Assembly: GCA_024349765.1 (NCBI GenBank)
Contig: AP026073.1
Coordinates: 1,488,001 to 1,552,000, forward strand
DNA: 64,000 nt
Origin: Streptomyces nigrescens
Lineage (GTDB): Bacteria > Actinomycetota > Actinomycetes > Streptomycetales > Streptomycetaceae
Reading direction: 5' to 3'
A model generated the notes under the pieces. That model saw nothing but the letters and a program-made list of their open reading frames with translations, made no database searches and was not told the origin of the DNA. This document shows, piece after piece, positions 1 through 64,000 of the stretch; positions within the stretch are counted from its first letter, which is position 1; each line of letters begins with the position of its first letter. The position numbers were made by a program, and so were the translations under genes.

Positions 1-100
1 CGACGATCCGCTCGCCCGGCTGCCAGCGGCCGCTGACGATCCCCTCGAGGATGTGCTCGCGGATCTGCTCGCGGAGCGAATGGACGACGGGCGGGGTCAT
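1..100 (-). CDS. GntR-family transcriptional regulator, N-terminus only
   Basis: The reverse strand reads from an ATG at 98-100 off the left edge, giving about 33 residues that begin MTPPVVHSLREQIREHILEG. This is the opening of a GntR-type winged helix: a REQIREHILEGIVSGRWQPGERI helix-turn start with the typical G-x-W-x-PGERI turn. A ribosome site AAGGAG lies 5-10 bases upstream of the ATG. The effector-binding domain (FCD or UTRA) lies outside the window, so the subfamily and ligand cannot be told. It is on the same strand as sucB and lpd but separated from sucB by a strong hairpin, so it is probably a separate transcript. It may nevertheless regulate central carbon genes nearby; that is inference. 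Confidence 0.75.
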   Translation of the reverse strand, partial: MTPPVVHSLREQIREHILEGIVSGRWQPGERIV

Positions 101-176
101 GAGGTGCTCCTTCAGAGCGGGTGGTGACGCGGCGGGTGGCGAGGGGGCCATTATCCGGGACGGCGGCATGCGGAAG

Positions 177-221
177 GGCCGGCCCCGGTCCGCACGGATG
201 CCGTACGGACCGGGGCCGGCC
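177..221 (-). terminator. Hairpin terminator after sucB
   Basis: A perfect 16-bp stem has arms at 177-192 and 206-221 and a 13-nt loop. It lies 36 bases beyond the sucB stop codon. There is no T-run, which is usual for Streptomyces terminators. Confidence 0.75.
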
Positions 222-257
222 CCTTGTGTCACACGCCTACCGGGTGGCTGCCGGAGC

Positions 258-2006
258 TCAGAGACCGATCTCGGTCTCGAACTCGGCGGCCTCCAGGATC
301 TGCTTGACCGTGGTCAGGTAGCGGGCGGCGTCGGCGCCGTCCACCAGACGGTGGTCGTAGGAGAGCGCGAGGTAGGTCATGTCGCGCACCGCGATGGTCT
401 CGCCCAGGTCCGGGTGGTTGATGACCACCGGACGCTTGACGGTCGCGCCGATGCCCAGGATGCCGACCTGGTTCGGAGGCACGATCACGGTGTCGAACAG
501 CGCGCCGCGCGACCCGGTGTTGGAGATGGTGAAGGTCGCACCGGAGAGCTCGTCCGGGGTGATCTTGTTGCCTCGGACCTTGCCCGCCAGCTCCGCGGTC
601 TTGCGGGCGATACCGGCGATGTTGAGGTCGCCCGCACCCTTGATGACCGGGGTCATCAGGCCCTTCTCCGCGTCCACCGCGATACCGACGTTCTCGGTGT
701 CGAAGTAGGTGATCGTGCCCTCGTCCTCGTTGATCCGGGCGTTGACGACCGGGTGGGCCTTCAGCGCCTGGACGGCGGCCTTGACGAAGAACGGCATCGG
801 GGAGAGCTTGACGCCCTCACGCTGCGCGAAGGCGTCCTTGGCCTTGTTGCGCATCCGCATGATCGCGGTGATGTCCACCTCGACCACGGTGGTCAGCTGC
901 GCCTGGCCGTGCAGGGCCTTCATCATGTTGTCGCCGATGACCTTGCGCATCCGCGGCATCTTGACGGTCTGACCGCGCAGCGGGGAGACCTCCAGTGCCG
1001 GGGCCTTCGACGGCGCGGCGGCCGGGGCGGCGGCCGGCGCGGCGGCCTTGGCGGCCTCGGCGGCGGCGATGACGTCCTGCTTGCGGATCCGGCCACCGAC
1101 ACCGGTGCCCTTGACCGTGGCGAGGTCGACGCCGCTCTCCGCGGCGAGCTTGCGCACCAGCGGGGTGACGTAGGCGCCCTCGGCCTCACCGGCGGCCGGG
1201 GCCGGGGTGACGGGAGCCGGTGCGGCCGGAGCCGGCGCGGGGGCCGGAGCCGGAGCCGCGGGGGCGGCGGGCGCCGCCGGGGCGGCAGCGGCCGGCGCCG
1301 GAGCGGCCGGGGCGGGCGCCGGAGCCGGGGTGGGCTCGGGGGCGGGGGCCGGGGCCGGGGCGGCCGGAGCCGGAGCCGGGGCGGCCGGGGCCGCGCCCTT
1401 GGCGCCGATGATGGCGAGCTTGGCGCCGACCTCGGCGGTCTCGTCCTCGCCGACCACGATCTCCAGCAGGGTGCCGGAGGCCGGCGCCGGGATCTCGGTG
1501 TCGACCTTGTCGGTGGAGACCTCCAGCAGCGGCTCGTCGGCCTGGACCTCCTCGCCGACCTCCTTCAGCCAGCGGGTGACGGTGCCCTCGGTGACGCTCT
1601 CGCCGAGCGCGGGGAGGACGACGTCGGTGCCCTCGGCACCGCCCGCGGGGGCGGCGGCGGGGGCCGGGGCCTCGGCGGCGGGGGCCGGGGCGGGCTCGGG
1701 CTCGGGCTGCGCGGCCGGGGCGGGCGCCTCGGCGGCGGCCGGTGCCGGGGTGGCCGCGGCGGCACCGGTGCCGTCGTCGATGACGGCCAGCTCGGCGCCG
1801 ACCTCGACGGTCTCGTCCTCGGCGACCTTGATGGAGGTCAGGACGCCGGCGGAGGGGGCCGGGATCTCGGTGTCGACCTTGTCGGTCGACACCTCCAGCA
1901 GAGGCTCGTCGGCCTCTACGCGCTCACCCTCGGCCTTCAGCCAGCGGGTGACGGTGCCCTCGGTGACGCTCTCGCCGAGCGCCGGAAGGGTTACGGAAAC
2001 CGCCAT
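258..2006 (-). CDS. sucB: Dihydrolipoamide acyltransferase (E2), 2-oxoglutarate dehydrogenase type
   Basis: This is the E2 core subunit that passes acyl groups from E1 to CoA through swinging lipoyl arms. The 582 residues contain two near-identical lipoyl domains (about 1-78 and 127-202) with lipoylated lysines K43 and K167 in STDKVDT. Long Ala-Pro linkers follow each, then a peripheral-subunit-binding domain (about 285-320, [15 protein letters not shown]) and the catalytic domain with the C-terminal [11 protein letters not shown] motif carrying the active-site His. The start is the ATG before [10 protein letters not shown]. lpd (E3) lies 55 bases upstream on the same strand, so the two are probably co-transcribed. 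In actinobacteria one E2 can serve both pyruvate and oxoglutarate complexes (family knowledge), so the substrate is not settled by sequence alone. Confidence 0.95.
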
Positions 2007-2061
2007 GGTTTCGGTTGCTCCTTACGAATTGCGGGATGTGGTCGTCGCGCCCGGACTTGGG

Positions 2062-3450
2062 TCAGTCGTGGGAGTGGAGGGGCTTGCCGGCCAGGGCCAG
2101 GTGGGCCTCGCCGAGCGCCTCGTTCTGCGTCGGGTGCGCGTGCACCAGCTGCGCGACCTCGGCCGGCAGGGCCTCCCAGTTGTAGACCAGCTGGGCCTCG
2201 CCGACCTGCTCGCCCATACGGTCACCGACCATGTGGACGCCGACCACGGCACCGTCCTTGACCTGGACGAGCTTGATCTCGCCCGCGGTCTTGAGGATCT
2301 TGCTCTTGCCGTTGCCCGCGAGGTTGTACTTCAGGGCGACGACCTTGTCGGAGCCGTACAGCTCCTTGGCCTTCGCCTCGGAGATGCCCACCGAAGCGAC
2401 CTCGGGGTGGCAGTACGTCACCCGCGGCACGCCGTCGTAGTCGATCGGGACCACGTTCAGACCGGCCAGCCGCTCCGCCACCAGCATGCCCTCGGCGAAG
2501 CCGACGTGCGCGAGCTGGAGGGTGGGGACGAGGTCACCGACGGCCGAGATGGTCGGCACGTTGGTCTGCATGTACTCGTCGACGAGGACGTAGCCGCGGT
2601 CCATCGCGACGCCCTGCTCCTCGTAGCCCAGGCCCGCCGAGACCGGCCCGCGGCCGATCGCGACCAGGAGCACCTCGGCCTCGAAGGTCTTGCCGTCGGC
2701 GAGGGTGACCTTGACGCCGTCGGCGGTGTACTCGGCCTTGTCGAAGAAGGTCCCGAGGTTGAACTTGATGCCCCGCTTGCGGAAGGCCCGCTCCAGCAGC
2801 TTGGAGCTGTTCTCGTCCTCGACCGGGACGAGGTGCTTGAGGCCCTCGACGATGGTGACGTCGGTGCCGAAGGACTTCCACGCCGAGGCGAACTCGACGC
2901 CGATCACGCCGCCGCCCAGGACGATCGCGGACTTCGGCACGCGGTCCAGCTTCAGCGCGTGGTCCGAGGAGATGATGCGGTCGCCGTCGATCTCCAGGCC
3001 CGGCAGGGACTTCGGCACGGAGCCGGTCGCCAGCAGGACGTGGCGGCCCTGGACGCGCTGGCCGTTGACGTCCACGGAGGTCGGCGAGGACAGGCGGCCC
3101 TCACCCTCGATGTACGTCACCTTGCGGGAGGCGATCAGACCCTGCAGGCCCTTGTACAGGCCCGAGATGACGTCGTCCTTGTACTTGTGGACCGCCGCCA
3201 TGTCAATGCCCTCGAAAGTGGCCTTGACACCGAACTGCTCGCTCTCGCGAGCCTGGTCGGCGATCTCACCGGCGTGCAGCAGAGCCTTCGTGGGGATGCA
3301 GCCGTTGTGCAGGCAGGTACCGCCGACCTTGCCCTTCTCGATCAGGGCGACGTCCAGGCCCAGCTGGGCCCCGCGCAGCGCCGCGGCGTAACCACCGCTA
3401 CCACCGCCGAGGATCACTAGGTCGAAAACGGTGCTGGCGTCGTTCGCCAC
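2062..3450 (-). CDS. lpdA: Dihydrolipoyl dehydrogenase (E3)
   Basis: This flavoprotein reoxidises dihydrolipoamide on E2 with NAD+. The GTG start gives 462 residues, the normal family length, and has GGAGG seven bases upstream. The open frame continues further upstream but without family-like sequence. Visible motifs are the FAD Rossmann loop GGGSGG (15-20), the redox disulfide CLHNGC (46-51), a second NAD-binding loop GGGVIG in the middle, and the C-terminal HPTQNE catalytic His-Glu pair. It lies directly upstream of sucB on the same strand, consistent with an E3-E2 operon. Confidence 0.95.
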   Translation of the reverse strand: MANDASTVFDLVILGGGSGGYAAALRGAQLGLDVALIEKGKVGGTCLHNGCIPTKALLHAGEIADQARESEQFGVKATFEGIDMAAVHKYKDDVISGLYKGLQGLIASRKVTYIEGEGRLSSPTSVDVNGQRVQGRHVLLATGSVPKSLPGLEIDGDRIISSDHALKLDRVPKSAIVLGGGVIGVEFASAWKSFGTDVTIVEGLKHLVPVEDENSSKLLERAFRKRGIKFNLGTFFDKAEYTADGVKVTLADGKTFEAEVLLVAIGRGPVSAGLGYEEQGVAMDRGYVLVDEYMQTNVPTISAVGDLVPTLQLAHVGFAEGMLVAERLAGLNVVPIDYDGVPRVTYCHPEVASVGISEAKAKELYGSDKVVALKYNLAGNGKSKILKTAGEIKLVQVKDGAVVGVHMVGDRMGEQVGEAQLVYNWEALPAEVAQLVHAHPTQNEALGEAHLALAGKPLHSHD

Positions 3451-3760
3451 GTCACGTCCTCCATGCATGGATGCGCCGGACCGGTCTGCGATGACCGGAC
3501 CGCGGCTGTTGTTCGGCCGCTTTAATTTCGGCCCTGGGTAAGGGGGGCCCTGTCCTGCCGAGAACCCATCTTCGCACTTGTTCAACGAAGCCGGGACGGC
3601 GGGCCGGGCTCTGGGCGGCTGATCCGCCGCCTCGATGGGGTTACCGGTGCGTATGCACGTACGGATTTCGTCGAGGGCGAACATATCCCGCTACGCACAC
3701 CGACGGCCCCGGGCTGTGAGCTCGGGGCCGTACGGACAAAACAGACCAGACGGGCCGGCG
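3451..3760. other. Intergenic region between pepA end and lpd start
   Basis: The 310 bases hold the pepA terminator hairpin (3703-3731) and presumably the lpd promoter. An AT-richer patch near 3515-3530 (TTTAATTTCGG) and an imperfect dyad (CGGACCGGTC / GACCGGACCG, 3477-3502) just upstream of the lpd ribosome site are the only regulatory-looking elements. No convincing coding sequence is seen. Confidence 0.5.
3703..3731 (-). terminator. Hairpin terminator after pepA
   Basis: Nine-base arms ACGGCCCCG (3703-3711) and CGGGGCCGT (3723-3731) enclose an 11-nt spacer that can extend the stem. The hairpin lies 29 bases past the pepA stop. Confidence 0.7.
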
Positions 3761-5302
3761 TCAGCCGAGGTCGCCCGCGGCGGTGCGCTCGGCCAGCCGC
3801 ACCAGGGTGCGGACCGCGGAGCCGGTGCCGCCCTTGGGGGTGTAGCCCCAGGGCGAGCCCTCGTGGAAGGCCGGGCCGGCGATGTCCAGGTGGGCCCACG
3901 GGATGCCCTCGCCGATGAACTCCTTCAGGAAGAGACCGGCGACCAGGCCGCCGCCCATCCGGTCACCCATGTTGGCGATGTCGGCGACCGGTGAGTCCAT
4001 GCCCTTGCGGAGGTGCTCGGGCATCGGCATCGGCCAGGACTGCTCGCCGACCTCCTCCGCGATCTCGTGGATCGAGGTGCGGAAGGCGTCGTCGTTGGCC
4101 ATGATCCCGAAGTGGCGGTGGCCGAGCGCCAGCACCATCGCACCGGTCAGCGTGGCGACGTCCACGATCGCGTCCGGCTCCTCCTCCGAGGCCCGGGTCA
4201 GCGCGTCGGCCAGGACCAGCCGGCCCTCGGCGTCGGTGTTGAGCACCTCGACGGTCTTGCCGCTGTACATGGTCAGCACGTCACCCGGGCGGGTGGCGGA
4301 GCCGGACGGCATGTTCTCGGCGAGCGCCAGCCAGCCGGTGACGTTCACCTCCAGGCCCAGCCGGGCCGCGGTGACGACGGCGGCGAATACCGCGGCGGCG
4401 CCGCTCATGTCGCACTTCATGGTCTCGTTGTGGCCGGCCGGCTTGAGCGAGATGCCGCCCGAGTCGTAGGTGATGCCCTTGCCGACCAGGGCCAGCGTCT
4501 TGTCCGCCTTGGGGTGGGTGTGCGCGATCCGCACCAGCCGCGGCGGGGCCTCCGAACCCTGGCCGACGCCCAGCAGACCGCCGTAGCCGCCCTTCTTGAG
4601 CGCCTTCTCGTCCAGCACCTCGGCCTTGAGGCCGAACTCCTTGGCCGCGGCCTGCGCCTCGGCCGCGAAGGACTTCGGGTCGAGGGCGTTGGAGGGGGTG
4701 TTGATCAGGTCGCGGGCGCGGTTGATCTCCGCGGCCAGCGCCTGCGCGCGCTCGGTGGCGGCCTTGAACTCCTTGTCGCGCGGCTTGCCGCCGAGGATCG
4801 CGACCTCGGCCAGCGGCGCCGACTTGCCGTCGTTCTTCTTGCCGTTCTTGCCGTTGCCGGCGCCGTTGCTGCGGAAGGCGGTGAAGGTGTACGCGCCGAG
4901 CAGCGCGCCCTCGCCCACCGCGGCGGCCGCCTCGGCGTCCTCGACCGGCAGCGCGAAGCCGGCCTTCTTGCTGCCGGCCAGCGCCCGGGCGGCACTGCCC
5001 GCGGCGCGCCGCAGCGCCTCGTGGTCGTAGCCGTCGCCCTTGGCCGGTGCGTCGCCCAGGCCGACCGCCAGCACGACCGGCGTCTTGAGACCGTCCGCCG
5101 CGGGCAGCTTGGTCACCTCGCCCTCGGCACCACTCGCGCCGAGGGTCTCCAGCACACCGGCGAGCTTGCCGCCGAACGCCTTGTCCACGGCCTCGGCGCC
5201 GGGGGCCACGACGACGCCCTTGGCGCCCTTGGCCACGCCGACGACGACGGCATCCGCACGCACCGTTGCGGCGGAGGAAGTACTGAGGGTCAGTGCAGTC
5301 AC
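3761..5302 (-). CDS. pepA: Leucyl (cytosol) aminopeptidase, M17 family
   Basis: This is a manganese/zinc aminopeptidase that removes N-terminal residues from peptides in the cytoplasm. The 513 residues have an M17 N-terminal domain and a catalytic C-terminal domain. The metal and active-site signature is complete: K275 and D280 in GKGITYDSGG, K287, D298 in KCDMSGAAA, and NTDAEGR (355-361). A Lys/Gly/Asn-rich insert (about 147-160) sits on the surface between domains. Translation starts at GTG; an AGGA lies about 13 bases upstream. A hairpin follows the stop. It is a stand-alone transcript between lpd and cobS on the same strand. Confidence 0.93.
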   Translation of the reverse strand: MTALTLSTSSAATVRADAVVVGVAKGAKGVVVAPGAEAVDKAFGGKLAGVLETLGASGAEGEVTKLPAADGLKTPVVLAVGLGDAPAKGDGYDHEALRRAAGSAARALAGSKKAGFALPVEDAEAAAAVGEGALLGAYTFTAFRSNGAGNGKNGKKNDGKSAPLAEVAILGGKPRDKEFKAATERAQALAAEINRARDLINTPSNALDPKSFAAEAQAAAKEFGLKAEVLDEKALKKGGYGGLLGVGQGSEAPPRLVRIAHTHPKADKTLALVGKGITYDSGGISLKPAGHNETMKCDMSGAAAVFAAVVTAARLGLEVNVTGWLALAENMPSGSATRPGDVLTMYSGKTVEVLNTDAEGRLVLADALTRASEEEPDAIVDVATLTGAMVLALGHRHFGIMANDDAFRTSIHEIAEEVGEQSWPMPMPEHLRKGMDSPVADIANMGDRMGGGLVAGLFLKEFIGEGIPWAHLDIAGPAFHEGSPWGYTPKGGTGSAVRTLVRLAERTAAGDLG

Positions 5303-5448
5303 GGTGATGAGAGTCCTGTTCCGTCCGGGAATCCGTTGTCGCGCCTTGGCGCGCTGCTGCGGCCGAGCCTACGCTCGGCGGCGCCGCGAGGCCCGGCCTG
5401 CTGCCGTACCGGCGCGGACCGTTGCGCGGCAGGTCGTACCGATCACGG

Positions 5449-5477
5449 CCAACTCATGGACGATACAAGGGAGTTGG
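5449..5477 (-). terminator. Possible weak terminator after cobS
   Basis: Seven-base inverted repeats CCAACTC (5449-5455) and GAGTTGG (5471-5477) are separated by 15 nt immediately beyond the cobS stop. The long loop makes this only a candidate. Confidence 0.35.
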
Positions 5478-5490
5478 CGAAACCGCCGGA

Positions 5491-6285
5491 TCATCCGAGG
5501 GTCAGCGCCAGCAGCGCGGTCAGCCCCGCGGTCTCCGCGAGCGCGCCGAACACGTCCCCGGTCACCCCGCCGAACCGCCGCCGGCAGTGCCCCAGCAGCA
5601 GTTCGCCGGCCGCCAGCCCGAGCACCGCTGCCAGCCCCGCGTGCACCGCGCCGTACGGGCCCCACACCGCGCCCGCCGCCGCACAGCCCGCGACCAACAG
5701 GGCGGCGCACAGCAGCGCCGCACGCACCGGCACCGCCCCCGCGACCGCCGCGCCCAGCCCCTCCGGACGGGCCGCCGGCACCCCCGTACGGGAGGCCAGG
5801 GTCAGTGCGCACCGGCCGGTGACCGCGGCCAGTGCCGCCCCCAGCGCGCCGTACGCCCAGCCCGCCGCGTACAGCCCGGCCAGCGCCGCCACCTGGGCCA
5901 GCAGCGTGAACAGCAGCGTGAGGACGCCGAACGGGCCGATGTCGGACTGCTTCATGATGCGCAGCGCGTCCTCGGCGGGCTTGCCGCTGCCCAGCCCGTC
6001 GGCGGTGTCGGCGAGCCCGTCCAGATGCAGTCCGCGGGTGAGGACGGCGGGCACCGCGGCGGTGCCGACCGCGGCCAGCAGCGGGCCGCCGCCGAGCAGC
6101 AGCAGCGCCCCGCCGAGGGCGGCCGCGGCGCCCCCGACGACCAGGCCGGCCAGCGGCGCGCAGAGCATCCCGCCGCGGGCCGCCGCCCGGTCCCAGCGGT
6201 GCACCCGCACCGGTAGCACGGTCAGCGTGCCGAACGCGAAGCGCAGGGCGTCCGCGCGGGCCCGGGGAGCGGGGGTCTCGGTCAT
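5491..6285 (-). CDS. cobS: Adenosylcobinamide-GDP ribazoletransferase (cobalamin synthase)
   Basis: This integral membrane enzyme joins adenosylcobinamide-GDP to alpha-ribazole, the last assembly step of the lower loop of cobalamin. The 264 residues contain the diagnostic acidic motif HLDGLADTADGLG (87-99) and MKQSDIGPFG further on. The rest is a run of Ala/Leu-rich membrane helices. It starts at ATG. cobT and cobU lie 4-6 kb upstream on the same strand, which supports the pathway assignment. A divergent membrane-protein gene starts 65 bases away. No cobalamin riboswitch is visible upstream. Confidence 0.93.
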   Translation of the reverse strand: MTETPAPRARADALRFAFGTLTVLPVRVHRWDRAAARGGMLCAPLAGLVVGGAAAALGGALLLLGGGPLLAAVGTAAVPAVLTRGLHLDGLADTADGLGSGKPAEDALRIMKQSDIGPFGVLTLLFTLLAQVAALAGLYAAGWAYGALGAALAAVTGRCALTLASRTGVPAARPEGLGAAVAGAVPVRAALLCAALLVAGCAAAGAVWGPYGAVHAGLAAVLGLAAGELLLGHCRRRFGGVTGDVFGALAETAGLTALLALTLG

Positions 6286-6350
6286 CGCGGCAGGCTATCC
6301 GGGCGTCCGCCGTGCCCGCCTGCCGCCCCCGGCCGTGAGGAGAGGGCCTA

Positions 6351-7097
6351 ATGGTGCCCATGGGTCACTGGTGGTACCGCAACATCGTCGAGCCGGGGAA
6401 GCTGCCGCTGCTGCTCGCCCTGGCCTCCTTCGTGCTGGCGTTCGTCGTCACCCGGGCCATCACCCGGCTGATCCGGGCCGGGAAGGGACCGTTCCGCAAC
6501 ATCTCGCCCGGTGGGCTGCACGTCCACCACGTGGTGCCCGGCGTGGTGCTGATGGTCGTCGGCGGTTTCATCGCGATCGCCGGCGACCGGCGCGGCTTCG
6601 GGTCCGGGGCCGCGGCGGTGCTCTTCGGGATCGGCGTGGGCCTCGTCCTGGACGAGTTCGCGCTGATCCTGCACCTGGACGACGTGTACTGGACCGAGGA
6701 GGGCACCAAGAGCGTCGAGGTCGTCATCCTCACCGTCGCCCTGGTCGCGCTGGTCCTCGGCGGCTTCCTGCCGTTCGGCGTCAACGAACTCTCCCCGGAC
6801 GAGACCGCCGACCGCCTCACCGTCGTCCGGACGGTCGCGGTGAACTTCGTCTTCGCGCTGCTCGCGCTGGTGAAGGGGAAGGCGCGGCTGGCGGTCGTCG
6901 GGGTGTTCGTGCCGTTCGTCGCGCTGTTCGGCGCGGTCCGGCTGGCCCGGCCCCACTCACCGTGGGCCAGGCGCTGCTACCGCAACCGCCCCAAGGCGCT
7001 GGCCCGGGCGAGGGTCCGCGCCTACCGGCACGACCGCCGCTGGTCGGGCCTGCGCCGCAAGGTGGAGCACCTCATCGGGGGCGCCCCCGACCAGTGA
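6351..7097 (+). CDS. Multi-pass integral membrane protein, function unknown
   Basis: The 248-residue protein has about six hydrophobic segments: roughly 16-36, 57-76, 84-105, 118-138 and two between 160 and 195. A conserved-looking HVHHVVPG stretch sits before the second segment, and an acidic DEFALILHLDDVYW loop follows the third. The His and Asp/Glu residues at the membrane edge could bind a metal, but I do not recognise an enzyme family. The basic C-terminal tail is cytosolic in character. The ATG at 6351 is favoured over the one at 6360 because GAGGAG lies at the right distance. Its 3' end overlaps the convergent gene at 7072 by 26 bases. Confidence 0.8.
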   Translation: MVPMGHWWYRNIVEPGKLPLLLALASFVLAFVVTRAITRLIRAGKGPFRNISPGGLHVHHVVPGVVLMVVGGFIAIAGDRRGFGSGAAAVLFGIGVGLVLDEFALILHLDDVYWTEEGTKSVEVVILTVALVALVLGGFLPFGVNELSPDETADRLTVVRTVAVNFVFALLALVKGKARLAVVGVFVPFVALFGAVRLARPHSPWARRCYRNRPKALARARVRAYRHDRRWSGLRRKVEHLIGGAPDQ

Positions 7098-7800
7098 CCC
7101 GCTGCGCGTCCCGCGGCTTCACCGGCCGCCAGGCCTCCCACAGCCCGCACACCACCAGCACCCCGAGGATCGCCGCGAGGTGCTCCTTGCCGGCCAGGTT
7201 GTTCTTGATGAACAGCACCTCGAACACCATCGAGCCCACCACCAGCGCGCCGGTGAACCACGCCCGGTAGCGCCAGCACACGAACACCGCCAGGCCCACC
7301 ACGGCCGCCGAGGGGCCGGTGTCGATGACGTACTTGTCCGAGTCGGGCAGGCCCAGCGGGCTCTGCGGGCCGATCCAGATCCCGATCCGGGCGTACATCG
7401 TCCCGGCGAGCGTGGCCACGTAGGCGACCAGCAGCGTCTTGCGCCACCCCAGGCAGGTCTCGGCGATGCCGAAGACCACCAGGATCTGCGCCAGCGCGCC
7501 CCACACCGGGAGGTCCAGCGCGGGCACGAACAGCGACAGCGGGGTGCGCAGCAGGGCGATCCACAGGTGCTCGTACGCCTGGACCGAGCCGATGTCCTGG
7601 ATGGCGTGGTAGCCCCACGCCTGGTTCTGCACGAACTGGAAGACCAGCGTCAGGCAGACCGCGGCGAGGGTCACCGGGATCGCCCGCAGCCTGGCCGTGA
7701 TCAGCTCCGACCGCACCGTCCGCAGCAGCGGTCCCCATTCGGCCCGCGCCGCCCGGCGCAGAACGGCTATGTCCCGCCGCCCCGCACGGGCCACACTCAT
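7072..7800 (-). CDS. Rhomboid-like multi-pass membrane protein coupled to a lysyl-PG-synthase-like gene
   Basis: The 242 residues contain about five to six hydrophobic segments beginning at LRAIPVTLAAVCLTLVFQFV. The layout and the KNNLAGKEHLAAILGVL C-terminal helix resemble the 'rhomboid-like' integral proteins common in Streptomyces, but no Ser-His protease dyad (GxSG) is seen, so proteolysis should not be assumed. Its ATG overlaps the TGA of the upstream synthase gene (ATGA at 7797-7800), so translation is coupled and a joint membrane role is likely. This is inference from context. Confidence 0.75.
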   Translation of the reverse strand: MSVARAGRRDIAVLRRAARAEWGPLLRTVRSELITARLRAIPVTLAAVCLTLVFQFVQNQAWGYHAIQDIGSVQAYEHLWIALLRTPLSLFVPALDLPVWGALAQILVVFGIAETCLGWRKTLLVAYVATLAGTMYARIGIWIGPQSPLGLPDSDKYVIDTGPSAAVVGLAVFVCWRYRAWFTGALVVGSMVFEVLFIKNNLAGKEHLAAILGVLVVCGLWEAWRPVKPRDAQRVTGRGRPR

Positions 7801-9557
7801 CTCACGTTCTCCAGGTGCTTGCGGTTCAGCCACTTCGGCAGACCAGGTGCTTCCAGGAAGCCTTCCGCCCGGGCGGCGGCCAGGCCGATCCGCAGGAGAT
7901 CGGTGCTCTTCTCGAAGAGCATGAACCGCGGTTCCCAGATGGGCCGGTATTTCGCATTCGCGCGATAGAGCGATTCGATCTGCCACCACCTGGAGAAGAA
8001 GCTCAGCAGCGAGCGCCACAGGCGCAGCACCGGGCCCGCGCCGAGCCGCGAACCGCGTTCGAAGACGGAGCGGAACATCGCGAAGTTCAGCGAGACCTGA
8101 GTGATCTCCACCTCTTTCGCGCGCTGGATCAGCTCCAGGACCATGAACTCCATCAGCCCGTTCTCCGAGGCCCGGTCACGCCGCATCAGATCCAGCGACA
8201 GGCCCTTGGCACCCCACGGCACGAAGCTGAGCAGCGCCCGCAGTTCGCCCTGCTCGTCGGAGCACTCCAGCATCACGCAGCGGCCGTCCGCCGGATCGCC
8301 GAGCCGGCCCAGCGCCATCGAGAAGCCCCGCTCGGTCTCCCCGTCCCGCCAGTCGTCGGCCAGCTCCAGCAGCCGCGCCATCTCCTTTGCCGGAATGTCC
8401 TCGTGCCGCCGGATGCGGACGGTGTAGCCGGCCCGCTCGATGCGGTTGTACGCCTGCCGCACGGTGCGCATCGCGCGGCCGCCGAGGGTGAACTCCGCGG
8501 TCTCCACGATCGCTTCGTCGCCCAGCTCCAGCGCGTCCAGGCCGTGCCGGGCGTAGATCGTGCCGCCCTCCTCGCTCGCGCCCATCACGGCCGGCGCCCA
8601 GCCGTGCGCCCGGGCCTCGGCCAGCCACACCTCGATCGCCCCGGGCCACGCCTCGGGGTCGCCCAGCGGATCGCCGGAGGCCAGCGACACCCCGCCCACC
8701 ACGCGGTAGGTGACCGCCGCCTTGCCGCTGGGCGAGAACAGCACGCTCTTGTCGCGGCGCAGCGCGAAGTAGCCCAGCGAGTCCCGGTCGCCGTGCCGGT
8801 CCAGCAGGGCGCGCAGCCGCTCCTCGTCGTCCTCGGTGAGCGCCTCGGTGCTGCGGACCGACCGGAACGCCGCCCACAACACGGCCACCAGCAGCAGCGT
8901 GCTCAGCACGTTGATGGTGACGTTGACCCAGTTCGGGGTGTCGATCCCGGGGAAGCCCTGGTCGTCGGCGGCCAGCGACACCAGGCGCATCAGGCCGTAG
9001 CGCCAGCGCGTGACGAACGTCGAGGACGCGTCGTGGGCGGTGTTGGTGACGGTCACCAGCAGCGCCGCCAGCAGCGAGGTGACCAGCAGCCCGCCGACCG
9101 CGACCGCCGCCGCCAGCTTCGGGTTCGCCCGGTCGCCCTTGGCGTAGAACTCCCGCCGGCCGACCACCAGCGCGACCGCGAACACCGCCGTCAGCACCAG
9201 CGACACCCAGTTCTGCGGATGCCCGCGGAACTCCGGCGCCGCCGCCAGCGCGAAGCCGAACAGCCCCACCAGCAGCCCCGACAGCACCAGGTTCAGGATC
9301 CACGCGGCCCGCTTGCGGCGCCGCAGGGTCACCGACAGGAACAGCGAGAAGGCCCCCGAGGCGAACCCCGCGGTCAGCAGGTACGGGGTGAAGTACTCCT
9401 CGACGTTGTGCCGGCGGATGTCGTTGCCGAACGACACCCACACCGCGCTCAGCAGATTGATGAACGTGACCGTGCGCAGGTACCAGATGCCGAACCCGGC
9501 ACCGCGCTGTGACCAGGTGCCGCCGCGCTGCTCGCGGCGGTCTTCGTCCGGACTCAA
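7797..9557 (-). CDS. Phosphatidylglycerol lysyltransferase-like membrane protein (MprF C-terminal domain, DUF2156)
   Basis: The 586 residues open with about six membrane helices (from FGIWYLRTVTFINLLSAVWV). A soluble C-terminal half follows with the GNAT-like fold of MprF/LysX synthases: DRHGDRDSLGYFALRRDKS, VTYRVVGGVSLASGDP and GLMEFMVLELIQRAKE. These enzymes transfer an aminoacyl group from tRNA to phosphatidylglycerol, lowering membrane negative charge and giving resistance to cationic peptides. The N-terminal flippase region is shorter than in full MprF, and there is no fused lysyl-tRNA synthetase as in mycobacterial LysX. The start is a TTG with GGGAG 8 bases upstream. It overlaps the next gene by four bases. 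Confidence 0.85.
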   Translation of the reverse strand: MSPDEDRREQRGGTWSQRGAGFGIWYLRTVTFINLLSAVWVSFGNDIRRHNVEEYFTPYLLTAGFASGAFSLFLSVTLRRRKRAAWILNLVLSGLLVGLFGFALAAAPEFRGHPQNWVSLVLTAVFAVALVVGRREFYAKGDRANPKLAAAVAVGGLLVTSLLAALLVTVTNTAHDASSTFVTRWRYGLMRLVSLAADDQGFPGIDTPNWVNVTINVLSTLLLVAVLWAAFRSVRSTEALTEDDEERLRALLDRHGDRDSLGYFALRRDKSVLFSPSGKAAVTYRVVGGVSLASGDPLGDPEAWPGAIEVWLAEARAHGWAPAVMGASEEGGTIYARHGLDALELGDEAIVETAEFTLGGRAMRTVRQAYNRIERAGYTVRIRRHEDIPAKEMARLLELADDWRDGETERGFSMALGRLGDPADGRCVMLECSDEQGELRALLSFVPWGAKGLSLDLMRRDRASENGLMEFMVLELIQRAKEVEITQVSLNFAMFRSVFERGSRLGAGPVLRLWRSLLSFFSRWWQIESLYRANAKYRPIWEPRFMLFEKSTDLLRIGLAAARAEGFLEAPGLPKWLNRKHLENVR

Positions 9558-9634
9558 GCGATGTCTCCCATAAAAAACGTGTAAAGCCGAGATCTTATGG
9601 GGCGTCGCCGGTGGTCCGGTACGGGCGGGAAGGA

Positions 9635-9658
9635 GCGCCGCCCCGGCCGGGGCGGCGC
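9635..9658 (-). terminator. Hairpin terminator after cobT
   Basis: Twelve-base arms at 9635-9646 and 9647-9658 form a perfect 24-bp palindrome just upstream of the cobT stop on the map, i.e. immediately downstream in its transcript. Confidence 0.7.
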
Positions 9659-9663
9659 GCGCC

Positions 9664-10710
9664 TCAGTCGCGTACGGGAAGTTCTGCCGCCAGGGCCGCG
9701 GCCGCCTGCACCAGTGGCAGGGCCAGCAGCGCCCCCGTCCCCTCGCCTGCAGTGACGCCGTGGTCGAGCAGAGGGTTGAGCGCGATCCGGTCCAGCGCCT
9801 TGGCCTGCGCCGGCTCACCGCTGGCCTGACCCGCCAGCCACCAGTCCGGCGCCCGGAACGCCACCCGCTGCGCCACCAGCGCACAGGCCGCCGAGACCAC
9901 CCCGTCCAGGATCACCGGCGTCCGGCGCACCGCGCTCTGCAGCAGGAACCCGGTGATCGCGGTCAGGTCCGCGCCGCCGACCGCGGCCAGCAGCTCCAGC
10001 TGGTCGCCGAGCACCGGCCGGGCCCGCCGCAGCGCGTCCCGGATCGCCGCGCACTTGCGCATCCACGCCAGGTCGTCGATCCGCGCCCCGCCGCGCCCGG
10101 TGACCACCGAGGCGTCGGTGCCGCACAGCGCGGCCACCAGGGTGCTCGCCGCGGTCGTGCCGCCGACGCTCAGATCGCCCAGCACCACCAGGTCCGTACC
10201 GGCGTCCGCCTCCTCGTCCGCGACCGCCATCCCGGCCCGGAACGCCGCCTCGGCCTCCTCGGCGGTCAGCGCGTCCTCGACGTCGATCCGGCCGCTGCCG
10301 CGCCGCACCCGGTGCCGGGTGACCTCCTCGGGCAGCTCCCCGGGGTCGCAGTCCACCGCCATGTCCACCACGCGCAGCTGCGCCCCGGCGCCCCGGGCCA
10401 GCACCGCGGCCGGGCTCGCGCCGTCCAGCACCGCCCGGACCAGGTCCTTCGTCCCGCCGGCCGGCCGGGCCGAGACGCCCAGCTCGGCCACCCCGTGATC
10501 GCCGGCGAACAGCACCAGCCGGGCCTGCCGGATCGGCCGCACCGGCACCTGCGCCTGCGCACCGGCCAGCCACTCGCCCAGCTCGTCGAGGCGGCCGAGC
10601 GCGCCCGGCGGTACGGCCAGCCGCGCCCGCCGCTCCTCGGCGTCACGGCGCACCCCGCCATCGGGGCGCTCGATCAGATGGGCGAAGTCATCGAGGTTCA
10701 GGGCGCTCAT
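9664..10710 (-). CDS. cobT: Nicotinate-nucleotide:dimethylbenzimidazole phosphoribosyltransferase
   Basis: This enzyme makes alpha-ribazole phosphate from DMB and nicotinate mononucleotide for the cobalamin lower ligand. The 348-residue protein carries FAGDHGVAELGVSA in the first third, GDLSVGGTTAASTL (equivalent to the family GEMGIGNTT loop, here altered), and the C-terminal EGTGALLALPL with the catalytic Glu. The ATG before SALNLDDFAHLIERP was chosen on family similarity. The methyltransferase-like gene ends 10 bases upstream and cobU lies beyond it, so all three form a likely operon on the minus strand. The altered GGTT loop is conserved in many actinobacteria as far as I recall, so it is not taken as loss of function. 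Confidence 0.93.
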   Translation of the reverse strand: MSALNLDDFAHLIERPDGGVRRDAEERRARLAVPPGALGRLDELGEWLAGAQAQVPVRPIRQARLVLFAGDHGVAELGVSARPAGGTKDLVRAVLDGASPAAVLARGAGAQLRVVDMAVDCDPGELPEEVTRHRVRRGSGRIDVEDALTAEEAEAAFRAGMAVADEEADAGTDLVVLGDLSVGGTTAASTLVAALCGTDASVVTGRGGARIDDLAWMRKCAAIRDALRRARPVLGDQLELLAAVGGADLTAITGFLLQSAVRRTPVILDGVVSAACALVAQRVAFRAPDWWLAGQASGEPAQAKALDRIALNPLLDHGVTAGEGTGALLALPLVQAAAALAAELPVRD

Positions 10711-10720
10711 TGGGCGCAGA

Positions 10721-11347
10721 TTACCGGCAATGCGTTCGGCGTGCGGCGGGGTTGCGGCCGCCGTCGCCGGCCCCGCTCCCGCCCCGCCGCGGCCGCTCGC
10801 CCTCCGGTACGGCAGCGGGCCCGGCCGCGAAGCGGACCTCGTACACCCGTGGCCGCAGCGCCCGCGGGACCGGCAGCCCGCGCCGCCGTGCCGACGGCCG
10901 GCACACATGCCCCGGTACCAGGCCCGGACGGCCCGCGACCAGGGCGGCCGCGCGCCGCGGCAGCGCGTCGAAGACCAGCGCACCGCCGGGGAACCGCGCC
11001 GCGCACACCGCCAGCAGCGCCCGCCCGGCCGGCAGCGGCAGCCGCCGCAGCACCCCCGCCGCGATGACCACGACCCCGCGGGCCGTCCCGGGCACCGCGC
11101 CCGGCCACTCCCGGCCGGCCGGCTCCCGGGCGAGGGTGTGCCGCCGGGCGGTGTCCGGCAGCAGCATCCGGCGCACCGCGGCGGCCTCCTCCGGCAGCAC
11201 CGACAACCAGCGCAGCCGGCCGTTGTCCAGCCGCCAGAAGCCGGTGCCGAGCCCCTCGTCCAGCGCGACCACGGTCGCCTCCGGGCGCTCGGCCAGATAG
11301 GCGCGCACGGCCGCGTCGACGCACTCGGTCAGCCCGTATCCGGTCAC
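10721..11347 (-). CDS. Class I SAM-dependent methyltransferase-like protein of the LCM / polyketide O-methyltransferase type
   Basis: The 208 residues contain an LCM-like first half: TECVDAAVRAYLAERPEATVVALDEGLGTGFWRLDNG. This corresponds to the family motif in which a GLGT-type loop binds AdoMet and is followed by a fixed-distance Arg, then WLSVLPEEAAAVRRMLLP. The protein is shorter than typical leucine-carboxyl methyltransferases (about 270-300), lacking an obvious C-terminal substrate half; the tail is Arg/Pro/Gly-rich and looks disordered. It starts at GTG and sits between cobU and cobT with small gaps. No cobalamin step requiring such an enzyme is known to me, so its substrate is open. 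Confidence 0.7.
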   Translation of the reverse strand: MTGYGLTECVDAAVRAYLAERPEATVVALDEGLGTGFWRLDNGRLRWLSVLPEEAAAVRRMLLPDTARRHTLAREPAGREWPGAVPGTARGVVVIAAGVLRRLPLPAGRALLAVCAARFPGGALVFDALPRRAAALVAGRPGLVPGHVCRPSARRRGLPVPRALRPRVYEVRFAAGPAAVPEGERPRRGGSGAGDGGRNPAARRTHCR

Positions 11348-11409
11348 GCATCAAGAGCACCCGGCGGCGCGCCCCCGGGCAAGCGGACACGGGCGCGGCC
11401 GGGCCCGTG

Positions 11410-12687
11410 TCATCCGCGCAGCGCAAGCGCCTGGCCCGCGACGACCAGCAGCACCTGCTCGCACTCCGCGCCGAACGACGCGTTCAGCCGCCCCAGTTCG
11501 TCCCGGAACCGGCGGCCCGCCGCGGTCGCCGGCACCACCCCCGAGCCGACCTCGTTGCTGACCGCCACCACCGGCCGCCGCGTCGCCCGCACCGCCGCCA
11601 CCAACGCGTCGGTCCGCTCCCGCAGCGCCTTCCGGCCGCCGCCCTCCCAGGTCTCGTCGTCCCACGCCCCGACCTCGTCCATCACGTGCGTCAGCCACAG
11701 CGCCAGACAGTCGATGAGCAGCGGTGAACCCACCGGCCGGTCCGCCGCGTCCGCACCGCCGTCCGGCCCGTCCGCCGCCAGCAGCGGGACCAGGTCGCAG
11801 GTCTCGACGGTCCGCCAGCTGCTGGGCCGCCGCTCCCGGTGCAGCGAGACCCGCGCCGCCCAGTCCGCGTCGCCGTCCCGGCTGCCGCCGGTGGCCACGT
11901 ACAGCACGTCCGGGAACGCCGCCAGCCGCCGCTCCGCCTCCACCGACTTCCCGCTGCGCGCCCCGCCCAGCACCAGCGTCCGGCGCGGCAGGTCCGGCAC
12001 CGCGTGGTACTCGCCGACCACCAGCGCACTGCCGTCCGGCACCGCCCGCGCGCCCACCGCCGCCAGCCTGCGGTGCAGTTCGGGCCCCGGCGGCACGTCG
12101 TGGTCGAGGTGCACCGCGACCACGTCCGTCGCCGCGTCCACCGCCCCGCTCGCCCGCAGCCGCGCCAGCGCGTCCGGCCGCCCCAGGACGTCGAGCAGCA
12201 CCAGGTCGTACGGGCCGTTGCCGCCGGCGCCGTCGTAGCCGCCGCCGGCGACCCCGTTCCCGTCCACCAGTCCGGCCGGTGCCGCACCCGGCGGCAGATA
12301 CAACAGCCGCTCGCCGGCCGGCCCGGAGATCTCGTACGCGGTGCCCGGGATGTCCACCGCCAGGGCCCGGATCCGGTGCCCGTCGAGCAGTGCCAGTTCC
12401 CGGCCGTCGGCGACCCGGCCCGGGGTCGGCAGCCCGGCCGGCACCTCCATCGCCGGCCCCTCGTGCGGATGCGACAGCAGCACCTGCCGTACGCCGGCCA
12501 GCGACTGCCCGGCGCGGGCGGCCGCGAAGGCCGGACCCGGCGTCAGATCGATCAGCAGCGCGCCGTCGACCAGCAGCGCGGTCGCCGCCCGCGCCTCGTC
12601 GCCGACGGCGGTCGCACAGGCGGCACACGGGCAGCCGGGGCGCGGCAGCCCCAGCGGGGCCCCGGTGCCGAGGAGAGTCACATCCAC
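11410..12687 (-). CDS. cobU: Bifunctional adenosylcobinamide kinase / cobinamide-phosphate guanylyltransferase with N-terminal MBL-like domain
   Basis: The 425 residues divide into two parts. Residues 1-230 resemble a metallo-beta-lactamase-fold domain (VTLLGTGAPLGLPRPGCPCAACA opening typical of the PhnP/RNase Z side of the family). Residues 236-425 are CobU, with the P-loop GGARSGKS (241-248), a conserved YVATGGSRDGD and the LLIDCLALWLTHVMDE segment. CobU phosphorylates cobinamide and then attaches GMP from GTP. In the MBL part the expected HxHxDH metal site reads HPHEGPA (73-79), so the Zn site is largely gone. A GTG at 12687 is taken as the start; a second GTG two codons on is an alternative. 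It heads the cobU-methyltransferase-cobT run. Confidence 0.88.
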   Translation of the reverse strand: MDVTLLGTGAPLGLPRPGCPCAACATAVGDEARAATALLVDGALLIDLTPGPAFAAARAGQSLAGVRQVLLSHPHEGPAMEVPAGLPTPGRVADGRELALLDGHRIRALAVDIPGTAYEISGPAGERLLYLPPGAAPAGLVDGNGVAGGGYDGAGGNGPYDLVLLDVLGRPDALARLRASGAVDAATDVVAVHLDHDVPPGPELHRRLAAVGARAVPDGSALVVGEYHAVPDLPRRTLVLGGARSGKSVEAERRLAAFPDVLYVATGGSRDGDADWAARVSLHRERRPSSWRTVETCDLVPLLAADGPDGGADAADRPVGSPLLIDCLALWLTHVMDEVGAWDDETWEGGGRKALRERTDALVAAVRATRRPVVAVSNEVGSGVVPATAAGRRFRDELGRLNASFGAECEQVLLVVAGQALALRG

Positions 12688-12809
12688 ACCGCGAGTTTCT
12701 CGCGTCCGCTCCCGGTGAGCGCGGCGGGGGCGGACTCGACACGGCCGTTAGGCTCTCGATCAGCACGGAAGCACGACTTCACGTACCCGGTGGGATCCAG
12801 GAGGCGGAC

Positions 12810-13025
12810 ATGGCGTGGACGTGGCGTTTCGAGAAGGCGGACGGTGCGGAGGCGGTCCCCGCCGTGGAGCCGGAGGAGTTCACGACGCAGGGCGACGCGG
12901 AGTCCTGGATCGGCGAGGAGTGGAAGGCCCTCCTCGAAGGCGGCGTCGACCAGGTCCGTCTCTTCGAGGACGGCCAGGAGGTCTACGCGGCCCCGATGAG
13001 CCTGCACGCGGCCGAGGAGGACTGA
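12810..13025 (+). CDS. Small acidic conserved protein, 71 aa
   Basis: A strong AGGAGG site seven bases before the ATG and clean codon bias mark this as a real gene. The protein (MAWTWRFEKADGAEAVPAVE…) is acidic, has no membrane segment or signal, and contains a WIGEEWKALLEGGVDQVRLFEDG stretch that could form one small alpha/beta unit. I recognise it as a conserved Streptomyces hypothetical of unknown role. It is divergent from cobU; a TAGGCT -10-like hexamer is at 12749-12754. Confidence 0.8.
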   Translation: MAWTWRFEKADGAEAVPAVEPEEFTTQGDAESWIGEEWKALLEGGVDQVRLFEDGQEVYAAPMSLHAAEED

Positions 13026-13057
13026 GCGGCCCGCCCGCACAGCACGCCCGGAACAGC

Positions 13058-13099
13058 ACGAAGGGCCGGACCCGCCCCCCGGCGGACCCGGCCCTTCGT
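13058..13099. terminator. Bidirectional hairpin terminator
   Basis: Twelve-base arms ACGAAGGGCCGG (13058-13069) and CCGGCCCTTCGT (13088-13099) lie between two convergent genes and can end transcription from both sides. Confidence 0.8.
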
Positions 13100-13109
13100 C
13101 ATGCCGCGC

Positions 13110-13706
13110 TTACGGCCGCTGGCCCCGCTTGACCTGCGGCTTGGGCAGCCGCAGCCGCCGCATCTGGAGCGTGCGCATGACCGCGTAGGCCTTCACGCCC
13201 TTGAGGTTCTCGTTCGGGAACTTCTCCTGCAGCCGCTTGCTCAGGCGGAACCAGATCAGGATCGAGTCCAGCACGATCAGCACGATGATCACGAGCCACA
13301 GCAGCAGCGCGATGCTCTGGATCGACGGCACCCGGATCATGGTCAGCACCAGGATCACCACCGCCATCGGCAGGAAGAACTCCGCGACGCACCAGCGCGA
13401 GTCGACGTAGTCCCGGGCGAACCGGCGCACCGGTCCCTTGTCCCGCACCGGGAGGTACCGCTCGTCGCCGTTGGCCAGCGCCTCGCGCTGCCGGGCGAGA
13501 TCGGCACGGCGGGCCTCACGCTGGGCCTTCGCCGCGTCCTTGCGGTTGGTGGGGGTGTGCGCACGGGCCCGGCGCTGCGACTGGGAGTCGCTGCGCTTGG
13601 GCGTCGGGCGGCCCTTGGGGGCCTGCGGGTCGCGGGGCTGCTGGGGCTGGTCCGCGGTCACCTTGGCGGTCGCGGCCTGCTCATCCTTCGAACGGCTTCG
13701 GAACAC
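13110..13706 (-). CDS. DUF3043 family membrane protein
   Basis: The 198 residues have a charged, Gln/Lys/Arg-rich N-terminal half (RSRSKDEQAATAKVTADQPQ, NRKDAAKAQREARRADLARQ). Two close membrane helices follow (about 115-135 FFLPMAVVILVLTMI and 140-165 IALLLWLVIIVLIVLDSILIWF), then a basic tail. This is the DUF3043 layout found throughout actinobacteria; no function is established that I know of. The GTG before FRSRSK is the start used; its ribosome site is weak. It is divergent from pspA across 283 bases, which contain both promoters. Confidence 0.8.
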   Translation of the reverse strand: MFRSRSKDEQAATAKVTADQPQQPRDPQAPKGRPTPKRSDSQSQRRARAHTPTNRKDAAKAQREARRADLARQREALANGDERYLPVRDKGPVRRFARDYVDSRWCVAEFFLPMAVVILVLTMIRVPSIQSIALLLWLVIIVLIVLDSILIWFRLSKRLQEKFPNENLKGVKAYAVMRTLQMRRLRLPKPQVKRGQRP

Positions 13707-13903
13707 AACACCCAAGAGTACGTGGTCGCCGCCCGGGGACCAGGGGCCGACGGGCACGATCCGGCAACGGGACCCCCGGAAGGCCGCCGGCGGCCCCCGT
13801 CCGGCGACGCCCCGCAACCCCTTCCCTACTCCTTGCGCGGGAGGAAAGGCCGTCCCGATCGTCCTGGAGGAGGAGCGCATCCGGGCGCGAACAGTGCGGT
13901 AAT

Positions 13904-13931
13904 GGAACCAGGGCCCGTACTGTGGGGTCTG
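13904..13931 (+). promoter_or_regulatory. Candidate ECF (sigma-E-like) promoter of pspA
   Basis: GGAAC at 13904-13908 is followed after 18 bases by GTCTG (13927-13931), resembling the GGAAC / GTC-type elements of Streptomyces envelope-stress ECF sigma factors. It would start transcription about 50 bases before the pspA ATG. Confidence 0.45.
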
Positions 13932-13989
13932 TAGATGTGCTGGAGCCTAAGCCCGATGCAAGTCGGTCAGAAGGGGGCGCGCGAGGCCC

Positions 13990-14790
13990 ATGAGCGATGG
14001 TGTCATGAAGCGGATGGGGATGATCTTCCGCGCGAAGGCCAACAAGGCCCTGGACCGGGCCGAAGACCCGCGCGAGACCCTCGACTACTCGTACCAGAAG
14101 CAGCTGGAGCTGCTGCAGAAGGTACGCCGCGGCGTCGCCGACGTGGCGACCTCCCGCAAGCGCCTGGAGCTGCAGCTCAACCAGCTCCAGGGCCAGTCCG
14201 CCAAGCTGGAGGACCAGGGCCGCAAGGCGCTGGCGCTCGGCCGTGAGGACCTGGCCCGCGAGGCGCTGACCCGGCGCAGCGCGCTGCAGCAGCAGGTCAC
14301 GGACCTGGAGACGCAGCACCAGACGCTGCAGGGTGAGGAGGAGAAGCTCACGCTCGCCGCGCAGCGGCTGCAGGCCAAGGTCGACGCCTTCCGCACGAAG
14401 AAGGAGACGATCAAGGCCACGTACACGGCGGCCCAGGCGCAGACCCGGATCGGCGAGGCGTTCTCCGGCATCTCCGAGGAGATGGGCGACGTCGGTCTGG
14501 CCATCCAGCGCGCGGAGGACAAGACCGCGCAGCTGCAGGCCCGGGCCGGCGCGATCGACGAGCTGATGGCGTCCGGCGCGCTGGACGACCCGTCCGGCAT
14601 GGCCAAGGACGACATCACCGCCGAGCTGGACCGGCTCTCCGGCGGCAGCGACGTCGAGTTGGAACTGCAGCGGATGAAGGCCGAGCTGGCGGGCGGCTCG
14701 TCGGCCGGCCAGCAGGCCATCGAGAGCGGTCAGAACGGCCAGGGCCGGCCTGCCCCGCAGCAGGACCAGCCGCGTTTCGACAAGCAGTGA
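13990..14790 (+). CDS. pspA: Phage shock protein A / IM30 family membrane stress protein
   Basis: PspA forms ESCRT-III-like oligomers that bind and stabilise stressed membrane. The 266 residues are almost wholly alpha-helical coiled coil: MGMIFRAKANKALDRAEDP at the N-terminus (amphipathic membrane helix and the conserved A-D-P turn), QKQLELLQKVRRGVADVATSRKRLELQ, and ISEEMGDVGLAIQRAEDKT in the second hairpin. A Gln/Ser-rich tail ends the protein. The ATG is preceded by GAGGCCC. PspAA follows 64 bases downstream; the PspBC partners of proteobacteria are absent, as usual in actinobacteria. Confidence 0.95.
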   Translation: MSDGVMKRMGMIFRAKANKALDRAEDPRETLDYSYQKQLELLQKVRRGVADVATSRKRLELQLNQLQGQSAKLEDQGRKALALGREDLAREALTRRSALQQQVTDLETQHQTLQGEEEKLTLAAQRLQAKVDAFRTKKETIKATYTAAQAQTRIGEAFSGISEEMGDVGLAIQRAEDKTAQLQARAGAIDELMASGALDDPSGMAKDDITAELDRLSGGSDVELELQRMKAELAGGSSAGQQAIESGQNGQGRPAPQQDQPRFDKQ

Positions 14791-14854
14791 CGACCGGCGG
14801 CGGTTAGCCTCGCAGGGATCGCGAGACCGTCGGAGCGGACCAAGGGAGACCGTC

Positions 14855-15133
14855 GTGATCGTACGGATCATGGGGGAGGGCCAGGTGAAGCTGGACGATG
14901 CCCACTTCATCGAGCTCAACAAGCTGGACGACGAACTGCTCGAAGAGATGGAGAGCGGCGACGAGGCCGGCTTCCGGCGCACGCTCGGCGCTCTCCTGGA
15001 CGCGGTGCGCCGTATGGGCACCCCGCTCCCCGACGATTCCCTCGAACCGTCCCAGCTGATCCTGCCGTCCCCCGACGCCACGCTCGCCGAGGTCCGGGAG
15101 ATGCTCAGCGACGACGGCCTGATCCCGGGCTGA
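14855..15133 (+). CDS. PspA-associated protein PspAA
   Basis: This 92-residue, acidic protein begins MIVRIMGEGQVKLDDAHFIELNKLDDELL, which is the PspAA-domain signature. It is found next to PspA in actinobacteria and is thought to modulate PspA assembly or partner with other Psp components. The GTG start has GGGAG 9 bases upstream. It is co-directional with pspA and ends in two successive GC-rich hairpins, so the two probably form one transcript. Confidence 0.88.
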   Translation: MIVRIMGEGQVKLDDAHFIELNKLDDELLEEMESGDEAGFRRTLGALLDAVRRMGTPLPDDSLEPSQLILPSPDATLAEVREMLSDDGLIPG

Positions 15134-15141
15134 GCCCGCCC

Positions 15142-15165
15142 GCGGACGGCCACCCGGCCGTCCGC
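15142..15165 (+). terminator. Hairpin after pspAA
   Basis: Ten-base arms GCGGACGGCC (15142-15151) and GGCCGTCCGC (15156-15165) with an ACCC loop lie 9 bases past the pspAA stop. Confidence 0.75.
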
Positions 15166-15217
15166 GCCCGCGCGGCCGGCCGCCACCGGCCGCCCCTCTC
15201 CAGTGCACCGGCACCCG

Positions 15218-15246
15218 GCGCCCCGGTCCCTCGCGGACCGGGGCGC
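15218..15246 (+). terminator. Second hairpin between pspAA and the sensor kinase
   Basis: Twelve-base arms GCGCCCCGGTCC (15218-15229) and GGACCGGGGCGC (15235-15246) with loop CTCGC end 14 bases before the kinase GTG. It may be a terminator or may fold in the 5' end of the kinase mRNA. Confidence 0.6.
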
Positions 15247-15260
15247 TACCGTTTGCTGTT

Positions 15261-16559
15261 GTGAGCCTCCTCGACCCCCGCCCGGACGCGGCCCGCGTCG
15301 GCCGCTTCGCCTGGTACCGGACGCATCCGTTCGCGTTCGACGCCGCCCTGGCGGTGGCCGTCTTCGCCTGCATCCTGTTCGGCGCGGTGGCCGACCCGCA
15401 CCGCCTCCACGGACCGCGCATCGCCCCCGACGAGCTGACCACCACCACCGTGGTGCTGGCCGCGCTGGCCTGCGCCCCGCTCGTACTGCGCCGCCGGCTG
15501 CCGCGTTCGGTCCTGGCCGCCACCGGCACCCTCACCCTCGTCGAACTGGTCGCCAGCGCGAGCAGTCCGCGCGCCCCGGTGGCGGTCGCCGCGGTGATCG
15601 CCCTCTACACCGTCGCCTCGCGCACCGACCGCCCCACGACCTGGCGGATCGGCGCCCTCACCGTCGTCGTCCTGACCGCCTCCGCGATGCTCTACGGCCC
15701 GCGCCCCTGGTACGCCCAGGAGAATCTGGGGATCTTCGCCTGGACCGGTATGGCGGCCGCCGCGGGTGACGCGGTCCGCAGCCGCCGCGCCTTCGTCGAC
15801 GCCATCCGGGAACGGGCCGAACGGGCCGAGCGCACCCGCGAGGAGGAGGCCCGCCGCCGGGTCGCCGAGGAGCGGCTGCGCATCGCCCGGGAGCTGCACG
15901 ACGTCGTCGCCCACCACATCGCCCTGGTCAACGTCCAGGCCGGGGTCGCCTCGCACGTCATGGACAACCGCCCCGACCAGGCCAAGCAGGCCCTCGCGCA
16001 CGTCCGCGAGGCGTCCCGTTCGGCGCTGGAGGAACTCCGCGCCACGGTCGGCCTGTTGCGGCAGTCCGACGACCCGAAGGCGCCGACCGAGCCCGCGCCG
16101 GGCCTCGGCGTGCTCGACCAGCTCGTCGACGGGTTCGTCCGCGCCGGGCTCCCGGTGGACCTGGAGGTGCCCGAGGCGCCCGGTCCGCTGCCCGCCTCCG
16201 TCGACCTCACCGCCTACCGCGTGGTCCAGGAGGCGCTCACCAACGTCCACAAGCACGCCGGGGAGGGCGCCCGCGCCACCATCCGGATCGCGTACCACGC
16301 CTCCGCGCTGACCGTGACCGTCCTCGACGACGGCGCGGGCCAGGCCGGGGTGCCGCGCCAGCGGGCCGATCGGTCCGGTCCGCCGCCCGGCGGCACCGAC
16401 GGGCCGGAGGAGAACGGCGGCGGCCACGGCCTGATCGGGATGCGCGAGCGGGTCTACGCGCTGGGCGGCACGATCGTGACCGGCCCGCGCGCGGCCGGCG
16501 GCTTCCAGGTGCGGGTCACCCTTCCACTGCAGACCGTCCGTACGGGGGAGACGACATGA
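15261..16559 (+). CDS. NarL-type sensor histidine kinase
   Basis: The 432 residues comprise four to five membrane helices (about 25-170), a short coiled linker (ERAERAERTREEEARRR) and a HisKA_3 dimerisation domain whose phosphoacceptor is H213 in ARELHDVVAHH. An HATPase follows with DDGAGQAG and GLIGMRERVYALGG. No large extracytoplasmic sensor domain is present, so it probably senses within the membrane. Its TGA overlaps the ATG of the response regulator (16556-16559), marking a cognate pair. The start is GTG. Confidence 0.92.
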   Translation: MSLLDPRPDAARVGRFAWYRTHPFAFDAALAVAVFACILFGAVADPHRLHGPRIAPDELTTTTVVLAALACAPLVLRRRLPRSVLAATGTLTLVELVASASSPRAPVAVAAVIALYTVASRTDRPTTWRIGALTVVVLTASAMLYGPRPWYAQENLGIFAWTGMAAAAGDAVRSRRAFVDAIRERAERAERTREEEARRRVAEERLRIARELHDVVAHHIALVNVQAGVASHVMDNRPDQAKQALAHVREASRSALEELRATVGLLRQSDDPKAPTEPAPGLGVLDQLVDGFVRAGLPVDLEVPEAPGPLPASVDLTAYRVVQEALTNVHKHAGEGARATIRIAYHASALTVTVLDDGAGQAGVPRQRADRSGPPPGGTDGPEENGGGHGLIGMRERVYALGGTIVTGPRAAGGFQVRVTLPLQTVRTGETT

Positions 16560-17242
16560 CGATCAAGGTGCTGCTCGCCGACGACCAGGCGCTGCTGCGC
16601 AGCGCGTTCCGCGTGCTGGTGGATTCCGAACCGGACATGCGCGTGGTGGGGGAGGCCTCCGACGGTGCGCAGGCGTACGAACTGACCAAGGCCGAGCGCC
16701 CGGACGTCGTCCTGATGGACATCCGGATGCCCGGCGTGGACGGGCTGGCCGCCACCCGCATGATCAGCGAGGACCCGGACCTCACCGACGTCCGGGTGGT
16801 CATCCTGACCACCTTCGAGGTCGACGACTACGTGGTCCAGTCGCTGCGCAACGGCGCCAGCGGCTTCCTCGGCAAGGGCGCCGAACCGGACGAGATGCTC
16901 GGCGCGATCCGGATCGCGGCGGGCGGTGAGGCGCTGCTGTCGCCCGCGGCGACCAAGGGCCTGATCGCCAAGTTCCTCGCCCAGGGCAGCGGTCCGGGCG
17001 ACGACGGGCCCGACGGCGCGGGCGCGGAGCGGCTGGCGACGCTCACCGGCCGGGAGCGCGAGGTGCTCGTCCTGGTGGCCGGCGGACTGTCCAACGACGA
17101 GATCGGCGAACAGCTCGCGGTCAGCCCGCTCACGGTCAAGACGCACGTCAACCGCGCGATGGCCAAGCTCGGGGCGCGCGACCGCGCCCAGCTGGTCGTC
17201 ATCGCCTACGAATCGGGCCTCGTACGCCCACGGGTGCAGTAG
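16556..17242 (+). CDS. NarL/FixJ-family response regulator
   Basis: The 228-residue protein has a receiver domain (acidic pair D9-D10, phosphoacceptor D55 in VVLMDIRMPGVDGL) and a C-terminal LuxR-type helix-turn-helix (LTGREREVLVLVAGGLSNDEIGEQL…VKTHVNRAMAKLGARDRAQLV). It is translationally coupled to the kinase upstream. The RND pump gene lies 199 bases downstream behind a hairpin, so it may be a regulatory target but is not clearly in the same operon. Confidence 0.93.
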   Translation: MTIKVLLADDQALLRSAFRVLVDSEPDMRVVGEASDGAQAYELTKAERPDVVLMDIRMPGVDGLAATRMISEDPDLTDVRVVILTTFEVDDYVVQSLRNGASGFLGKGAEPDEMLGAIRIAAGGEALLSPAATKGLIAKFLAQGSGPGDDGPDGAGAERLATLTGREREVLVLVAGGLSNDEIGEQLAVSPLTVKTHVNRAMAKLGARDRAQLVVIAYESGLVRPRVQ

Positions 17243-17251
17243 AGGTGGAGC

Positions 17252-17279
17252 GGCCCGTACTCCGAACGCGGTACGGGCC
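17252..17279 (+). terminator. Hairpin after response regulator
   Basis: Nine-base arms GGCCCGTAC (17252-17260) and GTACGGGCC (17271-17279) with a 10-nt loop lie 10 bases past the stop. Confidence 0.65.
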
Positions 17280-17441
17280 CGGGACGGAAACCGACCTGCG
17301 AGCGAGGAAAACCGGCCTGGTCATGGCCGAAGGTGTAAGTGGGCCCGCACCGGGCCCCTGCCGTCGGGCCTGATGAGGGCGCCTGCCCGCCCCCGGCCCC
17401 GCCGACCGTCCCGCCTTCAGAACAGAAGAGAGACCCCACCC

Positions 17442-20400
17442 ATGTCCTGGCTGTCCCGGCTCAGCCTCGTACAACGGGGCCTGATAGCGCTGATGTCGAT
17501 CGTCGCGATCGCCTTCGGCGCCATCGCGATACCCCAGCTCAAGCAGCAGCTCCTGCCCTCCATCGAACTCCCGATGGTCTCCGTGCTCGCGCCGTACCAG
17601 GGCGCCTCGCCCGATGTCGTCGAGAAGCAGGTGATCGAGCCGCTGGAGGACGGTGTCCAGGCGGTCGACGGCATCAAGAGCGTCACCTCGACGTCCAGCG
17701 AGGGCTCGGGCGTCATCATGGCCCAGTTCGACTACGGCAATGACTCCAAGCGCCTGGTCGCCGACGTCCAGCAGGCCGTCAACCGGGCCCGGGCCAAGCT
17801 GCCCAAGGACGTCGACCCGCAGGTGGTGGCCGGCTCGACGGACGACATCCCCACCGTCGTCCTCGCCGTCTCCTCCTCGACGAAGGACCAGCAGACCCTC
17901 GCCGACCAGCTCAACCGCGGCGTCGTCCCGGACCTGAAGAACATCGACGGGGTCAGCCAGGTCACCGTCAGCGGCGTCCAGGACCGGGTCGTCGCGGTCA
18001 CCCCCGACGACAAGAAGCTCGCCGCCGCCGGGCTGACCGCGCAGGCGCTCGGCCAGGCGCTGGAGGCCGGCGGCACGTCCGTGCCGGCCGGTTCGTTCGC
18101 CGAGCACGGCCAGAGCAAGACCGTCCAGGTCGGCACCGGCTTCACCTCCGTCGCGCAGATCAAGGACCTGACCGTCCCGCCGGCCGCGGGGGCCGGTGGG
18201 GCCGCGGGCGGCCCGTCCGCGGGCAAGGCGGTCCGGCTCGGCGACGTCGCCACCGTCAAGGAGGAGCCGGCCGCGCCGACCTCCCTCACCCGCACCAACG
18301 GCAAGCCCAGCCTCGCCGTCATGGTGACGATGGACCAGGACGGCAGCGCGGTCGCGATCTCCGACGCGGTCAAGGACAAGCTCCCCAAGATCCGTCAGGA
18401 CCTCGGCAAGGGCGCCGCCGTCACGGTCGTCTCCGACCAGGGCCCGGCGGTCTCCAAGTCCATCGAGTCGCTGACCACCGAGGGCATGCTCGGCCTGGCC
18501 ATGGCCGTCATCGTCATCCTGGTCTTCCTGCTCAGCCTGCGCTCGACGCTGGTCACCGCGGTCTCCATCCCGCTCTCGGTCGTCATCACCCTGATCGTGC
18601 TGTGGACCGGTGACCTGTCCCTGAACATGCTCACCCTCGGCGCGCTCACCATCGCGATCGGCCGGGTCGTCGACGACTCCATCGTCGTCCTGGAGAACAT
18701 CAAGCGGCACCTGGGCTACGGCGAGGAGCGCCGCGAGGCCATCCTCTCCGCCGTCAAGGAGGTCTCCGGCGCGATCACCTCCTCGACCCTCACCACGGTC
18801 GCGGTGTTCCTCCCGATCGGCGTGGTCGGCGGCATGGTCGGCGCGCTCTTCGGCTCGTTCTCGCTGACCGTCACCGTCGCCCTGCTCTCCTCGCTGATCG
18901 TCTCCCTCACGGTCGTGCCGGTCCTGTCGTACTGGTTCCTGCGCGCCCCGCAGATCCCCGAGGGCACCACCGCGGACGAACTGCGCCGCCAGGCCGAGGA
19001 GAAGGAGACCCGCAGCGCCCTGCAGCGCCTCTACGTCCCGGTCCTGCGCTTCGCCACCCGCCGCCGGGTCACCAGCCTGGTCATCGCGGTCGTCGTGCTC
19101 ATCGGTACGTTCGCCATGGGCCCCCTGCTGAAGACCAACTTCTTCGACCAGGGCGACCAGGACACCCTGACCGTCAAGCAGGAGCTCAAGCCCGGCACCA
19201 GCCTCGGTGCGTCCGACGCCCAGGCGAAGAAGGTCGAGAAGCTGCTCGCGGCCGACGACGACATCGCCGACTACCAGGTCACCGTCGGCTCCTCCGGTTT
19301 CATGGCGGCCTTCGGCGGCGGCACCGGCGCCAACCAGGCGTCCTACCAGGTCAAGCTGAAGGACTCGGAGGATTCCGGCAAGGTCACCGACCACCTGCGC
19401 GCGGAGCTCGACAAGCTCGGCCCGGCCATCGGCGACACCACGATCACCGCGGGCGGCGGCTTCGGCAACCAGGACCTCAGCGTGGTCGTGAAGGCCGCCG
19501 ACGCAGGCGTGCTGAAGAAGGCCAGCGAGCAGGTCCGCAAGGCCGTCGCCGGGCTCGACCACGTCACGGACGTCCAGAGCGACCTCGCGCAGAGCGTGCC
19601 GCGGATCTCCGTCACGCCCAACGCCAAGGCCGCCGCGGCCGGTTACAACCAGACCACGCTCGGCGGCGCCGTCGCCCAGGCGGTCCGCGGCACCACCACC
19701 GGCACGGCCGTCCTGGACAACACCGAGCGGGACATCGTCATCAAGGCGGCCCACCCGGCCACCACCGAGGCCCAGTTGAAGAAGCTGGCGATCCCGACCC
19801 CGGCCGGCCCGGCCCCGCTCGGCACCCTCGCCACCGTCAAGACCGTGCCCGGACCGGTCCAGATGACCCGGATCGACGGTGCCCGCTCGGCGACCATCAC
19901 CGCCAAGCCGACCGGTGACAACACCGGCGCGGTCAGCGCCAAGCTGCAGACCGAGATCAACGGCCTGAAGCTGCCGGACGGCGCCACCGCCACCATCGGC
20001 GGCGTCTCCCAGGACCAGTCCGACGCGTTCTCCTCGCTCGGCCTGGCCATGCTGGCCGCCATCGCCATCGTCTTCATGCTGCTGGTCGGCACCTTCCGGT
20101 CGCTGATCCAGCCGCTGATCCTGCTGGTCTCCATCCCGTTCGCGGCCACCGGCGCGGTCGGCCTGCTCATCGCCACCGGCACCCCGCTGGGCGTCCCGGC
20201 GATGATCGGCATGCTGATGCTGATCGGCATCGTGGTCACCAACGCCATCGTGCTGATCGACCTGATCAACCAGTACCGGGCCCAGGGCTACGGCGTCGTC
20301 GAGGCGGTCATCGAGGGCGGCCGGCACCGGCTCCGCCCGATCCTGATGACCGCCCTGGCCACGATCATGGCGCTGCTGCCGATGGCCGCGTCCATCACCG

Positions 20401-20615
20401 GTGACGGCGGCTTCATCTCCCAGCCGCTGGCCGTGGTCGTGATCGGCGGTCTGATCAGCTCCACCCTGCTCACCCTCCTCCTCGTCCCGACGCTCTACGC
20501 GATGATCGAACTCCGCAAGGAGCGCCGGGCGAAGAAGAAGGCCGCCAAGCGGGCCGAGAAGTCCGGCACGCCCACCGAGCAGAACGAGCCCACCCCGGAG
20601 CCCGCGGGCGTCTGA
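17442..20615 (+). CDS. RND-family efflux permease (AcrB type)
   Basis: This is a 1057-residue inner-membrane proton-driven pump. The N-terminal helix (LSLVQRGLIALMSIVAIAFG), the porter motif LLPSIELPMVSVLAPYQGASPDVVEKQV, the duplicated 6+6 helix architecture and the proton-relay motif GRVVDDSIVVLENI (about 407-420) are all present. The C-terminus is a Lys/Glu/Pro-rich cytoplasmic tail. The ATG with upstream AGAAGAGAGA is preferred to in-frame upstream codons. It has no membrane-fusion or outer-membrane partner nearby, as normal for Gram-positives. A two-component system sits just upstream and may control it. The substrate is unknown. Confidence 0.92.
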   Translation: MSWLSRLSLVQRGLIALMSIVAIAFGAIAIPQLKQQLLPSIELPMVSVLAPYQGASPDVVEKQVIEPLEDGVQAVDGIKSVTSTSSEGSGVIMAQFDYGNDSKRLVADVQQAVNRARAKLPKDVDPQVVAGSTDDIPTVVLAVSSSTKDQQTLADQLNRGVVPDLKNIDGVSQVTVSGVQDRVVAVTPDDKKLAAAGLTAQALGQALEAGGTSVPAGSFAEHGQSKTVQVGTGFTSVAQIKDLTVPPAAGAGGAAGGPSAGKAVRLGDVATVKEEPAAPTSLTRTNGKPSLAVMVTMDQDGSAVAISDAVKDKLPKIRQDLGKGAAVTVVSDQGPAVSKSIESLTTEGMLGLAMAVIVILVFLLSLRSTLVTAVSIPLSVVITLIVLWTGDLSLNMLTLGALTIAIGRVVDDSIVVLENIKRHLGYGEERREAILSAVKEVSGAITSSTLTTVAVFLPIGVVGGMVGALFGSFSLTVTVALLSSLIVSLTVVPVLSYWFLRAPQIPEGTTADELRRQAEEKETRSALQRLYVPVLRFATRRRVTSLVIAVVVLIGTFAMGPLLKTNFFDQGDQDTLTVKQELKPGTSLGASDAQAKKVEKLLAADDDIADYQVTVGSSGFMAAFGGGTGANQASYQVKLKDSEDSGKVTDHLRAELDKLGPAIGDTTITAGGGFGNQDLSVVVKAADAGVLKKASEQVRKAVAGLDHVTDVQSDLAQSVPRISVTPNAKAAAAGYNQTTLGGAVAQAVRGTTTGTAVLDNTERDIVIKAAHPATTEAQLKKLAIPTPAGPAPLGTLATVKTVPGPVQMTRIDGARSATITAKPTGDNTGAVSAKLQTEINGLKLPDGATATIGGVSQDQSDAFSSLGLAMLAAIAIVFMLLVGTFRSLIQPLILLVSIPFAATGAVGLLIATGTPLGVPAMIGMLMLIGIVVTNAIVLIDLINQYRAQGYGVVEAVIEGGRHRLRPILMTALATIMALLPMAASITGDGGFISQPLAVVVIGGLISSTLLTLLLVPTLYAMIELRKERRAKKKAAKRAEKSGTPTEQNEPTPEPAGV

Positions 20616-20635
20616 CCGCCCTTCGGCCTCCGACC

Positions 20636-20670
20636 GAGCCCCCGCAGCCGCACTCCGGCCGCGGGGGCTC
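20636..20670 (+). terminator. Hairpin after RND gene
   Basis: Ten-base arms GAGCCCCCGC (20636-20645) and GCGGGGGCTC (20661-20670) with a partly pairing 15-nt middle. Confidence 0.7.
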
Positions 20671-20753
20671 CGTATGTCAGCTGCCCTCCCCGTATGGCGC
20701 AATCGCGCGCTACGGCCGGTAGCGCACCGTGTCCAATTCAATTCACTGGGTGC

Positions 20754-20782
20754 TATCCTCGGCGGCCTCAGGTACCTGAGGC
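20754..20782 (+). promoter_or_regulatory. -10 element and perfect 18-bp palindrome before the STAND NTPase operon
   Basis: A TATCCT -10-like hexamer (20754-20759) sits in AT-richer DNA. Five bases on lies the perfect palindrome GCCTCAGGTACCTGAGGC (20765-20782), covering the expected start of transcription. This is the position of an autorepressor operator; no binding protein is identified. Confidence 0.5.
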
Positions 20783-20811
20783 ATCGTCAAGTGACAAAGC
20801 TGGGAGGCAAG

Positions 20812-21081
20812 ATGGGGAAAAGGTGGGTGGCCGAACCCTCGGCGTCCTTAATGCGGCGGCTCGGCAAGTCGTCGCATGAACTGGGCCAGACATCCGGAAA
20901 TTCCAGCTGTCCTGACATCTGGGAGTTGGACAACGGCGACGTCGCCGTCATCGGGACCGATCTGACCACGTCGTATGAGGGACGGCTGCCCGACGGCGTG
21001 AGTGTCGACCCCGGTGAGCGGTTGGTCATCATCCCCAGGGCGACCATCATCGCGGCCAAGGTGGACATCCCGGATGAGTAG
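20812..21081 (+). CDS. Small conserved protein, 89 aa, with a TTA codon
   Basis: GGGAGG sits four bases before the ATG. The protein MGKRWVAEPSASLMRRLGKS… has a basic N-terminus and a C-terminal beta-rich half (DIWELDNGDVAVIGTDLT, GERLVIIPRATIIAAK). It is a recurrent Streptomyces partner of DUF6879 proteins; no function is known to me. Codon 13 (20848-20850) is TTA, the rare bldA-dependent leucine codon, so translation may be developmentally limited. It overlaps the DUF6879 gene by eight bases and heads the operon. Confidence 0.82.
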   Translation: MGKRWVAEPSASLMRRLGKSSHELGQTSGNSSCPDIWELDNGDVAVIGTDLTTSYEGRLPDGVSVDPGERLVIIPRATIIAAKVDIPDE

Positions 21082-21691
21082 TCCGCTCGGAGGAGCGATC
21101 GGCGAGCGCATGCCGCTGGACGCCTACTACGCCGACTTCGAGCAGCACTTCTGGCAGAGCGCTGACCTGGGCTTTTGGAAGCTGGAGCGGCAGCAGACCT
21201 TCCAGGAGCCCGGCTACGACAGCTGGGAGGCGTTCGCGCGCGGCGACTGGGGCGAGTCTCTGCGTCTGCTGGAAGCGGGTCGGGCCGAGATGGACGGCTA
21301 CCACCGCAAGGTGGACCGGCACGGCTTCGTCGCTCGCCGGGTCAGAGTGGTCGAAGAGCCCCTGAGCCACTATTTGCAATGGGAACTTCACGCTTTGCGT
21401 ATCCGAAGCGAGTGCGGGGGCCCGACGCGTATCGTCAGAGCCGACCAGGTCTCGCAATTCGAGTCGGAGGCTCCGCTTCCGGAGATCTACACCCTCGGGT
21501 CACACGTCATGTATCAGGCGGTCTACGACGACCAGGGAATTCTGGAGTCTGCCCGCAAATTCGTCGACCCCGAGCTCATTTTGCACTGCCAGAAGTTCAT
21601 CCAGGGCCTCTACGAGGTGGGCGAACCCCTGGAGGACTGGTTCGGCGACCACGTGGCACCACTGCCGCCCCCGTGCCGCACCTCGGTATGA
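21074..21691 (+). CDS. DUF6879 family protein
   Basis: The 205-residue protein contains the DUF6879 hallmarks: MPLDAYYADFEQHFWQSADLGFWKLERQQTF, DSWEAFARGDWGESLRLLE, VRVVEEPLSHYLQWELHALRIR and a C-terminal HVAPLPPP. It is soluble with no signal or catalytic motif I can name. The ATG at 21074 overlaps the preceding gene; another ATG lies at 21110 just before PLDAYY and would also give a full domain. Its TGA overlaps the ATG of the NTPase gene, so the two are made together. Confidence 0.85.
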   Translation: MSSPLGGAIGERMPLDAYYADFEQHFWQSADLGFWKLERQQTFQEPGYDSWEAFARGDWGESLRLLEAGRAEMDGYHRKVDRHGFVARRVRVVEEPLSHYLQWELHALRIRSECGGPTRIVRADQVSQFESEAPLPEIYTLGSHVMYQAVYDDQGILESARKFVDPELILHCQKFIQGLYEVGEPLEDWFGDHVAPLPPPCRTSV

Positions 21692-24075
21692 GTGACGCTG
21701 CCGCGCACTCCAACAGGTTCGAAGGCTCGGCATCGGCGCACGGCGTCGTCCAGGCTCGGGACGTCCATGGCGGGGTCCATCTCCATCAGCACGTCCCCGA
21801 TACCCCGGCCATAGTGCCCCACCAACTCCTCGGAGGGACACGTCACTTCGTCAACCGCTCGCGCGAGCTGAGCTCCCTGGGCCGGCTCGTCGCGGACGCT
21901 CGCAGCACGCCCGCCGTGCTGCCGTTGGCGGTCATCACCGGAACTGCCGGGGTGGGCAAGACATCCCTCGCCCTGCACTGGGCGCACACCATTCGGCCGC
22001 ACTACCCGGGCGGCGAGCTGTACGCCAATCTGCGCGGCTACGCCGTCGACTCGCCGGTGGCGCCCGAGAAGGTACTGGGGCGCTTCCTCGAGGACCTCGG
22101 CGTACCCGCCGCGCTGGTGCCGGTGGAACGGGAGCGCCGGGAGTCGATGTTCCGCTCGTTGCTCGCGGACCGACGCATGTTGATCATCCTCGACAACGCC
22201 ATGGACAGCGGGCAGGTCCGCCCGCTGCTTCCCGGAAGCGCAGCCTGCCTGACGGTGGTGACCAGCAGGGATGATCTGTCCGGCCTGGTCGCGCAGCAGG
22301 GTGCGTTGCGCGTGCGGCTGGAGACCTTTCCGGCGGCGGATGCCATCACGCTGCTGCGCACCGCCACCGCCGACTACCGAGGCCGGGACCGGCGCGCCGA
22401 CCTGGCGGAACTCGCCGGCTTGTGCGCACGGCTACCGCTGGCCCTGAGAATCGCCGCCGAACGGGCCGCCAGTTGGCCGTCGATGCCCTTGAGCGAGCTG
22501 ATCGACGACCTGCGCGACGAGTCGGCACTATGGAATGTCCTGACAGCCGACGAGAAGGGCGGCCCCGAGGCGATGCGCAGCGTTTTCGAGTGGTCGTACC
22601 GGGCGTTGCCCGCGCCGGCCGCTCGCCTCTTCCGCATCCTTGGCCTCCACCCCGGAAACGAGTTCGGCCTGCCCGCCGTTGCCGGGATGGCGGGCGTCGA
22701 ACCGTCCGAAGCACGCGCGCGGCTGGACACCTTGGTGAGCGCCCATTTGCTGGAGCGACGCCCGGCCGGCCGCTACGAATTCCATGACCTCCTGCGGGCC
22801 TACGCGGCCGACCAGGCCCGGAAGGTGGAGAGCGAATCCGAGCGGAAGGCGATCCTCGAACGCTGCCTCACGTGGTATCTCCATGCCGCCGACGCGGCGC
22901 AGAGCGTCATCGCCCCGTTCGACCGCTATCACCTCGACGACCGGTTTCCGGCCCCCGACCCACAGCTCCGCTTCGACCGGTACGAGCCGGCCTTCCAGTG
23001 GTACCGGACGGAGAGCGGCAACCTCGTCACGGCGGTCCGGGTCGCCGCCGAATCGGGCTTTCCGGGCCTCGCATGGCGCCTCGCCGTGGTACTGCGCGCC
23101 GTCTATATGCACCACAACGCGTTCGACGACTGGGCCGTGACGGCCCGCATCGCCGTGGACGCCGCGGTGCGGGCGGGAGAGCTCGACGGACAGGCCGAGG
23201 CGCTGGAAAGCCTGGGCAAGTCGGCCTTCCAAGCGCTACGGCTCGACGAGGCCAGGGACTGCCACCGCTCCGCGCTCGCCATCCGTCGGCAACTCGGTGA
23301 TCGACGGGGCACCGCAGTCTCCGTCAACGCGCTGGGGCTGCTCGGTCTCCGCCTTCGTCGGCTGGACGAGGCCCGCGCGCATTTCGAGGACAGCGGGGCG
23401 ATCTTCCGCGAGCTGGGCGATCGCCGCTGGACGGCCCTGCTCCACAGCAATCTCGCGGAGTCCCTGTGCGAACTCGGCCGGTATGACGACGCGGTGCGGA
23501 TCCTCGAAGCTGCGCTGGCGGACTTCCGTGCCCTCGGCGACCGGGGCAGCGAGGGAAATGCCCTGTTTCTGCTGTGCTGGGCCCGGCGCGGTACGGACGA
23601 TCTGGAGGCGGCCGGGCAGGCGATCGGGGCCGCACTGGCGATCGCCGGCACCGAGGACAACCAGGTGTGGCGAGGACACTGGCTGATGGAGTCGGCAAGG
23701 CTCGAACTGGCGCGCCGTAACCCGGAGGTCTCGCTGCGCCTGTGCCGCGAGTCCGCTGCCATCCAGCGGAAGCTCGGCGACCGAGCCCGGGAGGCCCTCG
23801 CGCAGGACGGCGCGGGCGAGGCGTGCCAGGCACTGGGACGACATGAGGAGGCGGTGGAGCTGCACCGGCGGGCCGTTGCCCTGCACCGCGGCCTCGATGG
23901 CCGTTGGCAGCTCGCCTGTGCTCTGCACAACCTGGCTGATGCGCTTGACGCGCGGGGCGAGCACGAGGAGGCGCGTGCCGCCGGGGAAGAGGCCCGGGGA
24001 CTGCTCAGCGCATTCGATGATCCGGGGGCCGCCGCACGGTCGCGCCGCCTGGACCGGCTGATGCAGCGCGGTTAG
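21688..24075 (+). CDS. STAND NTPase (NB-ARC) with C-terminal TPRs
   Basis: The 795 residues begin with a short leader ending GVVQARDVHGGVHLHQ, typical of actinobacterial NB-ARC proteins. Then come NRSREL, Walker A GTAGVGKTSL (about 84-93), Walker B LIILDNAMDS (about 165), the sensor TVVTSRDD, GLCARLPLALRIAAERA and a winged-helix region around EWSYRALPAPAARLFRILGLHPG. TPR repeats (about 490-790) follow. It resembles the ATPase/TPR half of AfsR but lacks the SARP DNA-binding domain. Such proteins act as ligand-gated signalling switches; the partner is probably the DUF6879 protein, with which it is coupled (ATGA). The stop overlaps that of the convergent formyltransferase. Confidence 0.88.
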   Translation: MSDAAAHSNRFEGSASAHGVVQARDVHGGVHLHQHVPDTPAIVPHQLLGGTRHFVNRSRELSSLGRLVADARSTPAVLPLAVITGTAGVGKTSLALHWAHTIRPHYPGGELYANLRGYAVDSPVAPEKVLGRFLEDLGVPAALVPVERERRESMFRSLLADRRMLIILDNAMDSGQVRPLLPGSAACLTVVTSRDDLSGLVAQQGALRVRLETFPAADAITLLRTATADYRGRDRRADLAELAGLCARLPLALRIAAERAASWPSMPLSELIDDLRDESALWNVLTADEKGGPEAMRSVFEWSYRALPAPAARLFRILGLHPGNEFGLPAVAGMAGVEPSEARARLDTLVSAHLLERRPAGRYEFHDLLRAYAADQARKVESESERKAILERCLTWYLHAADAAQSVIAPFDRYHLDDRFPAPDPQLRFDRYEPAFQWYRTESGNLVTAVRVAAESGFPGLAWRLAVVLRAVYMHHNAFDDWAVTARIAVDAAVRAGELDGQAEALESLGKSAFQALRLDEARDCHRSALAIRRQLGDRRGTAVSVNALGLLGLRLRRLDEARAHFEDSGAIFRELGDRRWTALLHSNLAESLCELGRYDDAVRILEAALADFRALGDRGSEGNALFLLCWARRGTDDLEAAGQAIGAALAIAGTEDNQVWRGHWLMESARLELARRNPEVSLRLCRESAAIQRKLGDRAREALAQDGAGEACQALGRHEEAVELHRRAVALHRGLDGRWQLACALHNLADALDARGEHEEARAAGEEARGLLSAFDDPGAAARSRRLDRLMQRG

Positions 24076-24935
24076 TCGTTCCGTTCTTCCCGGCCGTTGG
24101 ATTCCACGAGCTCCGAGGCGGTGATCCACAGTGGGCCGTCGCCGCAATCGAGGCGCCAGCCGTCGGCAGGGGTGAGACTGGTACGCAGGATTCTTCGGCG
24201 GTTGCCCTCGATGAGGGCCACCGGCGCCGCCTGAGGCCCCATGAAGCGACATGTCCGCACCTGATGATGGATCTCGCTCGCCGGCTTCGTGGTGTCGAGT
24301 CGGAAGAACTCGGGCTCCATCAGGCCGGCATAGCTGACGCCGGCCGTGGCCTGGGGCTCACCGGCTTCCGGGTCTCGCACACGGCACAGCGCACGACGGA
24401 CCACCGCACGCAACGCCGGGGCGAGACCGTCCCACAGCCGGCCGGGAGTGACGTCGTCCGGAAGCGGGACACCGGCCTGCTGCGCCAGAATGGGGCCGGC
24501 GTCGAACTTCTCGTTCATACGGTGGACGGTCACGCCCAGCTCGGCATCGCCGTTCCGGATGGCCCACAACACCGGTGCCGGCCCCCGGTACTTGGGCAGC
24601 AGCGAACAGTGGACGTTGATCACTCCGTATCGCGGGATGCTCAGCACGGAGCGAGGCAGGCGCCACGAGAATCCGTAGCAGACGACGAGGTCGAGGTGGT
24701 ATCCCCGCAGGGCGGCCCCCAGCCCTTCGGAGCTTCCCGGCAGCAGCAGGTCGACTCCCTCGGGCAGGGCGGCGGTGATCCGGCGCGCGGCACGAGCCGC
24801 CTCGTCGTCCGTGGCCGTTCTGGGCCGCAGGGAGCGGGAGTAGGCGTACACGAGGGGGGCGTGCCCCGCTTCGACGCAGGTCTCGTGGAGCGTGGCGAAC
24901 TCCTCCGGGCCGAAGGAGAGTAAGCCGATGCGCAT
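24072..24935 (-). CDS. Methionyl-tRNA formyltransferase-like N-formyltransferase
   Basis: The 287-residue protein has the formyltransferase fold with the catalytic triad N107, H109 (NVHCSLLPKYRG) and D145 (NEKFDAGPI). It transfers a formyl group from 10-formyl-THF to an amine. The C-terminal 90 residues do not match the tRNA-binding domain of housekeeping Fmt clearly, so a sugar or specialised-metabolite amine is equally possible. ATG at 24935 is chosen for the GGAG eight bases before it; 24947 is an in-frame alternative. Codon 5 (24921-24923) is TTA. Its TAA and the TAG of the NTPase gene share bases (24072-24075), leaving no room for a terminator. Confidence 0.8.
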   Translation of the reverse strand: MRIGLLSFGPEEFATLHETCVEAGHAPLVYAYSRSLRPRTATDDEAARAARRITAALPEGVDLLLPGSSEGLGAALRGYHLDLVVCYGFSWRLPRSVLSIPRYGVINVHCSLLPKYRGPAPVLWAIRNGDAELGVTVHRMNEKFDAGPILAQQAGVPLPDDVTPGRLWDGLAPALRAVVRRALCRVRDPEAGEPQATAGVSYAGLMEPEFFRLDTTKPASEIHHQVRTCRFMGPQAAPVALIEGNRRRILRTSLTPADGWRLDCGDGPLWITASELVESNGREERND

Positions 24936-25193
24936 GCCGTTCTCCATGCCGTTGAGCTTAGTTGGGCGGGGGTGACGAAGAGCCGCAATCACCTGCAATC
25001 GGTGCGAGTTGTCAGGCCGCACCCCCAGCCCCCCAGTGCGCCCCCGGCCGTGCGCCGGGGGCGTCTCGGTCGCCAACTGACCTTCCGTCATACGCCTTTC
25101 AGTGGTTTATGGCCGCATGTCCGCATGCGCGGCCCGGGCCTGAGAAGCATGGCCACCGGTATATGCCGCATATGCCGCTCCGGGAGGAGAACG

Positions 25194-25958
25194 ATGACCG
25201 TCCCCGCATCGGCCGCCGACGACGAGCCGCACGACCTGCCCGAAGGCGCTCCAGGCCCGCTCGCCACCCAACTCCCCGACGAACTCACCGACTTCATCAC
25301 CCACTGCGTCCCGCTCACCGGCTTCGCCGCGTTCGACCTGCACGCCACCGGCACGGCCCGCCTCTACCTCGACACCGCCCGCCGACAGGTCGGCGAGGAC
25401 CGCTTCGCCGCGTTCTGGACCGCCTGGAAACGTGCCCTCGCGGAAGGCCACGGCCCCGAGGCGCTCACCCCCACCCACCGCGAGGTGGCCCGGGCCCTGA
25501 TCTACCTCTGGTACACCGGCGCCTGGCCCCGCCTCGCCCCGGCCGCGCACGCCGATCTCCGCCGGGAGAGCGCCAACACCGAGTTCGTCCCCGCCCCCAG
25601 CGCCTACGTGGAGGGCCTGGTCTGGCGCACCTTCCACGGCCACCCGGCAGGCGCCAAACCGCCGGGCTTCGGCACCTGGGCGGTCCGCCCGCCCGACCCG
25701 CCCGGCGTCGCGGAGCTCCGCGACCGCCTCGGCCTCGCGGACGTCCCCTACCGCACCGGCCTGGCCGGCGAGGTCCCCCCGGAGGACATCCCCGCCCATC
25801 TGCTCCCCGGCCAGCGCCTCAGCCGCGCCGTCCCGCCGTCCGCCGTCCCCACCGCCGCGGCCGCCCCTGAGGCCACGGGCACCCCGGAGGCCCCCGTCAC
25901 CCCGGAGGCCCCCGCTGCCCCTGAGGCCCCTGCCACCCCTGAGGAGGGCACGTCATGA
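25194..25958 (+). CDS. Small-subunit-like protein of an FAD sorbitol/fructose dehydrogenase type complex
   Basis: The 254-residue protein is preceded by GGGAGGAG. Its central part (LTGFAAFDLHATGTARLYLDTARRQVGEDRFAAFW, ALIYLWYTGAWP, AYVEGLVWRTFHGHPAGAKPPGFGTWAV) matches the pattern of the FAD-SLDH small subunit, including the Tyr-Ala-Trp and P-G-x-G-x-W ending. Unlike most relatives it lacks an N-terminal twin-arginine signal, so the complex is probably cytoplasmic. The C-terminus is an Ala/Pro/Glu/Thr low-complexity tail (about 220-254). The TGA overlaps the ATG of the GMC oxidoreductase, which supports a subunit relationship. Confidence 0.72.
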   Translation: MTVPASAADDEPHDLPEGAPGPLATQLPDELTDFITHCVPLTGFAAFDLHATGTARLYLDTARRQVGEDRFAAFWTAWKRALAEGHGPEALTPTHREVARALIYLWYTGAWPRLAPAAHADLRRESANTEFVPAPSAYVEGLVWRTFHGHPAGAKPPGFGTWAVRPPDPPGVAELRDRLGLADVPYRTGLAGEVPPEDIPAHLLPGQRLSRAVPPSAVPTAAAAPEATGTPEAPVTPEAPAAPEAPATPEEGTS

Positions 25959-27925
25959 CCGAGACCGTCTCCGCGGAGGGCGCCGCCCGCCGCCGCTACG
26001 ACGCGATCATCGTCGGCGGCGGCTGGGCCGGCTCCGTCCTCGCCAAGCGCCTGGGCGCCCAGGGCTGGCAGGTCCTCGTCCTGGAGGCCGGCAACGGCGG
26101 CACCGAGACCTGGCCCGGCTACCTCGACTCGCTGTCCACCTTCCACTCGGCCGTGGCCAAGGTCCCCAACGCCGCCTACCGCCCCAACAAGGCCGCCCCC
26201 TCCCCGAACGTCCTCGACCTCGCCCCGGTGCGCGACCCGCAAGCCGGCGAGCCGGAGTTCACCGCCAACGGCTACTTCGTCCAGGACGGCCAACTCCCTT
26301 ACGGCACCGACTACTTGCGGGAACTGGGCGGCGCCGCCATGCACTGGCTCGGCGCCGTCCCCCGGATGCTCCCGGACGACTTCGCCACCCGCAGCACCTA
26401 CTCCTACGGCCTGGACTGGCCGCTCACCGCCGAGGACCTCCAGCCCTGGTACGCCGAGGCCGAGGGGGAACTGGGCGTCGCCGGCCACGCCCAGGAGCAG
26501 AAGGAGCTCGGCGTGGTCACCGACCCCGCCTACGAGTACCCGATGCACCACATCCCGCAGAGCTACATCGACCAGTACTGCGACCACCGCCTGGGGGACG
26601 CGGTCATCGACGACACGGTCGCCCAACTCCCGTACGCCCTGCGGACGTTCGGCCTGCCCCAGGCCCGAAATTCCACACCCAACCCCGCCTACCGTGCCCC
26701 GTACCGCATCCAGGGCGCCGTCGGCCTGCCCAACTACGGCGAGCGCTGCGTGGGCAACGCCAGCTGCGTCCCCATCTGTCCGGTCCAGGCCAAATCCCAC
26801 CCGCTGCGCCTCCAGGCCGCCTGGCCGCCCTCCGTCACCCTGGCCACCCGGTGCGTGGTCACCCGCGTCCGGGCCACCTCGACCGGCACCGTGACCGGTG
26901 TGGAGTACCGCACCTACACCGACCCCGCCTCCCCGGTCAGCCGCTCCTACCTGGCCGAGGCGGACGTGGTGGTGCTCGCCGCGCACGCCATCGAGAACGC
27001 CCGGCTGCTGCTGTTCTCCGGCCTCGCCAACACCAGCGGGCAGGTCGGCCGCAACCTGATGGACCACCCCACGCTCCTCAACTGGGCGCTCGCCCCCGAG
27101 GCCGGCGGACCGGTCGGGCCGTTCCGCGGCCCCGGCCACACCTCCGGCTGGGAGGTCTTCCGCGGCGGCCCCGGGCGCCGCGCCCGCGCCCCGTTCCGCA
27201 TCGAGATCGGCAACTGGGGCTGGGGCTGGGCCACCGGCGCCCCCATGAGCAACGTCGCCACCGCGCTCGGCATCGGCGGCGACAAGGACGGCAACGTCCG
27301 GCCGGACGGCGTCTTCGGCCCCGAACTGCGCCGACTGCTCGGCAGCTCCATCGGCCGCCAACTGCAACTGCAGATCGCCGTCGAGCAGTCCGCCGACCCC
27401 GGCAACCGCGTCACCATCGACCCGGCGCGCTACCGTGACGCGATGGGCAACCCCCGCCCGATCCTCACCTACAACCTCGACGAGCACGTACGGACCGGCC
27501 TGTTCGCCGCCCGCCTCGTCGCCCAGAAGATCTTCCAGCGGCTCGGCGCCACCGACTACACCGACCACGCCCCGCACGACGGCGTACCGCCGCTCGGCCA
27601 CTTCGTCCACACGGTCGACGAGCAGACCCTGGACCTCGCCTACAGCGGCGCCGGCCACGGAGCCGGCACCCACATCATGGGCACCGACCCCAAGTCGTCC
27701 GTGGTGAACGCCGACCAGCGCACCCACGACCACCCCAACCTCTACGCCATCGGCTGCGGCAGCATGCCGTCGATCGGCACCAGCAACCCCACGCTCACGA
27801 TGATGGCGCTGGCCCTGCGCAGCGCCGCGCAGATCCACCGCGACCTCGCCGCCGCCCGCCGCCCGGTGACCGTCCGGCCCGCCGCGGAACCGGCGAATCC
27901 GGAGAAGGAGAAGGTGACCGCGTGA
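25955..27925 (+). CDS. GMC-type FAD oxidoreductase, large subunit with a Cys-rich (Fe-S-like) motif
   Basis: The 656 residues start with an FAD Rossmann fold (DAIIVGGGWAGSVLAKRLG, about 13-31) and end with the GMC active-site region GAGHGAGTHIMGTDPKSSVV and GCGSMPSIGTSNPTLTMMALALR. A CVGNASCVPICPVQAK stretch places C265, C271 and C275 where FAD-glucose dehydrogenase alpha subunits carry a 3Fe-4S cluster. The protein would oxidise a sugar or other alcohol and pass electrons through the cluster. No cytochrome c subunit is present, so the electron acceptor is unknown. It is coupled to the small subunit upstream (ATGA) and the ferritin-like gene downstream (GTGA). Confidence 0.85.
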   Translation: MTETVSAEGAARRRYDAIIVGGGWAGSVLAKRLGAQGWQVLVLEAGNGGTETWPGYLDSLSTFHSAVAKVPNAAYRPNKAAPSPNVLDLAPVRDPQAGEPEFTANGYFVQDGQLPYGTDYLRELGGAAMHWLGAVPRMLPDDFATRSTYSYGLDWPLTAEDLQPWYAEAEGELGVAGHAQEQKELGVVTDPAYEYPMHHIPQSYIDQYCDHRLGDAVIDDTVAQLPYALRTFGLPQARNSTPNPAYRAPYRIQGAVGLPNYGERCVGNASCVPICPVQAKSHPLRLQAAWPPSVTLATRCVVTRVRATSTGTVTGVEYRTYTDPASPVSRSYLAEADVVVLAAHAIENARLLLFSGLANTSGQVGRNLMDHPTLLNWALAPEAGGPVGPFRGPGHTSGWEVFRGGPGRRARAPFRIEIGNWGWGWATGAPMSNVATALGIGGDKDGNVRPDGVFGPELRRLLGSSIGRQLQLQIAVEQSADPGNRVTIDPARYRDAMGNPRPILTYNLDEHVRTGLFAARLVAQKIFQRLGATDYTDHAPHDGVPPLGHFVHTVDEQTLDLAYSGAGHGAGTHIMGTDPKSSVVNADQRTHDHPNLYAIGCGSMPSIGTSNPTLTMMALALRSAAQIHRDLAAARRPVTVRPAAEPANPEKEKVTA

Positions 27926-29094
27926 TCACCGCACTCGCCCTGGACGCCCAGGGGTTCGGCATCCCCCAGGACCTCCCGGCCCTGCGCCGCTACCTCCAGG
28001 CGGCCCTGGAGGTGGAGCACCTCACCATCCCGGTCTACATGACCGGCATGTACTCGATCGTCTCCGGCACCAACCGCCCCGCCTACTTCACCATCCGCAG
28101 CGTCCTGGTGGAGGAGATGCTCCATATGACGCTGGCCGCCAACCTGCTCAACGCGGTCGGCGGCACACCGGACGTCGGCCACTCCCAGTTCGTCGCGAAG
28201 TACCCCGCCAAACTGCCCTTCAGCAGCGACCGGCTGCCCCTCATCGGCCTCCAGCACTTCTCGCCCGCCGCCCTGAAGACGTTCCTCACCATCGAAACGC
28301 CCCGCAAGCTGGCCCCCAAGCCGAAGCCGGGCGACGGCTGGACGTCGATCGGCCAGTTCTACGACTGCATCCGCCAGGGCCTTGAGCACCTGGTGAAGGA
28401 ACAGGGCGAGGCGGCCGTCTTCACCGGCGCCGCCGCCCGCCAGGTCGGCCCGGACGACTTCTACAACTCCGGCGGCGAGGTCTTCGCCGTCCACGACCTG
28501 CAATCGGCACAATTGGCGATCCGGGTGATCAGCGACCAGGGCGAGGGCACCGACGGCACGATCTGGGACAGCGACGACCTGATCTTCGGCGAACAGCGCC
28601 AGCTGGCCCACTACTTCCGCTTCAACGAGATCTACACGGCCCGCAGTTACGGCCCCCACGACACCCCCGCCGACCCGCCCAGCGGCCCCCTGATCGACGT
28701 CACCTGGGACGACGCGTACCCGATCCACGGCGACTCGAAGATCGCCGACTACCGGAAGTACGCGGCGACCAGCGCGGTCTACGAGCAGGCGGTCGCCTTC
28801 AACACCCGTTACGCGGCGCTGCTGCGCTACCTCCACACGGCGTTCAACGGCACCCCGCGCGCGATGGCCCTCGCGATCCCCACGATGCTGGAACTCCGCG
28901 ACCGCTCCGAGCAGCTGTACCGCAACCCGCACCCCGACCCGAAGCTGGCCGCCCGGGGCCTCTACGCCAGCCCCACCTTCGAACTGGAGCCGTCGCAGTT
29001 CGACACGGTCAGTCCCACGGTCGAGCAGAACCTACGGCTGGCCGGCCTGCAGCCCGGCCAGCCGATCGACCTCTCACCCGTCCCGTCCCACTAA
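27922..29094 (+). CDS. Ferritin-like diiron protein of the VioB / iminophenyl-pyruvate dimer synthase type
   Basis: The 390-residue protein has its ferritin-like domain at the N-terminus: LRRYLQAALEVEHLTIPVYMTGMYSI and VLVEEMLHMTLAANLLNAVGG. They give two E-x-x-H metal sites (E30/H33 and E65/H68). This domain is shared with the N-terminal part of VioB/RebD, which couple oxidised tryptophan derivatives, but the haem chromopyrrolic-acid part is absent. It may use H2O2 or O2 generated by the GMC flavoprotein, with which it is coupled through the GTGA overlap. The substrate is not predictable. Its TAA overlaps the convergent DUF397 stop (29091-29094). Confidence 0.8.
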   Translation: MITALALDAQGFGIPQDLPALRRYLQAALEVEHLTIPVYMTGMYSIVSGTNRPAYFTIRSVLVEEMLHMTLAANLLNAVGGTPDVGHSQFVAKYPAKLPFSSDRLPLIGLQHFSPAALKTFLTIETPRKLAPKPKPGDGWTSIGQFYDCIRQGLEHLVKEQGEAAVFTGAAARQVGPDDFYNSGGEVFAVHDLQSAQLAIRVISDQGEGTDGTIWDSDDLIFGEQRQLAHYFRFNEIYTARSYGPHDTPADPPSGPLIDVTWDDAYPIHGDSKIADYRKYAATSAVYEQAVAFNTRYAALLRYLHTAFNGTPRAMALAIPTMLELRDRSEQLYRNPHPDPKLAARGLYASPTFELEPSQFDTVSPTVEQNLRLAGLQPGQPIDLSPVPSH

Positions 29095-29306
29095 CCGCCC
29101 AGGGACGGCCCGTCCTTGACCATCCCGACGAACGCGGCCCACGCGGCCTCGCCGACGCATATCGCGGGGCCGCCGGGGTTCTTGCTGTCCCGGACGGGGA
29201 TGAGACCGGGGATGTTGTCGGCGATTTCGATGCAGTCCCCGGCGGCGTTGTTGCTGTAGCTGCTCTTGCGCCAGGTGGCGGTGCTCAGTTCGGCGCTGCT
29301 TCGCAT
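29091..29306 (-). CDS. DUF397 family small protein
   Basis: The 71 residues read TWRKSSYSNNAAGDCIEIADNIPGLIPVRDSKNPGGPAICVGEAAWAAFV, the DUF397 pattern (W-R-K-S-S-Y-S, D-C-I-E-I-A, V-R-D-S-K). Such proteins are paired in hundreds of copies in Streptomyces with XRE regulators and act like modulators or antitoxin-like partners (e.g. the WhiJ family). The start overlaps the end of the XRE gene by 22 bases, so the pair is one operon transcribed leftwards. Confidence 0.9.
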   Translation of the reverse strand: MRSSAELSTATWRKSSYSNNAAGDCIEIADNIPGLIPVRDSKNPGGPAICVGEAAWAAFVGMVKDGPSLGG

Positions 29307-30130
29307 TCCTCGTACCCCTTCATCGCATGCCGGATCAGGTCTCCTGAGTCCTGTGGCGAAAGAGCGTACGCCCGGAGCGCGTCGTAGCTCGCCCAGCGCT
29401 GGTTCACCTCCGTCGGATCCTCCATCAGGTGGCCGCGGGCCCGGTACTCGTCGTACGCCACGACCTTTCCGCCCGGCAGCCTGAGGAGCAGCGTCGGGCC
29501 GTCCATCAACTCGTATCCGCCGTGCACGAACGGGAGCACCTGAATCTTGGTGGTCGGCGTATCGACCAGCGGCAACAGGGCCTTGAGCTGGTCGCGCATG
29601 ACCTGAGTGCCACCCACCGGCCGGTAGAGGATGGCCTCATCGAGAATGGCCCAATAGCGCGGAGGGTTGGGGGAGCGCAGACGCTCCTGGCGGCCGAGGC
29701 GAACCTGTACGCGTTCCTCGATCAGGTCCGGTGCCACTCCGGCGGGCTGGCTCAGCAGGGTACGGGCGTACTCCGCGGTCTGCAGGAGTCCGGGCATGAT
29801 GAGCGTCGCGAAGGTTTCGATGACCACCGCCTCCGCTTCGAGTTCCATGAGGCGGCGGAACTGGTCCGGATGTGCCTCTCGCCTGGCCAGCTGGTAGAGC
29901 CCGTGGAAGTGCTTGTCCGTACCGAACGCCGCGTCCAGGGCGCTCGGTAGCTCAGGCGGCGGCAGCAACTCCGCCGTCTCCACCCGCCCCAGCGTGCTCT
30001 TGCTGAAGTTGACGATCTCCGCCAGCTGCACCAGGGACAGCTTGGCCAGGTCCCGGTGCCTGCGCTGCTCCGAGCCGAAGTAGTGCCGGGCGGACAGGTA
30101 CGGGGTCAGTTCCTTCGGCGTGAACTTCAT
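29285..30130 (-). CDS. XRE-family DNA-binding protein with DUF5753 domain
   Basis: The 281 residues have an N-terminal helix-turn-helix (about 22-62, RRHRDLAKLSLVQLAEIVNFSKSTLGRVET) and a DUF5753 C-terminal part (FATLIMPGLLQTAEYARTLL, YWAILDEAILYRPVGG, TKIQVLPFVHGGYELMDGPTLLLRL). This WhiJ-like class usually represses its own divergent region and is released by its DUF397 partner. The ATG with upstream GAGACG is used. A small gene of opposite direction starts 129 bases away, its likely control target. Confidence 0.9.
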   Translation of the reverse strand: MKFTPKELTPYLSARHYFGSEQRRHRDLAKLSLVQLAEIVNFSKSTLGRVETAELLPPPELPSALDAAFGTDKHFHGLYQLARREAHPDQFRRLMELEAEAVVIETFATLIMPGLLQTAEYARTLLSQPAGVAPDLIEERVQVRLGRQERLRSPNPPRYWAILDEAILYRPVGGTQVMRDQLKALLPLVDTPTTKIQVLPFVHGGYELMDGPTLLLRLPGGKVVAYDEYRARGHLMEDPTEVNQRWASYDALRAYALSPQDSGDLIRHAMKGYEECEAAPN

Positions 30131-30259
30131 GGCGTCTCGTCTCTCGGTCGTCCCACGCTCAACAGGTAGACGCAGAGCCCCTGTTGAGACCACGTCTCCC
30201 ACGGCAACGATGGCAATACACACCGTAATCAGCCGGCCAATTCAACGAAAGTAGGTCAT

Positions 30260-30511
30260 ATGTTCGATGGTTCGCCGTGGCGGCTGTTGCCGTGGACGGG
30301 GCCGGACGGTCAGCCCTGCTATCTGCACACGGACAACCCGGAGAGCCGGCTGTCGATGCTGGCCGACGATGTCGAGGAGCAGATGCTCGCCGCCGCCGAG
30401 CTGCTGCTCGACGAGGTCACCGCGGAATCCCGGGTGCTCCGGCTCGCGCTGCGGGACGTCGTCCGGATCGCCGTGAGCCGGGGCGACCGGCTCGCGGAAT
30501 ACGAGGAGTGA
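30260..30511 (+). CDS. Small acidic protein divergent from the XRE/DUF397 pair, 83 aa
   Basis: ATG at 30260 follows an AGG-containing site. The 83 residues (MFDGSPWRLLPWTGPDGQPCYLHTDN…) contain a Trp/Pro-rich start and two amphipathic helices with repeated Glu/Leu (DDVEEQMLAAAELLLDEV, ESRVLRLALRDVVRIAV). There is no signal or membrane segment. Proteins of this type are commonly encoded opposite XRE/DUF397 pairs; the function is unknown. Confidence 0.72.
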   Translation: MFDGSPWRLLPWTGPDGQPCYLHTDNPESRLSMLADDVEEQMLAAAELLLDEVTAESRVLRLALRDVVRIAVSRGDRLAEYEE

Positions 30512-30583
30512 CGGGAATGCGGCCCTGAGTAATGGTATGAAAAGAGGGTAAAGCGACCTCAGAACGCGAAAGGCAGGTAGCCC

Positions 30584-31096
30584 GTGCTCTCCGCACCGAC
30601 CGGCAAGGCCGCCCTCGTGCCCGCCGCCGGGCTCGCCTGTGCGCTCGCCTTCGCGCTGGTGGACCCCGCGGTCGCCCCCCGCGCCGTCGCTGTGCCCGCC
30701 GCGGCCCACCCGGCGGCCAGTCCGACGCCCAGCCCGACGGCCAGCCCGCCCGATGGGACGCTCGCCGGCGTCCGGGTGGCGATCACCGGCGGGCTCTTCA
30801 CCGCCAGCCTCGGGATCATCTGGACGACCGGGCACCCCGTCTACGGGCACTCCTGCGCGGCGGCCGGCGGTGCCCCCACGCCGTTCACCGCGCTGGTCGA
30901 CGCCGAGGACGAGTACCACTTCGGCCTGGTGGCGCACTGGGACGCCACCGCGAAGGACTTCGTCGTCGACAACATCCACGGGGACGTCGCCAACGGGAAG
31001 AAGTGGACCGCGTACGTCAACGACACCAAGATCACGACCGGTCCCTGCGCCACCGCGATCAAGGACACGGACAAGGTCAAGTGGTCCCTGGAGTAG
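30584..31096 (+). CDS. Secreted protein with a DUF4430-like C-terminal domain
   Basis: The 170 residues start with a signal-peptide-like stretch (ALVPAAGLACALAFALVDPAVA) and an Ala/Pro/Ser/Thr linker. The globular part (about 60-170) includes TALVDAEDEYHFGLVAHWD, GKKWTAYVNDTKITTGPCATAIKDTDKVKWSLE: the W-x-x-Y-V-N … D-x-V-x-W pattern of DUF4430/cobalamin-binding-like beta domains. Two cysteines (one near CAAAGG and one near GPCA) may form a disulfide. GTG start with AAGGCAGG upstream. Role unknown; extracellular location is inferred. Confidence 0.7.
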   Translation: MLSAPTGKAALVPAAGLACALAFALVDPAVAPRAVAVPAAAHPAASPTPSPTASPPDGTLAGVRVAITGGLFTASLGIIWTTGHPVYGHSCAAAGGAPTPFTALVDAEDEYHFGLVAHWDATAKDFVVDNIHGDVANGKKWTAYVNDTKITTGPCATAIKDTDKVKWSLE

Positions 31097-31103
31097 CCGA
31101 AGG

Positions 31104-31125
31104 GGGCCGGGCGTACACCCGGCCC
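31104..31125. terminator. Bidirectional hairpin terminator
   Basis: Eight-base arms GGGCCGGG (31104-31111) and CCCGGCCC (31118-31125) with loop CGTACA lie between convergent stop codons. Confidence 0.75.
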
Positions 31126-31132
31126 GCCGCCA

Positions 31133-32311
31133 CTACGGAAGCGCCAGCATCCGCTCCAGCGCCAGCTTCGCGAAGCTCTCGGTCTCCTTGTCGACCTGGA
31201 TGCGGTTGACGACCTTGCCGGCCGCCAGCGACTCCAGGGCCCACACCAGGTGGGGGAGGTCGATGCGGTTCATCGTCGAGCAGAAGCAGACCGTCTTGTC
31301 GAGGAAGACGATCTCCTTGTCCTCGGAGGCGAAACGGTTCGCCAGCCTGCGGACCAGGTTCAGCTCCGTGCCGATGGCCCACTTCGAGCCGCGCGGGGCG
31401 GCCTCCAGCGCCTTGATGATGTACTCCGTCGAGCCGACGTAGTCCGCCGCCGCCACGACCTCGTGCTTGCACTCGGGGTGGACCAGCACGTTCACGCCGG
31501 GGATGCGCGCGCGCACGTCGTTGACCGAGTCGAGCGAGAACCGGCCGTGCACCGAGCAGTGGCCGCGCCACAGGATCATCTTCGCGTCCCGCAGCTGCTC
31601 GACGGTCAGGCCGCCGTTCGGCTTGTGCGGGTTGTAGACCACGCAGTCGTCCAGGGACATGCCCATGTCCCGGACGGCGGTGTTCCGGCCCAGGTGCTGG
31701 TCGGGCAGGAAGAGGACCTTCTCGCCCTGCTCGAAGGCCCAGTCCAGCGCCCGCTTGGCGTTGGAGGAGGTGCAGATCGTGCCGCCGTGCTTGCCGGTGA
31801 ACGCCTTGATGTCGGCGGAGGAGTTCATGTACGAGACCGGCACGACCTGCTCGGCGATGCCGGCCTCGGTGAGCACGTCCCAGCACTCGGCGACCTGCTC
31901 GGCGGTCGCCATGTCGGCCATCGAGCAGCCCGCGGCCAGGTCGGGGAGGATGACCTGCTGGTCGTCGCCGGTGAGGATGTCGGCCGACTCGGCCATGAAG
32001 TGCACACCGCAGAAGACGATGTACTCGGCGTCCGGCCGGGCGGCGGCGTCCCGCGCGAGCTTGAAGGAGTCGCCGGTCACATCGGCGAACTCGATGACCT
32101 CGTCGCGCTGGTAGTGGTGCCCGAGGACGAAGACCTTGTCCCCGAGCTTCGCCTTGGCCGCGCGGGCGCGCTCGACGAGGTCGGGGTCCGACGGGGCCGG
32201 CAGATCACCGGGGCACTCCACGCCGCGCTCGCTCTTCGGGTCGGCCTCGCGGCCGAGGAGGAGCAGCGCGAGCGGGGTCGGCTGGACGTCCAGGGGCTGG
32301 GCGGTGGTCAC
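31133..32311 (-). CDS. nadA: Quinolinate synthase, 4Fe-4S enzyme of NAD biosynthesis
   Basis: NadA condenses iminoaspartate with dihydroxyacetone phosphate to quinolinate. The 392 residues carry the family motifs FVLGHHYQRDEVIEFAD, FCGVHFMAESADIL, LPDLAAGCSMADM, NSSADIKAFTGKHGGTICTSSNA and HPECKHEV, plus Cys at the C-terminal (VCFCSTMNRIDL) for cluster ligation. The GTG before TTAQPLDVQPTPLA has GAGAGGG upstream; longer in-frame starts add non-conserved sequence. A Fe-S carrier gene is divergent from it, which fits its need for a labile 4Fe-4S cluster. nadB/nadC are not adjacent. Confidence 0.95.
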   Translation of the reverse strand: MTTAQPLDVQPTPLALLLLGREADPKSERGVECPGDLPAPSDPDLVERARAAKAKLGDKVFVLGHHYQRDEVIEFADVTGDSFKLARDAAARPDAEYIVFCGVHFMAESADILTGDDQQVILPDLAAGCSMADMATAEQVAECWDVLTEAGIAEQVVPVSYMNSSADIKAFTGKHGGTICTSSNAKRALDWAFEQGEKVLFLPDQHLGRNTAVRDMGMSLDDCVVYNPHKPNGGLTVEQLRDAKMILWRGHCSVHGRFSLDSVNDVRARIPGVNVLVHPECKHEVVAAADYVGSTEYIIKALEAAPRGSKWAIGTELNLVRRLANRFASEDKEIVFLDKTVCFCSTMNRIDLPHLVWALESLAAGKVVNRIQVDKETESFAKLALERMLALP

Positions 32312-32390
32312 GACACGCACCCTCTCTTCTCTGCAGACAGCTCTGAGGCACGCGCCTATTCGCGGGTGCATGCCTTTTCGTCTATTTGAC

Positions 32391-32425
32391 GCTATCTATC
32401 ATAGCTGCTTCACGTCACTTTGACG
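32391..32425. promoter_or_regulatory. Two short dyads in the nadA-erpA intergenic region
   Basis: Dyad GCTAT-n5-ATAGC (32391-32405) and perfect CGTCA-CTT-TGACG (32413-32425) lie in an AT-richer part of the 297-bp divergent region. They could be operators for either gene; no regulator is known. Confidence 0.35.
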
Positions 32426-32608
32426 ATGGCCATAGTGTCGATGTGACGCATCAGCACCCCGCCGTGTGCGGTACGCCACCGGTTCCCGGCGGCCGGTGTG
32501 CGAGCATGAGAAGAGATAACGCCCAGCCGGAATGAATTCCGGGGCGTCGCCGGTTGCAGCTTGTGGCATCCGATGACAAGCGGTCCGTACAACCCGGGAG
32601 AGATGTAG

Positions 32609-32965
32609 ATGAGCGTGCAGGACGAGAAGACCACCGTCAGCGACGGCATCATCCTGTCCGACGCGGCCGCGTCGAAGGTCAAGAGCCTGCTGGAGCAGGA
32701 GGGCCGGGACGACCTCGCGCTGCGGGTGGCCGTTCAGCCCGGTGGTTGCTCCGGTCTGCGCTACCAGCTCTTCTTCGACGAGCGTTCGCTCGACGGCGAC
32801 GTCGTGAAGGACTTCGGCGGCGTCAAGGTCGTCACGGACCGGATGAGCGCCCCCTACCTGGGCGGCGCCTCCATCGACTTCGTCGACACCATCGAGAAGC
32901 AGGGCTTCACGATCGACAACCCGAACGCCACGGGCTCCTGCGCCTGCGGCGACTCCTTCAGCTGA
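32609..32965 (+). CDS. erpA: A-type iron-sulfur carrier (HesB/ErpA family)
   Basis: This 118-residue protein carries and inserts Fe-S clusters into apo-enzymes. The three conserved cysteines are present: one in QPGGCSGLRYQLFFDE and two in the C-terminal SCACGDSF. GGGAGAGAT precedes the ATG. The divergent nadA needs a 4Fe-4S cluster, and a cysteine desulfurase lies 3 kb away. Length and motif spacing are normal for the family. Confidence 0.93.
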   Translation: MSVQDEKTTVSDGIILSDAAASKVKSLLEQEGRDDLALRVAVQPGGCSGLRYQLFFDERSLDGDVVKDFGGVKVVTDRMSAPYLGGASIDFVDTIEKQGFTIDNPNATGSCACGDSFS

Positions 32966-32994
32966 TTCCCAGCTGAGGAGCACCGGGCAGTAGC

Positions 32995-33034
32995 GCGCGA
33001 AGGCGGCGTCCCCTCGGGGGCGCCGCCTTCGCGC
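32995..33034. terminator. Bidirectional hairpin terminator
   Basis: Fourteen-base perfect arms (32995-33008 and 33021-33034) with a 12-nt loop separate convergent erpA and the next gene. Confidence 0.85.
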
Positions 33035-33077
33035 TGCTCTTCCCTCATCCGGCCGGACCGACCCCGGCCGGTCGCCG

Positions 33078-34586
33078 TCACCGCTTCGGCACGGACTCAC
33101 CGGTCGACACGTCGATCACCTTCCGGCCGTCCAGCGGCTTCTGCAGCTCCACGGTCTTGGTGAACTCCCGGGCGATCTTCACGCAGATCTGCCCCGGCTT
33201 CTTGTCCCGGCCGATGACCTTGGTCTTCACGGTGGTGGCCGACTCGTCGACGGTCACCGAGTAGACGCTGCACACCCCGCCCCAGAAGTGCACGGTCAGC
33301 TTCCGGCCGCCGTCCCCGACGTCGTACGACTCCAGCGCCATCACGCCCGGCTTCCCGGACGGCGGCTTGGGGGTGGGCTCCTTGTGGGCCACGTACTTCG
33401 GGTCCACGGCCGGGTGGGTCACCGTCGTCGTGGTGGCGTCCGGGCCGTTTCCGGTGCCCGGCTGGCGGACCTTGAACAGCCACGACGGCACCAGCGCCTG
33501 GCCGCCGTCCACGTACTGCACCGCGAGCCCGAAGACCGCGCCGGTCACCTCGGCCGGCTGCTGGCCCTTGGTCGGCGCCGGCTCGCAGGGCGCGATCTGG
33601 TCGCCCTTGTCGTCCGAGCCGCCCTTGCGGCCGGGCGTCGAGGGGCAGGGGGCGGGCTTGCGGCCGTCGCCCGAGTTCAGCCGCGCGAGCGTCTTGTCCG
33701 CATTCAGCACGGGGTACACCGCGCCCTTGACCGGCTTCGCCAACTGCCCGCTGCCGCCGACCACTTGACCGTCCGAGCCGACCTGCAGATCACTCTGCCA
33801 GCCGTACGTCGGCAGCCCGCCGAGCACCGGGTTCGCGGTGACGATCCGCACCGCGCCGGACAGCCCGCTCGCGTCGACCGCGGCGTCCTCCTGGCCGAGC
33901 GCCGTCAGCACCGGCCGCACCGCCCGCTTCGCCTTCTCCGCCGACACCGCGCCCGCGCCGCTGCCGTCGTCCCGGGTCGCGCTGTCCTCGCCGCCGCGGT
34001 ACGACGGGCAGCCGGGCCGGCTCGACGGCCCGCCGCCGCCCGGCCGGTCCTGGCCGGTGTGGCCCTTGGGGGAGGCGGGCAGCGCGCAGTTCGTACCGCC
34101 CGGCGTGCCGTACTTGGAGAACGTCCAGGAACCCGAGCCGGTCTTGTTCACCTGCAGGATCGGCCCACGGGCGTCCGGGGTGACCTCGCCGACCTTCCAG
34201 GTGCTGCCCTCCGACCTGACCTTTCCGGCCACATCCAGCACCTTCGCCAGCCGTTCCACGGTCTCCCGGGAGACCTCGCCCTTCGGGCGGTACACCGGGG
34301 CGGAGCCCGGACCGCCGGGCAGCTTCGCCACGGCCTTGTACTTCGCCCCCTGCGGGTTGGGCTCACCGGCCGCTATGGAGCCGCCCGAATAGCCGTCGAG
34401 CGCCAGCGGTGGCGGATTGCCGTGCCCGGAGCCCGGCCCGGAGCCGTCGCCGGACGCGGACGAGGCCCAGTACGCCGCGCCGCCCCCGGCCAGCAGCACC
34501 GCGGCGGCCATCGAGGCCACCACGAGCCGGGTGCGGCGGGTGCGCTCCTCGGGGTGGGTGGTGTCAGGGGTGTCCTCGGCGTTCAC
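33078..34586 (-). CDS. Membrane-anchored protein with large extracytoplasmic region, unknown function
   Basis: The 502 residues have a short cytoplasmic head, one membrane helix (about 22-43, LVVASMAAAVLLAGGGAAYWA), then a Gly/Pro/Ser-rich extracytoplasmic region. A beta-rich section follows (VTANPVLGGLPTYGWQSDLQVGSDGQVVGGSGQL, AVFGLAVQYVDGGQALVPSWLF). Several Cys residues pair plausibly (CALPASPKG…PGCPSY; PCPSTPG…PCEPAP; VCSVYS…ICVKI). This is the architecture of a Streptomyces large secreted-domain protein conserved next to the PfkB gene; I recognise no enzyme motif. It starts at ATG with a TAAGGAGCG ribosome site. Confidence 0.78.
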   Translation of the reverse strand: MNAEDTPDTTHPEERTRRTRLVVASMAAAVLLAGGGAAYWASSASGDGSGPGSGHGNPPPLALDGYSGGSIAAGEPNPQGAKYKAVAKLPGGPGSAPVYRPKGEVSRETVERLAKVLDVAGKVRSEGSTWKVGEVTPDARGPILQVNKTGSGSWTFSKYGTPGGTNCALPASPKGHTGQDRPGGGGPSSRPGCPSYRGGEDSATRDDGSGAGAVSAEKAKRAVRPVLTALGQEDAAVDASGLSGAVRIVTANPVLGGLPTYGWQSDLQVGSDGQVVGGSGQLAKPVKGAVYPVLNADKTLARLNSGDGRKPAPCPSTPGRKGGSDDKGDQIAPCEPAPTKGQQPAEVTGAVFGLAVQYVDGGQALVPSWLFKVRQPGTGNGPDATTTTVTHPAVDPKYVAHKEPTPKPPSGKPGVMALESYDVGDGGRKLTVHFWGGVCSVYSVTVDESATTVKTKVIGRDKKPGQICVKIAREFTKTVELQKPLDGRKVIDVSTGESVPKR

Positions 34587-34842
34587 CGCATCGCTCCTTA
34601 AGCTCCGCTGAACTTCTGACCTGCCTGCCCGCCTCTGTGGGGGGACGCCGATGGGACGGACCCGGGCCGGATCCGGTTCCCCGGTGCCCCCGGCCGGCGG
34701 CCCGGCCGGGCGGATCTACTATGGGAGGGTTTGCGCGGCCACCGGCTGCCAGCTGTCCCGGATGACCGGCGGGTCACCCTCCCGACCGGTACCGTTTCCC
34801 CGTCCGCCGCCCCTCACTCCGTCCCACAGGAGCAGACCCGTC

Positions 34843-35820
34843 GTGCGTATCGCAGTCACCGGCTCCATCGCCACCGACCACCTGATGACCTTCCCCGGCC
34901 GCTTCGCCGACCAGCTCGTGGCCGACCAGCTGCATACGGTCTCCCTCTCCTTCCTGGTCGACCAGCTCGATGTCCGCCGGGGCGGCGTCGCCCCCAACAT
35001 CTGCTTCGGCATGGGCCAGCTCGGCATCCGGCCCGTCCTGGTCGGCGCCGCGGGCACCGACTTCGAGGAGTACCGCGCCTGGCTCGACCGCCACGGCGTG
35101 GACACCCGCTCGGTCCGCATCTCCGAGGTCCTGCACACCGCCCGCTTCGTGTGCACCACCGACGCCGACCACAACCAGATCGGCTCCTTCTACACCGGCG
35201 CGATGAGCGAGGCCCGGCTGATCGAGCTGCAGCACGTCGCCGAGCGGGTCGGCGGCCTGGACCTGGTCCTGATCGGCGCGGACGACCCGGAGGCGATGAT
35301 CCGGCACACCGAGGAGTGCCGCAGCCGCGGTATCCCGTTCGCCGCGGACTTCTCCCAGCAGATCGCCCGGATGGACGGCGAGGGCATCCGCAACCTCATG
35401 GAGGGCGCGGCGTACCTCTTCTCCAACGAGTACGAGAAGGGCCTGATCGAGTCCAAGACCGGCTGGACCGCCGACGAGATCCTGGCCAAGGTCGGCACCC
35501 GGGTCACCACCCTCGGCTCCAACGGCGTCCGCATCGAGCGGGTCGGCGAGCCCACCATCGAGGTCGGCGTCCCCGAGGAGAAGACCAAGGCCGACCCCAC
35601 CGGCGTCGGCGACGCCTTCCGCGCCGGCTTCCTGTCCGGCCTGGCCTGGGGCGTCGGCCTGGAGCGCGCGGCCCAGATCGGCTGCATGCTGGCCACCCTG
35701 GTCATCGAGACCGTCGGCACCCAGGAGTACGAGCTGCACCGCAGCCACTTCATGGACCGCTTCACCAAGGCGTACGGCCACGAGGCCGCGGCCGAGGTCC
35801 AGCAGCACCTCGCTGCCTGA
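34843..35820 (+). CDS. PfkB-family carbohydrate / nucleoside kinase
   Basis: The 325-residue protein has the ribokinase-fold motifs: N-terminal GSIATDHLMTFPGRFADQ, the glycine-rich RRGGVAPNICFGMGQLG and the C-terminal catalytic DPTGVGDAFRAGFLSGL with the active-site Asp. The substrate could be adenosine or a sugar; actinobacterial adenosine kinases share this layout. The GTG start has CACAGGAG seven bases upstream. No sugar-uptake genes adjoin it. Confidence 0.88.
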   Translation: MRIAVTGSIATDHLMTFPGRFADQLVADQLHTVSLSFLVDQLDVRRGGVAPNICFGMGQLGIRPVLVGAAGTDFEEYRAWLDRHGVDTRSVRISEVLHTARFVCTTDADHNQIGSFYTGAMSEARLIELQHVAERVGGLDLVLIGADDPEAMIRHTEECRSRGIPFAADFSQQIARMDGEGIRNLMEGAAYLFSNEYEKGLIESKTGWTADEILAKVGTRVTTLGSNGVRIERVGEPTIEVGVPEEKTKADPTGVGDAFRAGFLSGLAWGVGLERAAQIGCMLATLVIETVGTQEYELHRSHFMDRFTKAYGHEAAAEVQQHLAA

Positions 35821-35832
35821 CCCGGCCGACCC

Positions 35833-35854
35833 GGGCCGGGCCCACGCCCGGCCC
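35833..35854. terminator. Bidirectional hairpin terminator
   Basis: Eight-base arms GGGCCGGG (35833-35840) and CCCGGCCC (35847-35854) lie between the convergent kinase and desulfurase genes. Confidence 0.65.
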
Positions 35855-35864
35855 CCTCCGCACC

Positions 35865-37319
35865 TCAGACGCGGCGCCGCACCACATACGCGGCGCCGCG
35901 TTCGGCCGCCCGCTCACCCACGTACTCCTGGTCGCGCATCCCGCACCAGGCGGGGATGTCCTGCCGGGCGGCCTCGTCGTCGGAGAGCACCGTCACCGTC
36001 CCGCCGGCCGGTACCTGCCCGATCGTCTTGGCCAGCTCGATGACCGGGATGGGGCAGCGCCGCCCGAGCGCATCGACGACGACGCCCTCCGGCTCTTCCG
36101 CGGCAGCCCCGGCGGGCTCCTCCGCGACGGCCGCCGAAGCCTCCCGCGGCGCGCTTCCCGGTGCGGCCACCGGCGCCTCGGCCCCCACCACCCCCAGCCG
36201 CTCCCGCACCGACCGCACGACCCCCGGCAGCACCTCCAGGAACCGCTCCACGTCCGCCTCGGCCGTGCCGTACGGCAGCGAGACCCGGACGTTCCCCTCG
36301 GACAGCACCCCCATCGCGCGCAGCACATGGCTCGGCGTCAGCGTGCTGGACGTACAGGACGATCCGGACGAAACGGAAAAGCCGGCCCGGTCGAGCTCGT
36401 GCAGCAGGGTCTCCCCGTCGACATAGAGACAGGAGAAGGTGACGAGGTGGGGGAGGCGGTGCACCGGATCGCCGACCACCTCCACGTCCGGGACCAGCTC
36501 CGGCAGCCGGGTGCGGATCCGCTCCACCAGCTCCCGCAGCCGGGCCGCCTCGGTGTCGGTCCCCGGCCCGGACCGCAGCGCGCGCAGTGCGGCCGCGGCC
36601 GCGACCACTGCCGGGATGTTCTCGAAGCCGGCGCTCCGGCCGGACTCCCGCTCGTCCCGCGGCCCCTGGGGCGCGAACCGGGTCCCCTTGCGGACCGCGA
36701 GCAGCCCGACGCCGGGCGGGCCGCCCCACTTGTGGGCGCTTGCCGCCAGCAGCGACCAGGCGCCGGGCACCGGCCCCCACGCCAGTGACTGCGCGGCGTC
36801 CACCAGCAGCGGCACCCCGGCCTCCTGGCACAGCTCGGCCGCCTCCTCGACCGGCTGCTCGGTGCCCACCTCGTGATTGGCGGACTGGAGGGCGACCAGC
36901 GCGGTGTCCGGGGTGAGCGCGGCCGCGACGTCCCCGGCGGCCACCCGGCCGGTACGGTCCACGGCCAGCTCCGCGACGGTGCCGCCGGCCGCGGCATGGG
37001 CCTCGGCGGCGTGCAGGACGGAGGAGTGCTCTACGGCGGAGTGCAGCAGCCGGCGGCCGGTCCGGCGCCGGCCGGCCAGCGCACCGGCCACTCCAGTGTG
37101 CACCGCCTGGGTACCCGAAGGGGTGAAAACCAGCTCGTCCGGGCGGCAGCCGACGGCCTCGGCCGCGGCCTCCCGCGCGGCGTCCAGCAGCAGCCGGCCG
37201 CGCCGGCCCTCGCGGTAGAGCCGGGCCGGGTCGGCCCAGCCCTCGTCGAGCGAGGCGAGCAGCGCCTCACGGGCGACGGGATGGAGGGGAGCGGCGGACG
37301 CGGCATCGAAGTAGGGCAC
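35865..37319 (-). CDS. Cysteine desulfurase fused to a TusA-type sulfur carrier
   Basis: The 484 residues combine a NifS/IscS-type PLP enzyme (about 1-375) and a TusA domain (about 412-484) through an Ala/Glu/Pro linker. The PLP lysine is K197 (ASAHKWGG), the persulfide Cys is C322 (SSGSSCTSSTLTPSHVLRAMG), and the TusA cysteine C422 lies in GRRCPIPVIELAKTIG. The fusion would deliver persulfide sulfur directly to the carrier for thio-modification or Mo/Fe-S pathways. GTG start at 37317-37319 (VPYFDAASAAP). No isc/suf partners lie next to it; erpA is 3 kb away. It stands alone on the minus strand facing cta genes. Confidence 0.92.
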   Translation of the reverse strand: MPYFDAASAAPLHPVAREALLASLDEGWADPARLYREGRRGRLLLDAAREAAAEAVGCRPDELVFTPSGTQAVHTGVAGALAGRRRTGRRLLHSAVEHSSVLHAAEAHAAAGGTVAELAVDRTGRVAAGDVAAALTPDTALVALQSANHEVGTEQPVEEAAELCQEAGVPLLVDAAQSLAWGPVPGAWSLLAASAHKWGGPPGVGLLAVRKGTRFAPQGPRDERESGRSAGFENIPAVVAAAAALRALRSGPGTDTEAARLRELVERIRTRLPELVPDVEVVGDPVHRLPHLVTFSCLYVDGETLLHELDRAGFSVSSGSSCTSSTLTPSHVLRAMGVLSEGNVRVSLPYGTAEADVERFLEVLPGVVRSVRERLGVVGAEAPVAAPGSAPREASAAVAEEPAGAAAEEPEGVVVDALGRRCPIPVIELAKTIGQVPAGGTVTVLSDDEAARQDIPAWCGMRDQEYVGERAAERGAAYVVRRRV

Positions 37320-37648
37320 GTACCCGACGTTAGTCCCCCGGGCGGCGGCAGGCGGTGCGCCCACCGGAGTGGTCCGTTCCACCCGTCTGCGGGCCGGGGC
37401 CGGGCACGCCGTCAGATGCCTGGTGGAAGCGGGTAATCGGGTGTCCGGAGGGCGGTCCACGAGGGGCCCGGCCACCCCTTAGGGGTGCGTCGCGGCGCGT
37501 TGGGCACCCTCCCCGCGCGACCCCAAATAGCGTCCAGTAGGGTTTGGTCCGCATAAACATCCAAACCCCTGCCCGACGCAGGGCGGCGACCGACCAGCGA
37601 GTAAGGCCGCAGCCGACCGCTCGGGCGAGACTCTCGGGAAGGCGCTAC
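37320..37648. other. Intergenic region: divergent promoters of the desulfurase and ctaC
   Basis: The 329 bases hold no convincing gene. An AT-richer segment near 37525-37570 (CCCCAAATAG, CAGTAGGGT, GCATAAACAT) looks like the ctaC promoter; TAGGGT at 37537-37542 is a -10 candidate. An inverted repeat GGGTTTGG (37540-37547) / CCAAACCC (37561-37568) lies just downstream and could be an operator or an mRNA leader hairpin. Confidence 0.45.
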
Positions 37649-38611
37649 GTGAGTCCCAACGGCTCCGACCGCTCGTCGCGGCGCCCGATGCGGCGGAAGC
37701 TGCCGCAGGTGCTTGCTGCGGGCCTGGTCCTGGCGACCGCTACTGGTTGCACATATAAGGACTTCCCCCGCCTCGGCATGCCAACGCCCGTCACCGACGA
37801 GGCGCCGCGGATCCTCTCTCTTTGGCAGGGCTCCTGGGCCGCCGCCCTCGCAACGGGCGTGCTGGTGTGGGGCCTGATCATTTGGAGCGTGATCTTCCAC
37901 CGCCGCAGCAGGACCAAGGTGGAGGTCCCCGCGCAGACCCGGTACAACATGCCGATCGAGGCGTTGTACACGATTGTCCCCTTCATCATCATCGCGGTGT
38001 TGTTCTACTTCACCGCGCGTGATGAGAGCGCGCTCCTGAAGACCTCCAAGAAGCCGGACCACGTCGTGAACGTGGTGGGCTTCCAGTGGAGCTGGGCGTT
38101 CAACTACCTGGAGAACGTGGACGGCAACAAGTCGACCACCAACATCAACTCCAGCGCGCTCTCCGCGATCCCGGACAAGTGGAAGAAGACCGCGCCGGCC
38201 GGTGCCGACGGTGTCTACGACACCGGCACCCCGGGCGAGCGCAACCCGCAGACCGGCAACCCGGGCCCGACCCTGTGGCTGCCGAAGGGCGAGACGGTTC
38301 AGTTCGTGCTGACCTCGCGCGATGTCATCCACTCCTTCTGGGTGGTGCCGTTCCTGATGAAGCAGGACGTCATCCCGGGCCACACCAACGTCTTCGAGGT
38401 GACCCCCAACAAGGAGGGCACCTTCATGGGCAAGTGCGCCGAGCTCTGCGGCGTCGACCACTCCCGGATGCTCTTCAACGTCAAGGTCGTGTCCCCTGAG
38501 CGGTACCGGGCGCACCTGAAGGACCTGGCGAAGAAGGGCCAGACCGGATACCTGCCGTCGGGCATCAAGCAGACGGATCACGCCAGGAATGCGGAGACGA
38601 AGAACCAGTGA
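37649..38611 (+). CDS. ctaC: Cytochrome c oxidase (aa3) subunit II, lipoprotein
   Basis: This subunit carries the CuA centre that takes electrons from the bcc complex. The 320-residue precursor has a lipoprotein signal with lipobox Cys C34 (LVLATATGC). Two membrane helices follow (about 56-80 and 102-121), then a cupredoxin domain with [12 protein letters not shown] and the CuA ligands [12 protein letters not shown]. An Asn/Ser/Lys-rich insert (about 155-190) before the cupredoxin is characteristic of actinobacterial subunit II. GTG start with GGGAAGG upstream. Its TGA overlaps the GTG of ctaD. Confidence 0.95.
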
Positions 38612-40344
38612 GCATCCTCAACGAACCTCAGGGTGCCGCCGCCGATACGGCTCCGGCTGCACCGCCCGTACGCAAGAAGCAACCCGGTATCGCTGCCGTG
38701 AAGTGGCTGACGACCACTGACCACAAGACCATCGGCACGATGTACCTGGTCACGTCGTTCGCGTTCTTCTGCGTCGGCGGCCTGATGGCGCTCCTCATGC
38801 GCGCCGAACTGGCCCGTCCCGGCACGCAGATCATGTCGAACGAGCAGTTCAACCAGGCGTTCACGATGCACGGCACGATCATGCTGCTGATGTTCGCGAC
38901 GCCGCTGTTCGCCGGTTTCGCGAACTGGATCATGCCGCTGCAGATCGGCGCGCCCGACGTGGCGTTCCCGCGGCTGAACATGTTCGCGTACTGGCTGTAC
39001 CTCTTCGGCTCGCTGATCGCGGTGGCCGGCTTCCTCACCCCGCAGGGTGCCGCCGACTTCGGCTGGTTCGCCTACTCCCCGCTGTCGGACGCGGTCCGCT
39101 CGCCGGGCGTCGGCGCCGACATGTGGATCATGGGTCTGGCCTTCTCCGGCTTCGGCACGATCCTCGGTTCGGTCAACTTCATCACCACGATCATCTGCAT
39201 GCGTGCGCCTGGCATGACGATGTTCCGGATGCCGATCTTCACCTGGAACGTGCTGCTGACCGGTGTGCTGGTCCTGCTGGCCTTCCCGGTCCTGGCCGCC
39301 GCGCTGTTCGCCCTGGAGGCGGACCGTAAATTCGGTGCCCATGTATTCGACGCCGCAAATGGCGGAGCATTGCTCTGGCAGCACCTCTTCTGGTTCTTCG
39401 GGCATCCGGAGGTGTACATCATCGCGCTACCGTTCTTCGGCATCATTTCCGAGGTCATTCCGGTGTTCTCCCGGAAGCCGATGTTCGGTTACATCGGTCT
39501 GATCGCGGCGACGATTTCGATCGCCGGCCTTTCGGTCACGGTGTGGGCGCACCACATGTACGTCACTGGCGGTGTGCTGCTGCCGTTCTTCTCCTTCATG
39601 ACGTTCCTCATCGCCGTTCCGACCGGTGTGAAGTTCTTCAACTGGATCGGCACGATGTGGAAGGGCTCGCTGTCCTTCGAGACGCCGATGCTCTGGGCGG
39701 TCGGCTTCCTGATCACCTTCACCTTCGGTGGTCTGACCGGCGTCATCCTGGCCTCGCCGCCGATGGACTTCCACATCTCCGACTCGTACTTCGTCGTGGC
39801 GCACTTCCACTACGTCGTCTTCGGAACGGTCGTCTTCGCGATGTTCTCCGGCTTCCACTTCTGGTGGCCGAAGTTCACCGGCAAGATGCTCGACGAGCGG
39901 CTGGGCAAGATCACGTTCTGGACGCTGTTCGTGGGCTTCCACGGCACGTTCCTCGTCCAGCACTGGCTCGGTGCCGAGGGCATGCCGCGTCGTTACGCGG
40001 ACTACCTCGCGGCCGACGGCTTCACGACGCTGAACACCATCTCGACGATCAGCTCGTTCCTGCTGGGCCTGTCGATCCTGCCGTTCCTCTACAACGTCTG
40101 GAAGACCGCCAAGTTCGGCAAGAAGGTCGAGGTCGACGACCCGTGGGGCTACGGCCGTTCGCTCGAATGGGCGACGTCCTGCCCGCCGCCGCGGCACAAC
40201 TTCCTCACCCTGCCGCGCATTCGTTCCGAATCCCCGGCGTTCGACCTGCACCACCCGGAGATCGCGGCCCTCGACGCGCTGCACAACGGCCACGGCACTG
40301 ACGAGGACAAGGCCATCGCCGGTGGCAAGGAGGCGGGCAAGTGA
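38608..40344 (+). CDS. ctaD: Cytochrome c oxidase (aa3) subunit I
   Basis: This is the catalytic haem-copper subunit that reduces O2 and pumps protons. The 578 residues have twelve membrane helices. Visible ligands include the haem a His in [15 protein letters not shown], the CuB/Tyr helix [17 protein letters not shown], the HHMYVTGG pair and the haem a/a3 His in [15 protein letters not shown]. Start is GTG overlapping ctaC, stop overlaps ctaF; translational coupling should keep the subunits in ratio. Confidence 0.97.
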
Positions 40345-40739
40345 AGATCCAGGGCAAGATGTTCATCTGGCTCTCCGTCTTCGTCCTGGCCATGGCGATC
40401 GTCTATGGCGTCTGGTCGAAGGAGCCCGCGGGTACCACCGCACTGTTCCTCGCCTTCGGCCTGTGCATCATGGTCGGCTACTACCTGGCCTTCACGGCCC
40501 GGCGGGTCGACGCGGGTGCGCAGGACAACGAGAACGCGGAGGTCTCCGACGACGCCGGTGAGCTGGGCTTCTTCAGCCCGCACAGCTGGCAGCCGCTGTC
40601 CCTGGCCGTCGGTGGTGCGCTCGCCTTCCTGGGCGTCGTCTTCGGCTGGTGGCTGCTGTACTTCTCCCTCCCGGTGATCCTCGTCGGCCTCTTCGGCTGG
40701 GTCTTCGAGTACTACCGCGGCGAGAACCGCACGCAGTAG
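40341..40739 (+). CDS. ctaF: Cytochrome c oxidase subunit IV (actinobacterial type)
   Basis: This is a 132-residue protein with four membrane helices ([67 protein letters not shown]) and the ending [11 protein letters not shown]. It is a small accessory subunit specific to actinobacteria. It overlaps ctaD (GTGA) and is followed by a very strong hairpin, so ctaC-ctaD-ctaF is one operon ending here. Confidence 0.93.
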
Positions 40740-40776
40740 GCGCTTCAGGCGCCAAAAGCACGGCAACACGCCGTAC

Positions 40777-40814
40777 GGCGGGCCCGGACACCTCAAAAGG
40801 TGTCCGGGCCCGCC
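40777..40814 (+). terminator. Strong terminator after ctaF
   Basis: Perfect 17-bp arms (40777-40793 and 40798-40814) with a CAAA tetraloop; among the most stable hairpins noted in the window. Confidence 0.85.
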
Positions 40815-40849
40815 CCGTTCGGGGGAGTGGGGGCTACCCGTTTGCAGTC

Positions 40850-40865
40850 CTCCAGCGCGCTGGAG
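40850..40865 (+). promoter_or_regulatory. 16-bp perfect palindrome before the L,D-transpeptidase
   Basis: CTCCAGCGCGCTGGAG lies 26 bases before the ATG of the transpeptidase gene. A TCATATTTTT AT-rich stretch follows it. It could be a repressor operator or fold the 5' leader. Confidence 0.45.
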
Positions 40866-40891
40866 CAGGTGATTCTTCATATTTTTGGGGC

Positions 40892-42163
40892 ATGAGTCAC
40901 AGACCTCGAACCCGGACGGTGCTGAGCTGCGGCCTCCTGCTCGTGCCCCTCGCGGTGAGCACCGCCGCGTGCGGGGGCTCGGCGTCGGAACCGCTCTCCG
41001 CCAATCCCTACGACGCGGGCGACCAGATCACCGCCAACACCCCGGACGGAAAGCAGAAAGCCGACCCCGACAAACCGATCGAGGTCTCCGTCAAGGATGA
41101 CGACGCGCGGATCACGGACGTGACCGCCACCGATTCCACCGGCCGCTTCGTACGCGGCGAACTGAGCGCCGACGGCAGGCACTGGCGCACCACGGTGCCG
41201 CTGGCCGCCGGAACGCGCTACACGGTGCGGGTCAGCACCGAGGAGGACGACGGCACACCCGGCCGCAAGACGCTGGTGGTGCACACCACCGACGCGGACG
41301 GCCAGTTGACCGCCACCTTCGGCCCCGAGAGCGGCGAATACGGCGTCGGCCAACCGGTCACCGCCGAGCTGAGCCGGCCCATCACGGACCCCAAGGCCCG
41401 GGCCATCGTCGAGAGCGCCCTGAAGGTCGACTCCATGCCGCGCGTCGAGGGCGCCTGGCACTGGGTGGACGACAAGAAGCTGCACTTCCGACCGAAGGTC
41501 TACTGGCCGGCCCACGCCACCATCTCGGTGCACAGCAACCTGACCGGCCTGAAGATCGCCAAGGGCCTCTACGGCGGCCCCTCCAAGCCCGTCAGACTCA
41601 CCACCGGCGACCGCCTGGAAGCCATCACCGACGCCTCCGCGCACCAGATGACCGTGCTGCGCAACGGCACGTCCATCAACACCATCCCGGTCACCACCGG
41701 CAAGCCCGGCTTCTCCACCCGCAACGGCGTCAAGGTCATCCTGGGCAAGGAGAGCTTCGTCCGGATGCGCAGCTCCACCGTCGGCATCGCCGCCGGCAGC
41801 TCGGACTCCTACGACCTGCCGGTCTACTGGGCCACCCGGGTGACCTGGAGCGGGGAGTACGTGCACGCCGCACCCTGGTCCGTCGGCTCACAGGGCGCGG
41901 CGAACGTCAGCCACGGCTGCACCGGCATGTCCACCGGCAACGCGCAGTGGTTCTTCAACACCGTGCGGGTCGGCGACATCGTCAAGGTCATCAACAGCAG
42001 CGGCGACACCATGACGCCGTTCGACAACGGCTTCGGCGACTGGAACATGCCCTGGAAGGAATGGCGCGCCGGCAGCGCCCTGAAGAACGCGTCCAGCACC
42101 ACAGGAGCCGCCGAGCGCCAGCAGGACCCCGGCTCCGACGCCCGGCTGCGCCCGAAGATCTGA
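40892..42163 (+). CDS. Lipoprotein L,D-transpeptidase (YkuD) with Ig-like domains
   Basis: L,D-transpeptidases make 3-3 cross-links in peptidoglycan. The 423 residues start with a lipoprotein signal (LVPLAVSTAACGG), two Ig-like N-terminal domains (about 45-250, as in mycobacterial LdtMt2) and a YkuD catalytic domain with C343 in SHGCTGMSTGNAQWFF. The C-terminal tail is low complexity. ATG at 40892 is used (no clear Shine-Dalgarno; TTTTTGGGG is nearest). It sits between the two halves of the respiratory gene cluster but behind the ctaF terminator, so it has its own promoter. Confidence 0.93.
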   Translation: MSHRPRTRTVLSCGLLLVPLAVSTAACGGSASEPLSANPYDAGDQITANTPDGKQKADPDKPIEVSVKDDDARITDVTATDSTGRFVRGELSADGRHWRTTVPLAAGTRYTVRVSTEEDDGTPGRKTLVVHTTDADGQLTATFGPESGEYGVGQPVTAELSRPITDPKARAIVESALKVDSMPRVEGAWHWVDDKKLHFRPKVYWPAHATISVHSNLTGLKIAKGLYGGPSKPVRLTTGDRLEAITDASAHQMTVLRNGTSINTIPVTTGKPGFSTRNGVKVILGKESFVRMRSSTVGIAAGSSDSYDLPVYWATRVTWSGEYVHAAPWSVGSQGAANVSHGCTGMSTGNAQWFFNTVRVGDIVKVINSSGDTMTPFDNGFGDWNMPWKEWRAGSALKNASSTTGAAERQQDPGSDARLRPKI

Positions 42164-42205
42164 AAGGGCCGCCACACGGCGCCCAGCGGCTCGCCGGCCC
42201 GCGCC

Positions 42206-42607
42206 TCAGACCTGTACGAGGTTCTTGCGGCGCAGCAGGCCGGCCAGGGCGTCCGCGAAGGCCACCGGGTCGATCGGATGGGTCACCGCCGCGTCCGCGC
42301 GGCTCCAGGTGGCCAGCCAGGCGTCCTGCGGGCGGCCGATCAGCAGCAGCACCGGCGGGCACCGGAAGATCTCGTCCTTGATCTGCCGGCAGACCCCCAT
42401 GCCGCCCGCCGGCGCGGTCTCGCCGTCCAGCACACAGACGTCGATGCCGCCCTGCTCCAGGGCTTCGAGGACCGCCGGTGCGGTGGCGCACTCCAGGATC
42501 TCGATCTCGGGGGCATCGGCGGCGGGGCGCCGGCCGGCCGCCAGCCGGACCTGCTCGCGGGTGCCCGCGTTGTCGCTGTAGACCAGCACCGTGGCAGTCG
42601 CCTGCAT
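42206..42607 (-). CDS. Stand-alone receiver-like protein
   Basis: The 133 residues fold like a response-regulator receiver: a first strand ending VLVYSDN (in place of DD), the phospho-Asp position D61 in VCVLDGETAPAGGMG, and VTHPIDP where a conserved Lys-Pro normally stands. The invariant Lys is replaced by His, so it may be a pseudo-receiver. There is no output domain. The ATG has GGAGGAACG upstream. It is transcribed opposite to the transpeptidase and ctaE; its conservation beside the oxidase genes suggests, but does not prove, a regulatory link. Confidence 0.78.
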   Translation of the reverse strand: MQATATVLVYSDNAGTREQVRLAAGRRPAADAPEIEILECATAPAVLEALEQGGIDVCVLDGETAPAGGMGVCRQIKDEIFRCPPVLLLIGRPQDAWLATWSRADAAVTHPIDPVAFADALAGLLRRKNLVQV

Positions 42608-42870
42608 CGTTCCTCCACGCTCTTCGTAGCGGCACAGCATCGGGTGGGGCTGATGGGCCGGATGCTACTCCCGCGGCGGGCCCCCGCAGCAGGGGGCGAA
42701 AGGGGCGAAGATCTGCCCGACGGCCCGTCAGGGGCGGGCCCGCGCGGGCCCGGGGACCGTACCGGCGGCCGGCCTTCCCTCCTTCGGGCGACGCCGGAAA
42801 TGGGCCGTACGAGCAGGGCATACGTCCTTGACACACCGAACGGCACCCCCCGGAGTGAGGGCGGGATAAG

Positions 42871-42891
42871 CGACCGACATAATGTCGGTCG
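42871..42891 (+). promoter_or_regulatory. Perfect inverted repeat centred on the ctaE start codon
   Basis: Ten-base arms CGACCGACAT (42871-42880) and ATGTCGGTCG (42882-42891) flank a single A. The start codon ATG begins the right arm. It could be an operator or an mRNA hairpin hiding the start codon. A TTGACA (42828-42833) lies upstream, without a clear matching -10. Confidence 0.6.
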
Positions 42892-43502
42892 TGGCGACAG
42901 CAACGACAGTAGAAACCGGGCACGCGCACCCGTCGGTCAATCGGCCGAACCTCACCAGCGTCGGAACCATCATCTGGCTGAGTTCCGAGCTGATGTTCTT
43001 CGCGGCCCTCTTCGCGATGTACTTCACCCTTCGATCCGTGACCGGAGAGGCTTATTGGAAGGAATCGGCCAGCGCGCTGAACCTTCCGTTCTCCGCGACC
43101 AACACCACGATCCTGGTGCTCAGCTCGCTGACCTGCCAGCTCGGCGTTTTCGCGGCCGAGCGCGGCGACGTCAAGAAGCTCCGGGCCTGGTTCGTGGTCA
43201 CCTTCATCATGGGTGCCATCTTCATCGGCGGTCAGGTCTTCGAGTACACCGAGCTGGTCAAGCACGAGGGCCTGTCGCTCTCGTCCGGCCCGTACGGCTC
43301 GGTGTTCTACCTGACCACCGGCTTCCACGGACTGCATGTGACGGGCGGTCTGATCGCCTTCCTGCTGGTCCTGGGCAGGACGTACGCGGCCAAGAGGTTC
43401 ACCCACACGCAGGCCACCGCGGCCATCGTCGTGTCCTACTACTGGCACTTCGTCGATGTCGTCTGGATCGGCCTCTTCGCCACGATCTACCTGATCCGCT
43501 GA
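42882..43502 (+). CDS. ctaE: Cytochrome c oxidase (aa3) subunit III
   Basis: The 206 residues have five membrane helices: [80 protein letters not shown] and [29 protein letters not shown]. The E-x-x-x and H-G-L-H-V motifs are those of subunit III. It leads the ctaE-qcrC-qcrA-qcrB run, separated by 77 bases from qcrC, and is therefore placed with the cytochrome bc complex rather than with ctaCDF. The ATG lies inside a perfect inverted repeat (42871-42891), which is unusual. Confidence 0.94.
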
Positions 43503-43579
43503 CCGGTCCGACCGGACGCACAGATCAGACAGACATAGCCAAAGCATCGACGCAGAAGATCCTGACACCGGGGTAATCC

Positions 43580-44389
43580 GTGAAAAAGCTCTCCGCACGA
43601 CGGCGCCATCCGCTGGCGGCGCTCGTCGTCCTACTCTTCGCGCTGGCGGTCACCGGGGGGCTGTACGCCGCGTTCGCGCCGGCGGACAAGGCTCAGGCCG
43701 ATGACACCGCCCAGTCCCTTGCCATCAAGGAGGGCAAGAAGCTCTACGCCGTGGGCTGTGCCAGCTGCCACGGCACCGGCGGTCAGGGCACCACCGACGG
43801 CCCGAGCCTGGTCGGTGTCGGTGCCGCAGCCGTCGACTTCCAGGTCGGTACCGGCCGCATGCCGGCCCAGCAGCCCGGCGCCCAGGTGCCGCGGAAGAAG
43901 CCGATCTACAACAACGCCCAGCGCGAGCAGCTGGCGGCCTACGTCGCGTCGCTGGGTGCCGGCCCCACCATCCCGGAGAAGTCGCAGTACAACTCCGAGG
44001 GCGCCGACATCGCCAAGGGCGGCGAGCTGTTCCGCACCAACTGCGCGCAGTGCCACAACTTCACCGGTAAGGGCGGCGCCCTCACCGACGGCAAGTTCGC
44101 ACCGACGCTCGAGGGCGTGGACCCGAAGCACATCTACGAGGCCATGCAAACCGGCCCGCAGAACATGCCCTCCTTCGGTGACGGCTCGCTGAGCAAGCAG
44201 AACAAGAAGGACATCATCGCGTACCTCGGCGCCGTCAACGGCGATGAATCCGAGAGCCCCGGCGGCCTCGACCTCGGCGGTCTCGGTCCGGTCAGTGAGG
44301 GTCTCTTCGGCTACATCTTCGGCCTGGGCGCGCTGGTCGCGGTCGCCATCTGGGTCGCAGCCCGGACTACGAAGGCCAAGAAGTCATGA
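43580..44389 (+). CDS. qcrC: Dihaem cytochrome c subunit of the bcc complex
   Basis: The 269 residues carry an N-terminal membrane anchor (about 11-32), two haem c sites (C60-A-S-C-H64 and C155-A-Q-C-H159) and a C-terminal membrane helix (GYIFGLGALVAVAIWVAA). Having two haems on one polypeptide replaces the soluble cytochrome c and lets the bcc and aa3 complexes form a supercomplex. GTG start. Its TGA overlaps the ATG of qcrA. Confidence 0.96.
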   Translation: MKKLSARRRHPLAALVVLLFALAVTGGLYAAFAPADKAQADDTAQSLAIKEGKKLYAVGCASCHGTGGQGTTDGPSLVGVGAAAVDFQVGTGRMPAQQPGAQVPRKKPIYNNAQREQLAAYVASLGAGPTIPEKSQYNSEGADIAKGGELFRTNCAQCHNFTGKGGALTDGKFAPTLEGVDPKHIYEAMQTGPQNMPSFGDGSLSKQNKKDIIAYLGAVNGDESESPGGLDLGGLGPVSEGLFGYIFGLGALVAVAIWVAARTTKAKKS

Positions 44390-45447
44390 GCGAGACTGGA
44401 CGACACGAAGACGTGCCAGAAGAAATTCTGCCCGGTGAGCGGGAGGCTCACGAAGGGGCGGTGCGCCCGGCGGACGACCCGTTCGCCGACCCGGGTCTGC
44501 CGGCCCACGAGCACCGCGCCCAGGACATCGACGAGCGGGCCGCCCGGCGCTCCGAGCGCACCGTCGCCCTGCTCTTCCTGGTGTCCATGATCGCCACGGT
44601 GGGCTTCATCGCCTCCTACGTGGCCATCCCGATCGACAAGATCGTGTACATCTGGCCGATCGGCCACATCAGCGCGCTGAACTTCGCGCTGGGCCTGACG
44701 CTGGGTGCCGCCCTCTTCTGCATCGGCGCCGGCGCGGTCCACTGGGCCCGCACGCTGATGTCGGACGTGGAGGTCGCCGACGACCGCCACCCGATCGAGG
44801 CCAGCCCCGAGGTCAAGGCCAAGGTCCTGTCGGACTTCAAGCTGGGCGCCGAGGAGTCGCAGTTCGGCCGCCGCAAGCTGATCCGCAACACGATGTTCGG
44901 TGCGCTGGCCCTGGTGCCGCTCTCCGGTGTCGTCCTGCTGCGCGACCTCGGGCCGCTGCCCGAGACGAAGCTGCGCACGACGAACTGGAAGAAGGGCGTC
45001 CGCCTGGTCAACCAGTCCACCAACCTCCCGCTGCGTCCCGAGGACATCGCGGTCGGCTCCCTGACCTTCGCCAAGCCCGAGGGCCTGGAGGAGGACCAGG
45101 AGGACTTCAACGAGAAGATCGCCAAGGACGCCCTGATGCTCGTGCGGATCCAGCCGCAGAACATCAAGGACAAGCAGGAACTCGCGTGGTCCCACGAGGG
45201 CATCGTGGCCTACTCGAAGATCTGCACCCACGTGGGTTGCCCGATCAGCCTGTACGAGCAGCAGACGCACCACGTGCTCTGCCCCTGCCACCAGTCGACG
45301 TTCGACCTCTCCGACGGCGGTCGGGTGATCTTCGGTCCGGCCGGACACGCCCTGCCGCAGCTGCACATCACGGTGAAGGACGGCTTCCTGGAGGCCGCCA
45401 GCGGTTTCGAGGAGCCCGTCGGCCCGAGCTTCTGGGAGCGCGGATGA
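44386..45447 (+). CDS. qcrA: Rieske iron-sulfur subunit of the bcc complex
   Basis: The 353-residue protein has three membrane helices (about 60-80, 90-116 and 170-190) as in actinobacteria, rather than the single helix of proteobacteria. The 2Fe-2S ligands are C280-T-H282 (CTHVGCP) and C299-P-C301-H302 (CPCHQS). An acidic N-terminal extension (HEDVPEEILPGEREAHEG) is cytoplasmic. It is coupled to both neighbours by ATGA overlaps. Confidence 0.96.
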   Translation: MSETGRHEDVPEEILPGEREAHEGAVRPADDPFADPGLPAHEHRAQDIDERAARRSERTVALLFLVSMIATVGFIASYVAIPIDKIVYIWPIGHISALNFALGLTLGAALFCIGAGAVHWARTLMSDVEVADDRHPIEASPEVKAKVLSDFKLGAEESQFGRRKLIRNTMFGALALVPLSGVVLLRDLGPLPETKLRTTNWKKGVRLVNQSTNLPLRPEDIAVGSLTFAKPEGLEEDQEDFNEKIAKDALMLVRIQPQNIKDKQELAWSHEGIVAYSKICTHVGCPISLYEQQTHHVLCPCHQSTFDLSDGGRVIFGPAGHALPQLHITVKDGFLEAASGFEEPVGPSFWERG

Positions 45448-47078
45448 GTAACGAAACAAGCGCGACCACGCGCCGCGGCCAGGCGCCGCGGGGCGAGCGG
45501 ATCGCCGACTGGGCGGACGGCCGGCTGGGCATCTACAGCCTCGCCAAGTCCAACATGCGCAAGATCTTCCCGGACCACTGGTCCTTCATGCTGGGCGAGG
45601 TCGCGCTCTACAGCTTCATCATCATCATCCTGACCGGTGTCTACCTGACGCTGTTCTTCCACCCGAGCATGGCCGAGGTGACCTACCACGGTTCCTACGT
45701 GCCCATGCAGGGGATCCGGATGACCCAGGCCTTCGAGTCGACGCTGGACATCAGCTTCGACGTCCGGGGTGGTCTGCTCATCCGCCAGATCCACCACTGG
45801 GCGGCGCTGGTCTTCCTGGCCGCGATGATGGTCCACATGATGCGGGTGTTCTTCACCGGCGCCTTCCGCAAGCCGCGCGAGGTCAACTGGCTGTTCGGCT
45901 TCCTGCTGCTGGTGCTCGGCATGTTCACCGGCTTCACCGGCTACTCGCTCCCCGACGACCTGCTCTCCGGCACCGGCGTGCGGTTCATCGAGGGCGTCAT
46001 CCTGGCGATGCCGCTGGTCGGTTCGTACCTGCAGATGTTCATCTTCGGCGGCGAGTTCCCCGGGCACGACATCATCCCGCGGTTCTTCACGGTCCACGTG
46101 CTGCTGCTGCCGGGCATCATGCTCGGCCTGCTGGTGGCGCACCTGATCCTGGTCTTCTACCACAAGCACACGCAGTTCCCGGGTGCCGGCAAGACCAACA
46201 CCAACGTCGTCGGCATGCCGCTGCTGCCGGTCTACATGGCCAAGGCCGGAGGCTTCTTCTTCCTGGTCTTCGGTGTGATCTCGGTGATCGCCGCGGTCGC
46301 CAGCATCAACCCCGTGTGGGCCATAGGGCCGTACCGGCCGGACCAGGTCTCCACTGGTGCGCAGCCGGACTGGTACATGGGCTTCGCCGAGGGCCTGGTC
46401 CGTGTCATGCCGGGCTGGGAGTGGAACTTCTGGGGCCACACCATCAACTTCGGTGTGCTGATCCCGATCCTCCTCTTCCCGCTCGTCCTGGTCGCCATCG
46501 CGGTCTACCCGTTCGTCGAGTCCTGGGTCCGCGGTGACAAGCGCGAGCACCACATCCTGGACCGCCCGCGCAACGTGCCCACCCGCACCGGTTTCGGTGT
46601 GGCCTGGCTGGTCGCGTACTTCGTGATGCTGATCGGTGGCGGTAACGACCTGTGGGCCACCCACTTCCACCTGTCGATCAACTCGATCACCTGGTTCGTC
46701 CGGATCGCGTTCTTCGTCGGGCCGGTGCTGGCCTTCATCGCCACCAAGCGGATCTGCCTGGGTCTGCAGCGGCGCGACAAGGACAAGGTGCTGCACGGCC
46801 GCGAGTCCGGCATCATCAAGCGCCTGCCGCACGGCGAGTTCATCGAGGTCCACGAGCCGCTCGACCAGGAGCAGCTGCACTTCCTGACCCAGCACGAGCA
46901 GCCCGCGCCGCTGGAGCTGGGCCCGGAGGTCGACGAGAACGGCGTCCGCCGCAAGATCAAGCGGTCGCAGAAGCTCCGCGCCAAGCTCTCCAAGGGCTAC
47001 TACGGCGAGGACAACGTGATCCCCAAGCCCACGGTCGAGGAGTACAAGGAGATCACCAGCGGCCACGGCCACCACTGA
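45444..47078 (+). CDS. qcrB: Cytochrome b subunit of the bcc complex
   Basis: The 544 residues contain eight to nine membrane helices with the haem b His pairs (IHHWAALVFLAAMMVHMMRVF and FFTVHVLLLPGIMLGLLVAHLILVFYHKHTQF) and a PDWYMGFAEG segment in place of the PEWY quinol-oxidation loop. The C-terminal cytoplasmic tail of about 120 residues (RDKDKVLHGRESGIIKRLPHGEF…) is an actinobacterial extension. This subunit is the target of Q203-type inhibitors in mycobacteria (family knowledge). A hairpin follows, ending the operon. Confidence 0.96.
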   Translation: MSNETSATTRRGQAPRGERIADWADGRLGIYSLAKSNMRKIFPDHWSFMLGEVALYSFIIIILTGVYLTLFFHPSMAEVTYHGSYVPMQGIRMTQAFESTLDISFDVRGGLLIRQIHHWAALVFLAAMMVHMMRVFFTGAFRKPREVNWLFGFLLLVLGMFTGFTGYSLPDDLLSGTGVRFIEGVILAMPLVGSYLQMFIFGGEFPGHDIIPRFFTVHVLLLPGIMLGLLVAHLILVFYHKHTQFPGAGKTNTNVVGMPLLPVYMAKAGGFFFLVFGVISVIAAVASINPVWAIGPYRPDQVSTGAQPDWYMGFAEGLVRVMPGWEWNFWGHTINFGVLIPILLFPLVLVAIAVYPFVESWVRGDKREHHILDRPRNVPTRTGFGVAWLVAYFVMLIGGGNDLWATHFHLSINSITWFVRIAFFVGPVLAFIATKRICLGLQRRDKDKVLHGRESGIIKRLPHGEFIEVHEPLDQEQLHFLTQHEQPAPLELGPEVDENGVRRKIKRSQKLRAKLSKGYYGEDNVIPKPTVEEYKEITSGHGHH

Positions 47079-47122
47079 TCCCTTGCGCGCCTCGTAGCGC
47101 ACCGTAGGTAGTACGCCACCCA

Positions 47123-47155
47123 GAGGGCCCCGTCCGAGCAGCGGACGGGGCCCTC
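47123..47155 (+). terminator. Terminator after qcrB
   Basis: Fourteen-base perfect arms (47123-47136 and 47142-47155) with a 5-nt loop, 45 bases past the qcrB stop. Confidence 0.85.
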
Positions 47156-47218
47156 CGGCGTGCGGTACCTCTCGATAGGGTGACGACATAAGCAGGACAC
47201 AAACCAGGAGCGTGGACC

Positions 47219-48283
47219 ATGAACGTTGTGACCCCGATTGGCGGCGACAGCGTGGCGGCCCACACCTGGCCGGGCATCCTGAACGCCCTGCTCGACGGCC
47301 GCGACCTCGCCGCCGACGACACCGCCTGGGCGATGGACCGGATCATGCGGGGCGAGGCCAGCGACGCCCAGATCGCCGGGTTCGCGGTGGCCCTGCGCGC
47401 CAAGGGCGAGACCGTCGCGGAGATCTCCGGCCTGGTCCGGACGATGTACGCGCACGCCCGGCTGATCGAGGTCCCGGGCCCCAGCGTCGACATCGTCGGC
47501 ACCGGCGGTGACGGCGCCAAGACCGTCAACATCTCCACGATGTCCTCGATCGTCGTGGCCGGCACCGGCGCCAGGGTCGTCAAGCACGGCAACCGCGCCG
47601 CGTCCTCCGCCAGCGGCGCCTCCGACGTCCTGGAGAAGCTCGGTGTCAACCTCGACCTCACCCCGCAGCGGGTCACCGAGGTGGCCCAGGAGGCCGGCAT
47701 CACCTTCTGCTTCGCGGTGAAGTTCCACCCCTCCCTCCGGCACGTCGCCAACGCCCGCGGCCAGCTCGGCATCCGCACCACGTTCAACGTGCTCGGCCCG
47801 CTGACCAACCCCGCCCGGGTGAAGGCCCAGGCGACCGGCGTCGCGGACGCCCGCATGGCGCCCATCCTGGCCGGCGTGCTCGCCGAGCGGGGTTCCTCCG
47901 CGCTGGTCTTCCGCGGCGACGACGGCCTCGACGAGCTGACCACGACGGCCACCTCCCGGGTCTGGATCGTGCGGGACGGCACGGTCCGCGAGGAGTCCTT
48001 CGACCCCCGCGACGTCGGCATCCCCCTCGTCCCCGTCGAGGCGCTGCGCGGCGCGGACGCCTCGTACAACGCGGACGTCGCCCGCCGGCTGCTGGACGGT
48101 GAGACCGGCCCGGTCCGCGACGCGGTGCTGCTGAACTCCGCGGCCGCGCTGGTCGCGCTGGAGCCGTCGGACGCCCCGCTGACCGACCGCATCCGCCTCG
48201 GCATCGAGCAGGCCGCCGCGTCGATCGACTCGGGCGCGGCAAAGCGGGCGCTGGAGCGCTGGGTGGCCGCCAGCAACGCCTGA
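47219..48283 (+). CDS. trpD: Anthranilate phosphoribosyltransferase
   Basis: TrpD attaches phosphoribose to anthranilate in tryptophan synthesis. The 354 residues show the family motifs [50 protein letters not shown] and [18 protein letters not shown]. The ATG at 47219 follows GGAGCGTGGACC. No other trp genes are near; Streptomyces often carry this copy singly beside the qcr genes. Two short direct repeats (GTGACGCAGGG, 48291 region) and a hairpin follow. Confidence 0.95.
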
Positions 48284-48309
48284 GCGGCCGGTGACGCAGG
48301 GTGTGACGC

Positions 48310-48340
48310 AGGGCTCAGTCCGTCATATGGACTGAGCCCT
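48310..48340 (+). terminator. Terminator after trpD
   Basis: Twelve-base arms (48310-48321 and 48329-48340) with a 7-nt loop, followed by TTGC. Confidence 0.8.
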
Positions 48341-48367
48341 TGCGGGTAAATGGTCTTGTGGCATGAT
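48340..48367 (+). promoter_or_regulatory. Promoter candidate of the SAM-IV-controlled gene
   Basis: TTGCGG (48340-48345), 16-base spacer, CATGAT (48362-48367). The predicted start, about 48374, coincides with the 5' end of the riboswitch fold. Confidence 0.55.
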
Positions 48368-48374
48368 GCTGCGC

Positions 48375-48492
48375 AGGTCACGAGTGACAGCGACACAGGC
48401 CCCGGCCCGCTGTCCGGCAACCCTCCTTCCGTGGCGGGGTGCCCCGGGTGATGACCAGGCCGCAGTCAGCGAGGTCTGCGGCAAGCGCGGAT
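48375..48492 (+). promoter_or_regulatory. SAM-IV riboswitch
   Basis: The stretch matches the actinobacterial SAM-IV aptamer as I know it: a GGTCAcGAGTG opening, CAGCG…GCTGTCCGGCAACCCTCC, the core GGGGTGCCCCGGGTGA, TGACC closing the first helix, and the 3' pseudoknot element GGCAAGCGCGG. It senses S-adenosylmethionine and usually switches off sulfur-assimilation or methionine genes. Directly downstream, GGATCCCT (48489-48496) can pair with AGGGATCC (48501-48508). Alternatively, CCCTCG (48493-48498) can pair with CGAGGG (48516-48521), which is part of a Shine-Dalgarno. These mutually exclusive stems look like a translational expression platform. Confidence 0.88.
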
Positions 48493-48530
48493 CCCTCGCC
48501 AGGGATCCTGGTCCCCGAGGGAGAACTTCC

Positions 48531-48551
48531 GTGAATCAGCGAATGCGATAG
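48531..48551 (+). CDS. Putative six-residue leader ORF (VNQRMR)
   Basis: A GAGGGAG ribosome site (48517-48523) precedes GTG at 48531 by seven bases, followed by AAT CAG CGA ATG CGA TAG. The SD is one of the strands of the riboswitch switch helix, so SAM would control translation of this tiny ORF. It lies 133 bases before the aminotransferase ATG. Whether a peptide is made or the ORF only times ribosomes is unknown; it could also be chance. Confidence 0.4.
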   Translation: MNQRMR

Positions 48552-48684
48552 GGCTCAACGGCCCCTTTCCCGCACCCTTTTTCCTTTCACGCTGCGTATC
48601 GCGCCGCGCGCTCCGGCATACCCGGACAGCGCCGCCGCCACCCCCTTCCGCAGCGAATTCGCTTACGCCTTACGGGAGTTCGCC

Positions 48685-50064
48685 ATGTCTGTTTCCGCCG
48701 TTGCCGCCGACCGTTCCGTCTGTGCCCCGCTGCCCGTCCTCGGCCGGGACGTCCTGGTCCCGCTCGTGACCGGCGGCGAGGTCGACTACGCCGCGCTGGA
48801 CTACGCCGCCAGCGCCCCGGCACTCCAGCGGGTCTGGGACGACGTGGCCGCCTACGCCCCGTACTACGGCAGCGTGCACCGCGGCGCCGGATACCTCTCG
48901 CAGCTCTCCACCGACCTCTTCGAGAACAGCCGCCGCACGACCGCGGAATTCCTCGGCTGCCGCGCCGACGACCAGGTCGTCTTCACCCGCTCCACCACCG
49001 ACTCGCTCAACCTGCTCGCCGCCGTACTCCCGCAGGACACCCGGGTGTTCGTGTTCGAGACCGAGCACCACGCGTCGCTGCTGCCGTGGGAACAGCGCGC
49101 CGACCTGACGGTCACCTACCTCAACGCCCCGCGCACCCCGGAGCAGGCCGTCGCGACCCTGGAGCACGCGCTCGCCGACCGCGAGCCCTACGGCCCGGCC
49201 CTGGTCTGCGTCACCGGTGCCTCCAACGTCACCGGCGAGCTCTGGCCGGTCCGCGAACTGGCCGCCGCGGCGCACGCGCACGGCGCCCGGATCGTCCTCG
49301 ACGCGGCCCAGCTCGCCCCGCACCACCCGGTCGACCTCGCCGAACTGGACGTCGACTGGGTCGCCTTCTCCGGCCACAAGCTGTACGCGCCGTTCGGCGC
49401 GGGTGTCCTGGCCGGCCGCGCGGACTGGCTGCAGGACGCCGACCCGTACCTGGCGGGCGGCGGCGCCAGCCGCAAGGTCTCGCGCCGCGCGGACGGCGGC
49501 GTCGACGTCGAATGGCACACCACGGCCGCCCGCCACGAGGCCGGCTCGCCCAACGTCATCGGCGCCTACGCCATCGCCTCCGCCTGCAAGGCGCTCACCG
49601 AGGCGGGCTTCGACACGCTCGTCGCCCGCGAGCAGGAGCTGATCGCGCGGGTCCGCGCGGGGCTGGCCGAGGTCCCCGAGGTGCGCGTCCTCTCCCTCTT
49701 CGGCGACGACGCCCCGCGCGTCGGCGTGCTCTCCTTCGTGGTGGACGGCTGGAACAGCTCGCACTTCGCCGCCGCGCTCTCCGCCGAGTACGGCATCGGC
49801 GTCCGCGACGGCCTGTTCTGCGCGCACCCGCTCGTCCGCACCCTGCTGGGCACCGACCCGCAGGACCCCGGCGAGTGCGGCGCCCCCGACGCGGCCCCCG
49901 GCGAGCGCTCCCTCAACGCCATCCGCGTCTCCTTCGGCGCCGGCACGCCCGACGAGCATGTCGACCGCTTCCTGCGAGCGGTCAAGGAACTCGTCTCCGA
50001 GGGGGCGCGCTGGAACTACCGCACGGAGGACGGTCGTTGCGTACCGGTGGCTGACGCTGTTTGA
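48685..50064 (+). CDS. Class V aminotransferase / cysteine-desulfurase-like PLP enzyme under SAM-IV control
   Basis: The 459-residue fold-type-I PLP enzyme has the class V pattern: DYAASAPALQRVWDDVAAYAPYYGSVHRGAG, FTRSTTDSLNLLAAVLP, ETEHHASLLPWEQ, VTGASNVTGELWPV, DAAQLAPHHPVDL and the PLP lysine K232 in FSGHKLYAPFGAGVL. The active-site Cys loop of IscS is absent or shifted; FCAHPLVRTLLG is present instead. Such enzymes act as cysteine/selenocysteine lyases or isopenicillin-epimerase-like proteins. Riboswitch control by SAM points to sulfur metabolism, but the substrate is not shown. ATG has GGGAG eight bases upstream. The leader is 310 bases long. Confidence 0.85.
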   Translation: MSVSAVAADRSVCAPLPVLGRDVLVPLVTGGEVDYAALDYAASAPALQRVWDDVAAYAPYYGSVHRGAGYLSQLSTDLFENSRRTTAEFLGCRADDQVVFTRSTTDSLNLLAAVLPQDTRVFVFETEHHASLLPWEQRADLTVTYLNAPRTPEQAVATLEHALADREPYGPALVCVTGASNVTGELWPVRELAAAAHAHGARIVLDAAQLAPHHPVDLAELDVDWVAFSGHKLYAPFGAGVLAGRADWLQDADPYLAGGGASRKVSRRADGGVDVEWHTTAARHEAGSPNVIGAYAIASACKALTEAGFDTLVAREQELIARVRAGLAEVPEVRVLSLFGDDAPRVGVLSFVVDGWNSSHFAAALSAEYGIGVRDGLFCAHPLVRTLLGTDPQDPGECGAPDAAPGERSLNAIRVSFGAGTPDEHVDRFLRAVKELVSEGARWNYRTEDGRCVPVADAV

Positions 50065-50143
50065 TTCCCACGTACTTGTCTGCGGCGCCGCGGGTCGTCT
50101 CGCCGTTGCGCCTGCGGCGGGCTGGGTTGTTGTTGGGTGCGGT

Positions 50144-50215
50144 GACGGGCCTCCGGGGCCGGTTGTGTGGACTGCTGACGCTTTACGTCCACACAACCGG
50201 CCCCTCCGGCCCGTC
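50144..50215 (+). terminator. Long hairpin inside the repeat; likely terminator
   Basis: A 29-bp stem (18 perfect pairs, a 3-nt mismatch, 8 pairs; arms 50144-50172 and 50187-50215) with a 14-nt loop, 80 bases beyond the aminotransferase stop. Confidence 0.7.
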
Positions 50216-50412
50216 CCCTCCCGTTGGGGGGAAGTTGAGGCCGGTGGGGGTGCAGGTAATGCCGACGTGCGCGCAGGCAACGGATTACGCCCGCCCCCAA
50301 CCAGCTCAGTAACTCCCACTCACGGGAGGGGCTGGACCGGAGGACGAAGTCTGGAGGGCCGGCACCGCACCCGACACACAAACGCCCGCCGCCAGGCGCA
50401 ACGGCGAGACGA

Positions 50413-50508
50413 CCCGCGGCGGGACAGCCGGCTACGTGCGGGGCGCCGCAAAGCGCAGTGCCCCGCGGCGGGAAAGCCAGGTACGTGGGGGCGAGGCCAA
50501 GCGCAGCG
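50413..50508 (+). repeat. Tandem direct repeat, two units of about 48 bp
   Basis: Units 50413-50460 and 50462-50508 share CCCGCGGCGGGA, AAGCC/CAGCC, TACGTG…GGGGCG and AAGCGCAG blocks. The second unit ends at the stop codon of the next gene. Confidence 0.65.
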
Positions 50509-50790
50509 CTAGGCGTCAAGCCCGATCGCGAACGCGGCCTCAAGGTCATGCTGCGAGTACGTGCGGAAGGCGATGTGCGTCTCCGTGGAGGCGACGCCGG
50601 GGATCTTGCTGATGCGGCCGGGGATGACGTCCGCGAGGTCGTCGTGCTTGGCGACGCGGACCATCGCGATCAGGTCGTGCGCGCCGGTGACGGAGTAGAC
50701 CTCGCTGACGCCTTCCAGCGCGGCGATCTTCTCGGCGATCTCCGGGATCTGGTCCACGCTGGTCTTGATGAGCACGATCGACGTGATCAC
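50509..50790 (-). CDS. Lrp/AsnC ligand-binding (RAM) domain protein without DNA-binding domain
   Basis: This 93-residue single RAM domain contains MITSIVLIKTSVDQIPEIAEKIAALEGVSEVYSVTGAHDLIAMVRV and GVASTETHIAFRTYSQHDLEAAF, the beta-alpha-beta-beta-alpha-beta pattern that binds amino acids in Lrp proteins. The helix-turn-helix is absent, so it probably acts by oligomerising with a full Lrp or with another partner. GTG start overlaps the stop of the rhomboid gene (50787-50790), implying coupled translation. The stop abuts the tandem repeats. Confidence 0.88.
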   Translation of the reverse strand: MITSIVLIKTSVDQIPEIAEKIAALEGVSEVYSVTGAHDLIAMVRVAKHDDLADVIPGRISKIPGVASTETHIAFRTYSQHDLEAAFAIGLDA

Positions 50791-51611
50791 GGCTGGCTCT
50801 CTCCCTCATTCGCCCGGACGTTCCCGCTGGTGGACCCCACACTATCCCTCCGGTAGCGCAGCCATGCGTAGAGGAAGCCCAGGGCGAAGCCGATCACATG
50901 GGCGAGGTACGCGACGCCGGGGCCGTTGGGGTCGTCCTGGGCGGCCTGCCATTGGAGGAAGAACCAGAACAGCAGGACGACCCAGGCGGGGAAGCGCAGC
51001 GGGAGGAAGAAGAGGAAGGGGAAGACGCTGGTGACCCGGGCCCGGGGGAAGAGGTACAGGAAGGCGCCGAGGATGCCGGCGATCGAGCCGGAGGCGCCCA
51101 CCAGCGTCTGGCCCGAGGCGGCGTGCGCGGCCGCGTAGCCGAGCAGCGCGAGGTAGCCGATGATGAGGTAGAAGGCGGCGAACGGCAGCCGGCCCATCCG
51201 CGCCTCGGCCATTCCGCCGAAGACGTAGAGAAACAGCATGTTGCCGAGCAGATGCAGCCAGCTGCCGTGCACGAACAGCGCGGAGAGCGGGGTGATCAGC
51301 GCCCGCAGGGAACCGCTCCACAGCTCCACGGGAATCACGCCCCACCGCTCGAAGTACGCGGTCTGGGCCCGCAGCAGCGCGTCGCCGGTGCCGTACGTCC
51401 GGTTCAGGCCCGAGGCGGGGCCGAGCACGAAGACCGCACAGCACAGGGCGATCAGCACGTTCGTCAGCCGGGAGCACACCGCGGCCAGGGACCGGACGGG
51501 ATGGCGTGGGCGGGGGAGCGGGCCGGAGGAGCGCGGCGTACGGAAGGAGAGCCGGGGAAGGGAAGGACGAGAAGAGCGGGGAGAACGGGGTGGGGGAGCC
51601 GGCGCCGTCAT
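50787..51611 (-). CDS. Rhomboid-family intramembrane serine protease
   Basis: The 274 residues have a Pro/Ser/Arg-rich cytoplasmic head (about 1-45) followed by six membrane helices. The catalytic serine lies in GASGSIAG and the His in YLAHVIGFALGFL; the HGSWLHLLGNMLFLYVFGG loop with the family W-x-H-x-x-x-N motif is present. Rhomboids cleave membrane proteins within the bilayer. ATG at 51609-51611 is taken. The RAM-domain gene downstream is coupled through a GTGA overlap. Confidence 0.9.
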   Translation of the reverse strand: MTAPAPPPRSPRSSRPSLPRLSFRTPRSSGPLPRPRHPVRSLAAVCSRLTNVLIALCCAVFVLGPASGLNRTYGTGDALLRAQTAYFERWGVIPVELWSGSLRALITPLSALFVHGSWLHLLGNMLFLYVFGGMAEARMGRLPFAAFYLIIGYLALLGYAAAHAASGQTLVGASGSIAGILGAFLYLFPRARVTSVFPFLFFLPLRFPAWVVLLFWFFLQWQAAQDDPNGPGVAYLAHVIGFALGFLYAWLRYRRDSVGSTSGNVRANEGESQP

Positions 51612-51806
51612 GAAGTGATCATGGCGTAATGCGGGCAATCGGGACAGAGTGCCTCGCCGCGTCCCGGCTCCCGGGCAGGGCCGCACCCGCCCCCCATCAG
51701 GCCGTAGGGTTGCAGGCAGTACTTTGCGTACTTCCGCAGTCCGACGGCGCACCGCGTGAACGGCGCAGCAGCAGCACGACCGACGAGCACGAAAGAGGAC
51801 GACACG

Positions 51807-52046
51807 ATGGCTGTTCCCCTGCCGACGGCCGAAACCCGGTGGCGCTGCACGCTGTGCGGCAACCTCACCCGTTTCGATGTGACCCGCCAGGCCAAGGTCG
51901 TGGAGTACATCCACCTGGATCTGGCCGGCGAGCCCAAGGTGGAGGAGCGCGAGGTCCTCAGTGAGAGCATCGAGTCCGTGCGCTGCCGCTGGTGCAACGC
52001 GGTCGACCAGATCGAATTGGTGGACCGGCCGGGCGCGAGCGCCTGA
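51807..52046 (+). CDS. Small zinc-ribbon protein, 79 aa
   Basis: Two CxxC pairs, CTLCGN (about 14-19) and CRWCNA (about 58-63), would bind one zinc ion. Between them is a beta-rich segment (VTRQAKVVEYIHLDLAGEPKVEEREVL). ATG with GAGGACGACACG upstream. Conserved in Streptomyces next to the NYN-domain gene 18 bases downstream, probably one operon. Role unknown; nucleic-acid or protein binding is likely. Confidence 0.82.
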   Translation: MAVPLPTAETRWRCTLCGNLTRFDVTRQAKVVEYIHLDLAGEPKVEEREVLSESIESVRCRWCNAVDQIELVDRPGASA

Positions 52047-52064
52047 GATCGGAGCGATGCAGCC

Positions 52065-53438
52065 GTGGTGGACCGTCCAGAAGGGGAGCCGGGGGCCGAG
52101 CGTCATGACGTACCCGAGGGTGCGGCGGACGAGGTGCTCGACCGACCGCTGCCCGAGGGCGTACGGCGCCGTGTCGTGGCGCTCACCGCGGAGTCGTTCG
52201 GCGCGCTGACCGTCGCCGAACTCCCGCCCCCGCTGCGGCAGTACGCCCGGTTCACCCCGACTCGCCGGGCGAAGTTCGCCGGGAACGCGATGGCCGCGGC
52301 GCTGGAGAGCGACGCGGTCTTCCGGCAGCGGATCGCGGGGAAGCTGCGCGAGGCCCAGCCGGAGCTGGCCGAGGCGCTGGAGAGCGGCACCCCGCCGGCC
52401 GCCGCCGATCCGCTCGACGTCGCCGCGGCCGCCTATGTGCTGCGCCCGGACGGCTGGGTGAAGCTGGTCGCGGCGGCCGGCGAGGAGGCGCAGCGGGCGC
52501 GCGACGAGCGGGCCGGTGCGGAGGCCGAGCGGGAGCTGGCCCGGCTGCGCGAGGAACTGGCCCAGGCGCGCGGCGAGGCCCGTACGGAGACCGAGCGGAT
52601 CCGGGGCGATCTGGAGGCCGCCCGCCGGGAGAACGAGTCGCTGCGCCGCAAGCTGCGCAGCGCGCTCAGCGACGTCAAGCGCGGGGAGGCGGCGGTCCGC
52701 AAGGCCGAGGCCGCGCTGCTCGACGCGCGGGACCGGGCGGCGACGGAGAAGACCGCGGCGGACAGCGAGCTGCGCCGGCTCAAGGCCCGGATCGCCGAGG
52801 CCGAGGCCGCACTGGAGACCAGCCGGCGGGCCGCCCGCGAGGGGCGCAGCGTCGAGGACATGCGGCTGCGGCTGCTGCTGGACACGGTGCTGGACGCCGC
52901 CCAGGGGCTGCGCCGCGAGCTGGCCCTGCCGCCCGCCAGCGTCCATCCGGCCGACACCGTCGAGGCGGTCGCGCCGGGCCGGATGACGCCGAAGGACATC
53001 GCGACGCGTGCGCTGTCCGAGATGGACCCCGCCTTGCTGGACCAGCTTCTGGCGCTGCCCCAGGCGCATTTGGTGGTGGATGGCTACAACGTCACCAAAA
53101 CCGGCTATCCGACCATGCCGCTCGACAAGCAGCGGCTGCGGCTGCTGGGCGGGCTCGCGGTGCTGGCGGCGCAGACCGGTGCGGAGATGACCTGTGTCTT
53201 CGACGGTGCGGAGCTGGCGGCGCCGGTGCTGCTCGCGCCACCTCGGGGCGTACGGGTCCTTTTCAGCAAACCGGGCGTAACGGCCGATGAGTTGATTCGT
53301 CAGCTGGTACGGGCCGAACCGCCCGGCCGACCGGTCGTGGTGGTCTCCACGGACCGCGAAGTGGCGGACGGCGTGGCCAAGGCCGGCGCCCGCCCGGTCG
53401 CATCGGCCTTGCTGCTCAAGCGACTTGCCCGTACGTGA
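52065..53438 (+). CDS. NYN (YacP-like) RNase-domain protein with central coiled coil
   Basis: The 457 residues comprise an N-terminal helical region, a long Glu/Arg/Ala coiled coil (about 145-285) and a C-terminal NYN domain starting LVVDGYNVTKTGYPTMPL (about 333-350). Further NYN acidic residues lie in TCVFDGAEL and VVSTDREVADG. YacP/Rae1 relatives are ribosome- or RNA-associated endoribonucleases. Two tandem GTG codons start the gene; the first is used. The coiled coil between the N-terminus and the nuclease suggests an oligomeric or tethered enzyme. Confidence 0.88.
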   Translation: MVDRPEGEPGAERHDVPEGAADEVLDRPLPEGVRRRVVALTAESFGALTVAELPPPLRQYARFTPTRRAKFAGNAMAAALESDAVFRQRIAGKLREAQPELAEALESGTPPAAADPLDVAAAAYVLRPDGWVKLVAAAGEEAQRARDERAGAEAERELARLREELAQARGEARTETERIRGDLEAARRENESLRRKLRSALSDVKRGEAAVRKAEAALLDARDRAATEKTAADSELRRLKARIAEAEAALETSRRAAREGRSVEDMRLRLLLDTVLDAAQGLRRELALPPASVHPADTVEAVAPGRMTPKDIATRALSEMDPALLDQLLALPQAHLVVDGYNVTKTGYPTMPLDKQRLRLLGGLAVLAAQTGAEMTCVFDGAELAAPVLLAPPRGVRVLFSKPGVTADELIRQLVRAEPPGRPVVVVSTDREVADGVAKAGARPVASALLLKRLART

Positions 53439-53753
53439 CGCCGGGCCGGGCATGCTTTCCGGCCGGAAGTAATTCGCTTGACCTGCCCGACCGCTCCGTA
53501 TCTGAGCGTCAATTGGCGCTCACTGCCTGTGTGATGTTGGTAAAGGATGGGGCTGGTGGCGCAGTTTTTTCCCCTGAGGATTTGAAGCGATCACAGCTCG
53601 GTTACTAAGGTCAGGGCCCGAGCCTTCATTAAGGTGATCATCCACCCGGGATGAACAGTGAAGGTACCGCCGAGTCCGCAGCGTTCCCGCGGAGCCGGGG
53701 TTTCACCACCCCCCCACCCGGTAGGCGGCTGGAGGAAGAAGGAGCTCGCCCCC
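53439..53753 (+). other. Long leader/promoter region of the first NlpC/P60 gene
   Basis: The 315 bases hold no convincing gene. AT-richer DNA around 53460-53640 includes TTGACC at 53478-53483 and TTAC/TAAGG blocks (CGGTTACTAAGG near 53600). The 3' part (about 53665-53745) has GCCGAGTCC, CGCGGAGCCGGGG and CCCACCCGGTAGGCGG, reminiscent of fragments of the c-di-AMP (ydaO) riboswitch that precedes cell-wall hydrolases in Streptomyces, but the GGGGTGAAT hallmark is not seen. So only a structured leader is proposed. Confidence 0.35.
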
Positions 53754-54779
53754 GTGGCGTCCCACCGTCGACCCAAGCAGCCGAGCCGTACTCGCGTCAC
53801 CGTGCTCACCGCCACCGCCGCGGCGGCCGTCGCCCTGTCGTCCCAGGTCGCCCAGGCCGACCCCCACCAGTCGAAGAAGGACGTCAAGTCCGAGGTCGAC
53901 AAGCTCTACAACGAGGCGGAGCAGGCCACCGAGAAGTACGACGGTGTCAAGGAGCAGCAGGACAAGCTCCAGAAGGAGGTCGACGACCTCCAGGACAAGG
54001 TCGCCCGTGGGCAGGGAGATCTGAACCAGCTCCGCAAGAGCGTGGGTGCGGTCGCCTCCGGCCAGTACCGCAGCGGGTCCATCGACCCCTCGGTCCAGCT
54101 GTTCCTCTCCGGCGATCCGGACAGTTACCTCGAAAAGGCCGCCACCCTCGACCAGTTGAGCGGCAAGCAGGCCGAGCAGCTCAAGGTCATCGCGGAGAAG
54201 CAGCGCCAGCTCGCCCAGGAGCGCGCCGAGGCCGCGGCCAAGATCAAGGACCTCGCCGACACCCGTAAGGCGCTCGGCGACAAGAAGGACGAGATCAAGG
54301 GCAAGCTCGCCAAGGCGCAGGCGCTGCTCAACTCCATGACCGCCAAGGAGCGGGCGGCCATGCAGGCCAAGGAGGACCGCGCCAACCGCAGCAACGAGCG
54401 GGTCAACCTCGGTGACGACGTGCCGGCTTCGCAGCGCGGTGCGGCCGCCCTCGCCGCCGCCCAGTCCAAGATAGGTTCGCCCTACGTCTGGGGCGCCACC
54501 GGCCCGTCGTCCTTCGACTGCTCCGGTCTGACCTCCTGGGCCTACGCGCAGGCCGGCCAGTCGCTGCCGCGCACCTCGCAGCAGCAGGCCAACGCCGGTA
54601 CCCGGATCGCCTCGGAGAGCGCCCTCAAGCCCGGCGACCTGGTGCTCTTCTACGGCGACCTGCACCACATCGGCCTCTACGCCGGCAACGGCACGGTGCT
54701 GCACGCCCCGAAGCCCGGTGCTTCGGTGCGCTACGAGTCGATCAACAACATGCCGTTCCAGTTCGGCGTGCGGGTCTGA
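53754..54779 (+). CDS. Secreted NlpC/P60 peptidoglycan endopeptidase (paralogue 1)
   Basis: The 341 residues have a signal peptide (VASHRRPKQPSRTRVTVLTATAAAAVALSSQVAQA), a coiled-coil N-terminal domain (about 45-230) and a C-terminal NlpC/P60 domain. The catalytic C256 lies in FDCSGLTSWAYAQAG and the His in YGDLHHIGLY. These enzymes cut between D-Glu and mDAP in muropeptides. GTG with AGAAGGAGC nine bases upstream. Its neighbour 290 bases downstream is a paralogue with the same VASHRR start, so they arose by tandem duplication. The PspA-style coiled coil suggests autoinhibition as in RipA relatives (inference). Confidence 0.93.
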   Translation: MASHRRPKQPSRTRVTVLTATAAAAVALSSQVAQADPHQSKKDVKSEVDKLYNEAEQATEKYDGVKEQQDKLQKEVDDLQDKVARGQGDLNQLRKSVGAVASGQYRSGSIDPSVQLFLSGDPDSYLEKAATLDQLSGKQAEQLKVIAEKQRQLAQERAEAAAKIKDLADTRKALGDKKDEIKGKLAKAQALLNSMTAKERAAMQAKEDRANRSNERVNLGDDVPASQRGAAALAAAQSKIGSPYVWGATGPSSFDCSGLTSWAYAQAGQSLPRTSQQQANAGTRIASESALKPGDLVLFYGDLHHIGLYAGNGTVLHAPKPGASVRYESINNMPFQFGVRV

Positions 54780-54899
54780 GCACGCACGGGGCCGCTGTTC
54801 ACCGGTGTGACCAATGCGCCGGTGAACGGGTCTGAAAAGCCTCACAACCCTCTCAACCTGCCGCCCGAACGGGCGAATTGCGGCCTCCACGGCTGACCC

Positions 54900-54945
54900 G
54901 CCGCCCCGCCGGTGACCTGCACAGTCACCGGCGGGGCGGCTTTTT
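54900..54945 (+). terminator. Canonical Rho-independent terminator
   Basis: Perfect 17-bp arms (54900-54916 and 54924-54940), 7-nt loop and a TTTTT run (54941-54945); rare in this GC-rich DNA to see the T-run. A smaller hairpin (54797-54827) precedes it. Confidence 0.92.
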
Positions 54946-55069
54946 GCGTACGAAATGGGGTCTTTGGCCGGTGTGGACCGGCGCCGTTACTGTCTGCCCT
55001 CGCAGCATCCGGTCACCGACCGCCCTCCCGGGGCGGCAGGGGCTGCACAGGGGAAGGAGTGCGGCTCCC

Positions 55070-56116
55070 GTGGCGTCCCACCGCCGTATCCCGCAGCACG
55101 GCCCGGCCACCCTCGCCGGGGTCACCGTTCTGTCGGCCGCTCTGGCGACCGCGGCCGCCGCGCTGTCGGCACCGCCGGCGTCCGCCGACCCCGCCGCCCG
55201 TCCGGCCGCCGGCCGGGGCGCGGCCACCGCCCGGGTCGACGTCCTCTACGAGCAGGCGGAGCGGGCCACCGAGAAGTACGACGGCGCGGACGCCCGGACC
55301 AGGAAGCTGCGTGCCGAGGTGGCCGACCTCCAGGACCGCACCGCCCGCGCCCAGGAGCGGGTCAACCGGATGCGCGGCCGGCTCGGCGCGCTGGCCGCCG
55401 CCCAGTACCGCGCCGGCGGCATGGACCCGGCCCTGAAGCTGATGCTCTCCGAGCGCCCCGACAGCTACCTGGAGAAGGCCTCCGCGCTGGACCGGCTCGG
55501 CCGGCACCAGGCCGGCCGGCTGCACGAACTGCGGGCCGCCCAGCGCTCCCTGGAACAGCAGCGCCGGGAGACCGCCGCCAAGCTCGCCGAGCTGGAGGCG
55601 AGCCGCGAGCAGGTCGCCCGCCACAAGAAGGACGTCCAGCACAAGCTCGCCACCGCCCAGCGGCTGCTGAACGCGCTGCCGCGGGCGGACCGGGAGGCCT
55701 GGGAGCGGTCCGCCCGCAGCGAGGGGCGTGCCGGGGCGGTGCCCGACCCGGCCGGGTCGGTGCCGTCCTCCGGACGGGCCGCCGCGGCCGTCGCCGCGGT
55801 ACGCGCCGCGGTCGGCTCCCCGTACGCCTGGGGGAGCGCCGGCCCCGGCGCCTTCGACTGCTCCGGACTCACCCAATGGGCCTACCACCGGGCCGGCGTC
55901 TCATTGCCCCGTACGTCACAGGCCCAGCGCGGCGCCGGACACCGGGTGCCGCTCGGCCGGATCCGGCCCGGGGACCTGGTCATCTACCGCTCGGACGCCA
56001 GCCACGTCGGGATGTACGTCGGCCACGGCCAGGTCGTGCACGCGCCCTATCCCGGCGCCCGGGTGCGCTACGACCCGGTCGGGATGATGCCGATCTCGGC
56101 GGTCACCCGGCCCTGA
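55070..56116 (+). CDS. Secreted NlpC/P60 peptidoglycan endopeptidase (paralogue 2)
   Basis: The 348 residues mirror paralogue 1: GTG start with VASHRR, a signal peptide ending PPASA, a coiled-coil (VDVLYEQAERATEKYDGADARTRKL…) and a NlpC/P60 domain with C264 in FDCSGLTQWAYHRAG and a His in SDASHVGMYVGHG. Codons and protein have drifted to a more Arg/Ala-rich composition. It has GGGGAAGGAG upstream and follows the strong terminator of paralogue 1, so it is a separate transcript. Confidence 0.92.
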   Translation: MASHRRIPQHGPATLAGVTVLSAALATAAAALSAPPASADPAARPAAGRGAATARVDVLYEQAERATEKYDGADARTRKLRAEVADLQDRTARAQERVNRMRGRLGALAAAQYRAGGMDPALKLMLSERPDSYLEKASALDRLGRHQAGRLHELRAAQRSLEQQRRETAAKLAELEASREQVARHKKDVQHKLATAQRLLNALPRADREAWERSARSEGRAGAVPDPAGSVPSSGRAAAAVAAVRAAVGSPYAWGSAGPGAFDCSGLTQWAYHRAGVSLPRTSQAQRGAGHRVPLGRIRPGDLVIYRSDASHVGMYVGHGQVVHAPYPGARVRYDPVGMMPISAVTRP

Positions 56117-56168
56117 GCGCCGCTTCCTGCGTTTTTGCCCCGGCCGGGCCCGCTCTACGATCGTCCGC

Positions 56169-57557
56169 ATGTCGGACCAGCGGGCGAAACGGCCGGTACG
56201 GGCCGGGGCGGCGGCCTGCGCCGCCCTGAGCGGCCTCGCGCTGCTCGCCCCGCTGGTCGGCTGCGCCCCCGGGCCCTCGTCGTCGGCCCGCTTCCCGGAC
56301 GTCCAGCGGATGCTCGACAGCCGGGCGCACGCCGTCGAGCAGCGCGACGAGGCCGGCTTCCTGGCCGCCGTGGACCCGCGGGCCACCGCCTTCCGCGACC
56401 GCCAGCACGCCGTCTTCGGCAACCTCTCCGGCGTCCCGGTGACCGACTGGCACTACGACCTCGACGCCACCGACGCCTTCCCGCTGCCGCCCGGCGAAGG
56501 CGGTGAGCGGCTGGCCGCCAAGGTCCGGCTGCGCTACCGGCTCAAGGGCTACGACACCGCGCCGGTCAACGCCGTCCAGTACCTCACCCTTACCGAGCGG
56601 GACGGCCGCTGGCTGATCTCCTCGGACCGCGACGGCGCACCGGCCGGCCGCAGCGGCAACCGCCAGCTGTGGGACCAGGGGCCGGTACGGGTGGTCCGCG
56701 GCCGGCACAGCCTGGTGCTGGGCGGCGCCTCCCATTCGGCGCGGCTGCGGGACCTGGCGCGCCGGGTGGACCGGGCGGTGCCCGCGGTCTCCGACGCCTG
56801 GAAGGGCACGTGGTCCGAGAAGGTCGTGGTGGAGGCGCCGGACTCGGTCGAGCGGATGGCCCAGCTGATGGGCAGCGACGACCCGTCCGGCTACACCGGT
56901 ATCGCGGCGGTCACCACCGGCGAGGCGGGCGTCACCACCAACGCGCCGGCGGACCGGGTGATCGTCAACCCCGACGCCTACGAGGAGCTCAACGACCTGG
57001 GGCGCAAGGTCGTCCTCACCCACGAGACCACCCATGTCGCCACCCGTACGGTCACCACGGCGAGCACCCCGCTGTGGTTGTCCGAGGGCTTCGCCGACTG
57101 GGTCGCCTACCGCGGGGTGCACCGCAAGCCCGCCACCGCCGCGCCCGAGCTGACCCGCGCGGTGCGGGCCGGCACACCGCCCGGCCGGCTCCCGACCGAC
57201 GCCGACTTCGGCTTCCGGGCCGGCGCCGACCGGCTGGCGACCGCGTACGAGGGCAGCTGGCTGGCCTGCCGGATGATCGCCGAGAAGTGGGGCGAGGCCA
57301 AGCTGCTGGCGTTCTACAAGGCGGCGGGCCGGAGCGCGCCGCGCACCTCCGCGGCGACCGGGGACGCGCCGATCGAGGTGGCCACCGCCGGTCCCGCCTC
57401 GGCCCGTCCGGGGCCCCCGGCCGCCGGTGCCGGCCACCGCCCGGCGGCCGGCCGCACCGAGCTCACCGACCGGGCCCTGCGGACCCAACTGGGCGTCGGG
57501 CTGGGGGAGTTCACCCGGCAGTGGCGGGCTTATGTGAAGCGGCTGCTGGGGCGGTGA
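56169..57557 (+). CDS. Lipoprotein zinc metallopeptidase (gluzincin-like)
   Basis: The 462 residues begin with a lipoprotein signal (ALSGLALLAPLVGC). A SnoaL/NTF2-like early part (about 40-170, MLDSRAHAVEQRDEAGFLAAVDP) is followed by a peptidase domain with H285-E286-x-x-H289 (HETTH) and the second Glu in LWLSEGFADWVAYRG, the gluzincin pattern. It is anchored outside the membrane. The C-terminal 47 bases overlap the convergent mannosyltransferase gene. Substrate unknown; proximity to cell-wall hydrolases suggests envelope work. Confidence 0.85.
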   Translation: MSDQRAKRPVRAGAAACAALSGLALLAPLVGCAPGPSSSARFPDVQRMLDSRAHAVEQRDEAGFLAAVDPRATAFRDRQHAVFGNLSGVPVTDWHYDLDATDAFPLPPGEGGERLAAKVRLRYRLKGYDTAPVNAVQYLTLTERDGRWLISSDRDGAPAGRSGNRQLWDQGPVRVVRGRHSLVLGGASHSARLRDLARRVDRAVPAVSDAWKGTWSEKVVVEAPDSVERMAQLMGSDDPSGYTGIAAVTTGEAGVTTNAPADRVIVNPDAYEELNDLGRKVVLTHETTHVATRTVTTASTPLWLSEGFADWVAYRGVHRKPATAAPELTRAVRAGTPPGRLPTDADFGFRAGADRLATAYEGSWLACRMIAEKWGEAKLLAFYKAAGRSAPRTSAATGDAPIEVATAGPASARPGPPAAGAGHRPAAGRTELTDRALRTQLGVGLGEFTRQWRAYVKRLLGR

Positions 57558-58803
57558 CGGTGCGCGGCGCGGGTGCCCGGCGCAGGCCGGAGCCGCCGCG
57601 TCCGGTGCCCCGCCGGCCGGCGCCGGTGGCGGTCCACAGCCGGCGGCAGGCCAGCAGCGACGCGGCGACCAGCAGCCCGTTGCGCACCGCCAGCAGCGCG
57701 ACGCCCCACGGGGCGCTCGCCACGACGTCGGCGAAGTGGACCGGGAACTCCAGCAGTGTGACGCCGGTGGCGAGCAGCACCAGCACCGCCGCCGGTGTCT
57801 GCCGGGTGCCGCGTACGGCCAGGCACACCGCGGCCAGTCCCACCAGCCACAGCAGGTACTGCGGGCTGATCACCCGGCTGGTGGTGGTGAACAGCAGGGT
57901 GGCGGTGAAGGCCGCGTCGGCGGGCGTCGCCCGGGTGAACCGGCGGGCCCGCGTCCGCCACAGCACCAGCCAGCCCAGCGCCGCCCCGCTCAGCATGACG
58001 GCGAGGGTGCTGGCGAGCGGGACGCCGGGCCCGAGGAACTCCACCGAGCCGTAGTGCAGCAGCACCTGGCCGTCCCAGCCGTAATGGCGGGCGAGGTGGA
58101 AGACCAGCCCGCCGAGCGACTCGACCTCCGTACCGCGGTCGCGCTGGAAGGTCAGGAACGCCAGGGCGCCCGGTGCGGCGGTCACGGAGAGCAGGGTGAG
58201 TCCCGCCACGGTGCCGGCCGTGCTGCGCCACAGGACCCGCGCCCGGCGGCCGCGCAGCGCCTCCCCGGTCAGCAGCAGCGCCGGCCACACCTTCAGCAGC
58301 GTCCCGAACGCGATCAGCGCGCCCGCCACCCGGGGCCGGCGGGCGGCGGTGAGCAGCGCCGCGACCGCGACCGCGGTGACCATCAGGTCGTAGCGGGCGT
58401 ACCCGGTCGGGCCGAGCAGGGCGACGCCCGCGATCCACACCCAGGCCCCGGCCGCCCGGTGGCCGGGCCGTCGCCCGGCCCGCAGGAACAGCGCCAGCGT
58501 CGCCGCGTCCGCGAGCAGGACCAGCACGAAGAACGCCGGGGCGTAGCCGAGGAACGGCAGCAGGCCGGGGGAGAGCACCGCCAGCGCGGCGGCCGGCGGG
58601 TACTGCCAGGTCACGTCGTCCAGCGGGAAGGCGCCGGTCCTCAGCACCTCGGCCCAGCCGTGGTAGATCGCCGAGACGTCGGTGGTGACGTCCGGCCCCG
58701 GCAGCACCAGCACCTTCAGCACGCAGAGCAGCAGCACGGCCCGGGTCACCGCCCAGGCCGCGACCGCGAGCCATCTCCCGCGCGCCCCGCCGGCGCCGTC
58801 CAT
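57511..58803 (-). CDS. GT87 (DUF2029) polyprenol-phosphate mannose-dependent mannosyltransferase
   Basis: The 430-residue integral membrane protein has about ten helices and the GT87 features: an early periplasmic DVSAIYHGWAEVLRTGAFPLDDVTWQYPPAA loop with the acidic catalytic residue and QYPP motif, and LLFTTTSRVISPQYLLWLVGL. Relatives (PimE and related enzymes in mycobacteria) extend phosphatidylinositol mannosides. ATG with GGAGGTGGCG upstream. It is divergent from the PimB-like gene (128-base gap), so PIM synthesis genes are grouped. The long Arg/Pro/Ala C-terminal tail overlaps the lipoprotein gene. Confidence 0.85.
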   Translation of the reverse strand: MDGAGGARGRWLAVAAWAVTRAVLLLCVLKVLVLPGPDVTTDVSAIYHGWAEVLRTGAFPLDDVTWQYPPAAALAVLSPGLLPFLGYAPAFFVLVLLADAATLALFLRAGRRPGHRAAGAWVWIAGVALLGPTGYARYDLMVTAVAVAALLTAARRPRVAGALIAFGTLLKVWPALLLTGEALRGRRARVLWRSTAGTVAGLTLLSVTAAPGALAFLTFQRDRGTEVESLGGLVFHLARHYGWDGQVLLHYGSVEFLGPGVPLASTLAVMLSGAALGWLVLWRTRARRFTRATPADAAFTATLLFTTTSRVISPQYLLWLVGLAAVCLAVRGTRQTPAAVLVLLATGVTLLEFPVHFADVVASAPWGVALLAVRNGLLVAASLLACRRLWTATGAGRRGTGRGGSGLRRAPAPRTVTAPAAASHKPATAG

Positions 58804-58931
58804 CGCCACCTCCGCCTGTCCGCCGTCCTCTGCATCATGCCGTCGGCGGCCGGTCACGGGGCGTCGCCGCGGTACGGGCGTGGCGGGCCTCCCGGCCACC
58901 GTGCGCCGGTCGGCGGGTAGCCTCGGGCCTC

Positions 58932-60074
58932 GTGCACAAGACCCTGATCGTCACGAACGACTTCCCGCCCCGGCCCGGCGGCATCCAGGCCTTCCTGCAC
59001 AGCATGGCGCTGCGGCTGGACCCCACCCAGGTGGTCGTCTACGCCTCGACCTGGAAGCGGAGCGCGGAGGGGATCGCGGCCACCGCCGCGTTCGACGCCG
59101 ACCAGCCGTTCCCGGTGGTCCGGGACCGTACGACGATGCTGCTGCCCACCCCGAGGGTGACCCGGCGGGCCGTCGGCCTGCTGCGCGAACACGGCTGTTC
59201 CTCCGTCTGGTTCGGTGCCGCGGCACCGCTCGGCCTGATGGCGCCCGCGCTCCGAGAGGCCGGCGCGCGGCGGATCGTGGCGACCACGCACGGCCACGAG
59301 GCGGGCTGGGCGCAGCTGCCGGCCGCCCGGCAGCTGCTGCGGCGGATCGGTGAGGGCACCGACACCCTCACCTACCTCGGCGAGTACACCCGCTCCCGGA
59401 TCGCCGCCGCGCTGACCCCGGCGGCCGCCTCCCGGATGGTCCAACTCCCGCCCGGCGTCGACGAGAAGACCTTCCACCCCGGCTCGGGCGGCGACGCGGT
59501 GCGCGCCCGGCTCGGCCTGGCCGACCGCCCGGTCGTGGTCTGCGTCTCCCGTCTGGTGCCCCGCAAGGGCCAGGACACGCTCATCGAGGCGATGCCGGCG
59601 GTCCTCGCCGCCGTCCCGGACGCCGTCCTGCTGATCGTCGGCGGCGGCCCGTACGAGAAGGACCTGCGCGCGCTGGCACGGGACAAGGGCGTGGCGGAAT
59701 CCGTGCGCTTCACCGGTGCGGTGCCGTGGGAGGAGCTGCCGGCCCACTTCGGCGCCGGTGACGTCTTCGCGATGCCCTGCCGCACCCGCCGCGGCGGCCT
59801 CGACGTCGAGGGGCTGGGCATCGTCTACCTGGAGGCCTCGGCCACCGGGCTGCCCGTGGTGGCGGGCGACTCCGGCGGTGCGCCGGACGCGGTGCTGGAC
59901 GGCGAGACCGGCTGGGTGGTCCCCGGCGGCTCCCCGACCCCCACCGCCGAACGCCTGGTCACCCTCCTGACGCACCCCGCCCTGCGCCGCACCATGGGCG
60001 AGCGCGGGCGCGCCTGGGTGGAGGAGAAGTGGCGCTGGGACCTGCTCGCGGAACGGCTCAAGGAACTGCTGTAG
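58932..60074 (+). CDS. pimB: GT4 family mannosyltransferase, PimB-like
   Basis: The 380-residue glycosyltransferase begins LIVTNDFPPRPGGIQAFLHSMA, the PimB' signature, and has the GT-B donor motif GLDVEGLGIVYLEASATGLPVVAGDSGGAPDAV with the E-x7-E pair. It would add the second mannose to PIM1 at the cytoplasmic face using GDP-mannose. GTG start. Together with the divergent GT87 gene and the acyl-CoA synthetase downstream it suggests glycolipid synthesis. Confidence 0.88.
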   Translation: MHKTLIVTNDFPPRPGGIQAFLHSMALRLDPTQVVVYASTWKRSAEGIAATAAFDADQPFPVVRDRTTMLLPTPRVTRRAVGLLREHGCSSVWFGAAAPLGLMAPALREAGARRIVATTHGHEAGWAQLPAARQLLRRIGEGTDTLTYLGEYTRSRIAAALTPAAASRMVQLPPGVDEKTFHPGSGGDAVRARLGLADRPVVVCVSRLVPRKGQDTLIEAMPAVLAAVPDAVLLIVGGGPYEKDLRALARDKGVAESVRFTGAVPWEELPAHFGAGDVFAMPCRTRRGGLDVEGLGIVYLEASATGLPVVAGDSGGAPDAVLDGETGWVVPGGSPTPTAERLVTLLTHPALRRTMGERGRAWVEEKWRWDLLAERLKELL

Positions 60075-60104
60075 CCGGGGCCGCAGGGGCGCCGCTACGC
60101 GAAC

Positions 60105-60135
60105 CGCCGCCGGGGCACACAGCCCCGGCGGCGGA
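60105..60135. terminator. Bidirectional terminator between pimB and fadD
   Basis: Thirteen-base perfect arms (60105-60117 and 60123-60135) with a 5-nt loop. Confidence 0.8.
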
Positions 60136-60162
60136 TTCCGGCCATGATCCTCAGGGATCTCG

Positions 60163-61959
60163 TCATCCCCGGTAGATCGCCTCGATCTCCTCCGCGAAGT
60201 CCTTGGCGACCACGTTCCGCTTCAGCTTCAGCGACGGCGTGACGTGGCCCGACTCCTCGGTGAACTGGGTCGGCAGGATGCGGAACTTGCGCACCGACTC
60301 GGCCTGCGAGACGGCCGCGTTCCCGTCGTCGACGGCCCGCTGGACCGCGGCGAGCAGCTCCGGGTCGCCGGCCAGCTCGGCCGGGGTGCTGCCGGCCGGG
60401 TGGCCGTGCTCCTCGGCCCAGCGCGGCAGGAACTCCTCGTCGAGGGTGACCAGCGCGCCGATGAACGGGCGGCCGTCGCCGACGACCATGCACTCGGCGA
60501 TCAGGGCGTGCGCCCGGATGCGGTCCTCGATGACGGCCGGCGCGACGTTCTTGCCGCCCGCGGTGACCAGGATTTCCTTCTTGCGGCCGGTGATGGCCAG
60601 ATAGCCGTCCTCGTCGAGGGTGCCGAGGTCGCCGGTGTGGAACCAGCCGTCGGACAGCGCCTCTTCGGTGGCCGTGGGGTTGTTCCAGTACTCGGTGAAG
60701 AGGTGCTCACCGTGCAGCAGGACCTCGCCGTCGTCGGCGATCCGGACCACCGAGCCGGGCAGCGGCTGGCCGACGGTGCCGATCTTCTGGCGGTCCCAGG
60801 GGTTGAACGCGGTGGCCGCACACGACTCCGTCAGGCCGTAGCCCTCCAGGGCGGTGAAGCCGATGCCGCGGTAGAAGTGGCCCAGCCGGTCGCCGAGCGG
60901 CGCGCCGCCGGAGATCGCGTGGGTGGCCCGGCCGCCGAGCACGGCGCGCAGCTTGCCGTAGACCAGCCGGTCGAAGACCTTGTACTTGAGCTTCAGGCCG
61001 AGCGGCGGGCCGTCGGGGGTGTCCAGCGCCCGGCTGTACGCGATCGCGGTGTCCGCCGCCTTGTCGAAGATCTTGCCCTTGCCGTCGGCCTGCGCCTTGG
61101 CCCGCGCCGAGTTGTAGACCTTCTCGAAGACCCGGGGCACGCCCAGGACCAGCGTCGGCCGGAAGGACGCGAGGTCCTCGGTGAGGTTCTTGATGTCGGG
61201 GGCGTGGCCCAGCTTGATCGGGGCCATCACGGAGGCGACCTGTACCAGGCGCCCGAAGACATGGGCGATGGGCAGGAAGAGCAGGACCGAGGAGTCACCG
61301 GTGCGGAAGAGCGGGCGCAGCCGCTCGACGACGTTGCCGCACTCGGCGAAGAAGCTGCGGTGGCTGAGCACACAGCCCTTGGGGCGGCCGGTGGTCCCGG
61401 AGGTGTAGACGATGGTGGCGGGCGCGTCCGCGTCGGCGAGGGCGCTGCGGGCGTCCACCTCGTCGTCGGTGAGCCCGGCGCCGGCGGCCCGCAGGCGGGC
61501 GATCGCGTCCCGCTCGATCTGCCAGATGTTCTCCAGCTCGGGCAGCCGGTCGCGGACCGATTCGACGGTCGCCTCGTGGCCGGGCGTCTCCACCAGACAG
61601 GCCACCGCACCCGAGTCGCCGAGGATCCACTGGATCTGCTCGGCGGAACTGGTCTCGTACACGGGCACGGTGATCGCGCCGGCGCTCCAGATGGCGAAGT
61701 CCAGCAGCGTCCACTCGTAACGGGTGCGCGACATCAGCCCCACCCGGTCGCCGGGCCGGATGCCGGAAGCCATCAGGCCCTTGGCGGCGGCACGGACCTC
61801 GGCGAGGAAGGTGGCGGCGGTGACGTCCTGCCACACACCGTTCACCTTGCGCCCCATGACGGCAACATCCGGGTGCTGCGCGGCATTTCGGCGGATGAGA
61901 TCCGTCAGATTGCCGTCCGCGGGGACCTCGTACAGGGCCGGAAGGCTGAACTCGCGCAA
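60163..61959 (-). CDS. Long-chain fatty acid-CoA ligase (FadD15-like AMP-dependent synthetase)
   Basis: The 598 residues carry the AMP-binding signature ATIVYTSGTTGRPKGCVLSHRS, the GYGLTESCAATAFN motif, YLAITGRKKEILVTAGGKNVAP and the C-terminal lid. It activates fatty acids with ATP and CoA at the membrane. The TTG start (61957-61959) has GAGGAG about 12 bases upstream; no closer ATG/GTG is seen. Divergent from the phosphoesterase by 283 bases containing both promoters. Confidence 0.92.
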   Translation of the reverse strand: MREFSLPALYEVPADGNLTDLIRRNAAQHPDVAVMGRKVNGVWQDVTAATFLAEVRAAAKGLMASGIRPGDRVGLMSRTRYEWTLLDFAIWSAGAITVPVYETSSAEQIQWILGDSGAVACLVETPGHEATVESVRDRLPELENIWQIERDAIARLRAAGAGLTDDEVDARSALADADAPATIVYTSGTTGRPKGCVLSHRSFFAECGNVVERLRPLFRTGDSSVLLFLPIAHVFGRLVQVASVMAPIKLGHAPDIKNLTEDLASFRPTLVLGVPRVFEKVYNSARAKAQADGKGKIFDKAADTAIAYSRALDTPDGPPLGLKLKYKVFDRLVYGKLRAVLGGRATHAISGGAPLGDRLGHFYRGIGFTALEGYGLTESCAATAFNPWDRQKIGTVGQPLPGSVVRIADDGEVLLHGEHLFTEYWNNPTATEEALSDGWFHTGDLGTLDEDGYLAITGRKKEILVTAGGKNVAPAVIEDRIRAHALIAECMVVGDGRPFIGALVTLDEEFLPRWAEEHGHPAGSTPAELAGDPELLAAVQRAVDDGNAAVSQAESVRKFRILPTQFTEESGHVTPSLKLKRNVVAKDFAEEIEAIYRG

Positions 61960-62242
61960 GACTGCTGCTCCTCAAAAGCGCCGGCGCCACGACGCTGTGT
62001 GCACACCGGCGGCGGTCCATGATCATGCTGGGGGATTGGACTGCCCGGACGTTACCCACCGGTATTGCTTTTGGGATAGGGGGTCGCGACCAGATGTTTG
62101 ATGCGTCACACGCTTGCGGACACGCCATGGGGACTGTTCCGCGCAGACTAGACCAGCGGGTCGGTGACCCGAAAGTAACCGCCGCCCGGTGAACCGGTGG
62201 GGGTCCCTCCCCCTCGCTCCGCGGGCGATCTAGGGTGACGCC

Positions 62243-63019
62243 ATGCGCGTGCATGTGGTCAGTGACGTACACGGCAACAGCCGGGACCTGGCGGTGGCCG
62301 GGGACGGTGCCGATGCCCTGGTCTGCCTCGGCGACCTGGTGCTCTTCCTGGATTACGCCGACCATTCGCGCGGCATCTTCCCCGACCTCTTCGGCGTCGC
62401 GCACGCCGACGCCCTCGTCGAACTGCGCACCGCCCGCCGCTTCGAGGAGGCCCGCGAACTGGGCCGCCGGCTCTGGGCCGAACTCGACGCGTCGGGCCGC
62501 AGCCGCGAGGCGGTCATCGAGGGCGCGGTCCGCAAGCAGTACGCCGAACTCTTCGCGGCCTTCCCGACCCCCACGTACGCCACCTACGGCAACGTCGACA
62601 TGCCGCGACTGTGGCCCGAATACGCCGGACCCGGCACCACCGTCCTTGACGGACAGCGGGTGGAGATCGGCGGCCGGGTCTTCGGCTTCGTCGGCGGTGG
62701 ACTGACCACCCCCATGCGGACGCCGTTCGAGATCAGCGACGAGGAGTTCGCCGCCAAGATCGAGGCGGTGGGCGAGGTCGACGTGCTGTGCACCCACATC
62801 CCGCCGGACGTCCCCGAGCTCTGCTACGACACCGTCGCCCGCCGCTTCGAGCGCGGCAGCGGCGCGCTGCTGGACGCCATCCGCACCACCCGCCCCCGCT
62901 ACTCCCTCTTCGGCCACGTCCACCAGCCGCTGGCCCGCCGGATGCGCATCGGCCGCACCGAATGCGTCAATGTCGGCCATTTCAATGCGACCGGTACGCC
63001 CTATGTCCTGACCTGGTGA
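62243..63019 (+). CDS. Calcineurin-like metallophosphoesterase
   Basis: The 258-residue protein shows all five metal-binding blocks: SDVHGN at the start, CLGDLVLFLDY, YGNVDMP, CTHIPPD and FGHVHQPLA. It has no signal or membrane segment, so it is a cytoplasmic phosphoesterase of unknown substrate. ATG with upstream AGGGTGACGCC. Downstream genes (SRPBCC, ArsA-like) follow co-directionally. Confidence 0.88.
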   Translation: MRVHVVSDVHGNSRDLAVAGDGADALVCLGDLVLFLDYADHSRGIFPDLFGVAHADALVELRTARRFEEARELGRRLWAELDASGRSREAVIEGAVRKQYAELFAAFPTPTYATYGNVDMPRLWPEYAGPGTTVLDGQRVEIGGRVFGFVGGGLTTPMRTPFEISDEEFAAKIEAVGEVDVLCTHIPPDVPELCYDTVARRFERGSGALLDAIRTTRPRYSLFGHVHQPLARRMRIGRTECVNVGHFNATGTPYVLTW

Positions 63020-63149
63020 GCCCGGCGGCGGCCGGCTGCGTCCGCTCCCGTTTCCCCGCGCGGTAGCCTTCAGCAGCAGAGACAGCACCTTGCGGACACC
63101 GCGTGAGCGTCGGCGGACCGGCATGAATCGGCATGGAGGAGTCACGGCG

Positions 63150-63650
63150 ATGGCCGAACACACCAGCTCTAGCATCACGATCGAGGCGGCGCCCGCCGAA
63201 GTGATGGGAGTGATCGCCGACTTTGACCGCTACCCGGAGTGGACCGGAGAGGTCAAGGAGGCGGAGGTGCTCGCCACGGACGACCAGGGCCGCGCGGTGG
63301 AGGTCCGCCTGCTGCTCGACGCCGGCGCGATCAAGGACGACCACACCCTCGCCTACACCTGGACCGGCGCCGACGAGGTCGGCTGGTCCCTGGTCAAGTC
63401 CCAGATGCTGCGCGCCCTGGACGGTTCCTACCGCCTCGCCGCGCTGAAGGGCGGCGCCGCCACCGAGGTCACGTACCAGCTCACCGTCGACGTCAAGATC
63501 CCGATGCTCGGCATGATCAAGCGCAAGGCCGAGAAGGTCATCATCGAGCGCGCCCTGGAAGGGCTGAAGCGGCGGGTCGAGAGCCGCCCCGACGCCGACC
63601 CGGCGCCCGCCGACGAGGCCGCGCCCACCGACGAGGCCAAGAAGCTCTGA
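63150..63650 (+). CDS. SRPBCC (polyketide cyclase/START-like) protein
   Basis: The 166 residues fit the SRPBCC hydrophobic-cavity fold: SSSITIEAAPAEVMGVIADFDRYPEWTGEVKEAEVLATDDQGRA and a C-terminal helix LGMIKRKAEKVIIERALEGLKRRVES. A Pro/Ala/Asp-rich tail ends it. ATG with GGAGGAGTCACGG upstream. The ArsA-like gene starts three bases after its stop, so they are one operon; proteins of this fold bind lipids or other hydrophobic ligands. Confidence 0.87.
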   Translation: MAEHTSSSITIEAAPAEVMGVIADFDRYPEWTGEVKEAEVLATDDQGRAVEVRLLLDAGAIKDDHTLAYTWTGADEVGWSLVKSQMLRALDGSYRLAALKGGAATEVTYQLTVDVKIPMLGMIKRKAEKVIIERALEGLKRRVESRPDADPAPADEAAPTDEAKKL

Positions 63651-63652
63651 GC

Positions 63653-64000
63653 GTGCGCACCGTCCTCGTCACCGGCCCCGGCGGCGCGGGCCGCACCACG
63701 CTCGCCGCCGCGACCGCCCTGGCCGGCGCCCGGCAAGGCGCCCGGGCCCTGCTGCTCACCACCGAGAGCGGCGCCTGCGAAACGGTGCTGGGCACCCCCC
63801 TCGGCGCCGAGCGGCCCACCGCGATAGCGCCCGGTCTGCACGCCCGGCGCATCGACCCCGGCGACCGCTTCCGCCGGGAATTCCTCGCCTTCCAGGAGCG
63901 CGCCGGTGCCGCCCTCGACCTGCTGGGCGCCGCGCCCCTCGACGAGGACGAACTGACCGAACTCCCCGGCGCCGAGGACTTCGCCCTGCTCCAGGCGCTG
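63653..64000 (+). CDS. ArsA/GET3-like ATPase, N-terminus (runs off the window)
   Basis: The visible 116 residues begin VRTVLVTGPGGAGRTTLAAATALAGARQG and continue LLLTTESGACETVLGTPL, the P-loop and A' motif region of ArsA-type ATPases. The Walker A reads GPGGAGRTT, with Arg where the P-loop Lys normally stands. The rest is beyond 64000. GTG start; co-directional with the SRPBCC gene. Such ATPases in actinobacteria occur in pairs; the partner would lie outside. Confidence 0.8.
   Translation, partial: MRTVLVTGPGGAGRTTLAAATALAGARQGARALLLTTESGACETVLGTPLGAERPTAIAPGLHARRIDPGDRFRREFLAFQERAGAALDLLGAAPLDEDELTELPGAEDFALLQAL

Follow-up and report, generated by a model that had tools for sequence, protein, structure and literature searches.

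A SAM-IV riboswitch in Streptomyces appears to act on a conserved six-codon open reading frame whose stop codon opens a hairpin

The immediate target of the SAM-IV riboswitch in the Streptomyces nigrescens leader described here appears to be a hexapeptide open reading frame (uORF), conserved across this genus of antibiotic producers. The window, the whole stretch of 64,000 nucleotides that was analysed, carries on its forward strand the aptamer, the uORF with its own Shine-Dalgarno sequence (SD), a short hairpin that begins in the uORF stop codon, a C/U-rich tract and the gene of a class V PLP enzyme. The aptamer would control ribosome entry at the six-codon uORF, not at the enzyme gene, and translation of the uORF under the control of SAM would prevent premature termination of transcription. 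We regard this chain of events, taken as a whole, as moderately likely.

The match to the SAM-IV model RF00634 at 48376–48493 (plus strand) is full length, covering model positions 1–116, and scores 112.6 bits in cmscan (E 5.4e-20) against a gathering score of 38, which bears out the original prediction of a SAM-IV aptamer. It is the single Rfam element at gathering thresholds in the window and the only SAM-IV match in the 9.3 Mb genome. The aptamer takes in the 3′ tail AAGCGCGG, which we take to have the pseudoknot role. Judging from the conservation of the aptamer, it presumably binds SAM. Between trpD and the SAM-IV leader there is an inverted repeat, GGGCTCAGTCC-GTCATAT-GGACTGAGCCC at 48311–48339, which is probably the trpD terminator.

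The regulated gene (48685–50064, plus strand) encodes a cysteine-desulfurase-like class V PLP enzyme, an Aminotran_5 protein (Pfam PF00266, 257.8 bits) nearest to the SufS-type cysteine desulfurases. It matches 19 NCBIfam models, each under the curated cut-off (TIGR01979, 258.4 bits vs 475.1). The enzyme ATG at 48685 was read in the sequence and lies 133 bases past the stop of the six-codon ORF, the distance given originally. The gene has its own SD core at 48675–48678 (plus strand), within the sequence CGGGAGTTC right before the ATG. Counting the 12 commonest sequences listed, CGGGAGTTC stands directly 5′ of the enzyme ATG in at least 50 of 62 orthologues.

The uORF at 48531–48551 (plus strand) reads GTG AAT CAG CGA ATG CGA TAG and would encode MNQRMR. 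Its SD core, GGAG at 48520–48523 (plus strand), lies seven bases before the GTG at 48531, and reading the sequence confirmed this SD and ORF as they were predicted. For comparison, 121 Streptomyces genomes were scanned with the SAM-IV model; 118 were positive, and the best locus of each was taken. Another 36 Streptomyces genomes from an order-level sample were added, giving 154 leaders. The ORF search pattern consisted of a start, two free codons, CGA ATG, one free codon and a stop, with TAA and TGA allowed. The uORF is present in frame in 117 of 118 and 152 of 154 best SAM-IV leaders of Streptomyces, mostly as M-x-x-R-M-R-stop. The original prediction had named as its refutation leaders that keep the aptamer and lose the SD and ORF; the ORF is kept in 152 of the 154.

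The 152 uORFs start with GTG (143), ATG (8) or TTG (1). Codon 2 is variable (S, N, I, M, V, R, L or T), as is codon 3 (K, Q, N, T, M, L or E), and codon 6 is CGN in 144 of 152 with all four wobble bases represented, the rest being C (3), S (2), L (2) and P (1). The constancy of codons 4 and 5 is conditional, because the search demanded CGAATG, which 2 of 154 leaders failed. All 152 of these SAM-IV-selected leaders end the uORF with TAG, though TAA and TGA were permitted. GGAG ends 5–9 nt ahead of the start in all 152 ORF-bearing leaders, and 6–8 nt ahead in 147. The exact pattern GTGNNNMAGCGAATGCGNTAG occurs once apiece in 99 of 121 Streptomyces genomes, against 0 for the reversed pattern. Judged by these sequence counts, the conserved mini-ORF is commoner than expected by chance. 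When loci were selected by the enzyme instead, 79 of the 80 best of the matches listed, all from Streptomyces, had the uORF. One of these loci (L286) stops with TAA, and in three others (L290, L328 and L330) the aptamer was unflagged by a strict motif, yet is readable in the sequence. The uORF is very probably translated.

That this is an ordinary SAM-IV leader with a short ORF merely along for the ride would agree with Table 3 of PMC8079986, where a SAM-IV element upstream of a "cysteine desulfurase" of S. lividans is already annotated. It is scarcely credible in view of a uORF in 152/154 and 79/80 loci, the pattern in 99/121 genomes and the hairpin described below in 142/152 leaders. Another reading takes the conserved core as an RNA element, such as a protein or sRNA site or a decay signal, and not as an ORF. 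The nucleotides of CGAATG and TAG are indeed conserved, down to the normally free wobble base of codon 4 (CGAATG was a requirement of the search, which 2/154 leaders failed). Yet the start codons interchange, the SD spacing is held at 5–9 nt, the wobble base of codon 6 is free, ORFs of different length in other families preserve the frame, and leaders that have lost the ORF use its GTG to start the enzyme. We consider an RNA element very unlikely.

The arginine codons of the uORF differ from those of the gene that it precedes. CGA makes up 32 of 2,570 Arg codons in the enzyme orthologues vs 88 of 144 Arg codons at uORF codon 6; it is also codon 4 in all 152, where the search required CGAATG. 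The enrichment may reflect selection for ribosomes that move slowly across the arm of the hairpin.

The exceptions in Streptomyces are few. In one of the two leaders that failed the search (L250) the six-codon ORF is in place but diverged, reading MSQHMP-stop. In the other (L246), and also in S. odonnellii (L327), the intervening stretch is missing, and the SD and GTG AGC of the uORF begin the enzyme. The two appear to be either a single deletion in sister species or the same species sampled twice; the SAM-IV-selected and enzyme-selected genome sets may share species, and L246 may be S. odonnellii itself. In the uORF-less leader of S. odonnellii the SD lies inside a predicted stem of 10 bp. 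Four Streptomyces genomes have no SAM-IV match (G043, G050, G079 and G153), two of them only 78–82% complete. Their enzyme relatives are 30–36% identical, the best in each genome 33–36%. With no close relative of the enzyme in these four, leader and enzyme seem to have been lost together, and loss of the leader without loss of the enzyme was rejected.

Two stems between aptamer and uORF may expose or hide the SD. The antisequestor hairpin H1 (48489–48508, plus strand) pairs GGATCCCT at 48489–48496 with AGGGATCC at 48501–48508, and its first two G overlap the aptamer tail strand. The putative sequestor H2 (48493–48521, plus strand) pairs CCCTCG at 48493–48498 with CGAGGG at 48516–48521, overlapping part of the SD. 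An H1 stem of the GG[AG][CT]CCC type with at least 6 bp is found in 140 of 152 leaders; among its most frequent strand pairs are GGACCCCT:AGGGGTCC (45), GGATCCCT:AGGGATCC (22) and GGATCCCT:AGGGGTCC (15), and it displays a compensatory change from U-A to C-G via a U-G intermediate. Eleven leaders without any H1-type stem are compact, with 23–27 nt from tail to start codon.

H2 pairs in the window sequence, and it also forms when the isolated platform is folded computationally. Beyond its invariant CCC/GGG core no covariation was found in the 140 leaders: the three positions after CCC are paired in 139, 102 and 105 of 140, whereas shuffling gives means of 139, 95.7 and 105.5 (maxima 139, 106 and 108). 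H2 as a covarying helix is unsupported. Both of the mutually exclusive stems of the original prediction are found in place; the check for compensatory change that it had proposed showed one in the antisequestor GGATCCCT:AGGGATCC and none outside the invariant core of the sequestor CCCTCG:CGAGGG.

With the tail blocked, predicted mean openness of the SD over the 140 leaders is 0.29; it is 0.35 when H1 is formed and 0.30 in the absence of any constraint. The shift has the predicted sign in 80 of 140 leaders and exceeds 0.2 in 33; another 10 leaders shift by more than 0.2 in the opposite direction. Folded in isolation, the platform of the window adopts H2 in place of H1, even when the tail is left unblocked. 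Predicted folding weakly supports the H1/H2 switch. Occlusion of the SD is plausible, and the exact stems may differ between lineages. In the predicted platform fold the tail strand 48486–48491 also pairs with the uORF start region 48528–48533; inspection by eye suggests that this pairing is incidental, because relatives have other bases there. The presence of a conserved mini-ORF with its own SD behind the aptamer points to that SD as the place where SAM probably acts.

Just after the uORF, GGGC at 48551–48554 can pair with GCCC at 48561–48564 (hairpin 48551–48564, plus strand). The first paired G is the last base of the uORF TAG, and this hairpin had been missed at first. When the stop-codon region was aligned with MAFFT and folded with RNAalifold, the alignment was heavily gapped and the consensus uninformative; a test anchored on the stop codon, which looked for a perfect 4-nt complement and used 200 shuffles, was applied instead. 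With a loop of at most 8 nt the hairpin occurs in 142 of 152 leaders vs a shuffle mean of 20 (sd 3.9, maximum 38). With a loop of up to 40 nt, the count is 151 of 152 vs 91 in shuffles. Ten leaders have an altered 5′ strand together with the matching complement (GGGG in 4, GGCG in 3, and GGAG, GAGC and GCCG), nine of them with a loop of at most 8 nt; one further leader, with the 5′ strand GGAC, has no perfect partner. The matched strand changes in ten leaders support the hairpin. That the G of the stop codon opens it would explain the invariant TAG.

The hairpin is followed by a C/U-rich, G-poor tract at 48565–48604 (plus strand), likewise overlooked before, which is a candidate termination or Rho zone. 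Its mean composition over 40 nt in 141 leaders is C 0.48, T 0.26, G 0.18 and A 0.09, compared with C 0.37 and G 0.34 in the window, which would suit a Rho loading site. A terminator scan of 48250–48750 found 0 intrinsic-terminator-like sites, and only 3 of 141 leaders have five T within 8 nt after the hairpin stem. An intrinsic terminator with a U run was thus rejected, and the lack of a U run 3′ of the hairpin best fits Rho-dependent or non-canonical termination. In S. clavuligerus the available text of PMC8269248 describes, from Term-seq, a premature transcription unit with a predicted SAM-IV element at the class V enzyme gene CRV15_21540, whose ratio of reads between premature unit and coding region is among the most extreme drops. 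Comparable studies on S. avermitilis, S. griseus and S. lividans were searched by term in their main texts and do not name SAM-IV, so that the termination evidence comes from one species.

The distance from uORF stop to enzyme start was compared in 62 of the 80 enzyme-selected loci, 18 being omitted because the match did not start with ATG or GTG, or because the search gave no ORF. It ranges from 57 to 291 nt, with frames distributed 22/21/19. Since the distances spread over all three frames, readthrough or an in-frame fusion of uORF and enzyme was rejected. The 57–291 nt gap, the lack of frame preference and the enzyme's own SD make tight reinitiation unlikely. These same facts bear on the possibility that the SAM-gated uORF works by translational coupling, ribosomes at the TAG continuing to the enzyme start or unmasking the enzyme SD. 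The ppe2 system, in which a riboswitch-controlled uORF is needed for translation of the next gene (in the available text of PMC11260477), provides a precedent. In one fetched SAM-IV locus (L146), an ORF MRRLRSRDRRVSP located 38–80 nt past the tail of the aptamer shares an ATGA overlap with the start of the enzyme, possibly a translationally coupled version of the relay. Against coupling in Streptomyces stand the separate SD of the enzyme, the long gap without frame preference, and the fact that the conserved unit stops at the hairpin and tract. We think it improbable.

SAM-IV leaders outside Streptomyces reveal a simpler arrangement. In a class-level sample SAM-IV was found in 188 of 296 genomes, and 107 loci were sorted: 85 non-Streptomyces loci, 3 from genus g5 of the same order and 19 secondary Streptomyces copies. 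Seven were left out, their orientation being undeterminable (L100, L107, L108, L110, L162, L183 and L197). BLAST divided the remaining 100 into 45 loci with the class V enzyme, 32 metY-like loci and 23 with neither; L124, of which just a C-terminal piece of the ORF was called, was then omitted from the class V loci, and L212 (36% identical) from the metY-like ones. All 45 class V loci so sorted are from outside Streptomyces, with the enzyme 43–61% identical. In all 44 loci whose start is readable, the enzyme begins 28–116 nt past the aptamer tail, and CGAATG between tail and enzyme occurs in 0 of these 44. The other genera thus have the same aptamer and enzyme in a direct layout, whereas Streptomyces interposes the uORF. 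The three loci of genus g5 (L116, L124 and L132) have the aptamer and no CGA-ATG uORF in leaders of about 110 nt. The direct layout elsewhere, together with the reuse of the GTG in L246 and L327, indicates that initiation at the uORF and expression of the enzyme have the same sign.

The metY-like leaders are different. By reading, a short uORF lies in between in at least 14 of the 31, and seven of the 31 have an in-frame CGA ATG, most with Cys codons (L138, L140, L145, L149, L179, L190 and L222). The peptides are MCCCRMN, MCCCCRMTRR, MTCRMPF, MTCRMRR, MSCQRMPRR, MCIRRMCCR and MNHHRMRR. In L138 and L140 a CCGC/GCGG hairpin holds the uORF stop codon in its loop. A class-wide pattern scan with a short gap range was positive in 7 of 296 genomes, four apparently by chance, vs 3 for the reversed control. 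With longer gaps 39 of 296 were positive (reversed, 3), comprising by reading 24 Streptomyces, 10 with SAM-IV-like tails elsewhere and 5 apparent chance matches. The SAM-IV position was cross-checked for the 10 non-Streptomyces tails except those of G248, G390 and G427. The longer-gap scan adds four genomes with a CGA-ATG core uORF, one of which is covered by the position cross-check.

SAM-IV also stands before longer Cys-containing leader peptides in L093–L097, L099, L101–L105, L208, L211 and L221, which read ...VDLLRVNSALC... and ...RRHIDLQRxxSCLC.... In some Streptomyces copies this pair is followed by permease- or lipoprotein-like genes. The combination of SAM-IV with a longer Cys leader peptide is a second, different arrangement.

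The CGA-ATG core in 152/154 Streptomyces leaders, and in frame in 7/31 metY-like leaders of other families, might suggest a two-signal attenuator. SAM would gate ribosome entry, methionyl-tRNA (in the relatives also cysteinyl-tRNA) would be read at CGA ATG, or the R-M-R peptide would arrest the ribosome, and stalling would keep the hairpin open. One Met codon is a weak sensor, and the Streptomyces ORF has no Cys save at codon 6 in 3/152, which leaves this reading fairly unlikely. Polycysteine attenuators have reportedly been described by Canestrari (2020). The ORF of the window contains no Cys that would place it among them, and codon 6 is Cys in just 3 of 152 leaders.

We return to the SAM-gated relay that protects against premature termination. 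SAM riboswitches usually mediate repression by SAM, and because of this usual role we infer that SAM represses both the uORF and the enzyme. At high SAM the aptamer would be folded and the uORF SD occluded, in long leaders by a local sequestor and in compact leaders through nearness to the folded tail. With the uORF untranslated, the stop-codon hairpin would form, and RNA polymerase would be released in or just after the C/U-rich tract, at a Rho-dependent or weak non-canonical terminator. At low SAM a ribosome would translate the six codons, slowing at the rare CGA codons and the stop. Placed at the end of the uORF, it would cover the 5′ arm of the hairpin, since a ribosome masks about 26 nt of RNA (available text of PMC13236596), and transcription would run on into the enzyme gene with its separate SD. 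Several points argue against this chain. The hairpin is short, 4–5 bp, and has no U run. The six-codon ORF would shield little RNA past the hairpin. H2 lacks covariation, and the sign of the change in SD openness is right in just 80 of 140 leaders.

Related systems are known. For M. tuberculosis, the available text of PMC11260477 describes a B12 riboswitch with the uPPE2 uORF, which must be translated for the downstream gene to be expressed. Control of a uORF by a riboswitch would be common to that system and to the present one, where translation of the uORF is probable from sequence comparison. However, B12/uPPE2 has another ligand and aptamer and works by termination-reinitiation at ATGA, whereas the SAM-IV uORF has a gap of 57–291 nt and a stop-codon hairpin. 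The SAM-II leader of Sinorhizobium metA resembles it in that SAM sequesters an SD acting on a gene at a distance; as far as the accessible text of PMC9373788 describes it, that leader has a terminator between the first and second AUG, the second AUG is in frame, the aptamer is of another class, and there is no separate stop-terminated mini-ORF. The cysteine leader peptides of Actinobacteria, in the available text of PMC1262725, are likewise short uORFs near sulfur genes. The metY-like SAM-IV leaders share Cys-rich uORFs with them, here with the CGA-ATG core; unlike them, the Streptomyces uORF follows a riboswitch, is preceded by an SD and lacks a run of Cys codons. The mgtE M-box of M. abscessus also combines a riboswitch and a uORF, there ribosome-protected, in an actinobacterium, but it responds to magnesium and its uORF is a different, vcgB-like one (available text of PMC4974804). 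In S. lividans a SAM-IV element is placed before SLIV_26975, and the available text of PMC8079986 notes no leader peptide alongside. A SAM-IV-gated uORF was not mentioned in the literature searched, the founding SAM-IV papers lying outside that search, and within the same bounds this agrees with the original prediction that a two-stage leader is undescribed for SAM-IV. Riboswitch-controlled uORFs are thus already known, and the SAM-IV version appears new.

The leader would provide a genetically simple system for the coupling of riboswitch, ribosome and transcription termination in a GC-rich bacterium, and it raises the question of why a stop codon should supply the first base pair of a regulatory hairpin. 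The comparison suggests that SAM-IV leaders have switched between the direct and the relay mode of regulation, and the natural deletion offers a ready-made control. A broader and more doubtful idea is that of an old actinobacterial two-input module, in which a SAM riboswitch lets ribosomes onto a very short ORF. The CGA-ATG core of that ORF, whether or not Cys codons accompany it, would either sense the supply of amino acids or arrest the ribosome at a stop codon that forms part of a termination hairpin. If true, a single leader would integrate SAM level with the charging of sulfur amino acids; Streptomyces would have pared the module down to a six-codon relay, and other genera would control the gene directly.
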